Shown here: positions 1 through 64,000 of the stretch, piece by piece
Layout: each line of letters begins with the position of its first letter
Position numbering within the stretch: position 1 is the first letter of the stretch
NCBI GenBank assembly: GCA_028281065.1
Contig: JANQKN010000216.1
Location: 1 to 64,000 of the forward strand
DNA length: 64,000 nucleotides
DNA from: Flavobacteriaceae bacterium
Lineage (GTDB): Bacteria; Bacteroidota; Bacteroidia; Flavobacteriales; Flavobacteriaceae
Direction of reading: 5' to 3'
Program-made: the position numbers and the translations under genes
Notes under the pieces: generated by a model
Databases searched by the model: none
Told to the model about the DNA's origin: nothing
What the model saw: only the letters and a program-made list of their open reading frames with translations

Positions 1-922
1 CCCAACGCTGTGCGGTTACGTAATTGAATGTCTTGCACATTTCCACTTCACTGGCCATTTGTGCCACACGGTGGCGCAACGCCTGGAACTTGTCCAAAGA
101 CTTCCCAAAGGCTACACGATCTTTCATGTATTGTAGGGTATACTCGATGGCCCATTCGCTACGTGCATGTGCATTTACTGCCATTACCAAACGCTCCAGC
201 GCCAAGTGCTGCATTAAATAACTGAATCCTTTCTTTTCTTCACCCAACAAATTGCTGGCAGGTATCTTTACATTATCGAAAGCGATTTCTGCCGTATCGC
301 TGGCACGCCATCCCAACTTATCCAGCTTGGTTGCCGATATACCAGGCGTATCGCGATCCATGATAAACATGCTGATCCCCTTACCACCTTCTTCTGGGTG
401 GGTTTTGGCAGATACCACCAGATAGTCACTGTAAATACCATTGGTGATAAAGGTCTTGGATCCATTTATAATGTAATGATCGCCTTCCTTGATGGCTGTG
501 GTTCGCATGCCAGAAACATCACTACCCCCAAAAGGTTCGGAAATACAAAGGCAACCTATTTTTTCACCACTAATACTAGCAGGCAGATATTTTTCCTTAA
601 TCGCTTCACTCCCCTCGGCATTTACATGCGTCATCGCCAAATAGGGATGCACCCACATGGCAGCGGCAAATCCACCACTGTTGATTCGTTGAAGTTCTTC
701 CAAGTAAATTACCAAGTAAAAAACATCGAGGTCCAAACCACCATACTTTTCCGGGTAGGAGATACCGAAATATCCCATCTCCCCCATCTTTTCCCATATA
801 AACCGTTCTATGGTTCCGGTTTTTTCCCATTTCTCAATATGCGGAACTACTTCCTTTTGCAAAAAGTCCCTGAAGCTCTTTCTGAAGAATTCGTGTTCCT
901 CGGTAAAATACATGCTATTCAT
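1..922 (-). CDS. Acyl-CoA dehydrogenase, C-terminus cut by window edge
   Basis: This flavoenzyme oxidises an acyl-CoA thioester at the alpha-beta bond and passes electrons to ETF. About 307 N-terminal residues are visible on the minus strand; the reading frame is open to base 1. Family landmarks are the helical N-terminal domain (EEHEFFRKSFRDF), the ISEPFGGSDV-like stretch followed by a threonine-rich FAD contact (TFITNG), and the QALRHRVAQM helix near the visible end. The catalytic Glu region lies beyond the window. Start is ATG at 922 or ATG at 913 (MYFTEEHEF). The substrate class cannot be told from this part. It may equally be a glutaryl- or long-chain-specific member. Confidence 0.9.
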   Translation of the reverse strand, partial: MNSMYFTEEHEFFRKSFRDFLQKEVVPHIEKWEKTGTIERFIWEKMGEMGYFGISYPEKYGGLDLDVFYLVIYLEELQRINSGGFAAAMWVHPYLAMTHVNAEGSEAIKEKYLPASISGEKIGCLCISEPFGGSDVSGMRTTAIKEGDHYIINGSKTFITNGIYSDYLVVSAKTHPEEGGKGISMFIMDRDTPGISATKLDKLGWRASDTAEIAFDNVKIPASNLLGEEKKGFSYLMQHLALERLVMAVNAHARSEWAIEYTLQYMKDRVAFGKSLDKFQALRHRVAQMASEVEMCKTFNYVTAQRW

Positions 923-1016
923 TCACAATTAGATTTATAAAATTTGGGGAAAATGAATCTTATTTTGAATGTGTTGTTCTCGATTCATCCTTACACCGCC
1001 CTTCTTTTTCATTAAC

Positions 1017-1895
1017 TTACTCTATCAGCAAATATAACTGAATTAACTGTAATTTTTGAGGTGACAATTCTTCAATTTTTGCCAATTCCTCAAAATCGGA
1101 AATCCCTTCCCTAAGGTATACAAATTCCCAGATTTTCTTGCCCAGATCGAATGAAATCCCTGGTATGGTTGACAAATCCGAGGCAGAGGCACTGTTGATG
1201 TTCATTTTAACTATGGGCTTGGGTGTCTTTACTTCGAACCGCTCCAAAGCCTTTTTTACCACCTCGGGTTTAAGTCCCCATACTGTATGTAACTGCAAAT
1301 CGTGGCTAAATCCGCCCAACTGACTCCTTTTATCAACAATACGCTGGCTCAGCACCTTTCCTATCCCGCTCACTTCTTGCAACTGTTCTACTGTGGCACT
1401 ATTTAAATCCATCTTTTCCCCTTTGAACTCCTTGTTCTTCACAAAAGCAGGTTTGCTCCGCTTTTTAGGGTTTGTTACCCAATCGGGGAATTTAAAATAA
1501 GGGCTTATCCTTTGCAGTACCGAATCTGGGACTTGGGTCACCTTCTTAAAGTCTGCTGAAGAATTAATCCATTGACCACTTTCCCTGTATGCCCGCAACC
1601 GATCGTATTGATCTGGAGTAACTCCTAATGTATAGGCTTTATAGTCCGTCATAAAATTGGGGTTGAAAGGATATAGTTTGGGTTCTTTTTCTTCGAGTGC
1701 TATACACCGAAGCGAATCCAGTTGGTATTGTAACCGATCCATTTCATCGGAAGATAATTGAAAGGTACGTGATCTTGGTATGGGAACCCAATGAACAAGG
1801 CAAAGCAAACCTATAATGGCAAGCAATAAGGAAATGATTCCTAAACGTTCTCCCCTACTGAAATAAAAAGGGGAATTCTTCTTTTGTTTAAACAT
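1017..1895 (-). CDS. ComEA-like helix-hairpin-helix protein
   Basis: A 292-residue membrane-anchored protein with repeated helix-hairpin-helix (HhH) motifs. One transmembrane helix lies near residues 19-38 (GIISLLLAIIGLLCLVHW). ComEA-type HhH units occur at about 162-198 (MDLNSATVEQLQEVSGIG) and 231-266 (MNINSASASDLSTIPGI), with a weaker one around 80-135. Such domains bind DNA without sequence specificity; ComEA proteins act in DNA uptake, but in Bacteroidota this function is inferred only. I chose ATG 1895 because the longer frame, starting with TTG at 1931, is just the translation of a terminator hairpin that ends right before this ATG. Confidence 0.8.
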   Translation of the reverse strand: MFKQKKNSPFYFSRGERLGIISLLLAIIGLLCLVHWVPIPRSRTFQLSSDEMDRLQYQLDSLRCIALEEKEPKLYPFNPNFMTDYKAYTLGVTPDQYDRLRAYRESGQWINSSADFKKVTQVPDSVLQRISPYFKFPDWVTNPKKRSKPAFVKNKEFKGEKMDLNSATVEQLQEVSGIGKVLSQRIVDKRSQLGGFSHDLQLHTVWGLKPEVVKKALERFEVKTPKPIVKMNINSASASDLSTIPGISFDLGKKIWEFVYLREGISDFEELAKIEELSPQKLQLIQLYLLIE

Positions 1896-1928
1896 AAAAA
1901 CTCCTCTGTTTAAAAACAGGGGAGTTTT
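1894..1928 (-). terminator. Intrinsic terminator after the alanine symporter gene
   Basis: Bases 1897-1911 pair with 1914-1928 in a 15-bp stem (AAAACTCC and CTGTTT arms, one G-T wobble) with a two-base loop. On the minus strand the stem ends in TTTTTAT, and the final ATG of that run is the start codon of the ComEA-like gene. The hairpin therefore both ends the symporter transcript and sits directly against the next start codon. Confidence 0.75.
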
Positions 1929-1960
1929 CAAATTGCAATAAAATGTATGTTATCAGCTCA

Positions 1961-3559
1961 CTATCTGGCCGCTACTTTTATAGCATCCAGATAACGTCTC
2001 AATTGTTTTTTCACTACCGGGAACAGGAAGTACAATCCTACCATGTTAGGGAATACCATGGCAAAGATCATTGCATCGGAGAATGCCCAAATGGAATTCA
2101 TACTTGCCGCTGCCCCAATTACGATAAAGGTACAGAATAACAACTTGTAAATTAAATCGGCTTGTTTTCCTCTTCCGAATAAATATTTCCATGATTGTAG
2201 TCCATAGTACGACCATGAGATCATTGTTGAGATTGCAAACAATACAACCGCTACGGTAAGGAACACATCCGAGAATGGTATGTACTGTGCAAATGCCTTA
2301 GACGTAATTCCAGCTCCTTCGTAAGGTAGACCATCTATGAATACACTTCCGGATCCGTCACCACCATAATCGAAATAGCCTCCAAAGTTGAAAATGATAA
2401 TTACCAAGGCAGTCATGGTACAGATCACCACGGTATCGATAAAAGGCTCCAACAAGGCCACTAAACCTTCGGAAGCTGAATATTTTGTTTTTACAGCAGA
2501 GTGGGCAATGGATGCCGAACCAGCACCAGCTTCATTGGAGAAAGCGGCACGTTGAAACCCTACCAATAAGACTCCTATAACACCTCCTACACCAATTGCT
2601 TTAGGATTGAATGCCTCTGTAACGATTAATCCAATAGCATCGTCGATGAAAGAGAAGTTACTAAAGATGATATACAAACATGCAACGATGTACATTACCG
2701 CCATGAAAGGCACTACTTTTTCGGTTACGGAAGCAATACGCTTAATTCCACCAATAATAATGATACCCACCACAATAGCCATAACAACTCCTACAATCGC
2801 TCCAGCAGCTGTACTTTCCCAGTTGAACATCTCCTTGATAACGATGGTCGCCTGGTTACTTTGCGCAGCATTTCCACCTCCAAAAGATCCTCCAATACAG
2901 AACACAGCAAACAAAGCAGCTGCGATTTTACCTAAGGTGGCAAATCCTTTTTCCTTCAAACCTTTAGAAATGTAGTACATGGGACCTCCATATACAGTTC
3001 CGTCAGGTCCTACATCACGATACTGCACCCCTAGGGTACATTCCACAAATTTGGTAGACATCCCCAACAATCCACATACGATCATCCAGAAAGTCGCCCC
3101 AGGTCCTCCCAAGGCAATTGCAAGGGCAACCCCGGCAATATTTCCATTTCCTACGGTTCCAGAAACCGCAGTTGCCAAAGCCTGGAAGTGACTCACTTCC
3201 CCTTCTTTGCTTTCATCCCGGATGGTATCAGGAATATCTCCATCTACCGCAGCATCTGGATCTCCTAATCCATGTCCTTCCAATTCATCATATTTACCAC
3301 GTACGGTATTGATGGCCTTTCCGAAAAACCGGATGTTTGGGAAACCAAAAATAAGCGTAAAGAACAATGCACTTCCCACCAGAAGAATCAAAACAAAAGG
3401 AATACCTCCTATTTGGAAAAATACAATTTGGGTTGCTGTATCTGCTATAGGTTGGAAAGCTTGATCAATTTGTTGATCGAGACCTAGTTCTTCGGTTTCT
3501 TGTGCAAGTAATAAAAATGGGGAAAGTAAAGTTAGAAGCGAGAGAAGATATTTCTTCAT
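1961..3559 (-). CDS. Alanine/glycine:Na+ symporter (AGCS family)
   Basis: A 532-residue polytopic inner-membrane carrier of the AGCS (AlsT/AgcS) family, which imports alanine or glycine with sodium. Family signs are the NGNIAGVALAIALGGPGATFWM segment, QYRDVGPDGTVYGGPMYYI, and GFQRAAFSNEAGAGSASIAHSA, all highly conserved. The protein begins with a signal-peptide-like extension (KKYLLSLLTLLSPFLLLAQ) and an acidic linker, as is common in flavobacterial members; most enterobacterial members lack it. It appears monocistronic, with an intrinsic terminator about 35 bases after the stop codon. Confidence 0.92.
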   Translation of the reverse strand: MKKYLLSLLTLLSPFLLLAQETEELGLDQQIDQAFQPIADTATQIVFFQIGGIPFVLILLVGSALFFTLIFGFPNIRFFGKAINTVRGKYDELEGHGLGDPDAAVDGDIPDTIRDESKEGEVSHFQALATAVSGTVGNGNIAGVALAIALGGPGATFWMIVCGLLGMSTKFVECTLGVQYRDVGPDGTVYGGPMYYISKGLKEKGFATLGKIAAALFAVFCIGGSFGGGNAAQSNQATIVIKEMFNWESTAAGAIVGVVMAIVVGIIIIGGIKRIASVTEKVVPFMAVMYIVACLYIIFSNFSFIDDAIGLIVTEAFNPKAIGVGGVIGVLLVGFQRAAFSNEAGAGSASIAHSAVKTKYSASEGLVALLEPFIDTVVICTMTALVIIIFNFGGYFDYGGDGSGSVFIDGLPYEGAGITSKAFAQYIPFSDVFLTVAVVLFAISTMISWSYYGLQSWKYLFGRGKQADLIYKLLFCTFIVIGAAASMNSIWAFSDAMIFAMVFPNMVGLYFLFPVVKKQLRRYLDAIKVAAR

Positions 3560-3656
3560 ATTTGGATTATTTGGTTATACTTCATTTCAATAGTGAGGCA
3601 AGATGCTAAAAAAAATAGCGAATTCAAATTTTTGCCTCTTAATTTCTTAATGTGTT

Positions 3657-4667
3657 CTACACATTATAGTATTGTTTTAGTTTTTCTATTTGGTTGGGTC
3701 TCCCAATAACAATAAGCTTCGATCCTTTTTTCAATATTGTAGTAGGTTCCGGGTTTACGATATACTCTGCTTCAGGGGTTTTGTACCCTATGATGGAACA
3801 ACCCGTATTCTTTCTAAGGTCCAGATCGGTAATAGCCACTTCTGCACCATTGGCGCAGACTTTTTCAAAAGCGATTTGTTCTACATTAATACTGTCTTCT
3901 TCCCCGGACACGGTTAGATTGTCCAAGAACTCCACCAAATCGGGCACCACCACCAAAGAAGCCATATGGTCTCCCCCAATCCTGTCGGGCATGATTACAT
4001 TATCGGCCCCAGCCAATTTCAGCTTTTTGTAACTGGTCTCTTCGGTAGCCCTGCTTATAATCCTTAGGTTTTGGTTAATCTGCCTTGCGGAGAGCACTAC
4101 AAAAAGATTATCGGCATCGCTAGGGAGTGCACAAATAAGGGTTGCCGCTTTTTCTATACCGGCCCTATTAAGGGTTTCGTCTTCGTCTGCATTGCCATGA
4201 ACAAAAAGTACATTGTCTTCAGAAAAACGCTCGATTACGTCTTCGTTCATTTCTACTACAACAAAAGGCTTGTTGTAAGCCTGCAATTTTTGGGCAGCTT
4301 GTCTTCCATTTCGCCCATATCCACAGACTATGATATGGTGCTGTAGGTTATCGATCTTGTTTTGCACTTTCTTCTTTCTTAGGTTACCAATATTATTTCT
4401 GCTAAGCATATGCTCGGAAACCTCCTTAATTGCGTATCCTACAATAAAAATACTGGAAAGGATAAGGCCCGAGGTAAATATCTTTTCTGAAGGACTCAAG
4501 GGATGCACTTCTCCAAAACCCACTGTGGTAATGGTTATTATGGTCATGTATATAGCATCGACCCAGGTGTAATCGTATATAACAACAAAACCGAGCATCC
4601 CTGCAAAAAAAACTAGCAGGAGCAATAGGATAGCCCTAAGGATGCTGGATCTAAAAATACGACTCAT
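3657..4667 (-). CDS. Two-TM potassium channel with RCK (TrkA-N) domain
   Basis: A 336-residue K+ channel subunit. Two transmembrane helices (about residues 8-30 and 64-84) flank a pore loop with the selectivity filter TTVGFGE (47-53). A Rossmann RCK domain follows from about 112, with the nucleotide-binding glycines in VCGYGRNGRQAA, then a TrkA-C-like domain to the end. Such channels assemble as tetramers gated by ligands binding the RCK ring. The gene overlaps the PspC gene by 4 bases (ATGA type), so translation is probably coupled in the operon DUF2851-PspC-channel. Confidence 0.9.
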   Translation of the reverse strand: MSRIFRSSILRAILLLLLVFFAGMLGFVVIYDYTWVDAIYMTIITITTVGFGEVHPLSPSEKIFTSGLILSSIFIVGYAIKEVSEHMLSRNNIGNLRKKKVQNKIDNLQHHIIVCGYGRNGRQAAQKLQAYNKPFVVVEMNEDVIERFSEDNVLFVHGNADEDETLNRAGIEKAATLICALPSDADNLFVVLSARQINQNLRIISRATEETSYKKLKLAGADNVIMPDRIGGDHMASLVVVPDLVEFLDNLTVSGEEDSINVEQIAFEKVCANGAEVAITDLDLRKNTGCSIIGYKTPEAEYIVNPEPTTILKKGSKLIVIGRPNQIEKLKQYYNV

Positions 4668-4894
4668 AAATCGAAAACAGAGGTTCTTTTAGTGTACACC
4701 AAGTCCTTAAGCTTCAACCAAAAAGCCAGGGTTAAATAGATGGCAAAACCCGCCCCCAACGTTGCAAAAGAAACATATATAAAAAAGAGGCGCACACTTT
4801 TGGCCCGCATCCCTAAACGATCGGCCAGCCGCGAGCATACGTAGTATCCATGTTTCTCGAAAAAATGCCGTATGCGGTAAATGAGTTGAAGCAT
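4664..4894 (-). CDS. Small PspC-domain protein
   Basis: A 76-residue protein matching the PspC domain: an N-terminal part with CSRLADRLGMRAKSVRLFFI followed by one long hydrophobic segment (about residues 38-62). PspC in proteobacteria senses envelope stress, but stand-alone PspC proteins of Bacteroidota are not assigned a clear role. It lies between DUF2851 (9-base gap) and the K+ channel (4-base overlap), which suggests a shared transcript with a membrane-related function. Confidence 0.8.
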   Translation of the reverse strand: MLQLIYRIRHFFEKHGYYVCSRLADRLGMRAKSVRLFFIYVSFATLGAGFAIYLTLAFWLKLKDLVYTKRTSVFDL

Positions 4895-4903
4895 GTTTGC
4901 AAA

Positions 4904-6178
4904 TTAATGCTTTTTCAACAAAGTATTCCCTACTTCGCAATGCATACACTTATAAAAATCGCAATAATTGTTTTTTAATTGCAATAGCGCCTGACTCTGT
5001 AGGGCATTGTCTTCCATATCCCTTAAACTCCTGTACTTTTTTACAATGGTATTTTTTTCGGCCTTAATGGTAGATGCCCAAGTTATCAGTGCTTCAGAAA
5101 TATCCTTGCCATAATACTTCGCATAGCAGTATTTCATGGGAATCACGGTATTGATGAGTAATAGATCAATAAACCGCGGGGAAAGGCTTTTCTTCCTTGT
5201 GGAAGAAGTTACTTCAAAATTATAATGGGTATCCCAATAGTGGGTTGCAGAAACCGAGAAAAAAGAACGCATCCCCTCCAAGGAATCGGAATCCATCAGT
5301 TTTGAAAATAAGTCGGGGTGTGCTGATAATAACGACGCCAATTGCGAAAGACGGATGGTTGGGAAGTTGGGTGGCCTTAACCTAAAAAATTCGGGGGAAA
5401 CCACTCCTTCATTGGTTAGTTTGTATTTTACCTTTAGGTATATGTAGGTTTCCTGAAGTTGCTCAAAATACCTACAATATTTATCGTCGTCCAACATTTT
5501 TAACTGCCCCATAAACAAAGCCTCTAGGGTAACGGGTGCCTCACTGCATTTACGTACCACATCGTAATCCAGGGATTGGGCAAGGCTTAGAAAAGAATCC
5601 CCATTTACCTTAAGCCCAAAGCTTTTACAGAGCATTTTAAAGAACACCTTGTCCCAATGATTGGCAGAATATTCCAGTTCTTTTTCAATAATGGCAGCCT
5701 TTGCTTCCAAACGCTCAAAAAAGAGACGGTCCATCCAGTTTTTCATCAGGATCTCTTCCACCGAACCAAAATCGGGTTCACAGGGAATCCAACGGTCCTT
5801 GCTTTTCAGTAACTTGTTGTAATTGTTCAGGAGTTGTGGATACACTCTTTCCCTAAGTTCGAGCACAGGAATGGCTTCGCCATTTTTTCGGTATACTTCG
5901 GTATCGTGGTCCCAGACCACATGCAGTATCACATTGTCATAATTGGGATCCTCTTCATGGCCGTGCTGGTACCATTGGGAAGAAGAGAGGTGAATCTCTA
6001 CATTGCCGATCCAAACCTGGGAACCGATCCTAATCTTGGCTATCAAAAAATCGGGCCCTGCATTGTAGTTATGACCCCCTGTGGAAAGAATTTGTAAGGT
6101 TTCTCCTAAATGGGTCGTTAAATTGTCTGAAACATACTTCTGGAATTTCCATACGTAATGAAGAAAGTCTTCATTCAT
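4904..6178 (-). CDS. DUF2851 family protein
   Basis: A 424-residue soluble protein of the DUF2851 family, common in Bacteroidota and without known function. Recognisable parts are the N-terminal HYVWKFQKY, the GPDFLIAKIRIGSQVWIGNVEIH segment with SSQWYQHGH, and NVILHVVWDHD. The C-terminus carries several Cys/His residues (CDFYKCMHCEVGN) that could bind a metal. It is the first gene of the operon with the PspC protein and the K+ channel. A promoter box lies about 50 bases upstream. Confidence 0.85.
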   Translation of the reverse strand: MNEDFLHYVWKFQKYVSDNLTTHLGETLQILSTGGHNYNAGPDFLIAKIRIGSQVWIGNVEIHLSSSQWYQHGHEEDPNYDNVILHVVWDHDTEVYRKNGEAIPVLELRERVYPQLLNNYNKLLKSKDRWIPCEPDFGSVEEILMKNWMDRLFFERLEAKAAIIEKELEYSANHWDKVFFKMLCKSFGLKVNGDSFLSLAQSLDYDVVRKCSEAPVTLEALFMGQLKMLDDDKYCRYFEQLQETYIYLKVKYKLTNEGVVSPEFFRLRPPNFPTIRLSQLASLLSAHPDLFSKLMDSDSLEGMRSFFSVSATHYWDTHYNFEVTSSTRKKSLSPRFIDLLLINTVIPMKYCYAKYYGKDISEALITWASTIKAEKNTIVKKYRSLRDMEDNALQSQALLQLKNNYCDFYKCMHCEVGNTLLKKH

Positions 6179-6227
6179 ACTATCATCATCTATAGTGGGG
6201 AGTAAGGTTACTAATTAACTAAATCTA

Positions 6228-6235
6228 CAAAATTA
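6228..6235 (-). promoter_or_regulatory. -7 promoter box for the DUF2851 operon
   Basis: On the minus strand the sequence reads TAATTTTG, an exact fit to the Bacteroidota -7 consensus TAnnTTTG. Expected transcription start is near 6221, giving a leader of about 43 bases. No clear -33 TTTG was seen at 17-23 bases upstream. Confidence 0.5.
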
Positions 6236-6313
6236 TTCGCAAACAAATTGCCCCAACCCCATATGGATTCCTTAAAGAATCGTATGTATTTTTGAAGGTT
6301 TGTAAAGACTGGA

Positions 6314-7294
6314 TTAGTCTATGTAGCCCATTTTTCGCATCCAATCGTCATTGAACATTTTCCCTACATATCGGCTTCCATGATCGTGGAACAAAACCAC
6401 AACCACATCGTCCTTGGAAAAGTGTTCTTTTAATTGCAGCACCCCTTTCATGGCAGCTCCTGCAGAGTTCCCCAAGAACATACCTTCTTCCTTGGCCAAT
6501 TTTTGAGTATAGACTGCTGCATCCTTATCGGTTACTTTAGTGAATCCATCGATAATATCGAAGTTCACATTTTGAGGAAGGATATCCTCCCCGATTCCTT
6601 CGGTTACATAGGGGTAAATTTCCTTTTCGTCGAAGATCCCCGTCTCGTGGTATTTTTTAAATACACTTCCATAGGTATCTATTCCCCAAACTTTCACATT
6701 GGGATTCTGCTCTTTTAGGTATTTTCCAACACCACTAATGGTTCCACCGGTTCCTACCCCAACCACGAAATGGGTTACTTTTCCTTCAGTTTGTTTCCAA
6801 ATCTCGGGACCCGTGCTTTCGTAATGCGCCTTGGCATTACTTGGATTATCGTACTGGTTTACATACCAGCTATTGGGGGTTTCCTTTGCCAATCGTGCTG
6901 CAGTAGAATAGTACGATCTGGGGTCGTCAGGTTCCACGTCGGTAGGGCAAACCACTACTTCACTTCCAACAGCCTTTAGGATGTCTACCTTCTCCTTGCT
7001 TTGCTTATCGGTAGTAACACATACCATTTTATATCCCTTTACGATGGCGGCCAAAGCCAATCCCATCCCTGTGTTTCCACTGGTTCCCTCTACAATGGTT
7101 CCTCCTGGTTGAAGGCGACCATCGGCCTCGGCGTCTTCAATCATTTTAAGTGCCATTCTATCTTTAACCGAATTGCCAGGATTAAACGTTTCGTATTTAG
7201 CCAATACCAAACAGGGTAATTCTTCAGCCAATTTGTTGATTTTTACCAAGGGGGTATTCCCTATGGTTTCCAGGATATTTTTTGCGTAATCCAT
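6314..7294 (-). CDS. PLP-dependent cysteine synthase / cystathionine beta-synthase family enzyme
   Basis: A 326-residue fold-type II PLP enzyme. The PLP lysine is in NPGNSVKDR (about residue 44), the substrate loop is TSGNTG (about 90-95), and the phosphate-binding loop is GTGGTISG (about 182-189). It condenses O-acetylserine with sulfide, or serine with homocysteine; the length without a C-terminal CBS pair and the MDYAKNILETIGNTPLVKI start are shared by both types. The C-terminal DHGSRYVGKMFNDDWMRKMG is typical of the cystathionine beta-synthase-like branch. No other sulfur genes are adjacent. Confidence 0.88.
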   Translation of the reverse strand: MDYAKNILETIGNTPLVKINKLAEELPCLVLAKYETFNPGNSVKDRMALKMIEDAEADGRLQPGGTIVEGTSGNTGMGLALAAIVKGYKMVCVTTDKQSKEKVDILKAVGSEVVVCPTDVEPDDPRSYYSTAARLAKETPNSWYVNQYDNPSNAKAHYESTGPEIWKQTEGKVTHFVVGVGTGGTISGVGKYLKEQNPNVKVWGIDTYGSVFKKYHETGIFDEKEIYPYVTEGIGEDILPQNVNFDIIDGFTKVTDKDAAVYTQKLAKEEGMFLGNSAGAAMKGVLQLKEHFSKDDVVVVLFHDHGSRYVGKMFNDDWMRKMGYID

Positions 7295-7315
7295 ATAGTG
7301 TTATTGTTTGCGCGG

Positions 7316-7323
7316 CAAAAGTA
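7316..7323 (-). promoter_or_regulatory. -7 promoter box of the cysteine synthase-type gene
   Basis: The minus strand reads TACTTTTG, an exact TAnnTTTG match, 22 bases before the start codon. The predicted start is about 7 bases further on, so the leader would be roughly 15 bases. Confidence 0.5.
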
Positions 7324-7362
7324 CAAAACCCAAATCTTTTTTTAGGATAAGTAGTGGCTTAA

Positions 7363-8598
7363 TTATTCGAAACGAATGGCCTTTACGGGAGAGATTTTTG
7401 TTATAAAATGCGATGGTACCAATAGCATGAGCAAACAGAGCAATAGGGTTCCTAGATTGAGGAATAGAATATGGAAACCATCAAAATAAATAGGGGCTTC
7501 CGTTACGTAATAGGTCTCGGGTTTTAGCTTTATGACTTTTCCGTATTTCTGAATAAGCAACAACCCAATCCCAATGAGGTTTCCCCAAAAAAGTCCTACA
7601 CAAATAATGTAGCCTGCATTATACAGGAATACTTTGCGGACGCTCCAATCCGGACTTCCAATAGCCTTTAGGATCCCTATCATTTGGGTACGCTCCAGGA
7701 TAAGTACCAATAGTGCAGTGATCATGTTAATACCTGCGATTAGAATCATGATACTAATAATGAGCACAATATTGAAATCGAACAGATCCAACCATTCAAA
7801 AATGGTGAAGTATTTATCGCGTATGGTTTGCGAATCCAAATGGCTCGGAATTTCTTCATACACCCGGTTTCCTATTTGTTGAATATCATCGAAATCGTTC
7901 ACAAAAAGTTCGAAAGCCCCAATCTGATCTTCCTCCCAGTTGTTTAAGCGCTGAATGTGCCGTATATCGGCCAGCATAAATTGCTCGTCGAATTGCTGAA
8001 AGCCACTGCTATATGTCCCCACAATGGTGAATCCCCTACTCCGTGCCCGTTGGGTTTTCCCTTCCTGAAGGAAAAAAGCATTCACACGGTCCCCCACCTT
8101 AAAGCCCAACCGATCGGCATGGTATTGGGAAAGGAGGATTTCGTCATTAAGCGATCCCGAATAATCGGGAAGCCTTCCTTCTTTTAGGTACTCTTCAAAA
8201 AAGTCCCATTTGTAATCGGAGCCCACTCCTTTTACCACGACGCCTTCAAAATCGGTTTCGGTACGGATCACCCCCCCTTTTAAGGCAATGGCTTGGATGT
8301 GATCCACTCCATCGGTTAAATCGAAATTGGGATAGAACGTCTGGTTTTTGGAGATGGGTGCCTGCGAATCGTTGGAATAGTTGGTATCGTAATAGGAAAT
8401 AAGGATGTCCCCATTAAATGCCGAGACCTTTTCGCGTATCTTTTTTTGAAGCCCAACCCCAGTAGCTACTGAAACCATCATAATGGCCAACCCCAAGGCA
8501 ATGGCAGTAATGGCTATTTTTATTATTGGAGCCGAAATACTACTTTTATAATCCTTCGAAGCAACGATGCGACGGGCTACAAAATATTCGAAATTCAC
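7363..8598 (-). CDS. ABC transporter permease, LolC/LolE-FtsX type
   Basis: A 411-residue permease with the MacB/FtsX layout: one N-terminal transmembrane helix (about 27-50), a periplasmic domain (about 50-270), then three helices (about 275-300, 325-350, 375-400). The C-terminal GILKAIGSPDWSVRKVF is the cytoplasmic coupling helix region of FtsX-like permeases. Relatives extract lipoproteins for outer-membrane sorting. The start is GTG at 8598. The divergent namZ gene starts only 9 bases away, so its promoter must lie inside a coding region. The partner ATPase is not adjacent; an FtsE/LolD-like ATPase lies at 19900. Confidence 0.85.
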   Translation of the reverse strand: MNFEYFVARRIVASKDYKSSISAPIIKIAITAIALGLAIMMVSVATGVGLQKKIREKVSAFNGDILISYYDTNYSNDSQAPISKNQTFYPNFDLTDGVDHIQAIALKGGVIRTETDFEGVVVKGVGSDYKWDFFEEYLKEGRLPDYSGSLNDEILLSQYHADRLGFKVGDRVNAFFLQEGKTQRARSRGFTIVGTYSSGFQQFDEQFMLADIRHIQRLNNWEEDQIGAFELFVNDFDDIQQIGNRVYEEIPSHLDSQTIRDKYFTIFEWLDLFDFNIVLIISIMILIAGINMITALLVLILERTQMIGILKAIGSPDWSVRKVFLYNAGYIICVGLFWGNLIGIGLLLIQKYGKVIKLKPETYYVTEAPIYFDGFHILFLNLGTLLLCLLMLLVPSHFITKISPVKAIRFE

Positions 8599-8607
8599 AG
8601 ATTAAGT

Positions 8608-9954
8608 ATGCGGTTATCTTTTTTCAAAAATACACTATTAATTGTTCTACCTCTAACGTTGTTGGTTTGTTTTTCTTGTGGAAGCGGTAATGCAAAAAAA
8701 GAGGATGGCAATAAGAAGCAAGAGGATGTTGTAATTCATGATACTATTGAAATTGAAAAAGAAGACCATGAGGTTTCGACACAAGAAAGTAGGCAAGAAT
8801 GGGAAATTGGGTTAGGCGTTTATCAAATTGATGAATACTATCCTTTACTGGATCACAAACGAATTGGTATTGTTTCCAATCAAACTTCTACTGTTTCCTA
8901 CAGCATTACTTCACCTGTATATAGTAATGGTGTAACAAAAGACACCACGATAGTTAAAACTGAACATCTAGTAGATCGCTTAGTATCCCATGCACAAAAT
9001 GTAGTAAAAGTATTTGCTCCAGAACACGGTTTTCGCGGTAAGGCCGATGCCGGGGAATACGTACAGGACGGTATCGACAAAAAAACGGGGCTTCCCATTA
9101 TTTCCCTACACGGAAAAACAAAAAAACCCACTCCTAATCACATGAAGGGACTGGATGTAGTGGTTTTCGATATTCAGGATGTTGGGGTTCGTTTCTATAC
9201 CTATATATCTACCATGCACTATATGATGGAAGCCTGTGCCGAAGCAGGAATTCCATTCATCGTTTTGGACCGTCCCAATCCCAATGGGCACTACATAGAC
9301 GGCCCTACCATGAAAAAACAGCACACCAGCTTTTTAGGCTTGCACCCCGTTCCCTTGGTGCACGGAATGACCATAGGGGAATACGCCCAGATGATCAATG
9401 GAGAAGGTTGGTTGAAAGATGGTTTAAAGTGCGACTTAACGGTTATCCCTATGGAAAACTACACCCACGAAACCTTTTATTCGGTTCCTGTTCGTCCTTC
9501 GCCTAATTTACCAAATGACACCGCCATTAATCTCTATCCCAGTCTTGGGTTGTTGGAAGGCACCAACCTCAACACAGGTCGGGGTACGGAAATGCAGTTT
9601 CAATTAATTGGATCCCCTTTTCTTCCCAAGGAAAAGTATCCATATAGCTATACGCCACAACCCAACTTCGGTTCCAAATACCCTAAACACAAAGGAACGG
9701 AATGCAATGGTTTGGATCTTCGGGACACACCCCGAATGAATCGTGTAGACCTTACATGGATCATGGATGCATACCGCAATCATGAAGACAAGGACAAGTT
9801 CTTCAACACCAAAAACTTTACGGCCCATGCAGGAACGGAAGAGCTTCAAAAACAAATTGAGCAGGGGTATACCTTTCGGGAAATACGAAAGACCTGGTTA
9901 AAGGATTTGGAAGCCTACGATAAAATGCGGCAGAAATACTTGTTGTACGATTAA
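8608..9954 (+). CDS. namZ: DUF1343 / NamZ-like exo-beta-N-acetylmuramidase lipoprotein
   Basis: A 448-residue lipoprotein of the DUF1343 (YbbC/NamZ) family, which removes non-reducing terminal MurNAc from peptidoglycan fragments. A lipobox (VCFSC, Cys at about 24) follows a hydrophobic signal, then a Lys/Glu-rich linker. Family motifs include RIGIVSNQTS, FAPEHGFRGKADAGE with its conserved Glu, HGKTKKPT, DIQDVGVRFYTYISTM, VLDRPNPNG and EGTNLNTGRGTE. The role fits cell-wall recycling or scavenging in the periplasm. The start ATG is 9 bases from the divergent permease start. Confidence 0.9.
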   Translation: MRLSFFKNTLLIVLPLTLLVCFSCGSGNAKKEDGNKKQEDVVIHDTIEIEKEDHEVSTQESRQEWEIGLGVYQIDEYYPLLDHKRIGIVSNQTSTVSYSITSPVYSNGVTKDTTIVKTEHLVDRLVSHAQNVVKVFAPEHGFRGKADAGEYVQDGIDKKTGLPIISLHGKTKKPTPNHMKGLDVVVFDIQDVGVRFYTYISTMHYMMEACAEAGIPFIVLDRPNPNGHYIDGPTMKKQHTSFLGLHPVPLVHGMTIGEYAQMINGEGWLKDGLKCDLTVIPMENYTHETFYSVPVRPSPNLPNDTAINLYPSLGLLEGTNLNTGRGTEMQFQLIGSPFLPKEKYPYSYTPQPNFGSKYPKHKGTECNGLDLRDTPRMNRVDLTWIMDAYRNHEDKDKFFNTKNFTAHAGTEELQKQIEQGYTFREIRKTWLKDLEAYDKMRQKYLLYD

Positions 9955-10445
9955 TGGGGTATTCGTTTTTTCATCTCTTCCACTATATTGAAAGCCGCTG
10001 GACAAATGGCAACATTCTTTAGGGTAAGGTTGGATATTTGCTGGAATTTTTTGCGGTCGGTATGTGGAAACTCACGACATGCCTTAGGACGGAACTCATA
10101 AATACTGCAATAATTATCGGCTCCCAAAAAAGCACAGGGAACCTCCTGAAGTACCATATCGTTCTCTTCGTCCACACGAAGGTAGGCTTCTATAAACTGC
10201 TGCTCCTTCATCCTAAAATGCTTGGCAATGCGTTGCACGTCCTTATCGGTAAATAAAGGCCCTGTGGTTTTACAGCAATTGGCGCACTCCAAACAATCGG
10301 TACGCTCAAACTCTTCCTCATGCAACTCCTGCATAAGAACATCCAACTTTTTTGGGGGTTTCTTTTTTAGCTTGTCAAAAAACTTCTTGTTTTCCTTATG
10401 TGCATCTTTAGCCCGTTGCGGTAATTGTTTTAGGATTTCGTCCAT
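9951..10445 (-). CDS. YkgJ family cysteine-cluster protein
   Basis: A 164-residue protein of the YkgJ family, annotated by its cysteines as a zinc or iron-sulfur binding protein (formerly UPF0153). The signature is CLECANCCKTTG near residue 55, followed by CAFLG, YCSIYEFRPKACREFP. The N-terminal 40 residues are highly charged and probably helical. The 3' end overlaps namZ's 3' end by 4 bases (convergent). A TAnnTTTG-like box (TACTTTTG, 10450-10457, minus strand) sits so close to the ATG that the transcript could be leaderless. Function unknown. Confidence 0.85.
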   Translation of the reverse strand: MDEILKQLPQRAKDAHKENKKFFDKLKKKPPKKLDVLMQELHEEEFERTDCLECANCCKTTGPLFTDKDVQRIAKHFRMKEQQFIEAYLRVDEENDMVLQEVPCAFLGADNYCSIYEFRPKACREFPHTDRKKFQQISNLTLKNVAICPAAFNIVEEMKKRIPH

Positions 10446-10483
10446 AGTTCAAAAGTAAAAATACGATCTTTGTTCCCCAAGAC

Positions 10484-11203
10484 ATGAGAGATATTTTAGG
10501 AAAAGCACTACTCGACTATCACCATGGGAACTATACTGAAGATCCCATGACCGAAACCAATATCTCGGAAGAAGACGCACTTCCCCTTCCCTATTTGTTC
10601 CGAACCTATGCCGAAATGCCTCCTTTGGAACAAACCGCTTTAAATGCTTGCCTGGGGGATGTATTGGATGTGGGTTGTGGCGCAGGGAGCCATGCTTTAT
10701 ACCTTCAGGAAAAAGGAATGAAGGTTATGGCTATCGATGTTTCTGAAGGCGCTGTGGAAGTCACCCAAAAAAGAGGGGTGGCACATGTGCAAAAAACAAA
10801 TCTTCTGGATTTTTCTGAAGGCACTTTCGACACTATCCTCCTGCTTATGAATGGAACGGGTATTTTCGAAACCATTGCCAAAACGCCTGCGTACCTTCAA
10901 CATTTAAAATCCCTGCTGTCTCCCAAAGGACAAATCCTGATCGACTCCAGCGACTTGGCTTATATGTACGATACTTCCAAAGAAGGTGGTATTTGGGTGC
11001 CTGCAGATCGGTATTACGGGGAACTGGAATTTAAAATCTCCTATCAAGGGCAGGAGAGTGAACCCTTTCCTTGGCTCTATTTGGACGAAAAACTTTTCGA
11101 AAAATTAGCTGTAGAAAACGGATTCCGTTTCGAAATCCTCTCACGAGGGGAACACTACGATTATTTGGCCCGACTTACCGTTGCGGACTATACCCGCTCT
11201 TAA
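10484..11203 (+). CDS. Class I SAM-dependent methyltransferase
   Basis: A 239-residue soluble methyltransferase. Motif I is VLDVGCGAGSHALYL (about residues 60-74) with the ribose-binding acidic residue in AIDVS (about 83-87) and motif IV near TILLLMNG. Substrate unknown. It faces the YkgJ gene across 38 bases. Its last 29 bases overlap the 3' end of the convergent DUF2059 gene, so the two messages are antisense to each other at their ends. Confidence 0.88.
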   Translation: MRDILGKALLDYHHGNYTEDPMTETNISEEDALPLPYLFRTYAEMPPLEQTALNACLGDVLDVGCGAGSHALYLQEKGMKVMAIDVSEGAVEVTQKRGVAHVQKTNLLDFSEGTFDTILLLMNGTGIFETIAKTPAYLQHLKSLLSPKGQILIDSSDLAYMYDTSKEGGIWVPADRYYGELEFKISYQGQESEPFPWLYLDEKLFEKLAVENGFRFEILSRGEHYDYLARLTVADYTRS

Positions 11204-11708
11204 TTAAATTGCTCATGGTGGCAGCAAACAGGTCCCGGCTCCAATGGCCTGAGATTTCGGCAATGTCTTCAGAAAGTTCGGCACGCTTACTCTCTATCTT
11301 TTTACCCAAATCGCTTTCAAAAAAAGCAATGATCTCTTTATTGTCGTTTTTGGTAATGGTACCTTGATTGGCAATCATTTCCTGCGCAGCATCCGAACTG
11401 TAGACCTTGTACATGGTATTGATCTCGTCTTGCGTAAAGTGTTTTCTATAGGCAAAAGAAAGGAACTTAATAATCTCTTCAAGGCTTTCTTCTTTGTTCT
11501 TTTTTAGTTCCTCCCATTTGGATTCGGGTACGTTGGCCGTGGCAAATTGTTTTTTAAGCACCACGAACATTTCATCGTAGGCATTGCTGTATTGCTGATG
11601 GGTACCATTAATGTTGAGATAATTGATGATATCCTGCTGGTAAGCATCTACTTGGGCATGAACTGAAAAACAAAAGGCTAAAAAAAGCGTTAAAAACAAA
11701 GACCTCAT
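11175..11708 (-). CDS. Secreted DUF2059 domain protein
   Basis: A 177-residue protein with a signal peptide (RSLFLTLFLAFCFSVHA) and a DUF2059 domain (about 75-140: the KHFTQDEINTMYKVYSSDAAQEMI segment, characteristic of the family). DUF2059 proteins are secreted or periplasmic and have no established activity. It overlaps the methyltransferase 3' end by 29 bases and lies 53 bases from the divergent metalloprotease gene. Confidence 0.82.
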   Translation of the reverse strand: MRSLFLTLFLAFCFSVHAQVDAYQQDIINYLNINGTHQQYSNAYDEMFVVLKKQFATANVPESKWEELKKNKEESLEEIIKFLSFAYRKHFTQDEINTMYKVYSSDAAQEMIANQGTITKNDNKEIIAFFESDLGKKIESKRAELSEDIAEISGHWSRDLFAATMSNLIKSGYSPQR

Positions 11709-11731
11709 TTTTAGGGTTGCTATTTAAGAGT

Positions 11732-11739
11732 TATGTTTG
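11732..11739 (+). promoter_or_regulatory. -7 promoter box of the metalloprotease lipoprotein gene
   Basis: TATGTTTG matches TAnnTTTG exactly. With transcription starting near 11746, the leader would be about 16 bases, typical for Bacteroidota. Confidence 0.5.
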
Positions 11740-11761
11740 TTAAAAATACAAAAATTGCACC

Positions 11762-12541
11762 ATGGCCTACAATTTTCGATGGATTCTCCTTCTGTTTGCT
11801 TTTGTTTTCGTTCTAAGCTGTAAAAATGACGATGATGAACAGGTAGCCAATGATCCCACAGCAGAAAACAAAAAAGGATTGGGAACTTCTGCCGAAGATA
11901 TCTTAACCAGCAATCCTTATACCCGTTTAACAGTAGAAATGGCCTACTCCACTACTTTTGAACCTACGGAAACTGCTAAAACCAACTTTAAGAATTTTAT
12001 AGAAGAGCGGGTTCATAAACCGGGGGGTGTTACTTTTGTAGAACGGGTTATCAACGATCAGCCCGGGGCTCCTTTTTCCATCGAAGAAATCATACAGATA
12101 GAAGACAATATCCGTACCGAGTATACCGAAGGGAACAATCTGGCCGTTTTTGTATTCTTTTCCAACGGACGTTCCTCCAACGACACGGAAACCACAGTTA
12201 CTTTGGGTACCGCTTACCGAAACACCTCCATGGTTATTTATGAAGCTACTTTAAAATTCTTGACTGATTCCAATGAGGAATTGTTGCCCATTCTAGAAAG
12301 CACAGTACTCAACCACGAGTTTGGTCATATTTTGGGGCTTACCAATATTTTGGATGACGACATCCATCAGGTACACGAAGACCCTAATGCACAAAAACAC
12401 TGCATTGTGGAAGAATGTCTTATGTATTTTGATGCGACCAATGTAGGGAGAAGCGACCTACAGCGAATGATGCAGCGAGCCATGGTCCCAGAATTGGATC
12501 CTTTGTGTATTGGCGACCTACAGGCCAAAGGAGGACGTTAA
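11762..12541 (+). CDS. Metalloprotease-like lipoprotein
   Basis: A 259-residue lipoprotein (signal ending in VLSC, Cys about 20, then an acidic DDDE linker). The zinc-binding metzincin-like motif LNHEFGHILGL occurs at about residues 180-190: HExxH with Glu as catalytic base and a third ligand possibly in the following HQVHED. Flavobacterial relatives are annotated as membrane metalloproteases. A Cys pair near the end (HCIVEEC) may form a disulfide. Substrate unknown. The gene is convergent with the amidohydrolase, with no gap between stop codons. Confidence 0.78.
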   Translation: MAYNFRWILLLFAFVFVLSCKNDDDEQVANDPTAENKKGLGTSAEDILTSNPYTRLTVEMAYSTTFEPTETAKTNFKNFIEERVHKPGGVTFVERVINDQPGAPFSIEEIIQIEDNIRTEYTEGNNLAVFVFFSNGRSSNDTETTVTLGTAYRNTSMVIYEATLKFLTDSNEELLPILESTVLNHEFGHILGLTNILDDDIHQVHEDPNAQKHCIVEECLMYFDATNVGRSDLQRMMQRAMVPELDPLCIGDLQAKGGR

Positions 12542-14179
12542 TTAGTTAGCTTCAAATACTGCTTCACCATCCAAATACGTTGCTAAAACTTTCGTATTGG
12601 GGATTTCGGCTTCGGGACAGGTCATGATATCTGTATCCAGAATAACAAAATCGGCAAACTTACCAGTTTCCAGGCTTCCTTTTTCGTCTTCTTCAAAGTT
12701 GGAATAGGCTGCCCAGATCGTCATTCCTTTCAGGGTTTCTTCCCGTGACAACGATTCTTCCATTCGGAAACCACTTTCTGGATATTCATTTAAATCCTTA
12801 CGGGCCACGGCAGCGTAAAATGTATACATAGGATTTACCTTTTCTACAGGGAAATCGGTTCCCAAGGCTACAATGCCCGCCTTATCCAAAAGCGTTTTGT
12901 AGGCATATGCCCCTTTTATACGTTCGCTTCCCACACGGTCTTCTGCCCAGTACATATCACTGGTAGCGTGTGTAGGTTGTACACTCGGGATGATGTTTTT
13001 GGAAAAGTAATCGAAATCTTCCACGCCGACCACTTGAGCGTGCTCCACCTTCCAACGGGCATCCTCTTTCCCTTTTAGGGCTTCTTTATAAGCCTTCAAT
13101 ACCGAAATATTGGCCGAATCCCCAATGGCGTGGGTGTTCATTTGGTAGCCAGCCTCAGCAATGCGTTTTGCCAAGGAATCCAATTCGTCCATAGGGGTGA
13201 TCATAGCACCAAAATGTCCTTCCTTATCGCTATAGGGTTCCTTTAAAGCAGCTCCCCGTGACCCCAAAGCTCCATCGGCATATACTTTAACCGATCGTAC
13301 ATTGAGGCGGTCGTTTTTTATAATTCCATTAGCCAAGAAGTGATCCAGGTTTTTAGGTTCGTTGGAGACCATGGCATATACCCGCATTTTCAATTCCCCA
13401 TTTTGTTGCAACTCGTCTATAAGTTCGATTACGTTACGGCTCAATCCAGCGTCGTTAATGGTGGTTAGCCCCAATTCGAAACAAATTCCTTCAGCATCTT
13501 TCAACGCAGCTATATTATACGACTTATCTACTGGGGGGAAGGTATTGCGAACCAATTCCATAGGGCTATCGATTAGGATTCCCGAAGGGGTTCCATCATC
13601 TCCCAAAACCACTTCGCCTCCGTCCATTTTTGTATCTGAAGTAATCCCCGCAAGTTCCAAAGCTTTGCTATTTGCCCAAAAGGCATGCCCATCTATTCGT
13701 GTAAGGGCAACGGGCACATCGGGGAACAAAGCGTCCAAATCCTCTTTAGTGGGATATTCCTTGACTTCCCAGTCGTTTTGGTCCCATCCCCTTCCCAGAA
13801 TATAATTGCTGTTTTTTTCTTTTTGAAAAGCCGCCACACGTTCCAGTACTTCTTCCTTACTCTGCGTCCCTACCAAATTCACTTGCTGCAAAGTCACCCC
13901 CAAATTGTACAAATGGGCATGGGCATCGATCAATCCTGGAACAATGGTTTTTCCTTCTACATCTTTTGTAGTAGCTGCATTGTACTTTTCCACCAATTCC
14001 GAGGTACTCCCTACTTCTACGATTTTGCCATCTTGTATGGCCATAGCTTCCGCTTTACTAAAATCTCCATCTACCGTATAGATAACAGCATTGGTAATTA
14101 GCAGGTCGACGTCTTGTTTTTCTGTACAGGAACTGAGTGTGATAAGAAGAACAAAAAGGGGATAGAAGAAAAATTTCAT
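12542..14179 (-). CDS. YtcJ-like amidohydrolase lipoprotein
   Basis: A 545-residue metal-dependent amidohydrolase of the YtcJ/amidohydrolase 3 group. The lipobox is LITLSSC near residue 17. Metal and catalytic motifs in order: DAHAHLYN, GRGWDQN, RIDGHAFWANSKAL, YADGALGSRG, NTHAIGDSAN, VEHAQVV and ALGTDFPVEKVNP, all typical of this group. The substrate cannot be predicted; relatives act on N-acyl or formyl compounds. I start at ATG 14179 (MKFFFYPLF), since the longer frame to 14239 only translates a terminator hairpin and would hide the signal peptide. Confidence 0.85.
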   Translation of the reverse strand: MKFFFYPLFVLLITLSSCTEKQDVDLLITNAVIYTVDGDFSKAEAMAIQDGKIVEVGSTSELVEKYNAATTKDVEGKTIVPGLIDAHAHLYNLGVTLQQVNLVGTQSKEEVLERVAAFQKEKNSNYILGRGWDQNDWEVKEYPTKEDLDALFPDVPVALTRIDGHAFWANSKALELAGITSDTKMDGGEVVLGDDGTPSGILIDSPMELVRNTFPPVDKSYNIAALKDAEGICFELGLTTINDAGLSRNVIELIDELQQNGELKMRVYAMVSNEPKNLDHFLANGIIKNDRLNVRSVKVYADGALGSRGAALKEPYSDKEGHFGAMITPMDELDSLAKRIAEAGYQMNTHAIGDSANISVLKAYKEALKGKEDARWKVEHAQVVGVEDFDYFSKNIIPSVQPTHATSDMYWAEDRVGSERIKGAYAYKTLLDKAGIVALGTDFPVEKVNPMYTFYAAVARKDLNEYPESGFRMEESLSREETLKGMTIWAAYSNFEEDEKGSLETGKFADFVILDTDIMTCPEAEIPNTKVLATYLDGEAVFEAN

Positions 14180-14193
14180 GGTATTTAGTTTTT

Positions 14194-14231
14194 CGTAAAA
14201 ATAAAAAAAGCATCCCAAGATGGGATGCTTT
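14194..14231 (-). terminator. Strong intrinsic terminator upstream of the amidohydrolase gene
   Basis: Bases 14207-14217 pair with 14221-14231 (AAAGCATCCCA and its complement, 11 bp, three-base loop), followed on the minus strand by TTTTTTTATTTTT. It would end transcripts arriving from the outer-membrane barrel gene or from the 89 bases between the two terminator-like hairpins here. Confidence 0.8.
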
Positions 14232-14320
14232 CTTGACAAGGAGTTTTACGTCCTATTTGAATTAGCCAAAATTCATAATTTTAATCAACCGACTGTGAGT
14301 CGTGTAATTTATTCAGAAAG

Positions 14321-14349
14321 AAAAGCACTCTCAGACCAAGAATGCTTTT
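14321..14349 (-). terminator. Weaker terminator-like hairpin after the barrel gene
   Basis: AAAAGCA (14321-14327) pairs with TGCTTTT (14343-14349) around a 15-base loop, followed on the minus strand by a T/C-rich tract. It lies 80 bases after the barrel stop codon. The gap to the next terminator holds a short palindrome (CGACT-GTG-AGTCG, about 14290-14302) but no convincing ORF. Confidence 0.45.
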
Positions 14350-14428
14350 CCCCATTAAACTTTAAGTTTATTCCTTTCCCTATGAAATTTATTTTATAGA
14401 TGCAGAAAGTTGAAAAGCGTTGCTTCGT

Positions 14429-16198
14429 CTACCAATCAAATTTATAAGTGGCCCCTAATAGTCCTTGAATGCCCTGAACAGGGTAGAAAAGCCATTTCTG
14501 ATAATCGTCACCCAACAGGTTACTTCCCTTGGCAAAGACAGAAAGACGGTCGCTTACCCTGTATCCCAAATTAACGTTGGCATCTAGGTAAGAATCCAGT
14601 GTAACCACTGTGGCAAAAGGCTCGAAAGGGATACCCGTTTGGGTACTGCTAAAAAATTCTTCACGTTTCCCCACATAGAAAAGGGAAACACCTCCGTAGA
14701 TCTTTTCGGTAATACTAAAATTGGAGAACACAGAAGCTTTAAAATCGGGTAAATTCCAAGCCTGTGTTTGGTTATCGGGGCTGTAATCGTAAACATTGGC
14801 ATTGATTCCCAGCGTAAATCTTTCAGAAACTTCTACTTTCAACTCCCCAAACAAATCGAGGGTATTGATATCGTCGTACACCAATCCAAAGGAATTTCCG
14901 TATTCGTAGCCCTCCAAATTAGGAACGCGTCCTTTATAAGGATTGATCTGAAAAAGTGCCTTGTCTTCTTCCTTTCCATAGGAAGCCCGTATATTATACC
15001 CTACCGAATTGGACAATTTCCCCTTTAACCCAGCAAAAGCATTATACAACTGGCTGGTTGGGGCAATAGGCAAGGTTGGCGACACAAATGGATTGATGGT
15101 CTTTAATTCGTAATAAGTGTTTTGATGCAATCCCCCTTCGGCCCCTGCGTATGCAATAAGCAATTCGTCCACCAAACGATAAGAGGCATGAATCTGTGGG
15201 TAAATAAAGAAATCCGTATCACTGGCTTCGGTATCCACTCCCAAGACTACAGAAGCTCCCAAAGAAAGGGTAAGGTCGTTATCTACATAGATCAACGATG
15301 GCGTCACTCCTAAGTTCAAATAACTGTAGTCGATCCCTGAGCTGGGATCCAAATAGGTTCTATCGAAACTTCCCGTAAGGTAATCCAACGATCCAGAAAT
15401 CCTGAAATTGAACCCAGAAATTGGCACTAAAAATTCGGGGGTGGCCGTAAAATGTATTTCGGAAGATGAAAAGCTATCACCTGTAAATCGCAATGCTACC
15501 TTGGCTTTTTGGAATAGGCTTTCTCCAGGGGCAATATCCCCAGCAACGTAAACGCTAAAGTAACTTTGTTGCGGATCGATGGCATTGAGCTCCTCTGCAC
15601 TAAAATCGTTGGCAAAACCATTGAGACCATACCAATTGAATATCTGTTGCTCTACTCCAGCATCGATCCCAAACGATATGTCTTTTTGCCTGCTCGTGTA
15701 ATTTCCATCCAGTCGGGTATCGTAGTACTTGTTTTCCAACAGAATATCGTCGATTCCCCCTTGGGAAGAATTATGCCGAAAATAGATTCCTGCATTATCG
15801 GTCCTGCTAATTTGGAAGTTACTGTAAAGCTCACCCAAAATTGCTGTGTAATTACCAAAACCCAAGGTTGCGTAGTTATCGTAAAGCTTTATGGGTTTGG
15901 CTTTTTCCACTGTGGCGGCTTTCCCTTTTGCAGGGGTAAATGTAGAAGCCACAGGTACCGAGAAGATACTGTATTGCACCTTCTTCTTAGTGGTGACTAT
16001 AGAATCGTTAAGCACTGGGGTTTCCTTCACCTTAAAGGCATCACTCACACTAGGGGTGTATGGTTTTACAATGTTTACGACTTCGGTCCCCAAATTTGGA
16101 TCATCGTCTTCTTGCGCCCAACCCGTGGCAGGAAGACCCAATAGGACCAAAGCAACCCATAGTTTGTTTAAAAATGTTCTTGAAATGCTATGAAACAT
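14429..16198 (-). CDS. Outer-membrane beta-barrel (TonB-dependent receptor-like) protein
   Basis: A 589-residue protein with a signal peptide (about 1-28, ending GWA-QE) and, after a Pro/Lys-rich segment, alternating aromatic beta-strands to the C-terminal aromatic residue (TYKFDW), the usual signal for barrel insertion. The final strands (LNVNLGYRVSDRLSVFAKGSNLLGDDYQKWL) resemble TonB-dependent receptors. I see no clear plug domain or carboxypeptidase-like N-terminal domain, so it may be a porin-like or partner barrel. Start ATG 16198; the frame extends to 16252 but that would overlap the TPR gene, 34 bases upstream of the chosen start. Confidence 0.75.
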   Translation of the reverse strand: MFHSISRTFLNKLWVALVLLGLPATGWAQEDDDPNLGTEVVNIVKPYTPSVSDAFKVKETPVLNDSIVTTKKKVQYSIFSVPVASTFTPAKGKAATVEKAKPIKLYDNYATLGFGNYTAILGELYSNFQISRTDNAGIYFRHNSSQGGIDDILLENKYYDTRLDGNYTSRQKDISFGIDAGVEQQIFNWYGLNGFANDFSAEELNAIDPQQSYFSVYVAGDIAPGESLFQKAKVALRFTGDSFSSSEIHFTATPEFLVPISGFNFRISGSLDYLTGSFDRTYLDPSSGIDYSYLNLGVTPSLIYVDNDLTLSLGASVVLGVDTEASDTDFFIYPQIHASYRLVDELLIAYAGAEGGLHQNTYYELKTINPFVSPTLPIAPTSQLYNAFAGLKGKLSNSVGYNIRASYGKEEDKALFQINPYKGRVPNLEGYEYGNSFGLVYDDINTLDLFGELKVEVSERFTLGINANVYDYSPDNQTQAWNLPDFKASVFSNFSITEKIYGGVSLFYVGKREEFFSSTQTGIPFEPFATVVTLDSYLDANVNLGYRVSDRLSVFAKGSNLLGDDYQKWLFYPVQGIQGLLGATYKFDW

Positions 16199-16232
16199 AT
16201 ATGCAGGTTTTGTTAAAAAATGGATTGGATGG

Positions 16233-19200
16233 TTAATTGCCGTCGGTTTCAACGGAAGAATTGGTTTTAGACTCGGCCGCCTTTATTACAGCCAGTTCCG
16301 CTTTGGCTTCTTCGACCACATCGGGATAGTCTTCAAAATTGGTGATGACGCTCTCCAAAATGTAGGTAGCCTGGAATGCATCTTCCAATGCATAGAAGTT
16401 TTTGGCCATAAGAACCAAGCCTTTGGCACCAAAGTATTTATAGCCGGAATAATCCTTTGCCAGTTTTTGGATGGAAGCATTGGAGCCTTCAAAGTCGGAT
16501 TCCTTGTTTTTAAAATAGGCTTCGTAATACAAGGCTTCGGCAGCTAACTTTCCAGAAGCAATCTTTGCCACCTCGGCATAGGCTGTTTTGGCTTTAGACT
16601 CATTTCCGGTTTCTATGGCCGAACGGGCGATAATGATCTGTGCATCGCTCTTTATGGTATTGTCCACTTTGTCGTTGTCCAATACTTTTTCAGCAAAAAG
16701 GACCGCTTCGTCATACTGTTTCAACTCATAACTGGCCTTCATGCTATTGGTTTGCGCAAATACCACGTTTTGTGGAAAATCGGCTTCTTTCTCCAATCGC
16801 TTTAAGTACGCAAGGGCGTTTTGATAGTCTTTCTGTGCGAGGTACAGTTCAGAAATACGGGCAAGGGCTTGTTCGGTAAACTCACTTCTATCCTTATCTA
16901 CCACAAACTTATAATGTGGAATGGACGCTTCTTTTTGGTCATCGCCAAAATAAAGCTGTGCCAAATAGAAATTGGCCTTTAGGGCGTGTTTTCCGTTGGG
17001 GAAATCGTTTACATAGGTTTCGAAACGGCTAATGGCTTGCCTTGTCTTGTTTTCTAAATACGGGGTTTCGGCGGCTTGATAAGTAGCATCATCCAATTCA
17101 GCATCTTCCACTTCCACAAAGTCCAAGGTACTTACCCAATCGGCATAATCGCTCACCCTACCTTGATCTATGTATATAATTTTTGCCGAAGCCACAGCCT
17201 GCAGGGCTTCGTTGGAAGAAGGATACTTATTTGCTACTTTTTTGAAAATGGAAAGGGCTTCGTTACTACTTCCCTCGTTATCCAAAATAAGGGCTTTTTT
17301 CAGCAGTGCCTTAGGCACATAACTACTCGATGGGATTTCACTTTCCAACTTATCGTAAGCACTTATAGCTAGGTTGGTTTCGTCCCTTGACAAATAGGTA
17401 TTCCCCAATTCGTATAGGGCATCGTCCCTGTAAATAGACTTTGGGTATTTTATACCGAAGGATTTTAACCCTTCCAATTTTTTATCGTTTCTGTCTACAA
17501 ACCCATAGCTGATGGCTTTCTGGAATTCGGCATAATCCATATCGGGCGAACCTCCGTCTATTGCCTTGTTGTAGTTTTCCATGGCAGGCCAATACTGGCT
17601 GTTCACAAAGTGGCTGTCCCCCAAACGTAAATAGGCATCGTTTCTTCTAGCAGCATCTTGGGAGGAAGATTCCAGAAACAGGGTGTAATGGGTAATGGCC
17701 TCTTTGTAGTTTTTAAGGCTGAAATAATTGTAAGCCAGGTTGTACCTACTGTTTTTGTATTCTGGGGTTTTATCGGCTTCAGGTAATTGCAAAAACTGCT
17801 TATACCCTACCAAAGATTCCCCAAGATTGGCATCCTGATAATCGCTCTCGGCTTTCCAGAAGACTGCCCTTGCTGTGAAAACAGGATCATGGGGTTCTTT
17901 TAAAGACTTGTCGAACAAGGCAACAGCTTCGTCGTAGTTTCCTTCCGCATACAACTCCAATCCTCTGTAGAAAGCTACTTTTTGATAGGCTTTTTTGTTA
18001 TTGAAATTCTTGTTGTTTTCCAACAATTCTATGGCAGCTTCGTAATTTTTGGAAGTGATGTAAGAATCGATGAGTAAATCCTTCAAAGCTTCGTTGTTTC
18101 CATTGTCCTGGTACCTTTCCAAGAAGGAAAGAATTACTTGTGGGGTGCTTTCGTAACTATTTCCTATTTCGTAGCTCAGTTTTGCATAGTTAAGCCAAGC
18201 ATCTTCCTGTATCTGGGGTGAAAAGTCCATTTCGGAAGCATTTCTGAAGGCATTCAACGCTTGTTGTTTCTGATCCAGTTTCAGATAGCTTTCCGCCAAG
18301 TGGTAGTAGGCATTCTGCGCCACCGAATTGTGTCCATCCACAATTTTATTGAATTCGCCTACGGCAGCAGCATAATCGGCTTGCTTGTAATAAGCATATC
18401 CTAATTGGTAGTAATCGGTGTTGTTCCAGCGCCCCCTTTTACCTTTGTATTCCTTCAAATACGGGATGGCTTCGGTATATTGCTTTAGGTTAAAATAACT
18501 TTCACCTATGATCTTGGACAGCTCACTTTTTTCAGGTGGAGGGGCATTTTCGTACTGCTCTTTCGCCAAGTCTATGGCTTTCTGGAAATTACCCAGTTTA
18601 AAGTTCATATCTGCTTGATAGTAGCTCAGGCCTTCGGCATAGCGCTCTTCTCCTTGTACCTGTTCAAAAAGCTCGGTAGCACCTTCGTAATTATCGCCTT
18701 CGTATTCTATAAAACCCAGATAATATTTGGCTTGCGAACCATACTTTTCGGAATCGCTCACGCGATTAAAATGCTTCTTGGCTTCGTTATACCGCTTGTT
18801 TTTAAAATAGGCGTACCCGTTGTTAAAGTGGTACCGTTCTACCTCGCTCCTTCCCAAACTAGCTTCGTCTACCTTATCGTACCATTTTCGGGCGTGGGAA
18901 TATTTACCGTTTTCGAAGTAGTAATTAGCTACATTTATGTAAGCATCGTTCCGCTTAATGCTCGTAGGGTAATCTTCCACAAACGACTCCATCAAGGCAT
19001 CGGCATTTTGTTGGTTCAACCGTACGGCACAATTGGCAACGTAGTACGCACAGTCGCCTTTTATGGTGAGATCTTCCGAGGTTTTTTCCACTTTGGCAAA
19101 AAGAGCCTGAGCCGCTAAAAACTGACTGTTGTTATACAATTCCACGGCTTTGTTGTATTCCTGAAGATCGTTGGTATAAATGGCAGATTGCTGTGCTAGG

Positions 19201-19253
19201 GTTACACCAAAAAAGAGAAAAAACAGGGAAAGGGAGATTAAATTCTTAGACAT
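16233..19253 (-). CDS. Large secreted tetratricopeptide repeat protein
   Basis: A 1006-residue protein with a signal peptide (about 1-21, ending TLAQQ) and more than 20 TPR-like helical pairs across its length (AEYYF/YxxAxxxF patterns such as FEQVQGEERYAEGLSYYQADMNF, KGRRGRWNNTDYYQLGYAYYK). It resembles YbgF/BamD-like outer-membrane scaffold TPRs and probably sits in the periplasm. The barrel gene follows 34 bases later on the same strand, so the pair is likely co-transcribed and the products may interact. Start is ATG at 19253; TTG at 19259 is less likely. Confidence 0.85.
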   Translation of the reverse strand: MSKNLISLSLFFLFFGVTLAQQSAIYTNDLQEYNKAVELYNNSQFLAAQALFAKVEKTSEDLTIKGDCAYYVANCAVRLNQQNADALMESFVEDYPTSIKRNDAYINVANYYFENGKYSHARKWYDKVDEASLGRSEVERYHFNNGYAYFKNKRYNEAKKHFNRVSDSEKYGSQAKYYLGFIEYEGDNYEGATELFEQVQGEERYAEGLSYYQADMNFKLGNFQKAIDLAKEQYENAPPPEKSELSKIIGESYFNLKQYTEAIPYLKEYKGKRGRWNNTDYYQLGYAYYKQADYAAAVGEFNKIVDGHNSVAQNAYYHLAESYLKLDQKQQALNAFRNASEMDFSPQIQEDAWLNYAKLSYEIGNSYESTPQVILSFLERYQDNGNNEALKDLLIDSYITSKNYEAAIELLENNKNFNNKKAYQKVAFYRGLELYAEGNYDEAVALFDKSLKEPHDPVFTARAVFWKAESDYQDANLGESLVGYKQFLQLPEADKTPEYKNSRYNLAYNYFSLKNYKEAITHYTLFLESSSQDAARRNDAYLRLGDSHFVNSQYWPAMENYNKAIDGGSPDMDYAEFQKAISYGFVDRNDKKLEGLKSFGIKYPKSIYRDDALYELGNTYLSRDETNLAISAYDKLESEIPSSSYVPKALLKKALILDNEGSSNEALSIFKKVANKYPSSNEALQAVASAKIIYIDQGRVSDYADWVSTLDFVEVEDAELDDATYQAAETPYLENKTRQAISRFETYVNDFPNGKHALKANFYLAQLYFGDDQKEASIPHYKFVVDKDRSEFTEQALARISELYLAQKDYQNALAYLKRLEKEADFPQNVVFAQTNSMKASYELKQYDEAVLFAEKVLDNDKVDNTIKSDAQIIIARSAIETGNESKAKTAYAEVAKIASGKLAAEALYYEAYFKNKESDFEGSNASIQKLAKDYSGYKYFGAKGLVLMAKNFYALEDAFQATYILESVITNFEDYPDVVEEAKAELAVIKAAESKTNSSVETDGN

Positions 19254-19313
19254 CTTCAATAGGTTTTGGGCATGTCGGGTACTTCGATAATAACGGATTT
19301 ATTCCTCAATACG

Positions 19314-19321
19314 TATGTTTG
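19314..19321 (+). promoter_or_regulatory. -7 promoter box for the 19394 gene
   Basis: TATGTTTG is an exact TAnnTTTG match. Transcription from about 19328 gives a leader of about 66 bases. It also argues against starting the protein at 19319, which lies inside this box. Confidence 0.5.
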
Positions 19322-19393
19322 GGTGCGGTAAAATATTTTCGAGTGAAAAAATACTTTATTTTTAAACTCACGTTGAAAGAAAACCGATTTCTT

Positions 19394-19867
19394 ATGAAGA
19401 ATTTACTGTTAATAGCGTTACTTATCACCGTAAGTAGCTGTGGTGCACAGACAACACGGTTCAATCACATTACCGAAAGAAATGGAAAAATAGGGATAGG
19501 TACTGCATTTCCCGACGAATTACTCACCGTAAAGGGGAAAATACATACCCAGGAAGTGATTGTAGACCTAAAAGGAGCCGTAGCACCGGACTATGTTTTT
19601 GAAAGTTACTACAACGGATCTTCCCTGCTGAATCCCGATTATCAACTGCCTTCCTTGACCGAAGTGGAAGCTTTCGTAAAGAAACACCATCATTTGCCCA
19701 ATATTCCCTCTGCCCAAGAAATTGAAAAGGAAGGAATGTCATTAAAGGAAATGAATCTTCTGTTGTTGGAAAAAGTGGAAGAACTTACTTTGTATACCCT
19801 TCAGCAACAAAAGGAAATTGAAGCATTAAAGAAAAAAATAGACGAAATTAGCCCAAGCGAGCGTTAA
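19394..19867 (+). CDS. Lipoprotein with tail-fibre-like C-terminal region
   Basis: A 157-residue protein with a lipobox (TVSSC-GAQ). The middle GKIGIGTAFPDELLTVKGKI and the following HHHLPNIPSAQEIEKEGMSLKEMN are typical of Bacteroidota proteins that carry the end of a phage-tail-fibre or S74-like chaperone module, followed by a C-terminal coiled coil (LLLLEKVEELTLYTLQQQKEIEALKKKI). Those relatives are usually much longer, with upstream repeats; this one has only the terminal module. Function unknown. It precedes the FtsE-like gene by 32 bases, perhaps on one transcript. Confidence 0.7.
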   Translation: MKNLLLIALLITVSSCGAQTTRFNHITERNGKIGIGTAFPDELLTVKGKIHTQEVIVDLKGAVAPDYVFESYYNGSSLLNPDYQLPSLTEVEAFVKKHHHLPNIPSAQEIEKEGMSLKEMNLLLLEKVEELTLYTLQQQKEIEALKKKIDEISPSER

Positions 19868-19899
19868 AAAAGCTACTTTCGTTCAAACAAAATTCACCT

Positions 19900-20583
19900 A
19901 TGTCTCAACCCGTTTTATCACTTAAAGACGCTTCTATTTACCAAAGGGAAAACCTCATCCTTTCCAAAGTAACCGTTACTATTCAAAAAGGGGATTTTGT
20001 ATACCTCATCGGGAAAACGGGAAGCGGGAAGAGTAGTTTTATGAAAACACTTTACGGCGACCTCCCATTATTGGAAGGCGAAGGCGAGGTAGTGGGTTTC
20101 GACTTGCCTACCCTAAAAGAAAAGGACATCCCTTTCTTGAGACGGAAACTAGGGGTGGTTTTTCAGGACTTTAAATTGCTCAACGATCGTACGGTGAAAG
20201 AAAACCTACTCTTTGTGCTCAATGCCACGGGATGGAAGGACAAAATAGAAATGGACCAAAAGATCGATGAGGTGTTGGACAAAGTGGGTATGAAAACCAA
20301 AAGCTTTAAATATCCCTACCAATTGTCTGGAGGGGAACAGCAACGTGTTGCCATTGCCCGTGCCCTTCTTAACGATCCCGAACTCATCATTGCCGATGAG
20401 CCTACAGGAAACCTGGATCCACAAACCAGTGTGGAGGTCATGCAAGTATTGCAGGAAATCAACCAAAACGGGAACACCATCCTCATGGCTACCCATGACT
20501 ATGCTTTGTTGCTAAAATACCCTGCCAAAACCTTAAAGTGTGATGAAAACCAGGTCTTCGAAGTCGTGCAAAAGACCGTTTAG
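19900..20583 (+). CDS. ftsE: FtsE-like ABC ATPase
   Basis: A 227-residue ABC ATPase: Walker [10 protein letters not shown] (about 38-46), Q-loop VFQDFKLL, signature [16 protein letters not shown], Walker [14 protein letters not shown], switch His in ATHDYALL. The short form and the [12 protein letters not shown] segment match FtsE, which with FtsX links cytoplasmic ATP hydrolysis to periplasmic wall hydrolases in division. LolD is a close alternative. No FtsX gene is adjacent; the nearest FtsX-fold permease in the window is at 7363-8598. Confidence 0.75.
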
Positions 20584-20585
20584 TA

Positions 20586-22211
20586 CTATTCTTCCAATAT
20601 ACTGGGATCCCGAAGTACCAAATCGCACTCCTTCTGTAGTGTAGGATCTATCGCCAAACGTATACCCCCTTCGACATTAGGCTTTAGGTGTGTGTTCTTA
20701 CCTATAACGATCCTGTTCTTGGCTTTTACCGTAAGTGTAGCTTCTTCCCTAAATTTCTGATCCTGCATACGAACCTCTTTCGATAAAGCCGTTAGCTTGA
20801 AATTCCAGCGGGAAAAATCCTGATCCTTGATATAAGCGGTTTCCTTTTCGTTGTATAACTGATACACCATCTCTACTGCATCACCCGTTTGAAGGATTCC
20901 AGCACCATATTTTCCCCTAAAGCGTTTGTTAGCCTCTATTCCATCTATATTCATGGAAGTGATCTTCAAAATACTTTCCACCTCATCCATAGGAAGGCAG
21001 GGATACAAGGAAAACATAAGTCCGATGGTTCCCGAAACCAAGGGAGCTGCTGGTGAAGTAGCCTCGTCGCCTATATATTCAATAGCTTTTTCGCTACTAT
21101 AGTATTTGGATATCTTAAACACCCCGACACTGGGAGCCAATATGTCTACATAATCGTTAAGGTTGGTCGTAGAAGTTGCCCAAATATGATGGTCTTTTGT
21201 AGGGTCGTTGTCTTTAAACCCAACAGTCCTACCTACATATCCCCGTATGTTCTCGGCATAATAGTTTCCTTTGTCATCCTGTTTTATATTATCCTGAACA
21301 TTGGGGTACTTATACATGACTGTCCCCACAGAAATAACATTGTCATACGATGCAGGGTAAAATGGTTTTTTTCCTTTGTTAATTCTCCATCCTTTATTTC
21401 CTGAAGAACCCACTATAATGGTACCATTTTCAAAAATTTTAGTTACTTCCTCTTGTTGCTTTTTCACGTGTCTGGAAGCAGACCAGCTGCAATTTATCAC
21501 CTTAGCGCCCTCTTCAGCCAATCGTGCAACCCCTGGTAACGAAAAATCGGCCGTATAAACACTACAATCGTAACAAACACCTGGAATACCAGATCCGTTA
21601 TCGCCACTGGCTGCTGCATAAGAACCTACCCCAACGCCATGTCCCTTGGCAAAGTAGGATCTCCGTACCAATTTTATTTTGCCCCTAAAATCTGCATAGG
21701 AACTATCTATGGAACCGTCGGAGATTCCTAGCGCAATATTTTTACTACCCGTGGTGTAATACCATGCTTTAGGGGCTCCCAAAAAATCGAGGTAATCCAA
21801 ATTTACCTGTATGCCAAGGTTTTCCCCTAAGGTACTGGTAAGTCCATAATCGTTGGGTTCGTAAATCTTTTTGTCTTCGTTGCTAACAATTTCCCCAGAA
21901 ACAAACACATGGGAAGCGTTCTCCAATAAGTCGTTCAATAAATTTTTGGAATTGGTCCTGGCAAAATAGGTTTTATGCAGGTTCTCTTTGGTAGCGTGTT
22001 TTTGTGTTTTTTTGAATTGATAGATTTCATACCTATCAAAAAGAGTTTTCAACGCATTATCTTGCCCCATATACACTACCCTATCATTTTCCTTCAGAAA
22101 GGGGATCGTTACTGTATCTTTTGTTCGAAAGAAAAACCACTCTGTATCCTGCTGCCCATAGCTAAAGGACACCGTGCAAAGTAGTAGGATATACAGCAAC
22201 AGGTACTTCAT
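20586..22211 (-). CDS. Secreted S8 (subtilisin-like) serine protease
   Basis: A 541-residue protease with a signal peptide (about 1-19, ending SYG-QQ), an N-terminal extension and an S8 domain (about 150-450). The catalytic Asp is in LGISDGSID, the His in KGHGVGVGSYAA (subtilases usually have GTHVAG), the oxyanion Asn in GSSGNKGW, and the Ser in ATSPAAPLVSG (usually GTSMAAP). All four catalytic positions are present although two motifs diverge. The C-terminal 90 residues are beta-rich but lack a clear type IX sorting sequence. It lies 2 bases after the 2OG oxygenase gene, suggesting an operon. Confidence 0.88.
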   Translation of the reverse strand: MKYLLLYILLLCTVSFSYGQQDTEWFFFRTKDTVTIPFLKENDRVVYMGQDNALKTLFDRYEIYQFKKTQKHATKENLHKTYFARTNSKNLLNDLLENASHVFVSGEIVSNEDKKIYEPNDYGLTSTLGENLGIQVNLDYLDFLGAPKAWYYTTGSKNIALGISDGSIDSSYADFRGKIKLVRRSYFAKGHGVGVGSYAAASGDNGSGIPGVCYDCSVYTADFSLPGVARLAEEGAKVINCSWSASRHVKKQQEEVTKIFENGTIIVGSSGNKGWRINKGKKPFYPASYDNVISVGTVMYKYPNVQDNIKQDDKGNYYAENIRGYVGRTVGFKDNDPTKDHHIWATSTTNLNDYVDILAPSVGVFKISKYYSSEKAIEYIGDEATSPAAPLVSGTIGLMFSLYPCLPMDEVESILKITSMNIDGIEANKRFRGKYGAGILQTGDAVEMVYQLYNEKETAYIKDQDFSRWNFKLTALSKEVRMQDQKFREEATLTVKAKNRIVIGKNTHLKPNVEGGIRLAIDPTLQKECDLVLRDPSILEE

Positions 22212-22213
22212 GC

Positions 22214-23035
22214 CTATTCGTCCTCTTTTTTATACCGATGTGGGTTTTCCCGAATTCCTTTTTTAAACACCTTCCGCACCATCATCCGTAGTTTGGCATC
22301 GGTTCCCAAAAGAAAATCCTTCAGTTTCTCACCAGGGCGTGCCCTAAAACTGGTTACGTGAAAGGTATCGTCTTCCCTGAGCGGAGTTTCCGAAAAATAG
22401 TAGTTAGACACACAACAACGCTCCCCTTTTGCTACTACGGGACTTACACTGTGCCATGATTTTTTATGGGTCGCCATAACAGCCAAACGGTTGTATCGGC
22501 TATGAAGGGTAATCTGAGGGTTTTCCAACCCTTCTGGCCAAACTTCGAGATGACCTCCATAGGCATCTTCCCAATTGGGGGTTACGTAGTACAACAGATT
22601 GAGGATCCTCCAACGATCACGGTCTTTGTCGTGGGAATTGTCCAAATGAGGGTTTAGGTAGTTTCCTTCTGCCATCAATGAGATTCCGCCGGCATACAGG
22701 TTTTCGTCGGGTTCCAAACCTTCAATTTGGCAAATTTCCCCTACCAAAGTAACTATACGCCTGTCCTGAAAGGCGTAGATTATTTTTTCCAACAGTGGGT
22801 TGTATTGGTCCATCTGAGCAGCCACATATTTGTATTCCCTGAGGCTCTTTTTACGAACCATTTCCTCCTTCTTCGGGAAGGCTTCGTAAATCTCCTTTAC
22901 CAAGGACTCTGGCAAAAGATCGTCTATATAAAAATGGCCTATTCCGCTTCTGGATGCTGCAAACTGTTGTTGCAGGGTTTCTTTTTCTTCGCTAAGTCTT
23001 TTTAAAATAATATCCGCGAGGGCGCTGGTCTCCAT
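22214..23035 (-). CDS. 2-oxoglutarate/Fe(II) oxygenase (prolyl-hydroxylase-like)
   Basis: A 273-residue double-stranded beta-helix oxygenase. Iron ligands are the HLDNSHD motif (HxD, about residues 131-133) and a distal His in HKKSWHSVSPV (about 190-196), with the 2OG-binding Arg in GERCCVSNYYFS. The intervening WRILNLLYYVTPNWEDAYGGHLEVW is typical of P4H-like enzymes that hydroxylate proteins or small molecules. It is the first gene of an apparent two-gene operon with the S8 protease, and borders the polysaccharide cluster; the substrate is unknown. Confidence 0.87.
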   Translation of the reverse strand: METSALADIILKRLSEEKETLQQQFAASRSGIGHFYIDDLLPESLVKEIYEAFPKKEEMVRKKSLREYKYVAAQMDQYNPLLEKIIYAFQDRRIVTLVGEICQIEGLEPDENLYAGGISLMAEGNYLNPHLDNSHDKDRDRWRILNLLYYVTPNWEDAYGGHLEVWPEGLENPQITLHSRYNRLAVMATHKKSWHSVSPVVAKGERCCVSNYYFSETPLREDDTFHVTSFRARPGEKLKDFLLGTDAKLRMMVRKVFKKGIRENPHRYKKEDE

Positions 23036-23097
23036 GTTTCCTTCTCTTTATGCCTCTAAAATAGTTTAATTATAAAACATAAATACAACCAAAAGCC

Positions 23098-23105
23098 TAT
23101 TTTTG
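23098..23105 (+). promoter_or_regulatory. -7 promoter box at the start of the glycosyltransferase pair
   Basis: TATTTTTG fits TAnnTTTG exactly and lies 15 bases before ATG 23121. It overlaps the first codon of a longer frame (TTG 23103), which argues for the ATG start. Confidence 0.5.
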
Positions 23106-23120
23106 TATCTCTTTCTAACT

Positions 23121-24014
23121 ATGCTGTCCGTATTAATCCCTACATACAATACAAATGTATTCCCCTTAGTGGAAAAAATCCACGACCAATGTAAGCAAGC
23201 GGGCCATGAGTTTGAAATCATCGTGGCAGACGATGCTTCCTCTGATGATTCTTTGGAAGTTCAGCAGAAAGAGATTGAACAAATGGACCGATGCAGGGTG
23301 CTAAAAAACGAAACGAATTTAGGACGTACCGCCACACGAAACTTACTGGCTAAAACCGCGCAGTATGACTGGCTGCTTTTTCTGGATGCGGATGTAATGC
23401 CCAAGTACGACGATTTCATCAAGCGCTTTGCTTTAAACAATCCTAAAGATGCGCCCATTGTTTTTGGAGGAATTGCCTACTATCCCGAGAAACCGCGACA
23501 GCAACAGGTGTTACGTTGGAAGTATGGAACAGACCGCGAAGCCAAAAGTGTGAAAGAACGGGGCAAAAACCCACACTTTATCATTTCTCAAAATCTACTC
23601 ATACAAAAAGATGCGTTTTTCAATATTAATCTAGTATCCGAAAATGTATATGGACTGGACAATATCGTGTCCTACTTTATCTTTAAAAACAACCTGAAGG
23701 TAGGTCATATAGATAATCCCGTATACCATCTAGGACTGGAAAACACGGAGACATTTATAAAGAAGTCCATACAATCACTGGAAACCAGCCTTCGTTTCCA
23801 TAGGGAAGGGAATTTCCCAGAAGATTTCAGGCCTGTGCAAAAGCTATATATAAAGCTTAAGAAATGGGGGCTTTTAGGCATCTTTAAAGGAACCATGAGA
23901 CTTTTTGTAAAAAGCATAGAAAAGAATCTCTACTCCAACAACCCAAATTTAAAGTGGTTCGACCTGTATAGATTGTACCATTACGCAAAACTAAAAGACC
24001 AACAGCATGCCTAG
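23121..24014 (+). CDS. Family 2 glycosyltransferase
   Basis: A 297-residue GT-A enzyme. The N-terminal SVLIPTYN, the IIVADDASSDDS nucleotide-binding strand and the metal-binding LFLDADVMP (DxD, about 93-97) define GT2. After the catalytic core there is an amphipathic C-terminal part (IKLKKWGLLGIFKGTMRLF) that may touch the membrane. It transfers an activated sugar to a growing cell-surface glycan. Its stop overlaps the next GT2 start by 8 bases, so the pair is probably co-translated. I chose ATG 23121 over TTG 23103 because of the promoter box. Confidence 0.9.
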   Translation: MLSVLIPTYNTNVFPLVEKIHDQCKQAGHEFEIIVADDASSDDSLEVQQKEIEQMDRCRVLKNETNLGRTATRNLLAKTAQYDWLLFLDADVMPKYDDFIKRFALNNPKDAPIVFGGIAYYPEKPRQQQVLRWKYGTDREAKSVKERGKNPHFIISQNLLIQKDAFFNINLVSENVYGLDNIVSYFIFKNNLKVGHIDNPVYHLGLENTETFIKKSIQSLETSLRFHREGNFPEDFRPVQKLYIKLKKWGLLGIFKGTMRLFVKSIEKNLYSNNPNLKWFDLYRLYHYAKLKDQQHA

Positions 24015-24945
24015 GTTTTCGGTCGTCATACCCTTGTACAACAAGGAGAACTATGTTCTGGACACCTTGCAAAGCGTGCTGAACCAAACTTTTCAGGACT
24101 ATGAGGTGATTGTGGTTAACGATTACTCTACCGATACTAGTTGGAAAAGGGCCAAAACGGTAAGAGATTCCCAGGTTCGGTTTCTCGAACACGACAAAAA
24201 CAAAGGGCTTTCCGCTTCCCGAAATACAGGGATTAAAGCTGCAAAAGCAGACTATGTTGCCTTTTTGGATGCCGATGATACCTGGAAGCCTACCTTCTTG
24301 GAAACCATAGACCAGCTCATTACCAGCTATCCCGAAGCGTCCCTTTTTGCGTCCAAATACGAAGTGGTTTTAAGCAATGGGAAGGTCATCGTTCACGATT
24401 TTCCATTGGGGATTAAAGATCACGGTTTGGTAAATAACTTTTTTGCTTCCAACCTCAACCAAAATTTCTATTATCCTTCCTGCCTGTGTGTGGATAAAAA
24501 GGTATTTGAAGATGTTGGTTATTACAACGAAGCCATACGTTTTAGCGAAGACGTGGATTTCAATATTCGGGCGCATGCGGTTTACAGAATGGCATACAGC
24601 AACCAACCCTTGGTTCGATATACGTTCGATTCGGAAAACCAAATCACACAAAAAGGATTGGGTGATAAGGTCATCCCCGATTACGATCATTACGAAAAAC
24701 AATTCAAGGGTCGGGAAGACATCAAGAAATATCTGGATTTTCAGCGCTACGTCAAGGCCAAAATGTACAAATTAGGGGGTGACACAGCCAATTATAGGAA
24801 ACTAGCCAAGGGCATCAACCTTCAGAATTTAAACTGGAAACAACGCTGGCTGTTAAAGTCGCCCTATTTTCTGATGCGGTTAGTGACTTGGGGAAAATTA
24901 AAGCTTCAAGATTTGGGGATTTTGGTGAATAGTTATGGTGGTTAG
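24007..24945 (+). CDS. Family 2 glycosyltransferase
   Basis: A 312-residue GT2 enzyme: FSVVIPLYNKENYV at the start, EVIVVNDYSTDTS, GLSASRNTGIKAA and the DxD-type VAFLDADDTW near residue 90. The second catalytic region (NEAIRFSEDVDFNIRAH) carries the ED base motif. Relatives add one sugar to O-antigen or capsule repeat units. It overlaps the preceding GT2 by 8 bases. Confidence 0.9.
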   Translation: MPRFSVVIPLYNKENYVLDTLQSVLNQTFQDYEVIVVNDYSTDTSWKRAKTVRDSQVRFLEHDKNKGLSASRNTGIKAAKADYVAFLDADDTWKPTFLETIDQLITSYPEASLFASKYEVVLSNGKVIVHDFPLGIKDHGLVNNFFASNLNQNFYYPSCLCVDKKVFEDVGYYNEAIRFSEDVDFNIRAHAVYRMAYSNQPLVRYTFDSENQITQKGLGDKVIPDYDHYEKQFKGREDIKKYLDFQRYVKAKMYKLGGDTANYRKLAKGINLQNLNWKQRWLLKSPYFLMRLVTWGKLKLQDLGILVNSYGG

Positions 24946-25025
24946 TTAGAATGATTCCTGTAGATAGATAAAACACATTCGAAAGGCCTAACTTTCGGAT
25001 TTGTAATAAGCCAAAACAAACGTTT

Positions 25026-25457
25026 TTAATATTTACTTCCTACAATTGTTTTCTTTGCGAAATAGATGCAATCCACCGGTTTTCCATCTTTTTCTGCTGG
25101 AATCCATTTACCATTTGTACTAGCAATAACCTCTTGCATATTTGTTAAATCTGATAACTTGGAGTCACCAAGAGTTTTAAAGTCTTTTATTTCTCCGTCA
25201 CAGGTTATTGTAAACATATAATTCAGTCTGAAGACAATGCCTTTTCCTTCATCTTTAACCTTTAACTTTGATTCAATCAATTTGTTAAATTCATCTTTTC
25301 CTTCTGAATAGATTGGTACACCCTCAATTTTTGGATAATCCTCTAGACGTCCATCATACTTTGTTTGCTTTTCGTTTGAGTAAGTTATTCCGTCCCCACA
25401 TTCAGTTTCTTGTCCAAAAGAAATTAAGGCTATTAGAATAATTAATATTGACTTCAT
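25026..25457 (-). CDS. Small secreted protein with TonB-C-like fold
   Basis: A 143-residue protein with a hydrophobic N-terminus (KSILIILIALISFGQ) that is probably a signal peptide. The second half (FTITCDGEIKDFKTLGDS, then WIPAEKDGKPVDCIYFAKKTIV) resembles the TonB C-terminal domain pattern of a strand with D-G, then W-P-G-K-V and a closing strand. Two Cys may form a disulfide. No proline-rich linker or TonB-type anchor is present, so I do not call it TonB. It sits in an AT-rich stretch between glycosyltransferases and does not look like a polysaccharide gene. Confidence 0.6.
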   Translation of the reverse strand: MKSILIILIALISFGQETECGDGITYSNEKQTKYDGRLEDYPKIEGVPIYSEGKDEFNKLIESKLKVKDEGKGIVFRLNYMFTITCDGEIKDFKTLGDSKLSDLTNMQEVIASTNGKWIPAEKDGKPVDCIYFAKKTIVGSKY

Positions 25458-25548
25458 TTATTGATTGTTTATTGTTTTCACATCGGTCTGCCACATGGTG
25501 CACTAGCATTTCTTAGTGTACTCCACTGATATATTGTTACTAGTAGTT

Positions 25549-25929
25549 TTAATCTTTTAAATACGCTTCGAAGAGTTCCTTACTCTTACTCTCTTTAATG
25601 TTATACACTACAACTCGATATGTCCCTTGATAATTCATCGCCGAAAAAAGGTCAGAGTTTTTTACCAACGTAATTTGATCGATCCAATCATTATCGAACT
25701 CTAATATTTGATTGTCAGTCAAATAAATATAATGATCTCCTATGCGCGCAAAGGCAACTGCAATATATAATCTCTCTTCCCCATCTTTATCATATAAGTT
25801 AGGCTCTAAGGTAGAAAAATCCATATCCTTTGGCAGGTTATGCACCACTATTTCTTGTCCTATTGCATTGTAACTCGCAACAAACAGAATAGATAAAGTG
25901 AGCCAGATATATAAATTTGATCTTTTCAT
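25549..25929 (-). CDS. Small secreted protein of unknown function
   Basis: A 126-residue protein with a likely signal peptide (IWLTLSILFVASYNAIGQ). No family was recognised. The rest is mixed alpha/beta, with no cysteines and no repeats. Like the gene before it, it is AT-rich and lies inside the polysaccharide cluster without an obvious link to glycan synthesis. The flanks (25458-25548 and 25930-26083) show no gene or clear repeat. Confidence 0.55.
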   Translation of the reverse strand: MKRSNLYIWLTLSILFVASYNAIGQEIVVHNLPKDMDFSTLEPNLYDKDGEERLYIAVAFARIGDHYIYLTDNQILEFDNDWIDQITLVKNSDLFSAMNYQGTYRVVVYNIKESKSKELFEAYLKD

Positions 25930-26083
25930 TTTAAACTACTTACAACTTGTTTATAAAGTAAATATATTCAAAACACCCTTTATAGCTTAAAAAACAATAC
26001 GTCATTCATGAAAATAGTGTATGTACGCTGCTTAATAGACACCTAAGTATAGAAAGTACTAAGTCTTTGTAAATCCTTTGGCT

Positions 26084-27172
26084 TTAAACAAACAACCTGA
26101 GCCATTGCTCCCCTATATTTTGCATAGAGAATTTCTCCACACTGGAACGTGCGTTGGATGCACAGTGATTGTATCGATCAGGATCCAACATCCACGCATC
26201 AATGGCTTCCCGCATGGCATCTTTGTTTTGGTTTTCCACCAACAATCCATTTTCCCCGTGATCTATAATTTCATTGGGGCCCGACTCGCAATCGTACGCC
26301 AAAACAGGCGTTCCCATCGCTAGGCTTTCTATAAGTACGTTGGGGAACCCTTCAAACTTACTGGTAAGTGCTGTGGCATAGGCATGCTTAAAAATGGGGA
26401 AAGGATTTTCAGTAAAAGGCAGAAAGTGAACATGCTCTTGCATTCCCAAATTCGAAACCAAATCCTTGTATCCCTGTAGGTCTTCACCTTCACCTACCAA
26501 AACCAAATGAATGCCTTTTTCCCTAGCCGATGAATTTTGATAGGCTTCTATGAGGTGGTCAAATTGTTTGATCCCACTCTGCATACGCCCTATCCCAAGG
26601 ATATAGGGAAAGTCAAAGGGTTTGGGCCCTTTGGAAAGGGCATCGAGTTCTTCAAAATCCAACCCATTATAGATGGTATGCACATTCGTATACCCAAAAT
26701 CGGTCTCTATTTTCTTTTGAAGGACTTGGGATACCGTTACGATACCATACGATTTTTTATAAATACTGGAGGCTTTTTGAATATTCTTCGGAAAGTAATA
26801 ATCCGTATTAAAACTTCGAATGCTCATGATATATGGAGCCCGATACACCCAATTGGCAATAATCCGTTCTTGAAAGAAGTTTTTCTTTACCCTGAAGTCG
26901 ATGATATAATCGAACCTTTCCCGCTTTAGGTACTTTTTAAGCGCTCGTAGTCGTTTAAGCTTGTTGATGGGATCGTTGGAAGTATTCTTTAACAACCCCA
27001 TATTGAATACTTTACCCGCATACGGGTAAGTAATCTTATCGGTTACCAAAATATGATGTACCTCTATTTGGTTTGCGTCAAAAAACTGGGACAACCTAGC
27101 TTGAGCCTTTTCCGCTCCCCCGCTACTAAGGGTATTACCTACCAAGGCAATTTTATATTTAGGTTGTGCCAT
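26084..27172 (-). CDS. Family 4 glycosyltransferase (GT-B)
   Basis: A 362-residue GT4 enzyme. The N-terminal domain begins IALVGNTLSSGGAEKAQARL (acceptor-side GGAE loop), and the C-terminal nucleotide-sugar domain has LGIGRMQSGIKQFDHLI, VLVGEGEDLQGY, and the EGFPNVLIESLAMGTPVLAYDCESGPNEI motif containing the two catalytic Glu. It is a retaining enzyme by family. Divergent from the next glycosyltransferase, with promoters facing each other in a 38-base gap. Confidence 0.92.
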   Translation of the reverse strand: MAQPKYKIALVGNTLSSGGAEKAQARLSQFFDANQIEVHHILVTDKITYPYAGKVFNMGLLKNTSNDPINKLKRLRALKKYLKRERFDYIIDFRVKKNFFQERIIANWVYRAPYIMSIRSFNTDYYFPKNIQKASSIYKKSYGIVTVSQVLQKKIETDFGYTNVHTIYNGLDFEELDALSKGPKPFDFPYILGIGRMQSGIKQFDHLIEAYQNSSAREKGIHLVLVGEGEDLQGYKDLVSNLGMQEHVHFLPFTENPFPIFKHAYATALTSKFEGFPNVLIESLAMGTPVLAYDCESGPNEIIDHGENGLLVENQNKDAMREAIDAWMLDPDRYNHCASNARSSVEKFSMQNIGEQWLRLFV

Positions 27173-27185
27173 GCGTTTAAAAACT

Positions 27186-27193
27186 TAACTTTG
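27186..27193 (+). promoter_or_regulatory. -7 promoter box, rightward glycosyltransferase gene
   Basis: TAACTTTG fits TAnnTTTG exactly, 17 bases before ATG 27211. It lies immediately beside a leftward box (27197-27204), so the two promoters overlap almost entirely. Confidence 0.5.
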
Positions 27194-27196
27194 GAA

Positions 27197-27204
27197 CAAA
27201 TATA
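27197..27204 (-). promoter_or_regulatory. -7 promoter box, leftward glycosyltransferase gene
   Basis: The minus strand reads TATATTTG, an exact TAnnTTTG match 24 bases before the start codon at 27172. Confidence 0.5.
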
Positions 27205-27210
27205 ACTTTT

Positions 27211-28350
27211 ATGAAGGTTTTATTATTGGGCGAATACAGCCGCCTTCACAATAACCTTAAGGAAGGGCTTATTTCCTTGGGGCACGAAGTGACCTTGGTT
27301 GGGGATGGCGACGGTTTTAAAAACTTCGATGTCGATATTTCCATCCGCCCCACTTTTTTCACCCATCCGCTTATCGGCTGGTTCCGAAAAGTGGTCTTTG
27401 GGCTTTTTAAATTCGATCTACTTACCTTGGAAAGAGGGCTTAAATTTTGGCGAAAACAAAAAAAGCTAAGAGGGTACGATGTGGTACAACTTATTAACGA
27501 AAAGCCCATTAAAACCCTCCCTTGGCTAGAGCGGAAATTACTCAAGAACATCATTAAACACAACGAAAAGGTCTTTTTGCTATCCTGCGGAGCAGATACT
27601 TTTGTTGTAAACTACCTGTTGGCCAAAAAACCCAAATACTCCATCCTCACTCCCTATTTTGAAGACCCTTCCCTACAGCCTAGGGTACAGTACGTATTGG
27701 ATTACGCCAATAAAAGCCATCAGAAAACCCATGCCTTGTTAATGGATCACGTGAAGGGAATCATTGCTTCCGATTATGATTATGTGCTTCCGCTCGAAGG
27801 ACATCCCAAATTTAAAGGCCTGGTTCCCAATCCGGTGAATTTAGATGCTATTGAATACCATCCTATGGTAATTTCAGAAAAAATCAATCTTTTCTTGGGG
27901 ATTAATCGTGGGAATATGTTTGCCAAAGGAATTCCATATTTTGAAAAGGCCCTGGATATTATTGAATCGAAATATTCCGATAAGGTGACCATCCATAAAG
28001 TGACGAATGTGCCTTACAAGGAATACATCACCTTTTTTGAAAGTGCTCACATCCTCCTGGATCAGGTGTTTGGCTACGACCAAGGCTATAATGCCTTAGA
28101 AGCCATGGCACGTGGAAAAGTGGTGTTTACTGGGGCTGAGGAAGAATTTTTAACGCATTACGGCTTGGAGGAAGATCAAATCTGTATCAATGCCTTACCC
28201 GATGTGGACTATTTGGTTTCCAAACTGTCTTGGTTAATTGAAAACCCTGAAATGATTGCCAACATAGGGTCGACTGCCCGTGCTTTTGTAGAAAAAGAGC
28301 ATTCACATCAAAAAGTAGCAAAAGCCTATTTGTCTATTTGGAACGCCTAA
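27211..28350 (+). CDS. GT-B glycosyltransferase
   Basis: A 379-residue GT-B protein. The start VLLLGEYSRLHNNLKEGL and GHEVTLVGDGDGF mark the N-terminal Rossmann fold; the C-terminal domain has INLFLGINRGNMFAKGIPYF and YDQGYNALEAMARGKVVFTG, in which the Glu of NALEAM is the family's nucleotide-sugar contact. Family 1/4-like with low similarity to well-studied members, so the sugar is unknown. It converges on fdtA with a 4-base overlap of stop codons. Confidence 0.82.
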   Translation: MKVLLLGEYSRLHNNLKEGLISLGHEVTLVGDGDGFKNFDVDISIRPTFFTHPLIGWFRKVVFGLFKFDLLTLERGLKFWRKQKKLRGYDVVQLINEKPIKTLPWLERKLLKNIIKHNEKVFLLSCGADTFVVNYLLAKKPKYSILTPYFEDPSLQPRVQYVLDYANKSHQKTHALLMDHVKGIIASDYDYVLPLEGHPKFKGLVPNPVNLDAIEYHPMVISEKINLFLGINRGNMFAKGIPYFEKALDIIESKYSDKVTIHKVTNVPYKEYITFFESAHILLDQVFGYDQGYNALEAMARGKVVFTGAEEEFLTHYGLEEDQICINALPDVDYLVSKLSWLIENPEMIANIGSTARAFVEKEHSHQKVAKAYLSIWNA

Positions 28351-28760
28351 ACTTTTTTGTAGTCTAGGAACGCGTCATAATCTCGGATATAATCTTCTTC
28401 CAGAAACTCACCCGAAGATAACACCAAGCATACCGAGCCTGAAGAAAAGTCGTCCAACTCTCGCCAAATCCCTGTTGGGATCAATAAGCCTTTGTTGGGC
28501 TTGTTAAGGGTAACTTCGGTTTTGTTCTTACCATCGTCCAAGACCACGATGAAACTGCCGCTTACAGCTACCAAAAACTCCAACTGATCGATATGGGCAT
28601 GTCCTCCTCTAGAAGCATCACTGGGGACATCATACAAATAATACACCCGCTTAATGGTATAGGGAATTACTTCCCTTTCAATAACAGCCAAATTACCCCT
28701 GGGATCCTCTATTCGTGGGATTTCAATAATCTTTATATCGTCGATGCTTGTGCTTTTCAA
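28347..28760 (-). CDS. fdtA: dTDP-4-keto-6-deoxyhexose 3,4-ketoisomerase (FdtA/QdtA type cupin)
   Basis: A 137-residue RmlC-like cupin. Members convert dTDP-4-keto-6-deoxyglucose to the 3-keto isomer, the step before FdtB amination. Signature IEIPRIEDPRGNLAVIE is followed by VYYLYDVPSDASRGGHAHIDQLEFLVAV, in which the His-x-His pair supports catalysis, and GLLIPTGIWRELDDFSSGSVCLVL. The start is TTG at 28760; no ATG or GTG is in frame, and the family start fits here. FdtB is four genes upstream on the same strand. dTDP-glucose synthesis genes (rmlA/B) are not in the window. Confidence 0.85.
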   Translation of the reverse strand: MKSTSIDDIKIIEIPRIEDPRGNLAVIEREVIPYTIKRVYYLYDVPSDASRGGHAHIDQLEFLVAVSGSFIVVLDDGKNKTEVTLNKPNKGLLIPTGIWRELDDFSSGSVCLVLSSGEFLEEDYIRDYDAFLDYKKV

Positions 28761-28771
28761 TATGCTTTGTT

Positions 28772-29524
28772 TTAGGATTCAAAAACCTTCAGGCTTTTCT
28801 CTATTTGTTCTTTTTCCCCTTCCCAATCCCTCGAAATGTTCTCACGAAGCAGTTTAGCAGGAATCCCCCCAATAAGGATGTTTTCACCCAATGGGGTATA
28901 GTCTTTATTGCAAAGGGTGTTGGAGGCAATGGTGCAGTTGTTTGGGGTTTGTGTCTTTTGCATGATCGTTACCCGATTGCTCACAAAATTATAATCCCCC
29001 AAAGTTATGGATCCAGTCTTGGGGAGTCGTTCCCCCGTTTGGGTATCGATCATCTGGTGGAAGTTGGTATCGATCAGTTGGCCTTGCGAACCGATTCGGG
29101 CATAGGTCCCCAAAACAATACGATCGTAACAAATTATTTTTCCATTGGAAGCTATGGAAGCCATGTGTCCAAACTCGCAATATCCCCCTTGGTGGATATA
29201 GACCAAATAATCTATTCCAAATTGTGCATAGCCCTTAAAAACCAAATCACCCTGTAGGTTGATTTCTGCAATACCGCTGGCTCTTGTGTTTTTTTCATAC
29301 GCTTGTCCAAAACCAATCATCCCTTTTTTTATAGGGCCTTCCAAGATTACCTTTCCATTTAGACTAGTAAACTTTACACTACCGTAGAAAACCACAGGTA
29401 GCTTACTGGCAATACCAAACGGAAACATTTTGTAGTTGAAATACCAGGTCTTTATCCAATTGATAGACCAAAAGATCTTCCACCTTTTTTTCATGCGTCG
29501 ATATGTTCCCCTTAACGGACTCAT
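28772..29524 (-). CDS. Hexapeptide-repeat acyltransferase
   Basis: A 250-residue transferase with a left-handed beta-helix: repeating hydrophobic-x-x-G-x-x units from about residue 55 to 230, ending in GENILIGGIPAKLLRENI, the usual acetyltransferase closing motif. A His candidate for catalysis is in DTNFHQMID. It most likely O- or N-acetylates a sugar. The gene overlaps the flippase by 4 bases and precedes fdtA by 11, so it belongs to the same operon. It lacks the N-terminal features of FdtC, so I do not equate it with that enzyme. Confidence 0.82.
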   Translation of the reverse strand: MSPLRGTYRRMKKRWKIFWSINWIKTWYFNYKMFPFGIASKLPVVFYGSVKFTSLNGKVILEGPIKKGMIGFGQAYEKNTRASGIAEINLQGDLVFKGYAQFGIDYLVYIHQGGYCEFGHMASIASNGKIICYDRIVLGTYARIGSQGQLIDTNFHQMIDTQTGERLPKTGSITLGDYNFVSNRVTIMQKTQTPNNCTIASNTLCNKDYTPLGENILIGGIPAKLLRENISRDWEGEKEQIEKSLKVFES

Positions 29525-31002
29525 TTTCGTTTCAAACGGTTTTTAATTAACCCTATCACATCCATCTTTTTATTCAACTGATAGAACGAATACAGGGACG
29601 AAATTAAAATTAAAAGTACCAATAAACTATACTTCCATAAAGTATTATCTAAAAATGAGCTTAAAAAAGCCCCTGCACAGATAAGCAAACAGGCTATAAA
29701 AACCCCATAAAAATCACGTCTTAAATAGAAGCGGTATCTATAGTAGGTAATGATCTGGATGGCAATAAAATGTATGATGAAATACACCAAAAAGCTTACC
29801 CCTAGCCCCAATAAGCCATAGTAAGTGTATCCCAAAATATTTAGGGTTAATAGCAATATATTAAACGAAGTGGTTGTTTTTAAAAACAGGTTGGAATCCC
29901 CTTTGGCAATAATGATATAACCTACCGAAAAAGAAACTGCTTTAAAGAACATCCCCAAAATCCCCCAACTTACAAAGACAATGGCGGGATCGAATTCTCC
30001 TGAATAAAGAATCCTGATGATTTGTGGTGCAAAAGCAATAAAAACTACAATAATGGGCGATATAAGGAGTAAGGCCACATGGGCTTGCTCGAAAACAGTC
30101 TGCTGAATCTTCTTCAAATCGTCTATAATGCCCGATAACCGTGGGAAATAATCGGTACCCATAGCACTAAAAATAATCCCTACATAGCCATTAAGAATTA
30201 CGAAACCTGCATTGTAAAACCCTACTTGGTCTATCCCTCCTACGGAACTAATATATACTTGTAGGATGTAGGCCCCCAATAGCGACATTAAGCCGCTTAT
30301 GCTCAACATAATTCCCAATCGGATCATCCCCTTTCCTTCCTTAAAGGCAGCCGAACTTCCTATTCTTTCAACCTTTACTTCGCTCTTCAAAGTATAGTAA
30401 TGAGTTACAGCCATGCTTAAAAAAGTGGAAAGAACTATAGCAGGGACAATGGCATCAATCCCAAAAAAATAGTACAGCGGAAGGGTTCCCACTAACCCCA
30501 AAAAGTTCCCCAACAAATTGGCTTTAGCCAAAGCCCTATGTTTTCGCATCCCTTGGAGTATGGCCAGCTTGGCATTGGTAAGCTGCATGAACAGCAAGGA
30601 AATGGCTACCCAAACAAACAACAGGGTATATTCTTTGTTTCCAAAGGCCAACTCACTTAACCATGTGGAAGTGATCATAATGAGCAGGGTACCCCCAATT
30701 CCTGTTATCCAGGTGATTCGGCTTAAAATAGAAATTGCCTTAGCTATATCTTGTTGATTTTCCTTCTCCCGGGCAAACGAAATGTCCTTAACGGCACTTT
30801 TGTCCATTCCCAAGTTGGTGGCCCCATTTGCCATATTAAGGGTGGATAGAAACAGGCTGGCAATCCCCATACCTTCAGCACCGATCAAAATAGCAATCAC
30901 CTTAGACCTTAAAACGGAGATGATAATACCAAAAACCTTTACACCCCCAAAAAGTGAGGTAGCTTTTACTACTTGGCGGTATGATTGTTTCTGATCTTCC
31001 AA
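29521..31002 (-). CDS. Wzx-type flippase (O-antigen translocase) 1
   Basis: A 493-residue polytopic membrane protein of the MOP/Wzx superfamily with about 12-14 transmembrane helices. The start (SYRQVVKATSLFGGVKVFGIIISVLRSKVIA) is the typical O-antigen translocase opening. It would flip lipid-linked repeat units across the inner membrane. Initiation is at TTG 31002; the next Met is at residue 44, inside the first helices, so the UUG start is well supported. Overlaps the acyltransferase by 4 bases and follows the second flippase by 3. Confidence 0.88.
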   Translation of the reverse strand: MEDQKQSYRQVVKATSLFGGVKVFGIIISVLRSKVIAILIGAEGMGIASLFLSTLNMANGATNLGMDKSAVKDISFAREKENQQDIAKAISILSRITWITGIGGTLLIMITSTWLSELAFGNKEYTLLFVWVAISLLFMQLTNAKLAILQGMRKHRALAKANLLGNFLGLVGTLPLYYFFGIDAIVPAIVLSTFLSMAVTHYYTLKSEVKVERIGSSAAFKEGKGMIRLGIMLSISGLMSLLGAYILQVYISSVGGIDQVGFYNAGFVILNGYVGIIFSAMGTDYFPRLSGIIDDLKKIQQTVFEQAHVALLLISPIIVVFIAFAPQIIRILYSGEFDPAIVFVSWGILGMFFKAVSFSVGYIIIAKGDSNLFLKTTTSFNILLLTLNILGYTYYGLLGLGVSFLVYFIIHFIAIQIITYYRYRFYLRRDFYGVFIACLLICAGAFLSSFLDNTLWKYSLLVLLILISSLYSFYQLNKKMDVIGLIKNRLKRK

Positions 31003-31005
31003 AAC

Positions 31006-32307
31006 CTACGAAATGGATGCCGAATTCTTCTGCTTCTTAAAATAACGGTATACTAAAAATACCACAACTACAAGATACACGATATAACGCAACAAATGCC
31101 CAATAACAACCCCTTCTACCCCATAGATCTGCACCAAGTTATAGGCGAATGCGAAGAAGAGCCCTGTAGACAGTAATTCAGTAAAAATAAAGGTGCGCAC
31201 CAGTTTTTTGGCGATAAACTGATAGGATACCACCATAGCCATCAATCGTATAAAGTCTCCTATAAGTTGCCATTTAAAAAGGGGCTCCAAAGCTGCCTTA
31301 TCGTGTCCTGGAAACACCAAGTCTATAATAAAACTACGGAATAGGAACACTAAAATCATCCCTCCTCCAAAAATGGGCAACAGGGTTTTATAGATGGTTT
31401 TCACTTCTTTGGTGAAATCGTTCTGGCTTTTAATCACGGCAAACTTGGGGAGTACATACATGGAAAACAGCATGATGGAAAAGGCCATGTAATTTTTGGA
31501 CAAAGATGTCATAGCAGTCCAAATACCCGATCCTTCTTCGGAAATAAACCGAACAATTACATTCCGAATCTCTATTTCCAGGTAATTAAGTACTACCGTG
31601 GCAAAGAAGGACATAAGACTAAACGCCAGTAAAGGCTTTGCCATAGGAGCTCTAAATGAGAGCTTCCTAAAAGGAATATACCGTTTCAGTTCCTTGAAAA
31701 AGATAAGTACGAGTACCAAAAACTGAAAGAAAGGGGTAATGGCGATGGAGAACAAAACCCCATCGAAGTTTTTCTGATACACAAAATAGATCGTAAGACC
31801 AGCTCCAACGAGGTAACTTATAAGATCGATCTTAACAAACTTCTTGTATTGAGACAACCCATTGATTACTCCATTAAAAATTCGCTGCAGCCCTATAAAA
31901 GGAACTACCAATGCGGTGAGTTTAATGAGGAAGGTGTAATCACGGGTTTGGAACAGATAATCGCTTATATAGCCCGCCCCAAAAAACAGGATGACAAAGG
32001 AAACCACAACAGCACTGCTCCAAAACACAAACGTGGTGGAGAATACCTTTTGTAGTCTTTCATTCTCTTCTTTGAATTCCGCAACATACTTTACAATACC
32101 ATTGAAAACCCCCATGGAAGTAATGGAAGTAAGCATTTGTATGAGGTTCCGCAATTGCCCCATAAGGTGAAACCCAACCTCCCCGAAGTACAAACTGATC
32201 ATCCTTTGGATAAAAAGGGAGATACCCAGTCGGGTAATAATGACTGGTGCATTTAAAGAAGTCATCTTTAAAAGCAGGTTGTTTTTTATAAACTTTGGAA
32301 TTTTCAA
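31006..32307 (-). CDS. Wzx-type flippase 2
   Basis: A 433-residue polytopic protein of the same superfamily but different subfamily: [24 protein letters not shown], then [29 protein letters not shown], as in WzxE-like translocases. About 12 transmembrane helices. The sequence shows no close similarity to flippase 1, so these are not a recent tandem duplication. It overlaps the aminotransferase gene by 4 bases. Two flippases in one operon may serve two glycans or one may be inactive. Confidence 0.86.
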
Positions 32308-33410
32308 GAATAGCGGTTTAACACGTTGATAACTTGGCTTACCTCACTTTCGGTCATGACAGGGCTTATGGGTATGCTTACGATGGTATCGTGAATGGTT
32401 TCGGTGACAGGAAAACTTAAATGGGATAGCTCGGACAATGCTTTTTGTTTATGGGGCGGAATGGGGTAATGTACCAGATGGCCTATTTCATTTTCATTGA
32501 GGTAGGTTCGAAAACGATCCCGATCTGCTACCCGAACCACGAATAAGTGAAAGATATGGTCCTTTCCGCCATCGTATCGTGGAAGTTGGATAGCATTATT
32601 CTCAATTTCCGAGAGGTATCGCTGGGCAATCTGTCTACGCTTCTCGTTGTCTCCATCCAGCTGTTTCAGTTTTATGAGCAACAGGGCTGCTTGTACTTCA
32701 TCCAAACGGCTGTTCACCCCTACCCAATCACTCACATACCGTTGCGAAAATCCATAGTTGCGAAGTTTGCTTATCAACTCGGCCAGTTCGGTATCGTTGG
32801 TGGTCACTGCACCACCGTCTCCCAAAGCACCCAAATTTTTAGTAGGATAAAAGCTAAATCCTGCAGCATCTCCCAAATTCCCAGCTCTTTTGCCTTCATT
32901 ATCCATAACCCCATGGGCTTGTGCCGCATCTTCAATCACAAACAAACCATGCTCCTTGGCAAAGCTGTTTATAGCCTCCATTGGGGACAATTGTCCGTAC
33001 AGATGCACAGGCATAATCGCCTTGGTTTTTGAAGTAATGTGTTTAGATAAATGGCTCGTATCAAAATTATAACGGCTCGTTTCGCCTTCCACCAAAACAG
33101 GGACCATCCCTGCCTGTTTAATTCCCAAAATGGTAGCAATGTAGGTATTGGAAGCTACTAGGACTTCGTCCCCTTCCTGCATGCGACCCAAGATTTTATA
33201 AGCCTCAAGGATCAATCGGAGGGCATCCAAACCATTGGCCACCCCAATACAGTGTTTTACACCGCAATAGGAAGCGAATTCGGTTTCGAATTCGCGTACC
33301 CGATCCCCCAACATATAATAGCCTGAATCCAAAAAACGCTTAAAAGCCTGCTGAAATTCGGAATCATGCCTGGCATTGATTTTATGTAAATCTAGAAATG
33401 GAACTTTCAT
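32304..33410 (-). CDS. fdtB: DegT/DnrJ/EryC1 aminotransferase (FdtB-like)
   Basis: A 368-residue PLP-dependent sugar aminotransferase. The Schiff-base lysine is K191 in [15 protein letters not shown]; the pyridine-binding Asp is in EDAAQAHG (about 161). The opening [17 protein letters not shown] and the C-terminal [13 protein letters not shown] are the DegT family pattern. With FdtA it would make dTDP-3-amino-3,6-dideoxyhexose (Fuc3N/Qui3N); this pairing is inferred from the operon. The ATG overlaps the stop of the preceding FemAB/GNAT gene (ATGA). Confidence 0.88.
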
Positions 33411-34345
33411 AAATGCAGTGTGTAAGAATCTAAGTTCATGGGCAATGCCCCAAATTCTTCTTTATACTTAGACAAGCCCTTGTTATAATCCATTCCAGCA
33501 TTGGTATTGGTCGTACCCATATCGAAATATTCGTACCCCATTTCCTTGAATTCCTTGAAAAGTTGTACGTACAACCAATCCAAAGCCCGGTATTCCTTAC
33601 CTAGTTCGTTGGCCGCACCGTATTGCGACTTAACTACTTTCTTATTCAGGAAAAGTGTCATGCCTGCAATAAGGGTGCCCTCAATGGAAACATTGTATTG
33701 TACGATATTGGCAGGGAATTGTTCCTTTAATTTCATGATTTCTTCAACCGTATGAACAGGTTTGGAATCATACCTTTCGTCCAATACTGGTTTTAGGATG
33801 TCATTCCAAAAGGGAGCCAGATCTTCTGTCTTAACAATTTCCATTTGCGACGTATCCAATGCAGCTATTTTCTTCCTTTTAGATTTGTGCAGCTTCACTT
33901 CGTTGCGCAGATCCAAGACATAATTTAAATCGCGTCTCATTATTTTGGCGCCGCTTTGCACCAAGAAATACTCCATAGCACTACTGTAGGGGTTTGGAAC
34001 AAACAACGGTGGGGTTTTCATGTGTAGTTGGGAAATCCCTTCTTTTTTTAAGTAAGCCAGTAGTGCCTTATAGGTTCCTTCCAATTCAGAAATAGAAACA
34101 GAACGGCTTATTAAACCCCCGTATGTTAGCCCTTGATGGCTATAGATTTCATCCCCCAAACGATTTGCAGGGAAGACCGCTGCTAGTTTTTCATTTTTGA
34201 AAAGCAATAGGGAATGGTCTTTAAAGCGATCGCTGTGGTATTCCATAAAGTCCCTGTAGAACAAAAATGAACCATTTTTGGCTTCACGGACAAAAGTATC
34301 CCACTGGGTCTTATCGGTTGCGGTATATAATCGTACGGTATCGAT
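33407..34345 (-). CDS. FemAB/GNAT-like acyltransferase with unclear start codon
   Basis: A soluble protein of about 285-313 residues with a GNAT fold of the FemAB type: [26 protein letters not shown] and the C-terminal [31 protein letters not shown]. Such genes are frequent in surface-glycan clusters and may aminoacylate or acetylate a precursor. The first ordinary start is TTG at 34264, but family homology continues upstream ([15 protein letters not shown]). Between the upstream TGA (34370-34372) and TTG 34264 no ATG, GTG or TTG exists in frame. ATC 34345 or an ATT/ATA codon further up would have to initiate, or the gene is damaged. Confidence 0.75.
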
Positions 34346-34369
34346 AAATAAAATAATTATTGAAAAGTA

Positions 34370-35857
34370 TCACATTTTTTCGAAAACAAACTCTCCCTCA
34401 TCATTTATGAGCTTGGAAACGCCCTTAAAGAACGAATTCTTATAGAATAGATTGTAACTGGAATTATCCTCCAAATGTTCCAACAGAGCTGCATCATTGC
34501 CAAGGGCTGCAAAAAGCACCCTAAAAACATTTACGTTGGTTTTTAGCTCATTATCAAAGCCTTGAGGTAGGTTTCCATTCCATTTAATGGCTGCCAATGC
34601 AGAATATATGGACTCTACATGAACGGGGTCTTGAGTAGTAATCATTTCCAAATCACTATCAATGCCTACCCAGCCTCCATGATCTGCCAAGACAATTACA
34701 ATGGCATTGGGGTCATTTTCTTTGATAAAACTTAGTATTTCATTTATCCATAGGTTGGCCTCCTTTACATCATCCAAATACTCCCGCCGTTCGGTATTAA
34801 CACGATCTTCCTTGGCGTGAAACCCTATATGGTGTGGCAGTAGTTTTTCAATAAAAAAGAATTGAGGGTTATCATCTTTTTCCTGAAAAGCGGTTCGAAG
34901 ATCGGCCAAAACGTCCCTTTCTATAAGGGTTCCCCTCGAGAAATAGGGAATCTCATTGGGACTTATATTAAATCGATCGAAAACGGGTTGTTTCTTGTTT
35001 TGCTGAAAGTATTCGGTCTCCGTCATAAGGTGGGTGGTATATCCATTGTTTTTAAAAATGGATACCACGGGGTTATCCGAGACTATAATTTCCCTAGCAT
35101 ATGGCATCTCTGGTGATGGAAAAAAAGAAGATGTAAAAGCATGCTGTTTCATGGTTAAAAGGGAAGCATTAGAGTTTAAACTGGACGGGTAGTTACTCCT
35201 AAAATCTTCGTACACCGTATAACCACCTTCTTTTAACTCGTCATACAATGGGCTTTTATAACCATAATTATCACTTTCCATAGTATGCTGTGCCACATAT
35301 CCGTCCGGTTGGATAAAATATACATTAGGGGTTTTTACAAACTTTATGTTCTCTATATCATCGGGTTGCTGTACCCAGCCTCTTTGGGCAAAATGATCCC
35401 AGGCTTTATAACTCAATTTAAAGAAAGGCAATACACTCACCACCAAAATAAGGGGAAGCAGTTTCTTGTATTTTTTATGCAACGGAATGGAAAGTACAGC
35501 ACTTCCCAACAAAATACCCAACATCAACTTCTTCTTTATCTGCAATGTAGAAGCAAAAGACAGAAAGGAAAGCGTGAGAAAGACAATGGCTATAAACAGC
35601 AGGTGGTATTTGTACTTTTTGAATAGAGGAATGTACTTAAAGCTTATAAATAACAAGGTGAATGCTACAATGGGTATGCCTAAAAAAACCAGCAGGAAAA
35701 TTCCCCAATGACCCCAAGAGTTGGTCGCATAAAAGTTATTCGATACGTAGAAAAGAAATGGATAAACACCTGTTACCAATCCCAGAATAAGGGGATGGGA
35801 TTCTTCTTTGCGCCAATGTTCCTTCAGTTTTCCTAACAAGTTGTTACTGGATTGCAA
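34370..35857 (-). CDS. LtaS-like membrane sulfatase-fold enzyme 1
   Basis: A 495-residue protein with about five N-terminal transmembrane helices (residues 22-42, 50-75, 85-105, 112-127, 133-148) and an extracytoplasmic alkaline-phosphatase/sulfatase-fold domain (about 175-420). Metal ligands are probably D185 in QPDG and D392-H393 in LADHGGWVG; the nucleophile is likely a Ser in PSSLNSNASL (225-233). This layout matches LTA synthase and phosphoethanolamine transferases, which move phospholipid headgroups onto glycans or lipids. The start is TTG at 35857 and no in-frame ATG precedes the first helices. Paralogue of the next gene upstream. Confidence 0.82.
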   Translation of the reverse strand: MQSSNNLLGKLKEHWRKEESHPLILGLVTGVYPFLFYVSNNFYATNSWGHWGIFLLVFLGIPIVAFTLLFISFKYIPLFKKYKYHLLFIAIVFLTLSFLSFASTLQIKKKLMLGILLGSAVLSIPLHKKYKKLLPLILVVSVLPFFKLSYKAWDHFAQRGWVQQPDDIENIKFVKTPNVYFIQPDGYVAQHTMESDNYGYKSPLYDELKEGGYTVYEDFRSNYPSSLNSNASLLTMKQHAFTSSFFPSPEMPYAREIIVSDNPVVSIFKNNGYTTHLMTETEYFQQNKKQPVFDRFNISPNEIPYFSRGTLIERDVLADLRTAFQEKDDNPQFFFIEKLLPHHIGFHAKEDRVNTERREYLDDVKEANLWINEILSFIKENDPNAIVIVLADHGGWVGIDSDLEMITTQDPVHVESIYSALAAIKWNGNLPQGFDNELKTNVNVFRVLFAALGNDAALLEHLEDNSSYNLFYKNSFFKGVSKLINDEGEFVFEKM

Positions 35858-35911
35858 TTCTAGAGGATAAAATTAGTAATTCTATGGCTCTCCATTGGCT
35901 TACAATTAAAA

Positions 35912-37462
35912 TTATTGGGTTTCTTTCTGCATATACTCACAGACTATGTTCCCTTCACCGTCAATATATCGATAAGGACCCTTCTTGGGAACACCCTTTG
36001 TTAAAATGGAATAGCTTTCATCTCCCTGCATATTACTCAACAATGAAGGGTTCTCCCCCAGTTCGGCAAAAATAACCCTGAAAAGATTTACAGAGCTCTT
36101 TAAATCGGCATCTAGGGTTGGTGTTACCTCCTCAGGCCATTTTATAGCACACAAGCTTGCAAACAATGAATAAATACGATCGCGATCGGTGTCTTTTTCG
36201 TACATCTGCATGGCATAATCCCATCCTACATAGCCTCCGTGATCGGAAAGCAAGATGATCATGGCATTGGGATCGTGGTTTTCTATAGTAGAAATCATTT
36301 CGGTTAACCGTTGATTGGAATACTCCAAACTTTCCTGCCAGCGCCTTTTTTCTTCTTCGGGTCCTTGGGAAGAGCCTTTGCTGTTTTTGATATGCCCCGG
36401 GTTAAAAAACTCGATGAAATAAAACACAGGTTCATCCTCATTGTTTGCAATATTTTCCGCCAATGCTTCTTCAACATCCCTTTTCCATCGGAAGCCCGAT
36501 CCTACAAAGGGTACATCCAAAGTTCCAAAATTGCATACATCGTATCCCATCTTGGGTCTGTTCAGCAAAATATAGGGAGATTCCAATATCAAATGTGTTT
36601 TATAACCGTTCTTCTTTAACACGGTAAGTACACTGTTATCCGAAACCAACACTTTTCGTGCATTCAGTAATTTACTGGGATGGGTTCCGTAATTAAAATA
36701 GTGGTGCTTCATGGTAAAAACCGCACTATTGGAGGCCAAGGTAGAGGGGTAATTACTCCTAAAATTGGGATACTCTTTAAAACCTTTACCAGCCAAATAA
36801 GACCGAAACATCCCATTGTCCATGTTATAGTGCCCCTTTGTGATCTCGTCGAAGTTTACATATCCATCGGGTTGTATGAGATAGATGTTCGGCTTCTTCT
36901 TCAATAAGGTTGTTTCAATCCCATCATTTTGCTGGGTCCAATCCATAGAAATGTCCCTTTGTTCCCACAGTACGGGAGCCAGACTGAACAATCCTATAAT
37001 GGCCAATACATACTGCAATACCACAATTTTCTTGTAATGTTTGTACAATAAAAAAGAGAAAGGAATGACCGCTAGGAAAGTGTACAATGCCAATTTCTTT
37101 TTCAACTCGGCATGAAGGCTTATTTCCACAAAAACGAGGAATACGAATACGGTGATGAAGAACAAGCCGTACTTGCGCCATTTCTTAAGCCAGCTCCACT
37201 TGGAAATCTTATAGAGTGCCCAAAACAAAAGTGCTGGAAAAATAACGAACATGCCCAAAAAGAAAAGGAAATGCTCCCAGGAATTGACTAACTGAAAGTT
37301 ATGGGTATAATACGATATAAAAGGATAAAGCCCCGTAGCTACCCCTGCCAAAAGGGGATATTCGCTATCATCTTTTAGCCAGGCAAAAAAAGTATGGTAC
37401 CTTTTTTTCAAATCACTTAGTTCTATTTTCCAGTAGGTAGAGGATTCGGTTGGAATCGGCAA
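35912..37462 (-). CDS. LtaS-like membrane sulfatase-fold enzyme 2
   Basis: A 516-residue paralogue of the neighbouring enzyme: same five-helix N-terminus (YPLLAGVATGLYPFISY versus HPLILGLVTGVYPFLFY), the QPDGYVNFDE metal site, the YPSTLASNSAVFTMKHH nucleophile region and LSDHGGYVGWD (407-410). The two differ most in the middle of the catalytic domain, so they may recognise different acceptors. The start is TTG at 37462, inside the 3' end of the methyltransferase gene (50-base overlap); no ATG is available before residue 71. Likely co-expressed. Confidence 0.82.
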   Translation of the reverse strand: MPIPTESSTYWKIELSDLKKRYHTFFAWLKDDSEYPLLAGVATGLYPFISYYTHNFQLVNSWEHFLFFLGMFVIFPALLFWALYKISKWSWLKKWRKYGLFFITVFVFLVFVEISLHAELKKKLALYTFLAVIPFSFLLYKHYKKIVVLQYVLAIIGLFSLAPVLWEQRDISMDWTQQNDGIETTLLKKKPNIYLIQPDGYVNFDEITKGHYNMDNGMFRSYLAGKGFKEYPNFRSNYPSTLASNSAVFTMKHHYFNYGTHPSKLLNARKVLVSDNSVLTVLKKNGYKTHLILESPYILLNRPKMGYDVCNFGTLDVPFVGSGFRWKRDVEEALAENIANNEDEPVFYFIEFFNPGHIKNSKGSSQGPEEEKRRWQESLEYSNQRLTEMISTIENHDPNAMIILLSDHGGYVGWDYAMQMYEKDTDRDRIYSLFASLCAIKWPEEVTPTLDADLKSSVNLFRVIFAELGENPSLLSNMQGDESYSILTKGVPKKGPYRYIDGEGNIVCEYMQKETQ

Positions 37463-38822
37463 TGAATTCCTTCTTCACTATTTTGAAATAGGATTCGTAT
37501 CCTTTTTCGAAAGATTCCCAACGATAAAAATCGAAATGCTCTTTGAATTCGCGCTTGCGCACCAACAAACTCTCTACCCAAGAGTCTTCCCTTTTTGGAA
37601 ACTCTATAATGAGATGGGTAGAAAATTTGGCGAAGAATGCTGCCGATTTTTCGAAGGGAACGTTCCCCGACAGGGTAATATGATGAATGAGCGCCAAAGC
37701 CATGACCACGTCCGGTTTATAATTCACCAAGCGATCTATGAGCGAATCCCTTTCGGTATTATTAAAACCAATGCCTGGGACGGGTTGTAACACATCGCAC
37801 ACAAAAGGAAGCATTTTGGTTTCCCCGTTTTGTTGCAACTGTTGGTAATTATAAGCCACTGCCCCACTGTCTATGTCGGTGACTAATAATTCGTCCACAT
37901 CATCTATAATGGTGCGACCAAACGTACCGTCGTTGCCCCCAATATCGATCACTTTTTTAGCGGTTACCGAATTCACCCAATCCTGTATGAGGTCTTTTTT
38001 GGCCTTAAAGGCAGTATCGTTGTAATTTATTTTCTGATAATAATTCCCCCATTCGGTTTCCTCTTCGCATTTCAGCTTTTTTATGTATTCGAAAAGGGAC
38101 GTGATGATGTTTTCCTGAGCCTTCTTGGAAATCTTCGAAATCTTGGTTTCTGCTTTGTAGTCCGTATGGTGTTTTTGCTCCATTTTGGCCAACAGGTGAA
38201 TGTTAGTATAGAGCACGGAACTCAATTTGGTTTTCCCGGGCAACAGGGAAGCGATTAATTGAATGGGGATTCCGTCTATATGGGACTGCATCATTTTAAT
38301 CATATCCATCCCATGGAACTTCGCCAACACCAATGGCCCTAAAAAGTGAGTAATAAACTGTTTGTAGGCCCTCCACGGGGTTCCTTCTTCATAAAAATCG
38401 AAAGAAAGGGTATCTATAAACACGGCTTTCCCTTTATGAAAGGTAACATTATATGCCGAGGCATCTTTTAGGATAAACCCTTTGGAAAGGGCATATTTTT
38501 GTATCTGAAGCGTTAGCAACGCAGCGTGCTTGTACTGCTCGAAACTCCATTCGTAAGGATGCGTAATAAACGGGATGGGCTCGGGTGTTAAGACGATCTT
38601 GTCATCGGACACCAAAGTCTCTTCGTGTGGGATGAGCAGTTCTTTTTTTATCAGGGTTTCAAAAAAACCCGAATCCTGTAATTTTTTGTATTGAGGGAAG
38701 TAAATAGGGTTTACCGCTCGCCGCAACACATCACCATCCCAAAACATATAGCCAGAGGGGTCGCGAAAAGAAGCTTCATGCACATGGGATGCTTCACTAA
38801 CATCATTTGGCATCTTCGTCAT
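37413..38822 (-). CDS. Kinase-like domain fused to a class I methyltransferase (NoeA-like)
   Basis: A 469-residue two-part protein. The N-terminal half contains a small-molecule kinase-like pattern: GFILKDASAYNVTFHKGKAVFIDTLSF (about 116-141) resembles the catalytic D-x4-N loop and the metal-binding Asp of aminoglycoside/lipid kinases. The C-terminal half has SAM motif I VIDIGGNDGTFG (about 291-302) and LLVTDIDSGAV. Similar architecture is found in NoeA-type nodulation proteins. It may methylate a phosphorylated sugar or the lipid-linked glycan. Starts at ATG 38822 (or ATG 38813); TTG 38825 is less likely. Confidence 0.75.
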   Translation of the reverse strand: MTKMPNDVSEASHVHEASFRDPSGYMFWDGDVLRRAVNPIYFPQYKKLQDSGFFETLIKKELLIPHEETLVSDDKIVLTPEPIPFITHPYEWSFEQYKHAALLTLQIQKYALSKGFILKDASAYNVTFHKGKAVFIDTLSFDFYEEGTPWRAYKQFITHFLGPLVLAKFHGMDMIKMMQSHIDGIPIQLIASLLPGKTKLSSVLYTNIHLLAKMEQKHHTDYKAETKISKISKKAQENIITSLFEYIKKLKCEEETEWGNYYQKINYNDTAFKAKKDLIQDWVNSVTAKKVIDIGGNDGTFGRTIIDDVDELLVTDIDSGAVAYNYQQLQQNGETKMLPFVCDVLQPVPGIGFNNTERDSLIDRLVNYKPDVVMALALIHHITLSGNVPFEKSAAFFAKFSTHLIIEFPKREDSWVESLLVRKREFKEHFDFYRWESFEKGYESYFKIVKKEFIADSNRILYLLENRTK

Positions 38823-39003
38823 CAATATCTATGGAATCGTATTGGTCTTCCTCTTCCTTTATAAGCCCAAGAAAGGATTTTATTTTATACATGACGTTTT
38901 TCGAAAACAGGAGGATTCCCGCCGCAGCGGCCACTACAGCCTGGGCAATCATGGCACCTAACCCTGGATCGAAATATAAGGGTATCATCAAAAATTCACT
39001 CAT
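38803..39003 (-). CDS. Small single-pass membrane protein, glycan cluster
   Basis: A 66-residue protein: a hydrophobic stretch (PGLGAMIAQAVVAAAAGILLF, about 12-32) and a charged tail rich in acidic residues (EEEDQYDSIDIDDED). No family recognised. It overlaps the next gene on the same strand by 20 bases, so it belongs to the operon. Such small membrane proteins are often found next to glycan polymerases. Start ATG 39003; TTG 39012 is also possible. Confidence 0.6.
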   Translation of the reverse strand: MSEFLMIPLYFDPGLGAMIAQAVVAAAAGILLFSKNVMYKIKSFLGLIKEEEDQYDSIDIDDEDAK

Positions 39004-39170
39004 TGGTAACAATTAAGAGTTGTAAACTTAACAAATAATGGTCACAAAAATAAGACTGTTGAATGGTTTGGAGGGGAAAAATCGACTTTTTCATCTTCAA
39101 ACAAGAAAAAGGATTTCAAAAAAGTAAAATATACGTAGCTTTATCCACGCTCAAAACGCTGCAATAATTC

Positions 39171-40481
39171 ATGGAAGAACGTTCCTTTTCTATAGGTAAA
39201 TTCAAGATATCTTTTGTAAACGCAATACTCCTTGCCATTTACGTCTGTGTGTTTGTTTACCTTATAAACGTTCCCGCCATTTATTCTCCTGCGACCAATA
39301 GTTATTGGCATGTAAACATTAACAGGTATCCAGTCTATATTTTCTTTATCAGGGGTATGGACCTTGTCTTTGGGCAAACGTATTACGACATATCCATAGT
39401 TACTTTTCAGTTACTCTTTAGCCTACTAGGGATCCATTACTTTTTCAAGAAGATATATCCCCTACTGAAACCCTATATGATTGCCCAAGTTGTTTTGCTG
39501 GCAGTCCTGATTTTTCCATTGTTCCCACCCTTGAATACTGCCAACAACATTTGCCCTGAGGGACTTACCTATCCTATGTATTTGTTTTTTATCTCATACA
39601 TCATGGATTTTCTTTTTAAGGAAAATTACAAAACCTTCTATTTGCTATTGTTGTCTTATATCGTCTTGATATTAACCCGTGGGCAATTTTCAATTATGAT
39701 TCCCACCATCATACTGATATTTGTCCTTAAATACCGAAAAATGGTTTTTAAGAAACCGTATCGGAAATACCTTTTGCTACTTATTATAACCCCATTCATG
39801 GCCAACACCTTGGACAGTACATATCGTAAAATTGTCCACGATCAATTTATTACAACTCCTTTTAGCTATTCCAATGCCATCACCTTACCCCTGTTTATTT
39901 CGGAAAAGCAAGATTCCCTTTTGTTTAAGGACAAAAACCACAGAGCCATTTTTGTTATGTCGTACGATCGTATGGATAGCCTGGATTTGCTGAGTTCTAG
40001 GGTTGATGGTACTTATCTGGACAAATACCTTCGTTTTCACAACAATTTCCCTAAAATATGCAACCAAAATTTTTATGACCAAGGATGGAACCACTATTGC
40101 AACATTCATGGGGATATCTTTAGAAGCAAGGTAGATATTGAGTTGGCAGCCCGCCAGATGATGCCTTTACTCATAAAACAACATTTTAAAGAGTGGGTCC
40201 TACTCCTTTGGACCAATATGATTTATGGTTTTAAATCCTTATTCGTATTCCTCTTTTTTCTAGCGGTTTTCATCTACAGTGGAATAGCCGTATTGAAAAA
40301 ATACACGACAGAAAACGGAATTCTCCTCTTCTGTAGTACACTCATACTTATTAATGCAGTATTGGTAGCAATTGCTGTGCATACCATTATACGCTATCAA
40401 TTTTATTTTTTCCCACTTGCATTAATTATCGTATTCTTACTTATTAAGAAATCAATCCGTTATTATGCGTCCAGAACTTAG
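39171..40481 (+). CDS. Polytopic membrane protein, possible GT-C type transferase
   Basis: A 436-residue integral membrane protein with about 9-11 hydrophobic segments and a soluble loop around residues 220-330 containing Asp and His (DRMDSLDLLSSRVD, NQNFYDQGWNHY). Distribution of charged loops resembles GT-C glycosyltransferases or PMT-like enzymes, but I see no diagnostic motif. The stop overlaps the next GT2 start by 17 bases, so the two are co-expressed; it might be the polymerase or the transferase receiving the lipid-linked sugar from the GT2 product. Function is inference from context only. Confidence 0.6.
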   Translation: MEERSFSIGKFKISFVNAILLAIYVCVFVYLINVPAIYSPATNSYWHVNINRYPVYIFFIRGMDLVFGQTYYDISIVTFQLLFSLLGIHYFFKKIYPLLKPYMIAQVVLLAVLIFPLFPPLNTANNICPEGLTYPMYLFFISYIMDFLFKENYKTFYLLLLSYIVLILTRGQFSIMIPTIILIFVLKYRKMVFKKPYRKYLLLLIITPFMANTLDSTYRKIVHDQFITTPFSYSNAITLPLFISEKQDSLLFKDKNHRAIFVMSYDRMDSLDLLSSRVDGTYLDKYLRFHNNFPKICNQNFYDQGWNHYCNIHGDIFRSKVDIELAARQMMPLLIKQHFKEWVLLLWTNMIYGFKSLFVFLFFLAVFIYSGIAVLKKYTTENGILLFCSTLILINAVLVAIAVHTIIRYQFYFFPLALIIVFLLIKKSIRYYASRT

Positions 40482-41610
40482 TGTTGTAATGCCTTGCCTT
40501 AACGAGGCAGAGACTTTGGAAACCTGTATTCGAAAAGCACAGAGCTTTTTTGAACGCGAAGGGGTAGATGGCGAAGTGGTTATTGCCGATAACGGTAGTA
40601 CGGACGGATCGCAGGAAATCGCATCTCGATTAAATGCCCGGGTGGTTCCTGTAGGCGAAAAAGGATATGGAAATGCCCTTATGGGTGGAATTAGTGCGGC
40701 ACATGGTACGTATGTGATTATGGGCGATGCGGATGACAGTTACGATTTCAACAATTTAATGCCCTACCTAAACAAACTGAGGGAAGGTTATGACCTTGTC
40801 ATGGGAAATCGTTTTAAAGGAGGTATTAAAAAAGGAGCCATGCCTTTTCTGCATAAATACTTGGGAAATCCTGTGCTCTCCTTTATTGGCCGTCTTTTCT
40901 TTAAGATAAAAATCGGGGATTTTCATTGTGGACTCCGCGGGTTTAGTAAATCGGCTTACGAGAAGATGGAAATGCGTACCACAGGGATGGAATTTGCTTC
41001 CGAAATGGTAGTAAAAGCCAGTCTTAAAAGACTTAAAATTGCAGAAGTCCCCACTATCCTCTCTCCCGACGGACGATCCCGTCCTCCACACCTTAACACA
41101 TGGAGGGACGGATGGCGCCATTTACGATTTTTATTACTGTACAGCCCAAAATGGTTGTTCCTTATCCCTGGAATGCTGCTGTTTTTTGTAGGATTATTGC
41201 TTTCGGCTTTCCTACTCATAAAACCTATAACCTTGGGATCTGTTACTTTCGATGTGCACACCCTTTTGTTTACGGCGTTGGGAATGCTGGTAGGTTTCCA
41301 GTTTATCGTCTTTTACGGACTTACCAAAGTGTACACCATAGAAAACGGATTGCTACCCAAATCGAAAAAATACGATCGGTTGTTTCAATTCATCAATCTG
41401 GAAAAAGGGCTTGTTGCTGGAGTCTTGTTAATGATTGGAGGAATATCCTTGGCTATAATCGCTTACTTCAATTGGCAAGAAATCAACTTTGGGGACATCA
41501 ATAATTCCAATACGTTACGAATGGTCATTGCTTCAGCAACCACCATTCTGTTAGGCGTACAGATAGTACTCTTTAGTCTTTTCTTTAGTGTACTGGGAAT
41601 GAAAAAGTAG
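40465..41610 (+). CDS. Membrane-anchored GT2 (DPM1/GtrB-like) polyprenyl-phosphate glycosyltransferase
   Basis: A 381-residue GT2: VVMPCLNEAETL, IADNGSTDGSQEIA and the DxD region VIMGDADDSYDF, typical of polyprenyl-phosphate sugar synthases. The C-terminal third has four transmembrane helices (FLLLYSPKWLFLIPGMLLF, LLFTALGMLVGFQFIVFYG and others). It probably makes a lipid-linked sugar donor on the cytoplasmic face for a GT-C enzyme, which may be the preceding gene. Starts at ATG 40465 and overlaps its neighbour by 17 bases. Confidence 0.85.
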   Translation: MRPELSVVMPCLNEAETLETCIRKAQSFFEREGVDGEVVIADNGSTDGSQEIASRLNARVVPVGEKGYGNALMGGISAAHGTYVIMGDADDSYDFNNLMPYLNKLREGYDLVMGNRFKGGIKKGAMPFLHKYLGNPVLSFIGRLFFKIKIGDFHCGLRGFSKSAYEKMEMRTTGMEFASEMVVKASLKRLKIAEVPTILSPDGRSRPPHLNTWRDGWRHLRFLLLYSPKWLFLIPGMLLFFVGLLLSAFLLIKPITLGSVTFDVHTLLFTALGMLVGFQFIVFYGLTKVYTIENGLLPKSKKYDRLFQFINLEKGLVAGVLLMIGGISLAIIAYFNWQEINFGDINNSNTLRMVIASATTILLGVQIVLFSLFFSVLGMKK

Positions 41611-41611
41611 C

Positions 41612-43405
41612 TTAGTCCTTGCTTCTTTTTCTGTCTACTTCCTTCAAAAGTACTTTTCTCAATCGAAGGTGATTAGGTGTTACCTCTACGTATTCGTCCT
41701 TCTGAATGTATTCCAAAGCTTCTTCCAAAGAAAACTTGATAGCAGGTACAATCCTTGCTTTATCATCGGCACCAGCAGAGCGTACGTTGGTCAACTTTTT
41801 GGTTTTGGTTACATTCACCACCATATCATCTTGGCGTGAATTTTCCCCAATAACCTGTCCTTCGTAGATCTCTTCCCCTGGGTCGATGAAGAAGCGTCCA
41901 CGTTCCTGTAGTTTATCGATAGAGTATGGAATAGCAGTTCCTTTTTCCATAGAAACCATACTTCCGTTCTGTCGTTCTGGAATTCCCCCTTTAAGCGGTT
42001 GGTATTCCATAAATCTATGGGTCATGATGGCTTCTCCTGCAGTTGCGGTAAGTAAATTGTTTCTAAGTCCTATAATTCCACGTGATGGAATCACAAACTT
42101 ACAAATCATACGTTCCCCCTTAGCTTCCATACTGGTCATTTCCCCTTTACGGATGGTTACCATATCGATGGCGCGTCCACTCACCGTTTCGGGTAGGTCG
42201 ATGGTAAGTTCCTCAACGGGTTCGCATTTTACACCATCTACTTCTTTAATAATTACCTGGGGTTGCCCAATCTGGAGTTCGTAGCCTTCCCTTCTCATGG
42301 TTTCAATCAGTACGGAAAGGTGCAATACACCACGACCGTATACCATGAACTTATCGGCACTATCGGTAGCCTCTACGCGAAGGGCGAGGTTCTTTTCCAG
42401 TTCCTTTTCCAAACGCTCCTTAATGTGGCGGGAAGTAACATACTTTCCATCTTTTCCAAAGAAAGGGGAATCGTTAATGGTAAACAGCATGCTCATGGTG
42501 GGTTCGTCTATGGCTATGGTCTGTAGGGCTTCAGGGGTTTCGAAATCGGCAACGGTATCCCCAATTTCAAATCCTTCCAAACCTACCAAGGCACAGATAT
42601 CACCTGCTTTTACCTCAGCTACCTTTTTTCTTCCCAAGCCTTCAAACGTGTGAAGCTCCTTGATTCTGCTTTTTAAAATGGATCCGTCTCTTTTTACCAA
42701 GGATACATTCATGTTCTCGGTAAGAGTACCTCGTTGCAATCTTCCAATAGCGATCCTTCCTGTAAAAGAGGAAAAATCCAAAGAAGTGATAAGCATCTGT
42801 GGGGAACCTTCTACCACTTTTGGGGCAGGAATGTGTTCCAACACCATATCCAATAAAGGTTCTACCGAATCTGTTTCGTTTTGCCAATCGGTACTCATCC
42901 AGTTATTTTTGGCAGAACCGTATACTGTTGGGAAATCCAATTGCCATTCTTCGGCCCCCAACTCGAACATCAAATCGAAAACAGCTTCATGTACCTCATC
43001 GGGCGTACAGTTTTCCTTATCTACCTTATTGATCACCACACAGGGTTTCAATCCTAACGAAATGGCTTTTTGAAGCACAAATCGGGTTTGCGGCATGGGT
43101 CCTTCGAAAGCATCTACCAATAACAAAACCCCATCGGCCATATTCAGCACACGCTCTACTTCGCCCCCAAAGTCGGCGTGACCTGGGGTATCGATGATGT
43201 TGATTTTGGTGTTTTTATAAGTTACCGAAACATTCTTGGAGGTAATGGTAATTCCCCGTTCACGCTCCAGGTCGTTGTTGTCCAAGATCAATTCGCCCGT
43301 TTTTTCGTTTTCACGAAAGAGACTGCAGTGGTGCATGATCTTATCTACCAAGGTGGTTTTTCCGTGGTCTACGTGGGCAATAATCGCGATGTTTCTAATA
43401 TCCAT
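41612..43405 (-). CDS. typA: Ribosome-associated GTPase TypA/BipA
   Basis: A 597-residue translational GTPase. G1 is [11 protein letters not shown]2 ERERGITI, G3 DTPGHADF, G4 NKVDK and G5 region follows, then EF-G-like domains II, III and V and the TypA-specific C-terminal domain (around [19 protein letters not shown]). It binds the 30S/70S ribosome near the A site and supports growth under stress or cold. Full length for the family. A TACTTTTG -7 box lies about 50 bases upstream. Neighbouring genes are unrelated. Confidence 0.97.
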
Positions 43406-43452
43406 TGGTAATACTTTCTAAGAAAAGGATTTACCTTTTCATTTTAAGCGTG

Positions 43453-43460
43453 CAAAAGTA
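43453..43460 (-). promoter_or_regulatory. -7 promoter box of typA
   Basis: The minus strand reads TACTTTTG, an exact TAnnTTTG match 48 bases before the ATG. No -33 element was apparent. The divergent kdsA box lies about 70 bases away. Confidence 0.5.
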
Positions 43461-43527
43461 CGGGTAATAAATGGATTTTTAATTACCATGAAATAATTAT
43501 TCATAGCACTCCCCTTTAGGATTTGGT

Positions 43528-43535
43528 TATCTTTG
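43528..43535 (+). promoter_or_regulatory. -7 promoter box of kdsA
   Basis: TATCTTTG matches TAnnTTTG exactly and is 18 bases before ATG 43553. Supports the shorter start for kdsA. Confidence 0.5.
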
Positions 43536-43552
43536 CACCTCAAAACCTAAGT

Positions 43553-44371
43553 ATGGAGCTTTCGCAGATACCTCAACTAAAACACACCGATTCCGATAAT
43601 TTCTTTTTATTGGCGGGGCCTTGTGCTATTGAAGGGGAAGAAATGGCCCTTCGTATTGCTGAAAAAGTGGTGGCTATAACGGACCATTTAAAAATCCCTT
43701 ATGTGTTTAAGGGAAGTTTTAAGAAGGCCAACCGAAGCCGTATCGATAGTTTTACGGGTATTGGCGATGAAAAGGCATTGAAGATCCTTAAAAAGGTATC
43801 CGAAACCTTCGACGTTCCTACCGTAACCGACATTCACGAAGTAACTGATGCTGAAAAGGCTGCCGAGTATGTGGATATTTTGCAGATCCCTGCTTTTTTG
43901 GTACGTCAAACCGATTTGGTGGTGGCAGCGGCCAAAACCGGGAAAACGGTCAACCTTAAGAAAGGACAGTTCATGAGCCCTGAAGCCATGCAACATGCGG
44001 TTAAAAAAGTTTCGGATAGTGGTAATGACAAGGCCATGATCACGGATCGCGGAACTATGTTTGGGTATCAGGATATGGTGGTGGATTTTAGGGGAATCCC
44101 AACCATGAAAAGTTATGCTACTACAGTTTTGGATGTCACCCATAGCTTGCAACAGCCCAATCAATCGGTTGGGGTAACGGGAGGGCGTCCCGAAATGATT
44201 TCTACCATAGCCCGTGCAGGTATTGCCGTGGGTGTGGATGGTTTGTTTATTGAAACCCATTTCGATCCTGCCAATGCCAAAAGCGACGGTGCAAATATGC
44301 TGGATCTAAGCAGATTGGAAAAACTATTGACAGATTTGGTGGCCATCCGCAACACCATCAATCATTTATAG
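43553..44371 (+). CDS. kdsA: 3-deoxy-8-phosphooctulonate synthase (Kdo-8-P synthase)
   Basis: A 272-residue TIM-barrel enzyme condensing arabinose-5-phosphate with PEP to form Kdo-8-phosphate, the precursor of Kdo in lipopolysaccharide core. Family motifs: LLAGPCAIEGEEMALRIAE, YVFKGSFKKANRSR, TDIHE, QIPAFLVRQTDLVVAAAKTG, GTMFGYQDMVVDFRG and FIETHFDPANAKSDG. Length and spacing match KdsA. Presence shows the cell makes Kdo-containing LPS, fitting the adjacent O-antigen cluster. It overlaps the convergent DUF1801 gene by 10 bases. Confidence 0.96.
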   Translation: MELSQIPQLKHTDSDNFFLLAGPCAIEGEEMALRIAEKVVAITDHLKIPYVFKGSFKKANRSRIDSFTGIGDEKALKILKKVSETFDVPTVTDIHEVTDAEKAAEYVDILQIPAFLVRQTDLVVAAAKTGKTVNLKKGQFMSPEAMQHAVKKVSDSGNDKAMITDRGTMFGYQDMVVDFRGIPTMKSYATTVLDVTHSLQQPNQSVGVTGGRPEMISTIARAGIAVGVDGLFIETHFDPANAKSDGANMLDLSRLEKLLTDLVAIRNTINHL

Positions 44372-44724
44372 TATTTCTTTTCCCGTACCGAATACGCTTC
44401 CAAAAGCAAATCTACCAGTACTTTTTCGTTTATATCTTCCATAGCGAAATAACGGAGTGACTTCATATGCTTTCTACCCTCGGACACCAAATGTTCTAGG
44501 TGTTGGGTAAGATGTGCCCCATGCCAAAAGCAAACATCTACATAGTTTTTTGTTTGGTTTAGGTACACAAAGCCTTGTTTTCCATCCAAATAATAAAAAG
44601 GGATTTTCCATTTATAAAGTAATTGGGCTTGTGGGATGGTCCCTTCTATAACAAGTTGCACCTGCAACAAAATAGACCTGAAGGGTTCTTTTTGCTCTAG
44701 GATGTAGGCTTCAGCTGGATTCAT
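44362..44724 (-). CDS. DUF1801 family protein
   Basis: A 120-residue protein of the YdhG/DUF1801 type: MNPAEAYILEQKEPFRSILLQV, then WKIPFYYLDGKQGFVYLN and the central VDVCFWHGAHL. The family is widespread and uncharacterised, with fold similarity to iron-chaperone-like and frataxin-like proteins claimed for some members. Upstream is a short leader-type ORF and strong terminator (44728-44848), so its transcription may depend on readthrough or its own downstream promoter. Confidence 0.8.
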   Translation of the reverse strand: MNPAEAYILEQKEPFRSILLQVQLVIEGTIPQAQLLYKWKIPFYYLDGKQGFVYLNQTKNYVDVCFWHGAHLTQHLEHLVSEGRKHMKSLRYFAMEDINEKVLVDLLLEAYSVREKKYYK

Positions 44725-44727
44725 GGT

Positions 44728-44763
44728 ATAAAAATAAAAAAAGGCTGCTCGCGAAGAACAGCC
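44728..44763 (-). terminator. Strong intrinsic terminator ahead of the DUF1801 gene
   Basis: On the minus strand GGCTGTTC (63-56) pairs with GAGCAGCC (50-43; one G-T pair) around a five-base loop, followed by seven T residues and more T-rich sequence ending 4 bases before the DUF1801 ATG. It lies 20 bases after a 21-codon ORF, the layout of an attenuator. Confidence 0.8.
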
Positions 44764-44782
44764 CTAGACCAAATAATCGTAG

Positions 44783-44848
44783 TTAATTAACTCCCCAATT
44801 AATTTTCCAGCCGATTATTAAAAATAAATTAAGTCGAGACTTATACAT
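44783..44848 (-). CDS. Possible 21-residue leader peptide with two Trp codons
   Basis: Below the usual ORF length limit: a 21-codon frame starting at ATG 44848 and ending at TAA 44783, encoding MYKSRLNLFLIIGWKINWGVN. It contains two tryptophans four residues apart (W14, W18) and ends 19 bases before the terminator stem. The layout is that of a ribosome-controlled attenuator or a tiny translated RNA. No Trp gene is downstream; the next gene is DUF1801. A near-consensus box (CATCTTTG, 44851-44858) overlaps the region just before the ATG, so if used the transcript would start inside the frame, which counts against this reading. Confidence 0.4.
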   Translation of the reverse strand: MYKSRLNLFLIIGWKINWGVN

Positions 44849-44879
44849 TTCAAAGATGCGAGTATTTACAATTATAAAC

Positions 44880-44901
44880 AACAGGGTTTTTCCTGTTTTT
44901 T
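44880..44901 (+). terminator. Terminator-like hairpin on the plus strand
   Basis: AACAGG (44880-44885) pairs with CCTGTT (44892-44897), followed by four more T residues. No plus-strand gene ends close by; kdsA stops 509 bases earlier. It may mark the edge of a small transcript or insulate the regulon at 44991. Confidence 0.35.
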
Positions 44902-44964
44902 GTAAGGATTTCCCCTATTTGTTAAAGTATTTACAAAAACAGTCTAGGGAAGGATAAATTTATT

Positions 44965-44983
44965 TACTTTGTATTTCAAAGTA
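44965..44983. promoter_or_regulatory. Palindromic operator candidate 1 (TACTTTG-N5-CAAAGTA)
   Basis: An inverted repeat with 7-bp arms (TACTTTG, CAAAGTA) around TATTT, ending 7 bases before the ATG of the membrane protein gene at 44991. A second copy precedes 45932. The winged-helix gene at 45601 lies between the two and is the likely cognate regulator. The left arm also resembles a promoter -7 box, so binding would block transcription. Confidence 0.6.
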
Positions 44984-44990
44984 CTTTATT

Positions 44991-45596
44991 ATGAGCGAGC
45001 AAGATTATCTAAAGGACATTAGTGAAATAAAAGATTTAATGAACCGCTCTTCCCGGTTTATCTCCCTTAGCGGACTTTCTGGGATCTTTGCAGGGATTTA
45101 TGCACTTATCGGTGCAGCGGTTGCCTATTGGCTGGTAACCAATTCGGGGAGGGAGTACTTAATTCTGGATGGAAAAGTATTTAAGTTCATTATGCTCGAT
45201 CTTTTTCTAATTGCTTTTTTTAGTGTGATTACCGCCATTTATTTTACCACCAAAAAAGCTAAAAAGGCGGGGGTGAAGTTTTGGGATGCTTCCAGCCGAA
45301 GGTTGCTCATTAATTTTCTGATTCCCTTAATCACAGGGGGTGCTTACATACTTATCATCTTAAACCAACAAAAATACGGACAGACTGGAGCACTCATGCT
45401 TATTTTTTATGGTCTGGCCTTAATAAATGCTTCCAAATACACTGTGGGAAATATAAAGTATCTTGGCCTGGCCGAAATCGTTTTGGGACTCATCTGCGCC
45501 GTATATCCAGGGTATGGTTTTTGGCTCTGGGTTTTGGGTTTTGGGGTATTTCATATTATTTATGGAGCCATGATGTGGATCCAGGAGAAAAAATAA
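44991..45596 (+). CDS. Four-helix membrane protein in the winged-helix/CreD regulon
   Basis: A 201-residue integral membrane protein with about six hydrophobic segments: LSGIFAGIYALIGAAVAYWL, FKFIMLDLFLIAFFSVITAIYF, LLINFLIPLITGGAYILIIL, GALMLIFYGLALINA, YLGLAEIVLGLICAVY and FWLWVLGFGVFHIIYG. No family function known. A conserved-looking SEQDYLKDISEIKDLMNRSSRF cytoplasmic N-terminus precedes the first helix. It is the first gene of the transcript that includes the winged-helix regulator, whose GTG start is 5 bases after its stop codon. Confidence 0.7.
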   Translation: MSEQDYLKDISEIKDLMNRSSRFISLSGLSGIFAGIYALIGAAVAYWLVTNSGREYLILDGKVFKFIMLDLFLIAFFSVITAIYFTTKKAKKAGVKFWDASSRRLLINFLIPLITGGAYILIILNQQKYGQTGALMLIFYGLALINASKYTVGNIKYLGLAEIVLGLICAVYPGYGFWLWVLGFGVFHIIYGAMMWIQEKK

Positions 45597-45600
45597 CCGT

Positions 45601-45894
45601 GTGGGGATTATTGAAAACATAAACAAGCTTTTTGACCACCGAATACGCTTGGGCATCATGTCCATCTTAATGGTGAATGAGGATGCCGATTTTAATCGGC
45701 TCAAGGAGCTTTTGGACGTAACCGATGGGAATTTGGCCAGTCATTTAAAAGCCTTGGAAAAGGAAGAGTACATCCTGGTGCAGAAACAATTTATAGGTCG
45801 AAAACCTAATACAAGGTACAGTGCAACGAAACAGGGTAAAGCCGCTTTCAGAAAGCATATCGAAGCTCTGGAAAAGTTGATTCGGAAAACATAA
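45601..45894 (+). CDS. Winged-helix transcriptional regulator (HTH_34 type)
   Basis: A 97-residue DNA-binding protein. The winged helix covers about residues 10-80 (DHRIRLGIMSILMVNEDADFNRLKELLDVTDGNLASHLKALEKEEYI, with the recognition helix around NLASHLKAL), then a basic wing (QFIGRKPNTRYSAT). Single-domain dimeric regulators of this type (MarR/ArsR-like) bind palindromes. Two copies of ACTTTG-N5-CAAAGT lie near this gene. The start is GTG, 5 bases after the upstream stop, so the gene depends on the upstream transcript. No effector-binding domain is present. Confidence 0.85.
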   Translation: MGIIENINKLFDHRIRLGIMSILMVNEDADFNRLKELLDVTDGNLASHLKALEKEEYILVQKQFIGRKPNTRYSATKQGKAAFRKHIEALEKLIRKT

Positions 45895-45909
45895 TTTTTT
45901 TATTTATTC

Positions 45910-45926
45910 ACTTTGAAATTCAAAGT
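45910..45926. promoter_or_regulatory. Palindromic operator candidate 2 (perfect ACTTTGAA-A-TTCAAAGT)
   Basis: A perfect 17-bp palindrome (8-bp arms, one central base) 6 bases before the Coq4-like gene's ATG. It shares ACTTTG...CAAAGTACTTTAT with the site before 44991. Two matched copies flanking the regulator gene make specific binding likely. Confidence 0.6.
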
Positions 45927-45931
45927 ACTTT

Positions 45932-46462
45932 ATGAAATCATTAAGAAAACAACTCATCAATTGGCTCTTTGAAACTTCCATGGTGTTATACTGTCGTTTC
46001 AAAAACAAACAACCTTGGGGTATTTCCAGTAAAGAAATGCTGCAGATGCCCAAGAATACTTTTGGGTATAGGTTGGGGGAATTCCTATCCTCTCATGGGT
46101 TCGAACCTATCCCCAAGGTAGAACGGCACGATGCTTACCATGTGCTTTGTGGCTACGGAACAGCTGTGGAAGATGAAATAGCCCTTCAGTATGCTTGCTT
46201 TGGAAACGGAAAAAAAACACCCTATCTCTGGGCCGTCCTTTTCTTGGGAACCTTAATCCTTCCCGATTACCTCCCCTATTACCTAAAATCCTATCGGTTT
46301 GGAAAACAAGCGCATTCCTTTCACCATTTCGATTTTAAAAAGGTACTTCCCTTGGATTTTGCTGAATTTCAAAGTGCATTGTTCCCAGAGAACCTACTAA
46401 AGGAAATGGATTCGTATAGAAAACAAATTGTATCACCCCCACTAACCCACTTACAACCATGA
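45932..46462 (+). CDS. Coq4-like protein
   Basis: A 176-residue protein with the Coq4 metal-binding signature HDxxHx11E: HDAYHVLCGYGTAVEDE (about residues 69-85). Coq4 proteins organise the ubiquinone-synthesis complex in eukaryotes; bacterial homologues occur in organisms that use menaquinone, where their role is unclear. There is a hydrophobic segment around YLWAVLFLGTLILPDYLPYYL and a basic N-terminus. First gene of a transcript starting at operator 2, followed by a short membrane protein (4-base overlap) and CreD. Confidence 0.72.
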   Translation: MKSLRKQLINWLFETSMVLYCRFKNKQPWGISSKEMLQMPKNTFGYRLGEFLSSHGFEPIPKVERHDAYHVLCGYGTAVEDEIALQYACFGNGKKTPYLWAVLFLGTLILPDYLPYYLKSYRFGKQAHSFHHFDFKKVLPLDFAEFQSALFPENLLKEMDSYRKQIVSPPLTHLQP

Positions 46463-46764
46463 CAAAAGAAAAAAAACTGCTGGTTTCGTTGAAATCAGCC
46501 AAACGGATCGCATTCACATTTTTCTTCATAGGCACCCTCTTGTTCCTGATACAGCTTTTGATTGACGACAGCTTTGGAATTGCCATCCTAGGGCTTGTGT
46601 TTATAGTAGTTGCAGTTACTTTCAACACTACCATCCTCATACTGCTCATTATAGACCTGATACGAAGGGATCTTTTGGAATCCTTTTACAGTATATGCCT
46701 CATCCTGGTAAATATCCCCATAGCCATTGGTTATGTCTACATCTTATCTGAAACCATTAAATAA
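46459..46764 (+). CDS. Small two-pair-helix membrane protein
   Basis: A 101-residue protein with four hydrophobic stretches (IAFTFFFIGTLLFLIQLL, FGIAILGLVFIVVAVTF, TILILLIIDLI, YSICLILVNIPIAIGYVYIL). No family recognised. It overlaps the Coq4-like gene by 4 bases (ATGA) and precedes creD by 30, so it belongs to that operon. Confidence 0.6.
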   Translation: MTKEKKLLVSLKSAKRIAFTFFFIGTLLFLIQLLIDDSFGIAILGLVFIVVAVTFNTTILILLIIDLIRRDLLESFYSICLILVNIPIAIGYVYILSETIK

Positions 46765-46794
46765 CATCATTATTAACACTAAAAAAACAGAAAT

Positions 46795-48141
46795 ATGGAA
46801 CCTAAAAAAGCAAAATTTTCATCTTGGTTACGCAATTCCATTACAGCACGTATGCTTGTGGTGGGTTTTTTACTCTTGGTATTGCTCATTCCCTTGGAAT
46901 TTGTAAAAAGCCTTATTACCGAACGGGCTTTTAGGCAACAGGAAGTAGTGCAGGAAATCAACGATAAATGGGGAAACGAAGTGATCTTTTCGGGCCCCAT
47001 ACTCAAGGTTCCCTACAAGACCTATAAAGAAGAAAAGGTCTATATACAAAAGACGAAAAGCTTCGAAATAAAGACAGAGGAAATCTTGAACCATGCTTAT
47101 ATCTTTCCAGAGCAGCTACACATAAACTCCAATGCTCACATTGCGGAAGAGCCTTTAAAAAGAGGAATTTACGAATCGGTAGTGTTTACCGCGGATCTCA
47201 ATATTACGGGTAATTTTCCCGAAATAGACCTATCTGAACGGGACATTAAACCCGAGGATATTCTCTGGGATAAAATTTCAGCGCTTATAAAAACGTCCAA
47301 CCTTAAAGGAATTCGAAACACGTTGGTTCTTGAGTTAGGGGAAGAATCGCTTTCCATGAACCCGAAGTATTCCCAAAACTACATGAACCGCATTGAAAGC
47401 GATATTACAACAACGTATACCCAAGAGCAGAATGCTTCCACCCCTTTTCAACTTACCCTAAAAGTGAATGGTAGTGAAACCCTCAAGTTTATCCCCATTG
47501 GGAAAGAAACCAAGGTAAACATGCAATCCAAATGGCATTCCCCTAGTTTTGATGGCAACTACCTTCCCGAAGAAAGAGAGGTAACCAATACCGGGTTTAC
47601 GGCTTCTTGGACTGTGTTGCAGATCAATCGTCAGTTTCAGCAACAGTTTTTCAACGAACTGCCCAATCTTATGGAATTTGCCTTTGGTGCCAAGCTTATT
47701 GTTCCTGTAGACGAATATCAAAAAAGTGAACGCACTGCCAAATACGGCTTACTGGTTATAGGGCTTACCCTTTTGGTTTTTCTCCTTATACAGTTGGTGA
47801 GTAAAATATACATTCACCCCTTTCAATACATCATGATAGGGCTCGCCTTGGTAATGTTCTATACGTTACTGATCTCCATTAGCGAGCACAGTAGTTTCTT
47901 GAAAGCGTATGGAGTATCTGCATTATCGGTCCTGGCCCTTATCACCCTTTACTCTAGGGCGATACTCAAAGGGTTTCGATTCCCCTTACTGGTGGCAGCT
48001 TCGCTGGCCTCCCTGTATGGTTTTATCTATGTCATCATTCAATTGGAGAATTATGCCCTTTTGGTAGGAAGCATAGGACTCTTTGTAATTTTAACCATTG
48101 TTATGTTCGCTTCCCGAAAGATCGATTGGAATAATGGATAA
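46795..48141 (+). CDS. creD: Inner-membrane protein CreD
   Basis: A 448-residue envelope protein of the CreD family. An N-terminal helix (about 20-40) is followed by a periplasmic domain (about 45-310: VVQEINDKWGNEVIFSGPILKVPYK, GFTASWTVLQINRQF) and about six helices at the C-terminus (from LLVIGLTLLVFLLIQLV). CreD belongs to the CreBC regulon in Enterobacteria and affects envelope integrity and beta-lactam response; here regulation is by the nearby winged-helix protein by inference. Last gene of the operator-2 transcript; a terminator follows. Confidence 0.9.
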   Translation: MEPKKAKFSSWLRNSITARMLVVGFLLLVLLIPLEFVKSLITERAFRQQEVVQEINDKWGNEVIFSGPILKVPYKTYKEEKVYIQKTKSFEIKTEEILNHAYIFPEQLHINSNAHIAEEPLKRGIYESVVFTADLNITGNFPEIDLSERDIKPEDILWDKISALIKTSNLKGIRNTLVLELGEESLSMNPKYSQNYMNRIESDITTTYTQEQNASTPFQLTLKVNGSETLKFIPIGKETKVNMQSKWHSPSFDGNYLPEEREVTNTGFTASWTVLQINRQFQQQFFNELPNLMEFAFGAKLIVPVDEYQKSERTAKYGLLVIGLTLLVFLLIQLVSKIYIHPFQYIMIGLALVMFYTLLISISEHSSFLKAYGVSALSVLALITLYSRAILKGFRFPLLVAASLASLYGFIYVIIQLENYALLVGSIGLFVILTIVMFASRKIDWNNG

Positions 48142-48149
48142 TTAAACAT

Positions 48150-48190
48150 CCCATGCCAAGCAATAAGATCCGTTTGGCATGGGTCTTTTT
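48150..48190 (+). terminator. Intrinsic terminator after creD
   Basis: CCCATGCCAA (48150-48159) pairs perfectly with TTGGCATGGG (48174-48183), 10 bp with a 14-base loop, followed by TCTTTTT. It overlaps the first codons of a longer DUF2809 frame, which argues for that gene's shorter start. Confidence 0.75.
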
Positions 48191-48196
48191 AAGATT

Positions 48197-48550
48197 ATGA
48201 AAAAATACTTTTTTGTCTTCCTGTCACTCTTAGTAGTAGAGATTGCTATTGCAGTATTTCACTTCCACGATTTTATCCGTGGTTTTGTTGGTGATCTCTT
48301 AGTGGTTCCATTGGTGTATTTCTTTCAACGATCCATCACTAATTTATCCCTGAAAAAGGCCTTGTTGGTAACGCTATCTATAGCCTTCTTGGTCGAAATT
48401 TTGCAAGGATTTTCCATTATGGAGTCCTTGGGGATACAATCCCGGTTACTGCAAATTGTCTTGGGCAGTACCTTCGACCCTTGGGACCTGGCAGCCTATG
48501 TCCTAGGGATCATTCCTATTTTATACATCGAAAAATTCTTTAAAAAATGA
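48197..48550 (+). CDS. DUF2809 family membrane protein
   Basis: A 117-residue protein with four hydrophobic segments and the DUF2809 pattern FHFHDFIRGFVGDLLVVPLVYFF followed by FLVEILQGFSIMESLGIQS and FDPWDLAAYVLGI. Family members are small bacterial membrane proteins of unknown function. I start at ATG 48197 because the frame to 48179 runs through the creD terminator. The stop overlaps the DUF1361 gene by 4 bases. Confidence 0.82.
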   Translation: MKKYFFVFLSLLVVEIAIAVFHFHDFIRGFVGDLLVVPLVYFFQRSITNLSLKKALLVTLSIAFLVEILQGFSIMESLGIQSRLLQIVLGSTFDPWDLAAYVLGIIPILYIEKFFKK

Positions 48551-49200
48551 AAAAGATCAAACAGTTCCTATTCAATCACTTCGAACAATTGTTCCCCATC
48601 TTCACTGTAACAGCTATCGGGCTTTTTTTGCTCATGATCCGTTTAAAGCTCACCCTATCGTTTTTTTATCTATTCCTGGTTTGGAATCTATTCCTCGCCT
48701 GGGTGCCCTTGGTAGTTTCCTTCTACCTTTCCCGAAAAAAGATTGGAAAACCGAAGTTATTGTTGGGTTCTTTGGTATGGCTGTTATTTCTTCCCAACGC
48801 ACCATACATCCTTACCGACTTTATACACCTAAACCATTATAAATCCCTACCCATTTTTGATGGTTTTATGCTAACGGTCTTCTCCATTGCTGGATTGGTT
48901 TGTTATTTAATCTCTGTACATAAAATGGAGCGTTTATGGAATGTACATTCTTCCAAAAAGGTCATTCGTATTTTTCTTTTTATGCTGCCCTTTGCTACAG
49001 GTTTTGGGATCTACTTAGGTCGGTTCTTACGTTGGAACTCTTGGGATATTGTGCAACAACCCATGGTTTTACTGAAAGACATTGCCAAGATCATTATATT
49101 TCCAGGGCAACATGGTTTGGCTTGGGGCACAACATTGGCGTTTGGTATCCTTTTATGGTTTCTCTACCAATTCTTCAAAAAAAGAGAGCTTTACAACTAA
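48547..49200 (+). CDS. DUF1361 family membrane protein
   Basis: A 217-residue protein with six hydrophobic segments. The DUF1361 signature WLLFLPNAPYILTDFIHLNHY lies at about 75-95. Function unknown; found with other small envelope proteins in Bacteroidota. It overlaps the DUF2809 gene by 4 bases, so the two are probably translated together. About 45 bases later the DUF3857 gene starts. Confidence 0.85.
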   Translation: MKKIKQFLFNHFEQLFPIFTVTAIGLFLLMIRLKLTLSFFYLFLVWNLFLAWVPLVVSFYLSRKKIGKPKLLLGSLVWLLFLPNAPYILTDFIHLNHYKSLPIFDGFMLTVFSIAGLVCYLISVHKMERLWNVHSSKKVIRIFLFMLPFATGFGIYLGRFLRWNSWDIVQQPMVLLKDIAKIIIFPGQHGLAWGTTLAFGILLWFLYQFFKKRELYN

Positions 49201-49244
49201 AAAAATGATGTAATTTGAAGCATTAAACATAACGAATACACAAC

Positions 49245-51215
49245 ATGTCTTTTAGGAATTCCTACCTAATAATTATCTCTTTAACTTTCAGTTACTTACA
49301 CGCCCAACAATCGAAAGATGTAGCATTTGGAGAACTCACCAATGAGGAATTACAAATAACAGCTTATCCCGAAGATCCAGAAGCATCTGCTGTCGTACTC
49401 TATTCCAAAGGGAAAATTTCCGTGGTTTTAACAGAGCACAGATACCTTCGGTTAAAGAAGACTGTACATAGAAAAATAAAAGTGCTCGATGTCAACAAAT
49501 TTGAAGGAGCCACTATTCACATCCCTTACTACAAAGGGGAAAAAACAGGGGAAGAAGTAAAGGATATTAAAGCAGTTTCCCATTATAACGGTACTCAGGT
49601 ATATGTTAATAATAAAGATATCTATGCCCAAGATCCTACAGAACGCTGGCACTATAAGTCCTTTGCTTTTCCAAATGTGAAAAACGGAAGTATTTTAGAG
49701 TATTCCTATACTATAGAATCCCCCTACTTTAATAGCTACCAATGGGAATTTCAAGACGATTACCCGACCCTTTACAGTGAATTTGTTTCCGAAATCCCAG
49801 GCAATTACACCTACCGTATTGCGCTCTTTGGAGGCAAAAAATTGGATACCCATGAAACTGCTATAAAGAACAACTGTTTTTCTGTGGATGGATATGGCGA
49901 TGCTGCAGATTGCACCTACGAATATTACATTATGAACAACGTGCCTGCATTTAAGGAAGAAGACTATATGCTTGCCCGGAGCAATTACATATCCAAGGTG
50001 GAATACGAATTAAAGGAAAGTTTCTCTTTTAATGGAGAACGTACCAAGCATACCAAAGAGTGGCGGGATGTCGACAAAGAATTCCGCACCGACAAGGAAA
50101 TGGGAAGGCAATTAAAAAACCGTTCCTTTTTCGAAAAGCATCTCCCAAGTTCCATGCTAAGTATTGCCGATCCACTGGAAAAGGCAAAGGCGGTGTATTA
50201 TTTTATTCAGAAGCATTACAGTTGGAACGGAAAGTATCGAATCTTTAATGACATTAATGTACGTGATGCTTTTGAAGCCAAATCGGGGAATGTGGCGGAG
50301 ATCAATTTGTCGCTCATCAATGCCCTGCGTGCCGCTGGATTCGAAGAAACCCAATTGGTCTTGGGAGCAACAAGGCAAGCAGGTATCCCCAATCAATTAT
50401 TTCCTGTACTTACCGAGTTTAACTACGTAATGGCTTGGCTAAAAATTGGGGACGAGGAATTTTATTTGGACGCTACAGATAAATACACCCCTTTTGGAAT
50501 CATCCCTTTTAGGGCACTCAATTCTACAGGGCGCATCATGGACTTTAAAAAAGGCAGTTACTGGCACCCCATCGTTCCGCACAAAAAAAATGTTGTTTAT
50601 ATAAACTCTGTTCTCACCATGGACAGTGATGGTATTGTTACTGGACAGATTGGCGAGCAACATATGGGTTATTTTGGGCGTGCAAAGCGCTATGAATTGG
50701 GAAGTCAATCGAAAGAGAGTTATGTGAATGACAAACAATCCAGTAATGAATATTTGGAAATATCCAATCTGGTGGTCGAACACGAAAACGATTTGGAAGA
50801 AAGTTTGAAAGAACGCTACGAGATTGAAATGGAAACCGAAATGATTGGTGGCGACTATTATTTCCCCACTTTCTTTTTGTTGGAACACCTTCATGAAAAC
50901 CCATTTAAACTGGAAAGCAGGGATTATATGGTAGAAATGGGATTCCCCATGAATTTCACCTACCTCGCTAGGATTTCATTAGACGAAAGTTTATCCATTA
51001 AAACAATACCTACCAATAAAACCGTAAAACTTCCTGAGGATATGGGAACCTGCACCATTCTTTATGCCAATGACAACAGTACCATTAGCGTAAGGCTTAA
51101 TTTTAAACTCAACAAGCATGAGTTTCCGCCCGAATACTATCCTTCGTTGAAGGATTTCTTTTCAAAAGTGGTTCAATTAATCACCAAAGAACCTATTGTA
51201 ATAAGCAAGGGTTAA
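49245..51215 (+). CDS. DUF3857 / transglutaminase-like secreted protein
   Basis: A 656-residue protein with a signal peptide (LIIISLTFSYLHAQQ), an N-terminal DUF3857 beta domain (about 55-230) and a transglutaminase-like domain (about 300-420): AKAVYYFIQKHYSWNGKYRIF, then NLSLINALRAAGFEETQLVLGAT, where the usual catalytic Cys is not obvious, and EEFYLDATDKYTPFG, the His-Asp region in which the His may be replaced. C-terminal beta-sandwich follows. Family members are common in Bacteroidota, with unknown substrates; the catalytic triad here looks incomplete. It overlaps the convergent dehydrogenase by 4 bases. Confidence 0.82.
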   Translation: MSFRNSYLIIISLTFSYLHAQQSKDVAFGELTNEELQITAYPEDPEASAVVLYSKGKISVVLTEHRYLRLKKTVHRKIKVLDVNKFEGATIHIPYYKGEKTGEEVKDIKAVSHYNGTQVYVNNKDIYAQDPTERWHYKSFAFPNVKNGSILEYSYTIESPYFNSYQWEFQDDYPTLYSEFVSEIPGNYTYRIALFGGKKLDTHETAIKNNCFSVDGYGDAADCTYEYYIMNNVPAFKEEDYMLARSNYISKVEYELKESFSFNGERTKHTKEWRDVDKEFRTDKEMGRQLKNRSFFEKHLPSSMLSIADPLEKAKAVYYFIQKHYSWNGKYRIFNDINVRDAFEAKSGNVAEINLSLINALRAAGFEETQLVLGATRQAGIPNQLFPVLTEFNYVMAWLKIGDEEFYLDATDKYTPFGIIPFRALNSTGRIMDFKKGSYWHPIVPHKKNVVYINSVLTMDSDGIVTGQIGEQHMGYFGRAKRYELGSQSKESYVNDKQSSNEYLEISNLVVEHENDLEESLKERYEIEMETEMIGGDYYFPTFFLLEHLHENPFKLESRDYMVEMGFPMNFTYLARISLDESLSIKTIPTNKTVKLPEDMGTCTILYANDNSTISVRLNFKLNKHEFPPEYYPSLKDFFSKVVQLITKEPIVISKG

Positions 51216-52426
51216 TCCTTACCATCTACATAATCCTGAAGGTAACTATACCGTTCGGTTAGTGTTCCTTCGGAAGTAGTCATTTGTGCACGCTCCAAAA
51301 TACCATCAGCATCGCCGTTGAAAAATGCTGGGATAACATATTCCATGAACATATCTCCAAACCCTTCGCTGGCATCCTTAGGCAATTCGCAAGGCAAATT
51401 ATCTACAGCCATAACGGCAATGGAACCTTTGGTTCCCACAGTAACTTCACTTTCCGAAGCAGGATCGTAAGCGTAGAAAGGATCTGCAATGGTAGAAGGT
51501 TTAATGGTACTGGCAACAGGACCATCGATATCGCAGGAAACATCGGCCACCAAATTGATCTTAAAATCAGGGTGCTTGGCATCTTCCCTTGTAAATAGAT
51601 ACGGGGCGCCATCGCCATAGAAATGCCCTGCCACAAAGAAATCGGTCACTTTCGCATATTTCATGAAATCGCTTTCGTGCCCACTGGGATCTGCATAAAA
51701 AGCATATTTATCCATGGGTTTGCCATCCAATCTACGGTTGTATTCCGTAACATCGGCACGGCAATATACAGGTTCATCAAAATCTTGGGTAAGATAGGCT
51801 TCGTCACTTACTTCCCGAATCTGTAGATGATCCAAAATCTCTTTGGATCCCATAGCTACCTTACCGGTTCCCGTAAGGAGAATCTTGATATTGGGCAGGG
51901 AGATCTTGTCCAATTCCTGTTTCACCTCAGCCAAGTCTGCCAAATGCTCCACTTTGGGAAGTTCAAACAGCCCATCACGTAATCCCAACAAGCGGATTCC
52001 GTTGTAAGCGCCCACTAATCCCGCATAACGCCCAAAGCCAATTAAGCGTCCGCCGTTAGCTTTTACTATTGTTTCGTGATCGTAGAGTTCGATCTTTTTA
52101 TCCAAAATAGCACGCAGCAATTTACGGTTGTAGGGCTGCTTTTTTATGGTATGGCTAAAGAAAAAGTACTTTTTGTTGGGGATGAGGGCATCTATAGGCA
52201 CTTCCTTTACCCCTAACATAACATCTGCTGTGGAAACCTCCTCGGAAACAGTCAATCCTTTCTCTCGGTACGAATCGTCTGAAAAAATGCGTATGTCCGA
52301 GCTTTCCACAACTATATTAGCTTCTGGAAATGCTTGGATGACTTCTTGGCACTTTTCGGGTGAAAAAACGACACGTCTGTCGGGTGGATTCTTACGTTCT
52401 TTAATAACAGCAAAGGTGATAGCCAT
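51212..52426 (-). CDS. Alanine dehydrogenase/PNT-type oxidoreductase (saccharopine dehydrogenase-like)
   Basis: A 404-residue NAD(P)-dependent enzyme of the AlaDH/PNT-N family. The N-terminal ERKNPPDRRVVFSPEKCQE, then FFSHTIKKQPYNRKLLRAIL, the nucleotide-binding KILLTGTGKVAMGSKEIL (about 182-199) and ADVSCDIDGPVASTIKPSTI are those of lysine-forming saccharopine dehydrogenase-like proteins. It probably acts in lysine or related amino acid metabolism. Convergent with the DUF3857 gene. The promoter is one half of the inverted repeat shared with ssrA, and its leader contains a GC-rich hairpin (52457-52475). Confidence 0.82.
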   Translation of the reverse strand: MAITFAVIKERKNPPDRRVVFSPEKCQEVIQAFPEANIVVESSDIRIFSDDSYREKGLTVSEEVSTADVMLGVKEVPIDALIPNKKYFFFSHTIKKQPYNRKLLRAILDKKIELYDHETIVKANGGRLIGFGRYAGLVGAYNGIRLLGLRDGLFELPKVEHLADLAEVKQELDKISLPNIKILLTGTGKVAMGSKEILDHLQIREVSDEAYLTQDFDEPVYCRADVTEYNRRLDGKPMDKYAFYADPSGHESDFMKYAKVTDFFVAGHFYGDGAPYLFTREDAKHPDFKINLVADVSCDIDGPVASTIKPSTIADPFYAYDPASESEVTVGTKGSIAVMAVDNLPCELPKDASEGFGDMFMEYVIPAFFNGDADGILERAQMTTSEGTLTERYSYLQDYVDGKD

Positions 52427-52456
52427 TTGGAATACTTTTTGATTTTATGAAATGAA

Positions 52457-52475
52457 GCCTCCTTTTTGGGGAGGC
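52457..52475 (-). promoter_or_regulatory. Hairpin in the dehydrogenase mRNA leader
   Basis: GCCTCC (52457-52462) pairs with GGAGGC (52470-52475). On the minus strand the transcript reads GCCTCC-CCAAAAA-GGAGGC; no T-run follows, so it is not a terminator. It could protect the leader or regulate translation. Confidence 0.35.
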
Positions 52476-52481
52476 GGGCTG

Positions 52482-52489
52482 CAAAGATA
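52482..52489 (-). promoter_or_regulatory. -7 promoter box of the dehydrogenase gene
   Basis: Minus strand TATCTTTG, an exact TAnnTTTG match. Together with the flanking GCAGCCC it forms one arm of the inverted repeat. Confidence 0.6.
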
Positions 52490-52501
52490 GCGTTTTTGAT
52501 G

Positions 52502-52509
52502 TATCTTTG
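52502..52509 (+). promoter_or_regulatory. -7 promoter box of ssrA
   Basis: TATCTTTG on the plus strand, 30 bases before the mature tmRNA 5' end. It is followed by GCAGCCC, identical to the initially transcribed sequence on the other side. Confidence 0.6.
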
Positions 52510-52538
52510 CAGCCCTCCATCGTTCATTGAAACACCAA

Positions 52539-52937
52539 GGGGCCGACTGGTTTTGACAGCGGGTCTAACGGTACAGTAAGCATGTCGAGCGCTGAGATAC
52601 AGCTCGTAAATATCATATTTCACACTTTTTAAACGGCGATAATAATTACGCCCTAGCTGCATAATCTGAATTATAGTAGGATCATGCCTCGGTCTACAAG
52701 GTAGACAAGCAGGAAGTCACTCAATAGCCTTGGTTTGCGGCAATTGATCCAGTGACTTCGTAAAAGTAAACCTAGTTACGGTAGCGCTTCGATACCATAA
52801 CGAAACCTAATTGAAGATAAGCCCTGCGTTGGTGGTTTTTGACCGGCAATGGGTCGAAAATTTAAACAAAAACTAAACATGTAGAAAGCGGTACAGTTGC
52901 ACGTTTGGACGAGGGTTCGACTCCCTCCGGCTCCACC
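52539..52937 (+). ncRNA. ssrA: Transfer-messenger RNA (tmRNA)
   Basis: A tmRNA of about 399 bases, which rescues stalled ribosomes and tags the nascent peptide. The 5' end GGGGCCGACTGGTTTTGAC pairs with the 3' CGGCTCC in a 7-bp acceptor stem (one wobble), with the T-arm GGTTCGACTCC and a 3' ACC. The tag reading frame starts at GGC 52635 and encodes GDNNYALAA, stop TAA at 52662-52664, which is the normal type of Bacteroidota tag. Followed by a terminator. Confidence 0.95.
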
Positions 52938-52940
52938 TTC

Positions 52941-52988
52941 GCTCGCCGAAGCTTCGAGAAAACGAGAAGCGAAGGCGAGCTTTTTAAT
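52941..52988 (+). terminator. Terminator of ssrA
   Basis: A long stem: GCTCGCC (52941-52947) pairs with GGCGAGC-side bases (52974-52980) and the inner GAAGCTTCGAG pairs imperfectly with CGAGAAGC around AAAA, followed by TTTTTAATTTT. A related sequence (GCTTCGGCGGACGCCG) recurs at 53023-53038. Confidence 0.7.
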
Positions 52989-53109
52989 TTTAGCTTACAA
53001 ATAAACCCTTGGTCTATTCGAGCTTCGGCGGACGCCGTCCACCCCAATACCCCTTATTATCCACATATCTTTATCTTAGACCCATCTCCTATAATTAATA
53101 GATTTAATT

Positions 53110-53361
53110 ATGGATCTACCATACGCTGTATACCTTTTAAAATGTGCAAACGGAACTTTCTATACAGGATACACAACAAATATCACAAATCGATTAAAGG
53201 CGCATAGAAAAGGTGAAGTTTCTTTTACCAAGGATAAACTTCCTGTTGAACTCATTCATCTATCACTATTCAAGGATAAAAAATTAGCTTATGATTTTGA
53301 ACGTTATTTAAAATCAGGTTCTGGAAGGGCATTCCGCAATAAGCGTTTTGTTGAATATTAA
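53110..53361 (+). CDS. Small GIY-YIG nuclease domain protein
   Basis: An 83-residue stand-alone GIY-YIG domain: YAVYLLKC then TFYTGYTTN replace GIY and YIG (first Tyr pair and Gly kept), with the catalytic Arg in NRLKAH and the metal-binding Glu in DFERYLK. The C-terminal KSGSGRAFRNKRF is typical of the small YhbQ-like group. It lies 170 bases after the tmRNA and its terminator. Small GIY-YIG genes are frequently found behind structural RNA genes in this phylum, which may reflect mobility. No target known. Confidence 0.82.
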   Translation: MDLPYAVYLLKCANGTFYTGYTTNITNRLKAHRKGEVSFTKDKLPVELIHLSLFKDKKLAYDFERYLKSGSGRAFRNKRFVEY

Positions 53362-53364
53362 GTT

Positions 53365-54132
53365 CTACACCTCATAATCTTCCGCCACGATATTGCAATA
53401 ACGGCTTGCTCCCATTAAATCTGGGAAAAGGGTAGAATAATTGATATTCATTAAATGTAGTTTCTTTAAAGCCTGTTTCCTGAAATCGGGATGACTTGGA
53501 AAGAGTATCTTGAGTAGTATCCCTTCATTGGAATTATAAAACTCATCCCTTACCCATTGATCCACAGAAAGCATAACGGGGCCTTTGGAAAAAAGCCCGC
53601 TTTGGCCCAATAACCGTTTATTGTCATCGGTATCGGGGAAAATTAATTTTAATTTCTGCTCTTCGGATAGCATTTTGTTCCTCTGCTCCACTTTTTTTCG
53701 ATTCAAGCACCAAAGTATCCGATGAGAACCTTCGGTTTCTAATGTATCCAACGAAAAGAAAATGGAAATGTAAGGGGATTGAGACCAATCCAAGAGCGGG
53801 GTTGCCAACCCAAAGTGCTGCCCCAAAGCCCATAGTTCATCATCTTTAAGTACAGAAGGATTATCTCCTCTACGCCCCCTGATCTCCAATTTAAACCGAT
53901 CTAAATGACGATCTACAAAAGGATCTATGGGTCCTTGTTTTGCTCCTGTATTTCTAGCTCTCCTTATTAATCGATTTAGGGTAGATGTAAGAGACCACTC
54001 CGAATTGGATTGCCCGCGAAATACATAATCTTCAATGTATGGTATTTCCTCTTCTATACACTGCCTGAGCTTGAAAAAATCATCCACTTCATACGTCCAA
54101 ATGGGTCCGTCCTTGTCTTTTAAAAATGGCAT
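53365..54132 (-). CDS. FRG-domain protein, downstream partner of the CHAT protein
   Basis: A 255-residue protein with an FRG domain: YVFRGQSNSEWSLTSTL (F38-R39-G40) and GQHFGLATPLLDWSQSPYISIFFSL (about 104-128). FRG domains are found in many bacterial proteins of uncertain activity, often in conflict or stress loci. There is no membrane segment. It follows the 1819-residue CHAT protein after 13 bases on the same strand, so the two are almost surely one operon and may act as a complex. The convergent GIY-YIG gene ends 3 bases away. Confidence 0.85.
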   Translation of the reverse strand: MPFLKDKDGPIWTYEVDDFFKLRQCIEEEIPYIEDYVFRGQSNSEWSLTSTLNRLIRRARNTGAKQGPIDPFVDRHLDRFKLEIRGRRGDNPSVLKDDELWALGQHFGLATPLLDWSQSPYISIFFSLDTLETEGSHRILWCLNRKKVEQRNKMLSEEQKLKLIFPDTDDNKRLLGQSGLFSKGPVMLSVDQWVRDEFYNSNEGILLKILFPSHPDFRKQALKKLHLMNINYSTLFPDLMGASRYCNIVAEDYEV

Positions 54133-54145
54133 AACTAAAAAGGGG

Positions 54146-57100
54146 TTAGTTTTTTTCTTTGTTTAAATCGAAAACATTTTCCAGTTCCTTTAACAAGGCA
54201 TCGTAAGCTTCTATTATTTCTTCTACTTCTGTTCCTTTAGCTCCTTTAGGGGCTCGGCTTTTCGGTTTTTGCAGCTTAGTTAAGATCCGCATCGTAAAAT
54301 TAACCTGCCCCAGAATATTCTCGGACTTTCTAATGGATCCGCCATTACACCAATGGGTCGCATAATTAGCACATACTTCTTTTATTTTGGCTTTCCGCTT
54401 TCTAGCTGTCATCCCTTTTTCCATCACCTCATAAATACCGATGGCCCCATCGTACGTAAGGGTCCAGAACGAAGTACTGCTCTGTGCTTTTTTCTTCAGT
54501 TCACCCCTTAAGCTTTTCAGTTCTTGGCTAGCTAATTTCAGTTTTTCCTTCTGTGGACTGTCGTATAGTTCCAAAATACGCTCCAACGTGAGCCAATTAA
54601 TAATGGTGTAGTAATTGGGTTCTATTTCGTTTAGCAACTTATGCGCTTCTTCATACGATGCCGCAGCAACCTTTAAATCCCTAACAATACTGGTTTTTCT
54701 GGATTCCGTAAGGGACTTTCTTTTATTATGTCCGCCTTTTAGGGACAATTTTTCATGGGTTTTACCCAGGGTTAGGATACTCTCTATAATTTCTTCGGCA
54801 TTGGCTATCCTCAATTTAGACTCTTCAGACAGCTTTTCATCCGATTCATAATACTGCCTTACGGCTAGCTTTGTTTGAATATTAGCCAATTTCCCTAAGC
54901 TCCCCAAGCTGTTTTCGGCATAGGGCAACGTCCTCAACTTTTCCAAATACTTTTCGGCTTCGGGATACATATCCAGTTCATAAAACACAATGCCTATCTT
55001 CTCAACAATCTCCGAATTATTCATCCAGCGGGAGGGGATTCTTTCAATCAACCCTTCGATCTTTTGCTGTATGTTATTTCGATCCCTACTGGAAGCAGGC
55101 TCCGATCTATTGATCAAGTTCTCCAAATCTACGATCACCTCATCTTCATCTACATAATCAGGCCTATCTGCCCAACCTCCTTTATTGGATTTTACGATAC
55201 GATAATAGGGATCCCCATAGCATTGATAGGCTCCCCAAGCATTGGTATTTCCGTATTGTAGATAGGTAGCTAAACGTGCCATTTTCACAGCTTCTCCAAA
55301 GGGCATGCCTTCAAACATATACTTATAAAGATTCTCAGCAAAATATAAGGCAGCCGCATCGTCTATCGCCCAACCGGCAGCCACCACTGCTTTTACCCCT
55401 TTTTGAATGAATTGGGTTCCCACATTGGCAGCGAGTTTATGGTAACTAACCTCAGAGCTTCCCGTTTTTCCCAAATAACAACAGTTAATGAATACAAACT
55501 CCGGAGTTTGTGGTAAACTCTCTATTTCTGTAGCTGTGATAAACGTTTTATTATCCAGAACCATCCCTGTTTTGGAAGGATCGGTAGGATGAACAATACC
55601 ATGTCCTGCCATGTGGACTACCTTGTAATTATGGCTAAATAGCTTATTGATCGTGCTTATACCTGTCTCCTCAATGGCATGTACCACTTGATAGGATTGA
55701 TCGTTAAAAATATTGAGAACAGCCAAAGCTTCCTCTTTGGCATGAGGCAAATTGGCATACTTGGATCCCGTTTTTGGGTTCCCTATAATCAATACCGAAT
55801 CGGTAATCGTTTGGTTGATCTGCCTTGCATACTCACTGGTCACTAATTGACGAATAAGCCCTATTTGGGTAGAAATTGGCGCATAGTTCTTTTCACTGGG
55901 GAAATGCAAAATTTCCCAAGGATAACTGGCCGATTGTCCATCTACAATCAACAATATGTTTTTATTATCGGTAGCGTAATCCTTAAAGTTGTTGGGGATC
56001 AACAAGTGGAAGAGGGTCCTAGCTGTTTCTTCATCCCAACGGTAGGTATTTACCGATGCTTCGATCAATTGATCAATCAACACCCTTTGGGTAGACTTAA
56101 TTTCTTCCTCTGCCCGGGCACGATCGGTTAGGGACACAAACTTTAAAGGGTTCTGGCCCGAATCGGGTACATTAGCAAAGTAATCCAGCAACAGTTTTTT
56201 GGAGCACTCTGCTATTTCTTCATCGGTATCAGGATTATTTATTATGGAAAGCAACCTTGATGAAATAGATTCTTCATCATTCTTCTTCACAGCCTCTACC
56301 TTTAATCGATGCCACCAATTGACTGAATTACTTGCTGAAATCCTTCTTCGTTTTCCTGAAACTTCCCTTATGAAAGAAGACTTTAAGTTAATCTGATCTA
56401 CAAAATCGGGTTCGTTAATGATCTTTTTCAGTTCATGCATGGCATTAATAGCCCGATCCTTATAGATCTCAATAATCTCTATGTTAAGAATCTGAGGGGC
56501 TTCACCATTACTCATATTTCTTAAGCTCTTATTGGCCTCTATAATCCCCCTGAGCAAAGCCCGTATAGAATTACGAATCGTTAACCCACTGTAATCACTG
56601 GCAATAAGCAAGGAGGTGATGCCCAAAACCTTGTTCGTTTCTTCCTCTTCTTTACCACAGTCGGTATTCACTTTAACGGTAGACATCGCATAATCGATAA
56701 AAGCATGCCTAAAGCTACGGACCAATTTTCCTTCGTTCAATTCACCATACACACCCAATCCCAAAACAACAGCTCCCTCAAATTTGGCCTCATCGCTAAG
56801 CAACACCAAAGAGGTTTCTATCTTTCCAGGATACAAGCCTACATCGTGATTTTGGGACAATCGCCCTTTCATATAAAAATCGACTACACTTTCTGCACTT
56901 ACTATGGGATCGTTGTAATGATGGCCTACGGCAACTGGATATTCTGCATTTCCCAAATCTCCATGGCAAACCTCTACCGAAATCTGAAATTCCGGGGCAT
57001 CTTCTTCCAATGTTGGGGTTACCCCCATAATAACGTCTTCTACAGCCAGTCGTGATGGCATAACTATAGGATATTCTTCGGGCATTATCACATCTTCTAC

Positions 57101-59605
57101 ATCGCCACGGGTAACAATAGGATCCTTAGGCAATAGACGGGTGTTTCCTGTATCCAACAGATCGATAATAGCCGGGAAATATTTTTTGGTAGCGCAAAGC
57201 GCTCCGTGGGTGGCCCGCATGTACCAGGTTTTATTTTCGAAGGCTTCGGTAATACCCGTCTCCCAGGTCACTGCACTATCCCCTTGGGAGGTTCCATATA
57301 GCATTGTTTTATTATCTACAATCTCCAACTTATAGGGTGTGTACTTATCCTTACCAGCGATGTAAATAATATTGTCACCTTCTATGGGACGGGATTTGAA
57401 GAGCTCCCCCAATTTTTTAGCATTCTCCAGATCCTTTTTTAGCGGCTCTACAAAGTTAGCTTCGTGCTTTCCAATCTGGGTCCAAACCGTTTTGTCATTA
57501 TAATCCCTTTCGGCATCCATAGGCAACAATTCCAAAAGACCTGGATATTCCCTAATGATCTTCAGTAAATCAGAACTGTTATTCGTTACATCTATGGAAT
57601 GCAGCACTTTGAACAACTTGTGCTTTCTAACAAACAACGAAGGGATTACGTGGGAACCTCTAAGTGGCGATCCTAGAAAAATTGCCCTAGAGCCTTCCCT
57701 TTCGCTAAACTTTTTCCATGTTTCGGGATGATTGCTGAATAACGTATGCACTACCAGCCCACCCATAGAGTGTGCTACAATCCTAAACGGTTGGGCGGTA
57801 TTGGTTGCCATCCTTTTTTCCAGATCATCTGCCAATCGTTTGGCAGACTCGGTAATGGATTGGCGCCAATCGTAAGGAAAAGGTACCACATTGTATTTTT
57901 TGTCCAATTCCCTTAGTAAGGCACGATAGGCCGAACCCATAAGGGCATAGGGTTCTACATCGGAAGCATCTATGTCCAAACGTTCCATGCCTCCAGAAGC
58001 CAAACGGAACAGATTGACCCATATGGCATCGTCATCCTGTTTCAGCTTGGAGCCCATAATACCTGGCAACACATACACATAAGGTGCTTCTTTTTCCTCC
58101 TTTTCACCTGGCGCTACATAATTCAATCTTCCACGTACTTTGATGATTTCTCCTTCATCGTTCAGTAATTCGCTTAGGGGTTTAAACCCTATGGGTTTTT
58201 GTTCGTATTGGGCAAGGGCAGCCGCTACATTGGCTTGGGAAGGTTCGTTGATAAAATACTTAAAATGACTAACGTCTTTGTTACTATAAAAAGCATAATA
58301 GGTTTTATCCCTTTGGGCCCCACCAAACATGGACAGGGTATTTACCACAAAATCATGCTGGGTACGGTAAAAGGCATCGGTTACCAAAACGGCAAGTGAT
58401 CTAAGGATTCCATGTGCCTTTACATCGCCGGCCACGACAAAAAGCTCGGAATTTATCTTACGATTGGGATTATTAAGTACCCGAACCAAAGGGGATCCCG
58501 GGATCATGGCTTCCAATCCAGGAAAAGTATTTATGTCTTCTTTCTTTTTTACGAAAGCCCTTAAAAAGGACTTTACATACCCATAAATAGGATTCCCTTT
58601 TAGGAAAGGAATCATCCCTATAAGGTTCAACAGAACTGTTAGGTACAGATCCAAACGCTGGCTAGCCAAAATGGTTCCAGACGCAGGACAAGCCACCCGA
58701 ACAAACTTTTCTACCTTTATGTTTCGAGCCTTTAAAAGCGAATTGATCTTTTTTAAATTGGCAACATCATCTTTCCGTTTCAGTTCTTCAAAAACAGCAA
58801 TATCATTTTCAGAAAAAGCATCGGCTTTATCACTTAGGTTTCTACATAAAACTTCACCTACAAGCCCTCCCCGGGAATGTGAGATAAGATGCACCACTGC
58901 ATTCTTTGGCATATATTCCAATAAATCTATGGCGTTTTGCAAAGGGCTCTTCGTTAAGGTTGCATGTTCGAAGGCGTAGATGTTATCCCCATAGCGTTCT
59001 TGCAATTCTGTCCATGCCGAAGAAGGGACATGATCCATATAAAACCCTCCAAAACTACCCGAAGTACTGGAAGCAGTACCATGCAACAAAATTAGAATAG
59101 GAGAACTGGCATCAATTTTTTTGGCTTCTTTCCCTAATTTATTTGGATTTTGGCAATGATAAAGACCTGGCGAAGGCTCTAACTGACTCTCTATTTTTTT
59201 GGCCAAGGCAATGGCAGAAAGATCCACTATTTTCTTATCCACCCGTATAACCTTAAGCTTCTTAAGGATATTCCTAATAATTCCCCTAGAGGTGCCTTCG
59301 TCTCCTTCAATATAGGTAGGCAAGCTTATAACGTCATCTGGAACATGGTCACCCCTATTTTTATCTTTGGGAAATTCGTCTTCTAATTGATCCAGGGCAA
59401 CGATACGGATAAGTCCATCCTCAAACTCGAGTTCCAGAAGATCTTCGTCATCTACCTCAATGGTTTTTTCGTTGCTTTCTGACCTGACCGAAAGAATATC
59501 GAATTCCTCAAGAACTTCGGTATCTATAAACCGTTGTTCTTCGGAAGGGAAATACGATTCCGTTGAAACACTATTTCCATATAGTAGAATTTTTTTCTTT
59601 GCCAT
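54146..59605 (-). CDS. Giant dual alpha/beta-hydrolase + CHAT protease protein
   Basis: An 1819-residue soluble protein with five recognisable parts. Residues 168-440: alpha/beta-hydrolase 1, PILILLHGTAS and nucleophile S244 in ISHSRGG. Residues 508-810: LCAT/PGAP1-like alpha/beta-hydrolase 2, LPGIMGSKL, nucleophile S613 in VAHSMGG, and a possible His at 800. Residues about 870-1060: a mixed alpha/beta region that resembles the N-terminal domain of M17 aminopeptidases (GDLGNAEYPVAVGHHY, VVLGLGVYGEL). Residues 1165-1470: CHAT domain with catalytic His in HMAGHG (H1335) and Cys in INCCYLG (C1376), as in caspase-like bacterial proteases. Residues 1500-1819: helical TPR-like tail. No signal peptide or transmembrane helix. 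Co-transcribed with an FRG-domain gene. Confidence 0.85.
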   Translation of the reverse strand: MAKKKILLYGNSVSTESYFPSEEQRFIDTEVLEEFDILSVRSESNEKTIEVDDEDLLELEFEDGLIRIVALDQLEDEFPKDKNRGDHVPDDVISLPTYIEGDEGTSRGIIRNILKKLKVIRVDKKIVDLSAIALAKKIESQLEPSPGLYHCQNPNKLGKEAKKIDASSPILILLHGTASSTSGSFGGFYMDHVPSSAWTELQERYGDNIYAFEHATLTKSPLQNAIDLLEYMPKNAVVHLISHSRGGLVGEVLCRNLSDKADAFSENDIAVFEELKRKDDVANLKKINSLLKARNIKVEKFVRVACPASGTILASQRLDLYLTVLLNLIGMIPFLKGNPIYGYVKSFLRAFVKKKEDINTFPGLEAMIPGSPLVRVLNNPNRKINSELFVVAGDVKAHGILRSLAVLVTDAFYRTQHDFVVNTLSMFGGAQRDKTYYAFYSNKDVSHFKYFINEPSQANVAAALAQYEQKPIGFKPLSELLNDEGEIIKVRGRLNYVAPGEKEEKEAPYVYVLPGIMGSKLKQDDDAIWVNLFRLASGGMERLDIDASDVEPYALMGSAYRALLRELDKKYNVVPFPYDWRQSITESAKRLADDLEKRMATNTAQPFRIVAHSMGGLVVHTLFSNHPETWKKFSEREGSRAIFLGSPLRGSHVIPSLFVRKHKLFKVLHSIDVTNNSSDLLKIIREYPGLLELLPMDAERDYNDKTVWTQIGKHEANFVEPLKKDLENAKKLGELFKSRPIEGDNIIYIAGKDKYTPYKLEIVDNKTMLYGTSQGDSAVTWETGITEAFENKTWYMRATHGALCATKKYFPAIIDLLDTGNTRLLPKDPIVTRGDVEDVIMPEEYPIVMPSRLAVEDVIMGVTPTLEEDAPEFQISVEVCHGDLGNAEYPVAVGHHYNDPIVSAESVVDFYMKGRLSQNHDVGLYPGKIETSLVLLSDEAKFEGAVVLGLGVYGELNEGKLVRSFRHAFIDYAMSTVKVNTDCGKEEEETNKVLGITSLLIASDYSGLTIRNSIRALLRGIIEANKSLRNMSNGEAPQILNIEIIEIYKDRAINAMHELKKIINEPDFVDQINLKSSFIREVSGKRRRISASNSVNWWHRLKVEAVKKNDEESISSRLLSIINNPDTDEEIAECSKKLLLDYFANVPDSGQNPLKFVSLTDRARAEEEIKSTQRVLIDQLIEASVNTYRWDEETARTLFHLLIPNNFKDYATDNKNILLIVDGQSASYPWEILHFPSEKNYAPISTQIGLIRQLVTSEYARQINQTITDSVLIIGNPKTGSKYANLPHAKEEALAVLNIFNDQSYQVVHAIEETGISTINKLFSHNYKVVHMAGHGIVHPTDPSKTGMVLDNKTFITATEIESLPQTPEFVFINCCYLGKTGSSEVSYHKLAANVGTQFIQKGVKAVVAAGWAIDDAAALYFAENLYKYMFEGMPFGEAVKMARLATYLQYGNTNAWGAYQCYGDPYYRIVKSNKGGWADRPDYVDEDEVIVDLENLINRSEPASSRDRNNIQQKIEGLIERIPSRWMNNSEIVEKIGIVFYELDMYPEAEKYLEKLRTLPYAENSLGSLGKLANIQTKLAVRQYYESDEKLSEESKLRIANAEEIIESILTLGKTHEKLSLKGGHNKRKSLTESRKTSIVRDLKVAAASYEEAHKLLNEIEPNYYTIINWLTLERILELYDSPQKEKLKLASQELKSLRGELKKKAQSSTSFWTLTYDGAIGIYEVMEKGMTARKRKAKIKEVCANYATHWCNGGSIRKSENILGQVNFTMRILTKLQKPKSRAPKGAKGTEVEEIIEAYDALLKELENVFDLNKEKN

Positions 59606-59872
59606 GACGCATTTTTTTAAATGGCTACTAAATTAATTTATGCAAAATAAATAGCTGAAGATGTCTTTAGTATTTGAATAGATGGTACCAAGACAAATAA
59701 AAAATCATCTAACTGGGGAGGTTACGATATAAGATATGATGGTCTAAAACCATAGTAATATTACAGTTTTTGTAAATAAAAAACAAATCGGGAATGTTAA
59801 CGAACCACTATAAAAAAGCCTTGTTTCCTTTAAAGTTTCAGATTCCTTACCTTTAAAAAAACATCTTATACC

Positions 59873-61168
59873 ATGAAATCAGCCATATACCTTATCCCCT
59901 TACTGTTTTTCATCTCATGTAATTCAAAAAAAGAAGAACCCCTTACCGAAACCCAACTTATGGAAAAAGCCAAAGGCATACACGAACGGGTCATTACCCT
60001 GGATACCCATTGCGACATCAACATAAAAAACTTTACAGATTCTATAAACTACACGCAAGAGTTGGCCACCCAGGTCACACTTCCCAAAATGAAAGCGGGT
60101 GGTTTGGATGTTGCTTGGTTTATTGTCTATACAGGGCAGGACTCCTTAACCGACCAAGGATACGCCCATGCCTACGAAAATGCCATATCCAAATTTGACG
60201 CCATCCATAAACTGGTTTCTGAATTTGCCCCCAATGACATTGAATTGGCTACGACCTCCGAAGACGTAAGAAGAATACACGGTAAAGGAAAAAAAGTAGC
60301 CATGATAGGGATCGAAAACGGATACCCTGTAGGAACGGATATTGGCAATGTTAAGAAATTTTACGACTTAGGGGGACGCTATATGTCGTTGTCCCATAAC
60401 GGACACAGTCAACTGTGCGATAGCAATACAGGCGAGGAAGATGGTGTTTGGTTGCACAATGGCCTTAGTGAACTAGGGAAAGAAGTGGTTGCCGAAATGA
60501 ACAAATGGGGTATGATGATAGACGTTTCCCATCCTTCCAAAGAAGCAATGCGACAGATGATCGAACTTACCCAAGCCCCTATCATTGCTTCCCATTCTTC
60601 GGCAAGGGCACTGTGTGATCACAGTAGAAACTTGGACGATGAGCAATTGCAGTGGATGAAAGAAAATGGAGGTGTGGTACAAACCGTTGCCTTTAGATCG
60701 TACTTAAATACTGAAAAGTTTGAAGCTCGGAATGAAAAAATTAAGGCCTTAAAAGAAGAGGTCATGGACTCTTTGGGGATGATGCTATTGAGTTGGAGTG
60801 AAGTTCGAAAATTGGAACCCGAATACCGTGACTCCTACTATGCTGCTTATGAAGAAATGTCGCGGATAGTGAATGACAAAACTGCTACCATGAATGATCT
60901 TCCCCCGGGGGTAGGTGTTTCCGATTTTGTAGACCATATCGACTATATGGTAGAAAAAATTGGACTGGATCATGTAGGCATAAGCAGTGATTTTGATGGC
61001 GGCGGTGGAATTGAAGGCTGGGGCGATGCTTCCGAAACCTTTAATGTAACCCTGGAATTGGTTCGAAGGGGATACACCGAAGAAGAAATCGAAAAACTTT
61101 GGAGTGGTAATCTTTTGCGGGTGCTGGATGAAGTGCAAGCGGTAGCAAATCGGCTTCAAAACGAATAG
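59873..61168 (+). CDS. M19 membrane-type dipeptidase lipoprotein
   Basis: A 431-residue zinc dipeptidase (renal dipeptidase family). Lipobox FISC (about residue 17). Metal and active-site motifs: TLDTHCDIN (H-x-D), IGIENGYPVG (Glu bridging zinc), SLSHNGHSQL, MIDVSHPSKEAM, IIASHSSARALCDHSRN, and GISSDFDGGGG. Length is normal. It hydrolyses dipeptides, in the periplasm here. It is convergent with the rhodanese genes through a shared bidirectional terminator. The 266 bases upstream contain only AT-rich sequence and an ATGGT-N5-ACCAT hairpin at 59739-59753. Confidence 0.93.
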   Translation: MKSAIYLIPLLFFISCNSKKEEPLTETQLMEKAKGIHERVITLDTHCDINIKNFTDSINYTQELATQVTLPKMKAGGLDVAWFIVYTGQDSLTDQGYAHAYENAISKFDAIHKLVSEFAPNDIELATTSEDVRRIHGKGKKVAMIGIENGYPVGTDIGNVKKFYDLGGRYMSLSHNGHSQLCDSNTGEEDGVWLHNGLSELGKEVVAEMNKWGMMIDVSHPSKEAMRQMIELTQAPIIASHSSARALCDHSRNLDDEQLQWMKENGGVVQTVAFRSYLNTEKFEARNEKIKALKEEVMDSLGMMLLSWSEVRKLEPEYRDSYYAAYEEMSRIVNDKTATMNDLPPGVGVSDFVDHIDYMVEKIGLDHVGISSDFDGGGGIEGWGDASETFNVTLELVRRGYTEEEIEKLWSGNLLRVLDEVQAVANRLQNE

Positions 61169-61180
61169 CTCTTTAGAAAT

Positions 61181-61212
61181 AAAAAAGGCGATCCTTCCAG
61201 ATCGCCTTTTTT
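61181..61212. terminator. Bidirectional intrinsic terminator
   Basis: AAAAAAGGCGAT (61181-61192) pairs perfectly with ATCGCCTTTTTT (61201-61212) with an 8-base loop, giving a T-run on both strands. It serves the convergent dipeptidase and rhodanese genes. Confidence 0.85.
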
Positions 61213-61229
61213 ATGATTATCAATAATCC

Positions 61230-61625
61230 TTAATTGATTGTTTCCAATCCTTCTTCCTGCCAAGAAGTAATTCCTCCTTGCAAATCGTAAACTTTCGTAA
61301 AGCCCATGTCTTTAAGGATAGAAGCAGCTTTGGCACTTCTTCCCCCTTTTTTGCAATATACATAGACGGGTTTTTCTTTGTCCAACGAAGCTACTTTTTG
61401 TTTAAAATCGGGACTGGTTACACAGATATTCTGCGCATTCTTTAAATGGTTCACGGCGAACTCTTCCTCGGTTCGCACGTCGATCAACTGTAAGTTCTCC
61501 TCCCCATAGACCGCCTCATACACTTTTACTGCAGATACCATTTCTATTTCCTTGTCGTTTGCCTGCTTACAGGAACCGAGAAGTACAAAGCTGGCCATAA
61601 GGGCCATGAACAATATCTTTTTCAT
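61230..61625 (-). CDS. Rhodanese-like lipoprotein
   Basis: A 131-residue single-domain rhodanese with a lipobox (LLGSC, about 19) so it is probably periplasmic or membrane-attached. The active-site Cys is in VYCKKGGRSAKAA. The family transfers sulfur or binds cysteine persulfides. It follows a second rhodanese gene by 13 bases in the same operon. Confidence 0.9.
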   Translation of the reverse strand: MKKILFMALMASFVLLGSCKQANDKEIEMVSAVKVYEAVYGEENLQLIDVRTEEEFAVNHLKNAQNICVTSPDFKQKVASLDKEKPVYVYCKKGGRSAKAASILKDMGFTKVYDLQGGITSWQEEGLETIN

Positions 61626-61638
61626 AACGGTTAGATTA

Positions 61639-61950
61639 TCAGGTTACAACCTCACCTTCCCAATCTGTAATCCCGCCAAGGAGATTATAGGTATTGGAAA
61701 AACCCAATGATTCCAGAATCATACAAGCTTGGACACTTCGGCCACCCGATCTACAGTAGACATAATAGTTTTTCGACTTGTCCAGTTCCTGGGTCTGCTG
61801 CATAAAACCGGGTGCATTTTGAATATCGATTTGTCGGGCATTGGGGATCATGCCTTCGGCCACTTCGTGATCGGTTCTTACATCCAATATTACAGCATTT
61901 TCATCTTGCGTTATTTGTTCTGCCCATTGGCTTTGGGTTAGGTCTTGCAT
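61639..61950 (-). CDS. Cytoplasmic rhodanese-like protein
   Basis: A 103-residue single-domain rhodanese without a signal peptide: VILDVRTDHEVAEGMIPNA, active-site Cys in YVYCRSGGRSVQACMIL. Together with the exported copy and the thioredoxin-fold genes upstream it forms a redox/sulfur group on the minus strand. It is 111 bases from the thioredoxin-like gene. Confidence 0.9.
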   Translation of the reverse strand: MQDLTQSQWAEQITQDENAVILDVRTDHEVAEGMIPNARQIDIQNAPGFMQQTQELDKSKNYYVYCRSGGRSVQACMILESLGFSNTYNLLGGITDWEGEVVT

Positions 61951-62061
61951 TGTGTTAATTTTTCCTTAAAATTAAGAAATCTCTTTTCAATAGACGTAAA
62001 AAAACCCGAAATGTTACAAAAACAAGTCGGGAAAAATGTTAAAGAAAATATTTTCTGTTTT

Positions 62062-62715
62062 TTATACCTTGATGGAGCATCCAATTGCCTTGGTTTCCTT
62101 TACGGTAACTTCCTTTCCATCCAGCAATTCATAGATAGCATTTGCCAGGAAACGATCCTTAACCCCAGAGGCATTTCTTACATTATCATCGATAGCTCCA
62201 ATGTACTTTACAATCTTCTTATTGTTCTCTTTTTGAAGCAAATAAACATGTGGGGTTTTCTTGGCACCATACTCTGCATAAACACTTTTGGATTCATCGT
62301 ATAAGTATGGAAATGTAAATCCTTTATCCGATGCTTTTTGTTGCATCTTCTCGAATGTATCTGCAGGTTGTACCGCAGGATCGTTGGGGTTAATGGCTAT
62401 AACGGGATATCCTTTGTCTTTAAACTCCGCATCCAACGCAATGATACGGTCTTCACTGGCAACCGCATAAGGACAGGTATTACAGGTGAAAATAACAATA
62501 AAGCCCAATGCATCTGGGAAACTATCGTAAGACACCATGGTGTTGTCTACATTCAACAAGTTGATCTCGGAAGCTTCATCCCCTATACTGTAACCATCGG
62601 CTACAATGGGGGTTGCTGTTGATTCATTTTGGGAAGAATTGATAAACGCCGAAAAACCTATCAAACAGAAAAGCAAAACGGCTATTTCGGGTCGGAGTAA
62701 TGTTCTAATTTTCAT
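62062..62715 (-). CDS. Secreted thioredoxin-fold (AhpC/TSA-like) protein
   Basis: A 217-residue protein with a signal anchor (EIAVLLFCLIGFSAFINSS). The peroxiredoxin-like active site is FTCNTCPYAVASEDRI, a CxxC in a TlpA/AhpC-type context, with the cis-Pro region further on (KTPHVYLLQKENNKK). Relatives are thiol peroxidase- or resA-like. I start at ATG 62715: the longer frame to 62835 overlaps the coding sequence of the upstream gene. It lies 11 bases after that gene's stop, in one operon. Confidence 0.87.
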   Translation of the reverse strand: MKIRTLLRPEIAVLLFCLIGFSAFINSSQNESTATPIVADGYSIGDEASEINLLNVDNTMVSYDSFPDALGFIVIFTCNTCPYAVASEDRIIALDAEFKDKGYPVIAINPNDPAVQPADTFEKMQQKASDKGFTFPYLYDESKSVYAEYGAKKTPHVYLLQKENNKKIVKYIGAIDDNVRNASGVKDRFLANAIYELLDGKEVTVKETKAIGCSIKV

Positions 62716-62726
62716 AACGAGCGTAT

Positions 62727-63284
62727 TTATAGTGATGTTATTTCTTGTTCTAGTTCTTCGTAGGTGAAAGACCGTTCGTAAAATTTCGATCCTTCCTTGG
62801 TTACAATTACGGTAGCGGGTATAGCTCCGCTCCATTTTTCACTTACTTTGGGGATCCAACTATTGGCATCGGGATCGTCCAATAGCACAACTTCAGATTC
62901 TATCCCTCTTTTTTCAACAAATGGAATCACGCCCGACTTCAATTTTTCGGGGAAATCCAAACTCACCAACACAACCTTAAGGTTATCATTTTGATGTGCT
63001 TCGCGCAGTTGTTCGAACGCAGGAAGCTCCTTTACGCAAGGTTTGCACCAAGTAGCCCAGAAATTAACCACATAGGTAGTATCGGTATCTACTTGCAAGT
63101 AAGCTTGCTCTAATTCAGAAAAATCAAGGACAGGTATGGGAGAAACAAATTCTTCTACAGGGGCCACTTCCACAGGAGCAACTTCCACTTCAGTGACCGT
63201 TGCAGTATCCTGTTCTGGGTTCTGGTTTTCTTTACAACCTATTAAAAACAAAAACAGGATTGAAATGAGGGATAATGATTTCAT
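62727..63284 (-). CDS. TlpA-family thiol-disulfide reductase lipoprotein
   Basis: A 185-residue lipoprotein (ILFLFLIGC, Cys about 17) with a Pro/Val-rich linker (VEVAPVEVAPVEE) and a redoxin domain: NFWATWCKPCVKELPAF (WCxxC active site, about 83-99) and cis-Pro in AIPATVIVTK. TlpA-like proteins reduce periplasmic disulfides, for example in cytochrome c assembly. First gene of the operon with the following thioredoxin-fold protein. Confidence 0.92.
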   Translation of the reverse strand: MKSLSLISILFLFLIGCKENQNPEQDTATVTEVEVAPVEVAPVEEFVSPIPVLDFSELEQAYLQVDTDTTYVVNFWATWCKPCVKELPAFEQLREAHQNDNLKVVLVSLDFPEKLKSGVIPFVEKRGIESEVVLLDDPDANSWIPKVSEKWSGAIPATVIVTKEGSKFYERSFTYEELEQEITSL

Positions 63285-63413
63285 CTCCTAAAAATAAGGA
63301 AAGTGAAAGTTTCGCATCCCTTATTTAACATATCCTTATTAATGACATTCAAAGAATTAACATCCCAAGAATTAAAATCCTGTTAAAGTCTGTGAAAAAC
63401 CAATTTTACACAC

Positions 63414-63421
63414 TACATTTG
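63414..63421 (+). promoter_or_regulatory. -7 promoter box of the marR gene
   Basis: TACATTTG is an exact TAnnTTTG match, with the palindromic operator immediately downstream around the expected start of transcription. Confidence 0.55.
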
Positions 63422-63424
63422 TAT

Positions 63425-63439
63425 CTACAATTGTTGTAG
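63425..63439. promoter_or_regulatory. Palindromic operator candidate before marR
   Basis: CTACAA-TTG-TTGTAG, 6-bp arms around a 3-base centre, lying between the -7 box and the ATG at 63448. A bound MarR dimer here would cover the transcription start, the classical autorepression layout. Confidence 0.6.
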
Positions 63440-63447
63440 CTACATTA

Positions 63448-63903
63448 ATGACTATTGAAGAAGCCATAAAAGCCGTTAAAAAGATGCCGATCACCACCAA
63501 GACAGTGATCAACATCCTCTATACATCCCGTTATATCGAAAAGCAGGGTGAACGCTTTAAGAGTTATGGCCTGACGATGCAACAATACAATGTACTCCGA
63601 ATCCTTCGTGGACAAAACGGTAGTCCAGCCAATCTTTGTACCCTCCAAGAGCGTATGATAGACAAAAACAGCAACACCACCCGTTTGGTGGATAAATTAA
63701 TTGGCAAGGAACTTGTAGAGAGAAACCGGTGTGCCGAAAACAGAAGGAAGGTTGAAATCTTTATAACCGAAAAAGGACTCAAACTTCTGGAGGAAATGGA
63801 TCCCATTACCGAAGAGGCAAACAAAGAAATATTGAAATACTTAAACGAAAACGAATTACAAACATTAAACAAACTATTGGATAAACTAAGAACAGATGAA
63901 TAA
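63448..63903 (+). CDS. MarR family transcriptional regulator
   Basis: A 151-residue winged-helix regulator: dimerisation helices at both ends, YNVLRILRGQNGSPANLCTLQERMIDKNSNTTRLVDKLIGKELVERNRCAENRRKVEIFITEKG as the wing-helix core (recognition helix near NTTRLVDKL, wing near NRRKV). Members respond to phenolics or oxidants. A palindrome overlaps its promoter. The next gene downstream encodes a secreted protein, the usual partner arrangement of MarR with YceI-type genes in this group. Confidence 0.92.
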   Translation: MTIEEAIKAVKKMPITTKTVINILYTSRYIEKQGERFKSYGLTMQQYNVLRILRGQNGSPANLCTLQERMIDKNSNTTRLVDKLIGKELVERNRCAENRRKVEIFITEKGLKLLEEMDPITEEANKEILKYLNENELQTLNKLLDKLRTDE

Positions 63904-63919
63904 CTCAAAAACAAACACA

Positions 63920-64000
63920 ATGAAAAATACTATGAAAATCGCTATCCTAGCCGTTATTGCTCTCTCCTTTACAGCTTTTACACCTCCTGTATTGAAGAAG
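63920..64000 (+). CDS. Secreted protein, cut by window edge (possibly YceI-like)
   Basis: Only 27 codons are visible: a signal peptide (MKNTMKIAILAVIALSFTAF) ahead of TPPVLKK. The position directly behind a marR gene is typical of YceI lipid-binding proteins in Flavobacteriaceae, but no diagnostic part is in the window. ATG 63920 or 63932 may be the start. Confidence 0.5.
   Translation, partial: MKNTMKIAILAVIALSFTAFTPPVLKK

Follow-up and report, generated by a model that had tools for sequence, protein, structure and literature searches.

The two genes found near ssrA in a contig of a marine Flavobacteriaceae bacterium, one encoding a multi-enzyme protein of 1819 aa (here called the hub) and the other an FRG-domain protein, are tentatively proposed to form a Thoeris-like abortive-infection or programmed-death module, with FRG in the role of TIR. 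This explanation is favoured by the conserved active sites of the hub, the ART-like FRG, the presence of TIR in the corresponding slot of sister loci, the macro fold, the patchy spread of the family, and the variable chromosomal slot. It is weakened by the restriction of the FRG–hub pair to a single operon, the lack of TIR or FRG beside most homologs, the other partners of several, the sharing of the candidate sensor fold with M17 aminopeptidases, the altered loop glycines, and the low Z-scores of the FRG model. The window referred to below is the whole stretch of 64 000 nt that was analysed.

Gene layout and chromosomal location

The features of the locus are given in Table 1. The FRG gene begins 13 bases after the hub gene, as the initial annotation had it and as the ORF coordinates confirm; this gap and the shared strand are consistent with hub and FRG being one operon. 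The pair is transcribed towards the tmRNA gene and away from the M19 gene, and the stop codons of FRG and GIY-YIG converge, 3 nt apart.

Table 1. Features of the hub–FRG locus and its flanks (window positions)
Feature	Position	Strand	Evidence
tmRNA (ssrA), conserved flank	52539..52937	plus	
GIY-YIG gene between FRG and tmRNA, flank outside the module	53110..53361	plus	Pfam
FRG-domain protein, 255 aa, predicted NAD+-using enzyme of the ART superfamily	53365..54132	minus	Pfam, PADLOC, AF2
Gap of 13 nt from the hub stop codon to the FRG start codon	54133..54145	minus	
Hub gene ORF, 1819 aa; order hydrolase 1, hydrolase 2, macro-like, CHAT, TPR-S	54146..59605	minus	
TPR-S C-terminal domain, residues 1486–1819, candidate sensor/scaffold	54149..55150	minus	Pfam, VIA
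CHAT caspase-like protease domain, residues 1192–1464, H1335/C1376	55214..56032	minus	Pfam, VIA, conservation
Macro-fold domain, residues ~871–1062, candidate ADP-ribose/NAD-derivative sensor	56420..56995	minus	AF2 model, VIA, Foldseek
Alpha/beta-hydrolase 2, residues ~510–830, LCAT/group XV phospholipase A2-like, triad S613/D776/H800	57116..58078	minus	Pfam LCAT
Alpha/beta-hydrolase 1, residues ~168–460, triad S244/D418/H447	58226..59104	minus	Pfam DUF7379, conservation
M19 dipeptidase gene, opposite flank	59873..61168	plus	

The gene content of the interval from ssrA to M19 differs among relatives. The GIY-YIG gene adjoins the tmRNA in relative G003 too, and in relative G008 an M19 protein with 86 % identity is encoded ~6 kb from the tmRNA of that genome. 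An accessory island after ssrA had been suggested; the variable slot beside ssrA agrees with this, but a GIY-YIG gene intervenes and the pair runs towards the tmRNA. The ORFs of the region include no recognisable integrase and no long direct repeat flanks the pair, so that the earlier report of neither integrase nor att repeat holds on re-examination, and a mobile island with att repeats was rejected on these grounds. A composition shift at the pair was likewise rejected, the GC content (0.37–0.44) being like that of the surroundings. The promoter and terminator scan gave no clear excess over shuffles. The neighbours scanned are FRG, GIY-YIG, and M19; there is no gasdermin gene beside the protease by Pfam, nor a Cas7-11/gRAMP partner, as in the type III-E Craspase, among the ORFs of 48–64 kb.

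Catalytic sites of the hub

Four Pfam families match the hub above their cut-offs, DUF7379 (residues 170–260), LCAT (570–709), CHAT (1192–1464), and TPR-S (1549–1673); no transmembrane domain family is among the matches. Conservation was assessed in 83 full-length homologs. In hydrolase 1, S244, D418, and H447 are each present in 83 out of 83, and in hydrolase 2, S613 is kept in 80, with D776 and H800 in all 83. The second hydrolase matches Pfam LCAT (E 4e-9), and the hub family profile matches LCAT and PLA2G15 chains among solved structures (E 5e-7 to 5e-6). The two conserved Ser–Asp–His triads and the hydrolase profile matches place these domains among the alpha/beta hydrolases and the LCAT/PLA2G15 group, with lipase activity as a prediction from sequence.

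The CHAT profile (PF12770) matches with an E-value of 8e-30 across 289 positions, and both members of the His–Cys dyad are invariant (H1335 and C1376, 83/83). The adjacent C1375 is conserved almost as well (82/83), therefore the choice of the nucleophile Cys is based on the alignment to CHAT. The modelled domain resembles separase and the Csx29 TPR-CHAT protein (VIA Z 18–22). The two serine hydrolase sites and the CHAT dyad were already named in the initial annotation, and Pfam and the conservation among homologs bear out both.

Candidate sensor domains of the hub

AF2 structure models were used for hub residues 855–1819 and for the FRG protein. Between hydrolase 2 and CHAT, the model has a macro-domain fold, supported by Foldseek. 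It aligns with the macro domain of macroH2A1.1 (VIA Z 15.8) and with the N-terminal domains of M17 aminopeptidases (Z 15.2), which share the macro fold and are not known to be nucleotide sensors. Thoeris effectors have a SLOG or macro domain for an ADPR-type signal; the candidate for such a domain in the hub is this modelled macro fold, with Z up to 15.8, the same fold being found in the M17 N-terminal domains. In the five hub family members checked, Pfam has no match to this domain at E≤1. The loop IGxGxGGL of the hub family, which is equated here with macro loop 2 by our own assignment, reads IASDYSGL in this hub, with a different pattern of glycines. This region had been passed over in the initial annotation.

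The C-terminal region had been described as a helical tail. It is indeed present, but is identified here as a TPR-S domain (PF20308) resembling the TPR region of ASK1, scoring 35.8 bits against a curated cut-off of 27.6; in one hub homolog (L026) the score is 20.3 bits, under the cut-off. By VIA, it aligns with the central regulatory region of ASK1 (Z 21.2) and with Rap proteins (Z 17). TPR-S has reportedly been proposed, by Burroughs and Aravind in J Bacteriol in 2020, as a recogniser of NAD+-derived signals.

The FRG protein

The smaller protein belongs to the FRG family (PF08867, E 2e-20) and matches the PADLOC PDC-S15 defence-candidate models with E-values down to 1e-74. Conserved residues include the R39-G40 motif, Q105, H106, G108, T111, L113, D115, and Q177. 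For the AF2 model (pLDDT 92.4), the 50 top-ranked VIA rows are almost exclusively ART enzymes, at low Z-scores of at most 5.9; Foldseek gave nothing for the model at E under 0.1, and the sequence had no match among solved structures. Frg has been placed in the NAD+-using ART superfamily and regarded as a candidate anti-viral effector with possible NADase activity (PMC9503650). The model leans towards that membership, and FRG is a predicted user of NAD+. The nearest FRG relatives (34–41 % identity) are located in other gene contexts, with no hub in the ten FRG neighbourhoods examined, and many FRG genes were found on viral contigs.

Distribution and partners of hub homologs

The hub family is encoded on at least 561 stretches (genome contigs), and the best 80 of these homologs are mostly full length. 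The family spans several phyla and is patchy: within the same bacterial family, 18 of 397 sampled genomes have it, and none of the eight other genomes of the genus does. Some copies are plasmid-borne; no match was found in phage records or viral contigs. The pair is thus not conserved in relatives and the domain profiles do match, so that neither outcome named beforehand as refuting the suggestion arose. The earlier suggestion of an accessory, conflict-type locus is supported by the absence of the hub from the eight congeners, the variable slot, and the match of FRG to PDC-S15.

The view of hub and FRG as a recurrent two-gene system did not stand: the hub is widespread, and phmmer found FRG solely at the window's own loci, and 20 further hub loci had none. 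FRG as a fixed partner was therefore rejected, and the link between the two is based on a single operon in the loci examined. Elsewhere, the place of FRG is occupied by genes for TIR, caspase, nSTAND, or peptidoglycan-binding proteins, and KAP-NTPase partners are also seen. The majority of hub homologs have neither TIR nor FRG alongside.

The closest homologs are from Aquimarina (48–49 % identity; sister grouping, SH-aLRT 99), and these have a TIR gene matching ThsB (PADLOC E 2e-22 to 4e-22) 3–44 nt downstream, in the same position as FRG. Of 37 slots directly downstream on the same strand, 9 hold a TIR gene, compared with 19 TIR genes among 929 other neighbour genes (15-fold enrichment, p 2.7e-7), which takes at least seven changes on the tree. 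In several Flavobacteriaceae there is instead a fixed order of hub, a PG_binding_1-type protein of 410–411 aa, a probable lipoprotein of ~116 aa, and an FAD-type protein of ~535 aa. SRP54 and ribosomal S16 genes are among the neighbours of some homologs.

Proposed mechanism and alternatives

On infection, FRG would consume NAD+ and release an ADP-ribose-type product, doing the job of the ThsB-like TIR of the closest homologous loci. This product may be bound by the macro-fold domain of the hub, by TPR-S, or by both, and this would unleash the CHAT protease, the pair of lipase-like hydrolases, or all three, to the detriment of proteins and membrane lipids of the cell, possibly as a defence against phage. 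A more specific version is possible but rather doubtful, in which an FRG-family ART, instead of TIR, makes a diffusible NAD+-derived messenger, and a macro-fold/TPR-S receiver switches on a single-chain executor with three active sites, those of two lipases and of a caspase-like protease. Such a Thoeris-like system would make its signal without TIR and have an effector that is both lipolytic and proteolytic. If so, TIR has been exchanged for an ART-type FRG beside the same effector, NAD+-based immune signalling extends to a second enzyme superfamily, and the role of many orphan FRG genes becomes directly testable.

It is unlikely that FRG is instead the killing effector, an NADase draining NAD+, with the hub as sensor and regulator, CHAT releasing or activating FRG, and the hydrolases adding membrane damage. 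This is close to the processing role for CHAT first suggested, and it would fit the proposal that Frg is a potential effector (PMC9503650), the cleavage of partner proteins by CHAT proteases in Craspase (PMC10028731), and the small size and probable co-transcription of FRG. However, a dedicated protease–substrate pair is expected to recur, and it is the hub with all of its active sites, not its FRG partner, that is conserved; the macro and TPR-S domains also fit a receiver of a small signal. Little weight is likewise given to two unrelated accessory genes, the hub acting alone and FRG being a stand-alone defence gene of the PDC-S15 type. The variable slot, the uniqueness of the pairing in the sampled loci, and the other contexts of close FRG relatives, with many FRG genes on viral contigs, would suit such a chance arrangement, yet the 13-nt same-strand spacing puts FRG at the exact place of the ThsB-like TIR gene of the sister clade. 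A role in the cell envelope or physiology, through turnover of lipid and peptidoglycan by a regulated lipase/protease that has peptidoglycan-binding partners in several lineages, is very unlikely. The recurrent PG_binding_1-type gene order and the SRP54 and S16 neighbours point in that direction; the patchy presence, the plasmid-borne copies, and the TIR and caspase partners argue against it.

Comparison with known systems

The signal-makers of Thoeris are TIR domains, type II consisting of a ThsB TIR and a TM-macro ThsA, and type IV of a TIR and a caspase-like protease. The preferred Thoeris-like reading draws on the two-gene arrangement, in which a predicted NAD+-using enzyme adjoins an effector, and on the ThsB-like TIR gene of the sister Aquimarina loci. 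The predicted macro fold, as candidate ligand receiver, recalls type II, ThsA macro domains being known to bind ADPR (PMC11204291), and the caspase-type protease, as proposed executor, recalls type IV, in which a TIR product is coupled to a caspase-like protease (PMC12847820). Unlike Thoeris, the operon in the window has FRG and no TIR match, and the hub has two lipase-like hydrolases and CHAT in one chain ending in TPR-S, with no Pfam transmembrane family.

Craspase and gasdermin systems had been the original comparison, of which the CHAT fold stands; the closer functional analogue is Thoeris. As in Csx29 TPR-CHAT of type III-E CRISPR, a CHAT protease is combined with TPRs (fold Z 18–21 to Csx29), but in the hub the TPRs follow CHAT rather than precede it, the hydrolases and macro-like domain are extra, and Cas7-11/gRAMP is not a neighbour. 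The PDC-S15 models cover FRG proteins on their own, whereas the FRG gene of the window apparently shares an operon with that of a large effector. For Borvo, a single CHAT protein, the hub CHAT matches the PADLOC BovA model (1.7e-6), the rest of the hub having no counterpart in the match. The likeness to TPR-S conflict systems lies in the match of the hub to TPR-S over the Pfam cut-off. Across several bacterial phyla, the hub joins in a single chain phospholipase-like enzymes, a macro-like domain, a protease of the separase/caspase type, and TPRs similar to the ones in ASK1, a stress kinase of eukaryotes.

Gene pair and its chromosomal location

The initial annotation had described a large protein carrying residues S244, S613, H1335 and C1376, with an FRG-domain gene 13 bases behind its gene. 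All four residues are present in the ORF of this protein (the hub), the second ORF matches Pfam FRG, and the pair is real, not an artefact. A GIY-YIG gene sits between the FRG gene and the tmRNA gene (ssrA), its stop convergent with that of FRG and 3 nt away.

Features of the hub locus
Feature	Position	Strand	Basis
Hub (P0001), 1819 aa	54146-59605	minus	ORF; Pfam DUF7379, LCAT, CHAT and TPR-S, all over cut-off
FRG gene, 255 aa	53365-54132	minus	ORF; Pfam FRG; 13 nt past hub ORF
tmRNA	52539-52937	plus	

The hub was found in none of eight other genomes of the genus. Counting its own genome, it occurs in 18 of 397 family genomes sampled and in 5 of 395 from the class. The relative G008 keeps the flanks, M19 dipeptidase (86 % identity) and tmRNA (91 %), around glyoxylate-shunt-like genes, a regulator and a cyclase-like gene; the interval differs again in G002 and in G004, which has a 1243-aa protein there. 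Based on the absence of the hub from congeners, its patchy distribution and these differing contents, the pair is most readily interpreted as having inserted into a slot of variable content. This supports the proposal of an accessory island beside the tmRNA gene, and, as noted then, no integrase was recognised among the ORFs of the region and no att repeat was found at the locus. GIY-YIG adjoins tmRNA in G003 as well. Across the relatives' loci L149, L155, L156 and L160, the genes 3′ of ssrA differ from one relative to the next, as with those of G008 and G004 above and with G014, where genes resembling mobile elements by eye abut the tmRNA.

Hub family and active sites

A five-sequence alignment, used to scan genome contigs, picked up at least 561 hub-encoding stretches. 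The best 80 of these are nearly all single ORFs of about 1700–1900 aa, from Bacteroidota, Pseudomonadota, Thermodesulfobacteriota, Nitrospirota, Acidobacteriota and other phyla; full-length homologs are also present on Azotobacter, Paracoccus and Ensifer plasmids. The hub proteins form a single conserved family. Across 83 aligned full-length proteins, S244, D418, H447, D776, H800, H1335 and C1376 are invariant and S613 is kept in 80, and this near-invariance of catalytic residues argues for three predicted active sites that are functional and under selection, rather than relics. In its hydrolase 2 part, the profile of the family has hits to solved structures of LCAT and group XV phospholipase A2. 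Four homologs (L050, L061, L073 and L326) reach 2050–2190 aa, about 250–350 residues over the usual length. The window genome encodes six more CHAT proteins, of about 880–990 aa.

Two hub domains had been overlooked, a macro-type domain and TPR-S. The tail described as helical is indeed so (residues 1486–1819); what had been missed is its TPR-S identity, which is over the Pfam cut-off. In an AF2 model of residues 855–1819 (pLDDT 86.9), these helices resemble the central regulatory region of ASK1 (Z 21.2) and, at Z 17, Rap sensors, scores that for helical repeats may reflect common arrangement only, and the CHAT domain matches separase and Csx29 (Z 18–22). The macro-type domain (about 871–1062) matches macroH2A1.1 (VIA Z 15.8, rmsd 2.9, 169 residues) and the N-terminal domains of M17 aminopeptidases (VIA Z about 15); MacroD2, PARP14 macro 1 and M17 entries are also on the Foldseek list. 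Pfam gave no match in this region, even at E 1, in five family members. The family motifs HG[DN]L and an IGxGxGGL-type loop are interpreted here as counterparts of the GD motif and loop 2 of macro domains, respectively. In the window hub the loop 2 equivalent is IASDYSGL, so the ligand preference of this candidate receiver may be altered or lost.

FRG protein

Frg has been placed in the ART superfamily, with a suggested NADase role (PMC9503650). The best 50 VIA rows for the FRG model (AF2, pLDDT 92.4) are nearly all ART enzymes, including KptA/Tpt1, ADP-ribosylating toxins, Rhs ART toxins, DarT and Arr, at low absolute scores (VIA Z ≤5.9; Foldseek E >0.1). Aligned ranges start at model residue 33 against chain residue 1, or 35 against 3; read off these range ends, not a residue alignment, the R39 in the FRG motif would correspond to the ART motif-I arginine. 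By profile similarity, FRG provides the best-supported link to defence, matching the PADLOC phage-defence candidate PDC-S15 (E 1e-74). Relatives are encoded in 107 stretches of viral contigs, which is what one would expect if the gene is accessory and mobile. At L187 (6476–10236), an FRG relative (37 % identity) lies right behind genes for a 591-aa protein, HerA-like on visual reading, and another of 384 aa, possibly a separate defence operon.

Partners of the hub and proposed mechanism

The sister clade of the window hub consists of three Aquimarina loci (SH-aLRT 99), in which a TIR gene lies 3–44 nt downstream on the same strand, with ThsB as its best PADLOC profile (E 2e-22 to 4e-22). Over 80 loci, TIR genes, called with an HMM grown from two seeds, occupy the immediate downstream same-strand slot in 9 of 37 cases; elsewhere in the neighbourhood they account for 19 of 929 positions (odds ratio 15, Fisher p 2.7e-7). 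Although these nine cases are in part dependent on one another, at least seven changes are required on the tree. Of 35 downstream partners, 7 have the TIR call upheld by a Pfam TIR_2 match, and one more matches ThsB at 2e-48. Caspase C14 is encoded in 5 of 35 upstream genes, and nSTAND1, KAP NTPase and peptidoglycan-binding proteins also occur. Given this variety, the hub is read as an executor shared by exchangeable partners, FRG among them.

Combining family, domains, FRG, partners and location, an NAD+-linked mechanism is proposed. A predicted NAD+-using enzyme, TIR in the sisters and FRG in the window, would act beside the hub, in which the macro-type domain and TPR-S are candidate receivers within the same protein as three hydrolytic sites. 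TPR-S was reportedly proposed by Burroughs and Aravind in 2020 to read NAD+-derived signals. Each step has separate precedent: ThsA macro domains bind ADPR (PMC11204291), in type IV Thoeris a caspase-like protease is activated by TIR products (PMC12847820), and CHAT cleaves a partner in Craspase (PMC10028731), with Csx30 being cleaved (PMC10952713). Alternatively, FRG may itself act as the effector, or it may merely neighbour the hub without being related to it in function. Both are real alternatives, because the FRG–hub operon is a single observation, with no second such neighbourhood among the hub loci examined or 20 further loci. In the proposed NAD+-linked system the parts are of known kinds; what is new, among NAD+-linked effector-type conflict systems, is their assembly with an FRG partner.

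At L316 a caspase C14 gene (3315–4127) follows a hub homolog after 12 nt, on its downstream side, in the slot taken elsewhere by TIR or FRG. A second type of operon occurs in seven Flavobacteriaceae loci (L026, L312, L318, L319, L321, L322 and L324), where the hub is followed after 3–12 nt by a 410–411-aa protein (PG_binding_1 checked in L026 and L318, the others assigned by similar start) and, in most, by a 116–127-aa probable lipoprotein and a 534–538-aa FAD-type protein.
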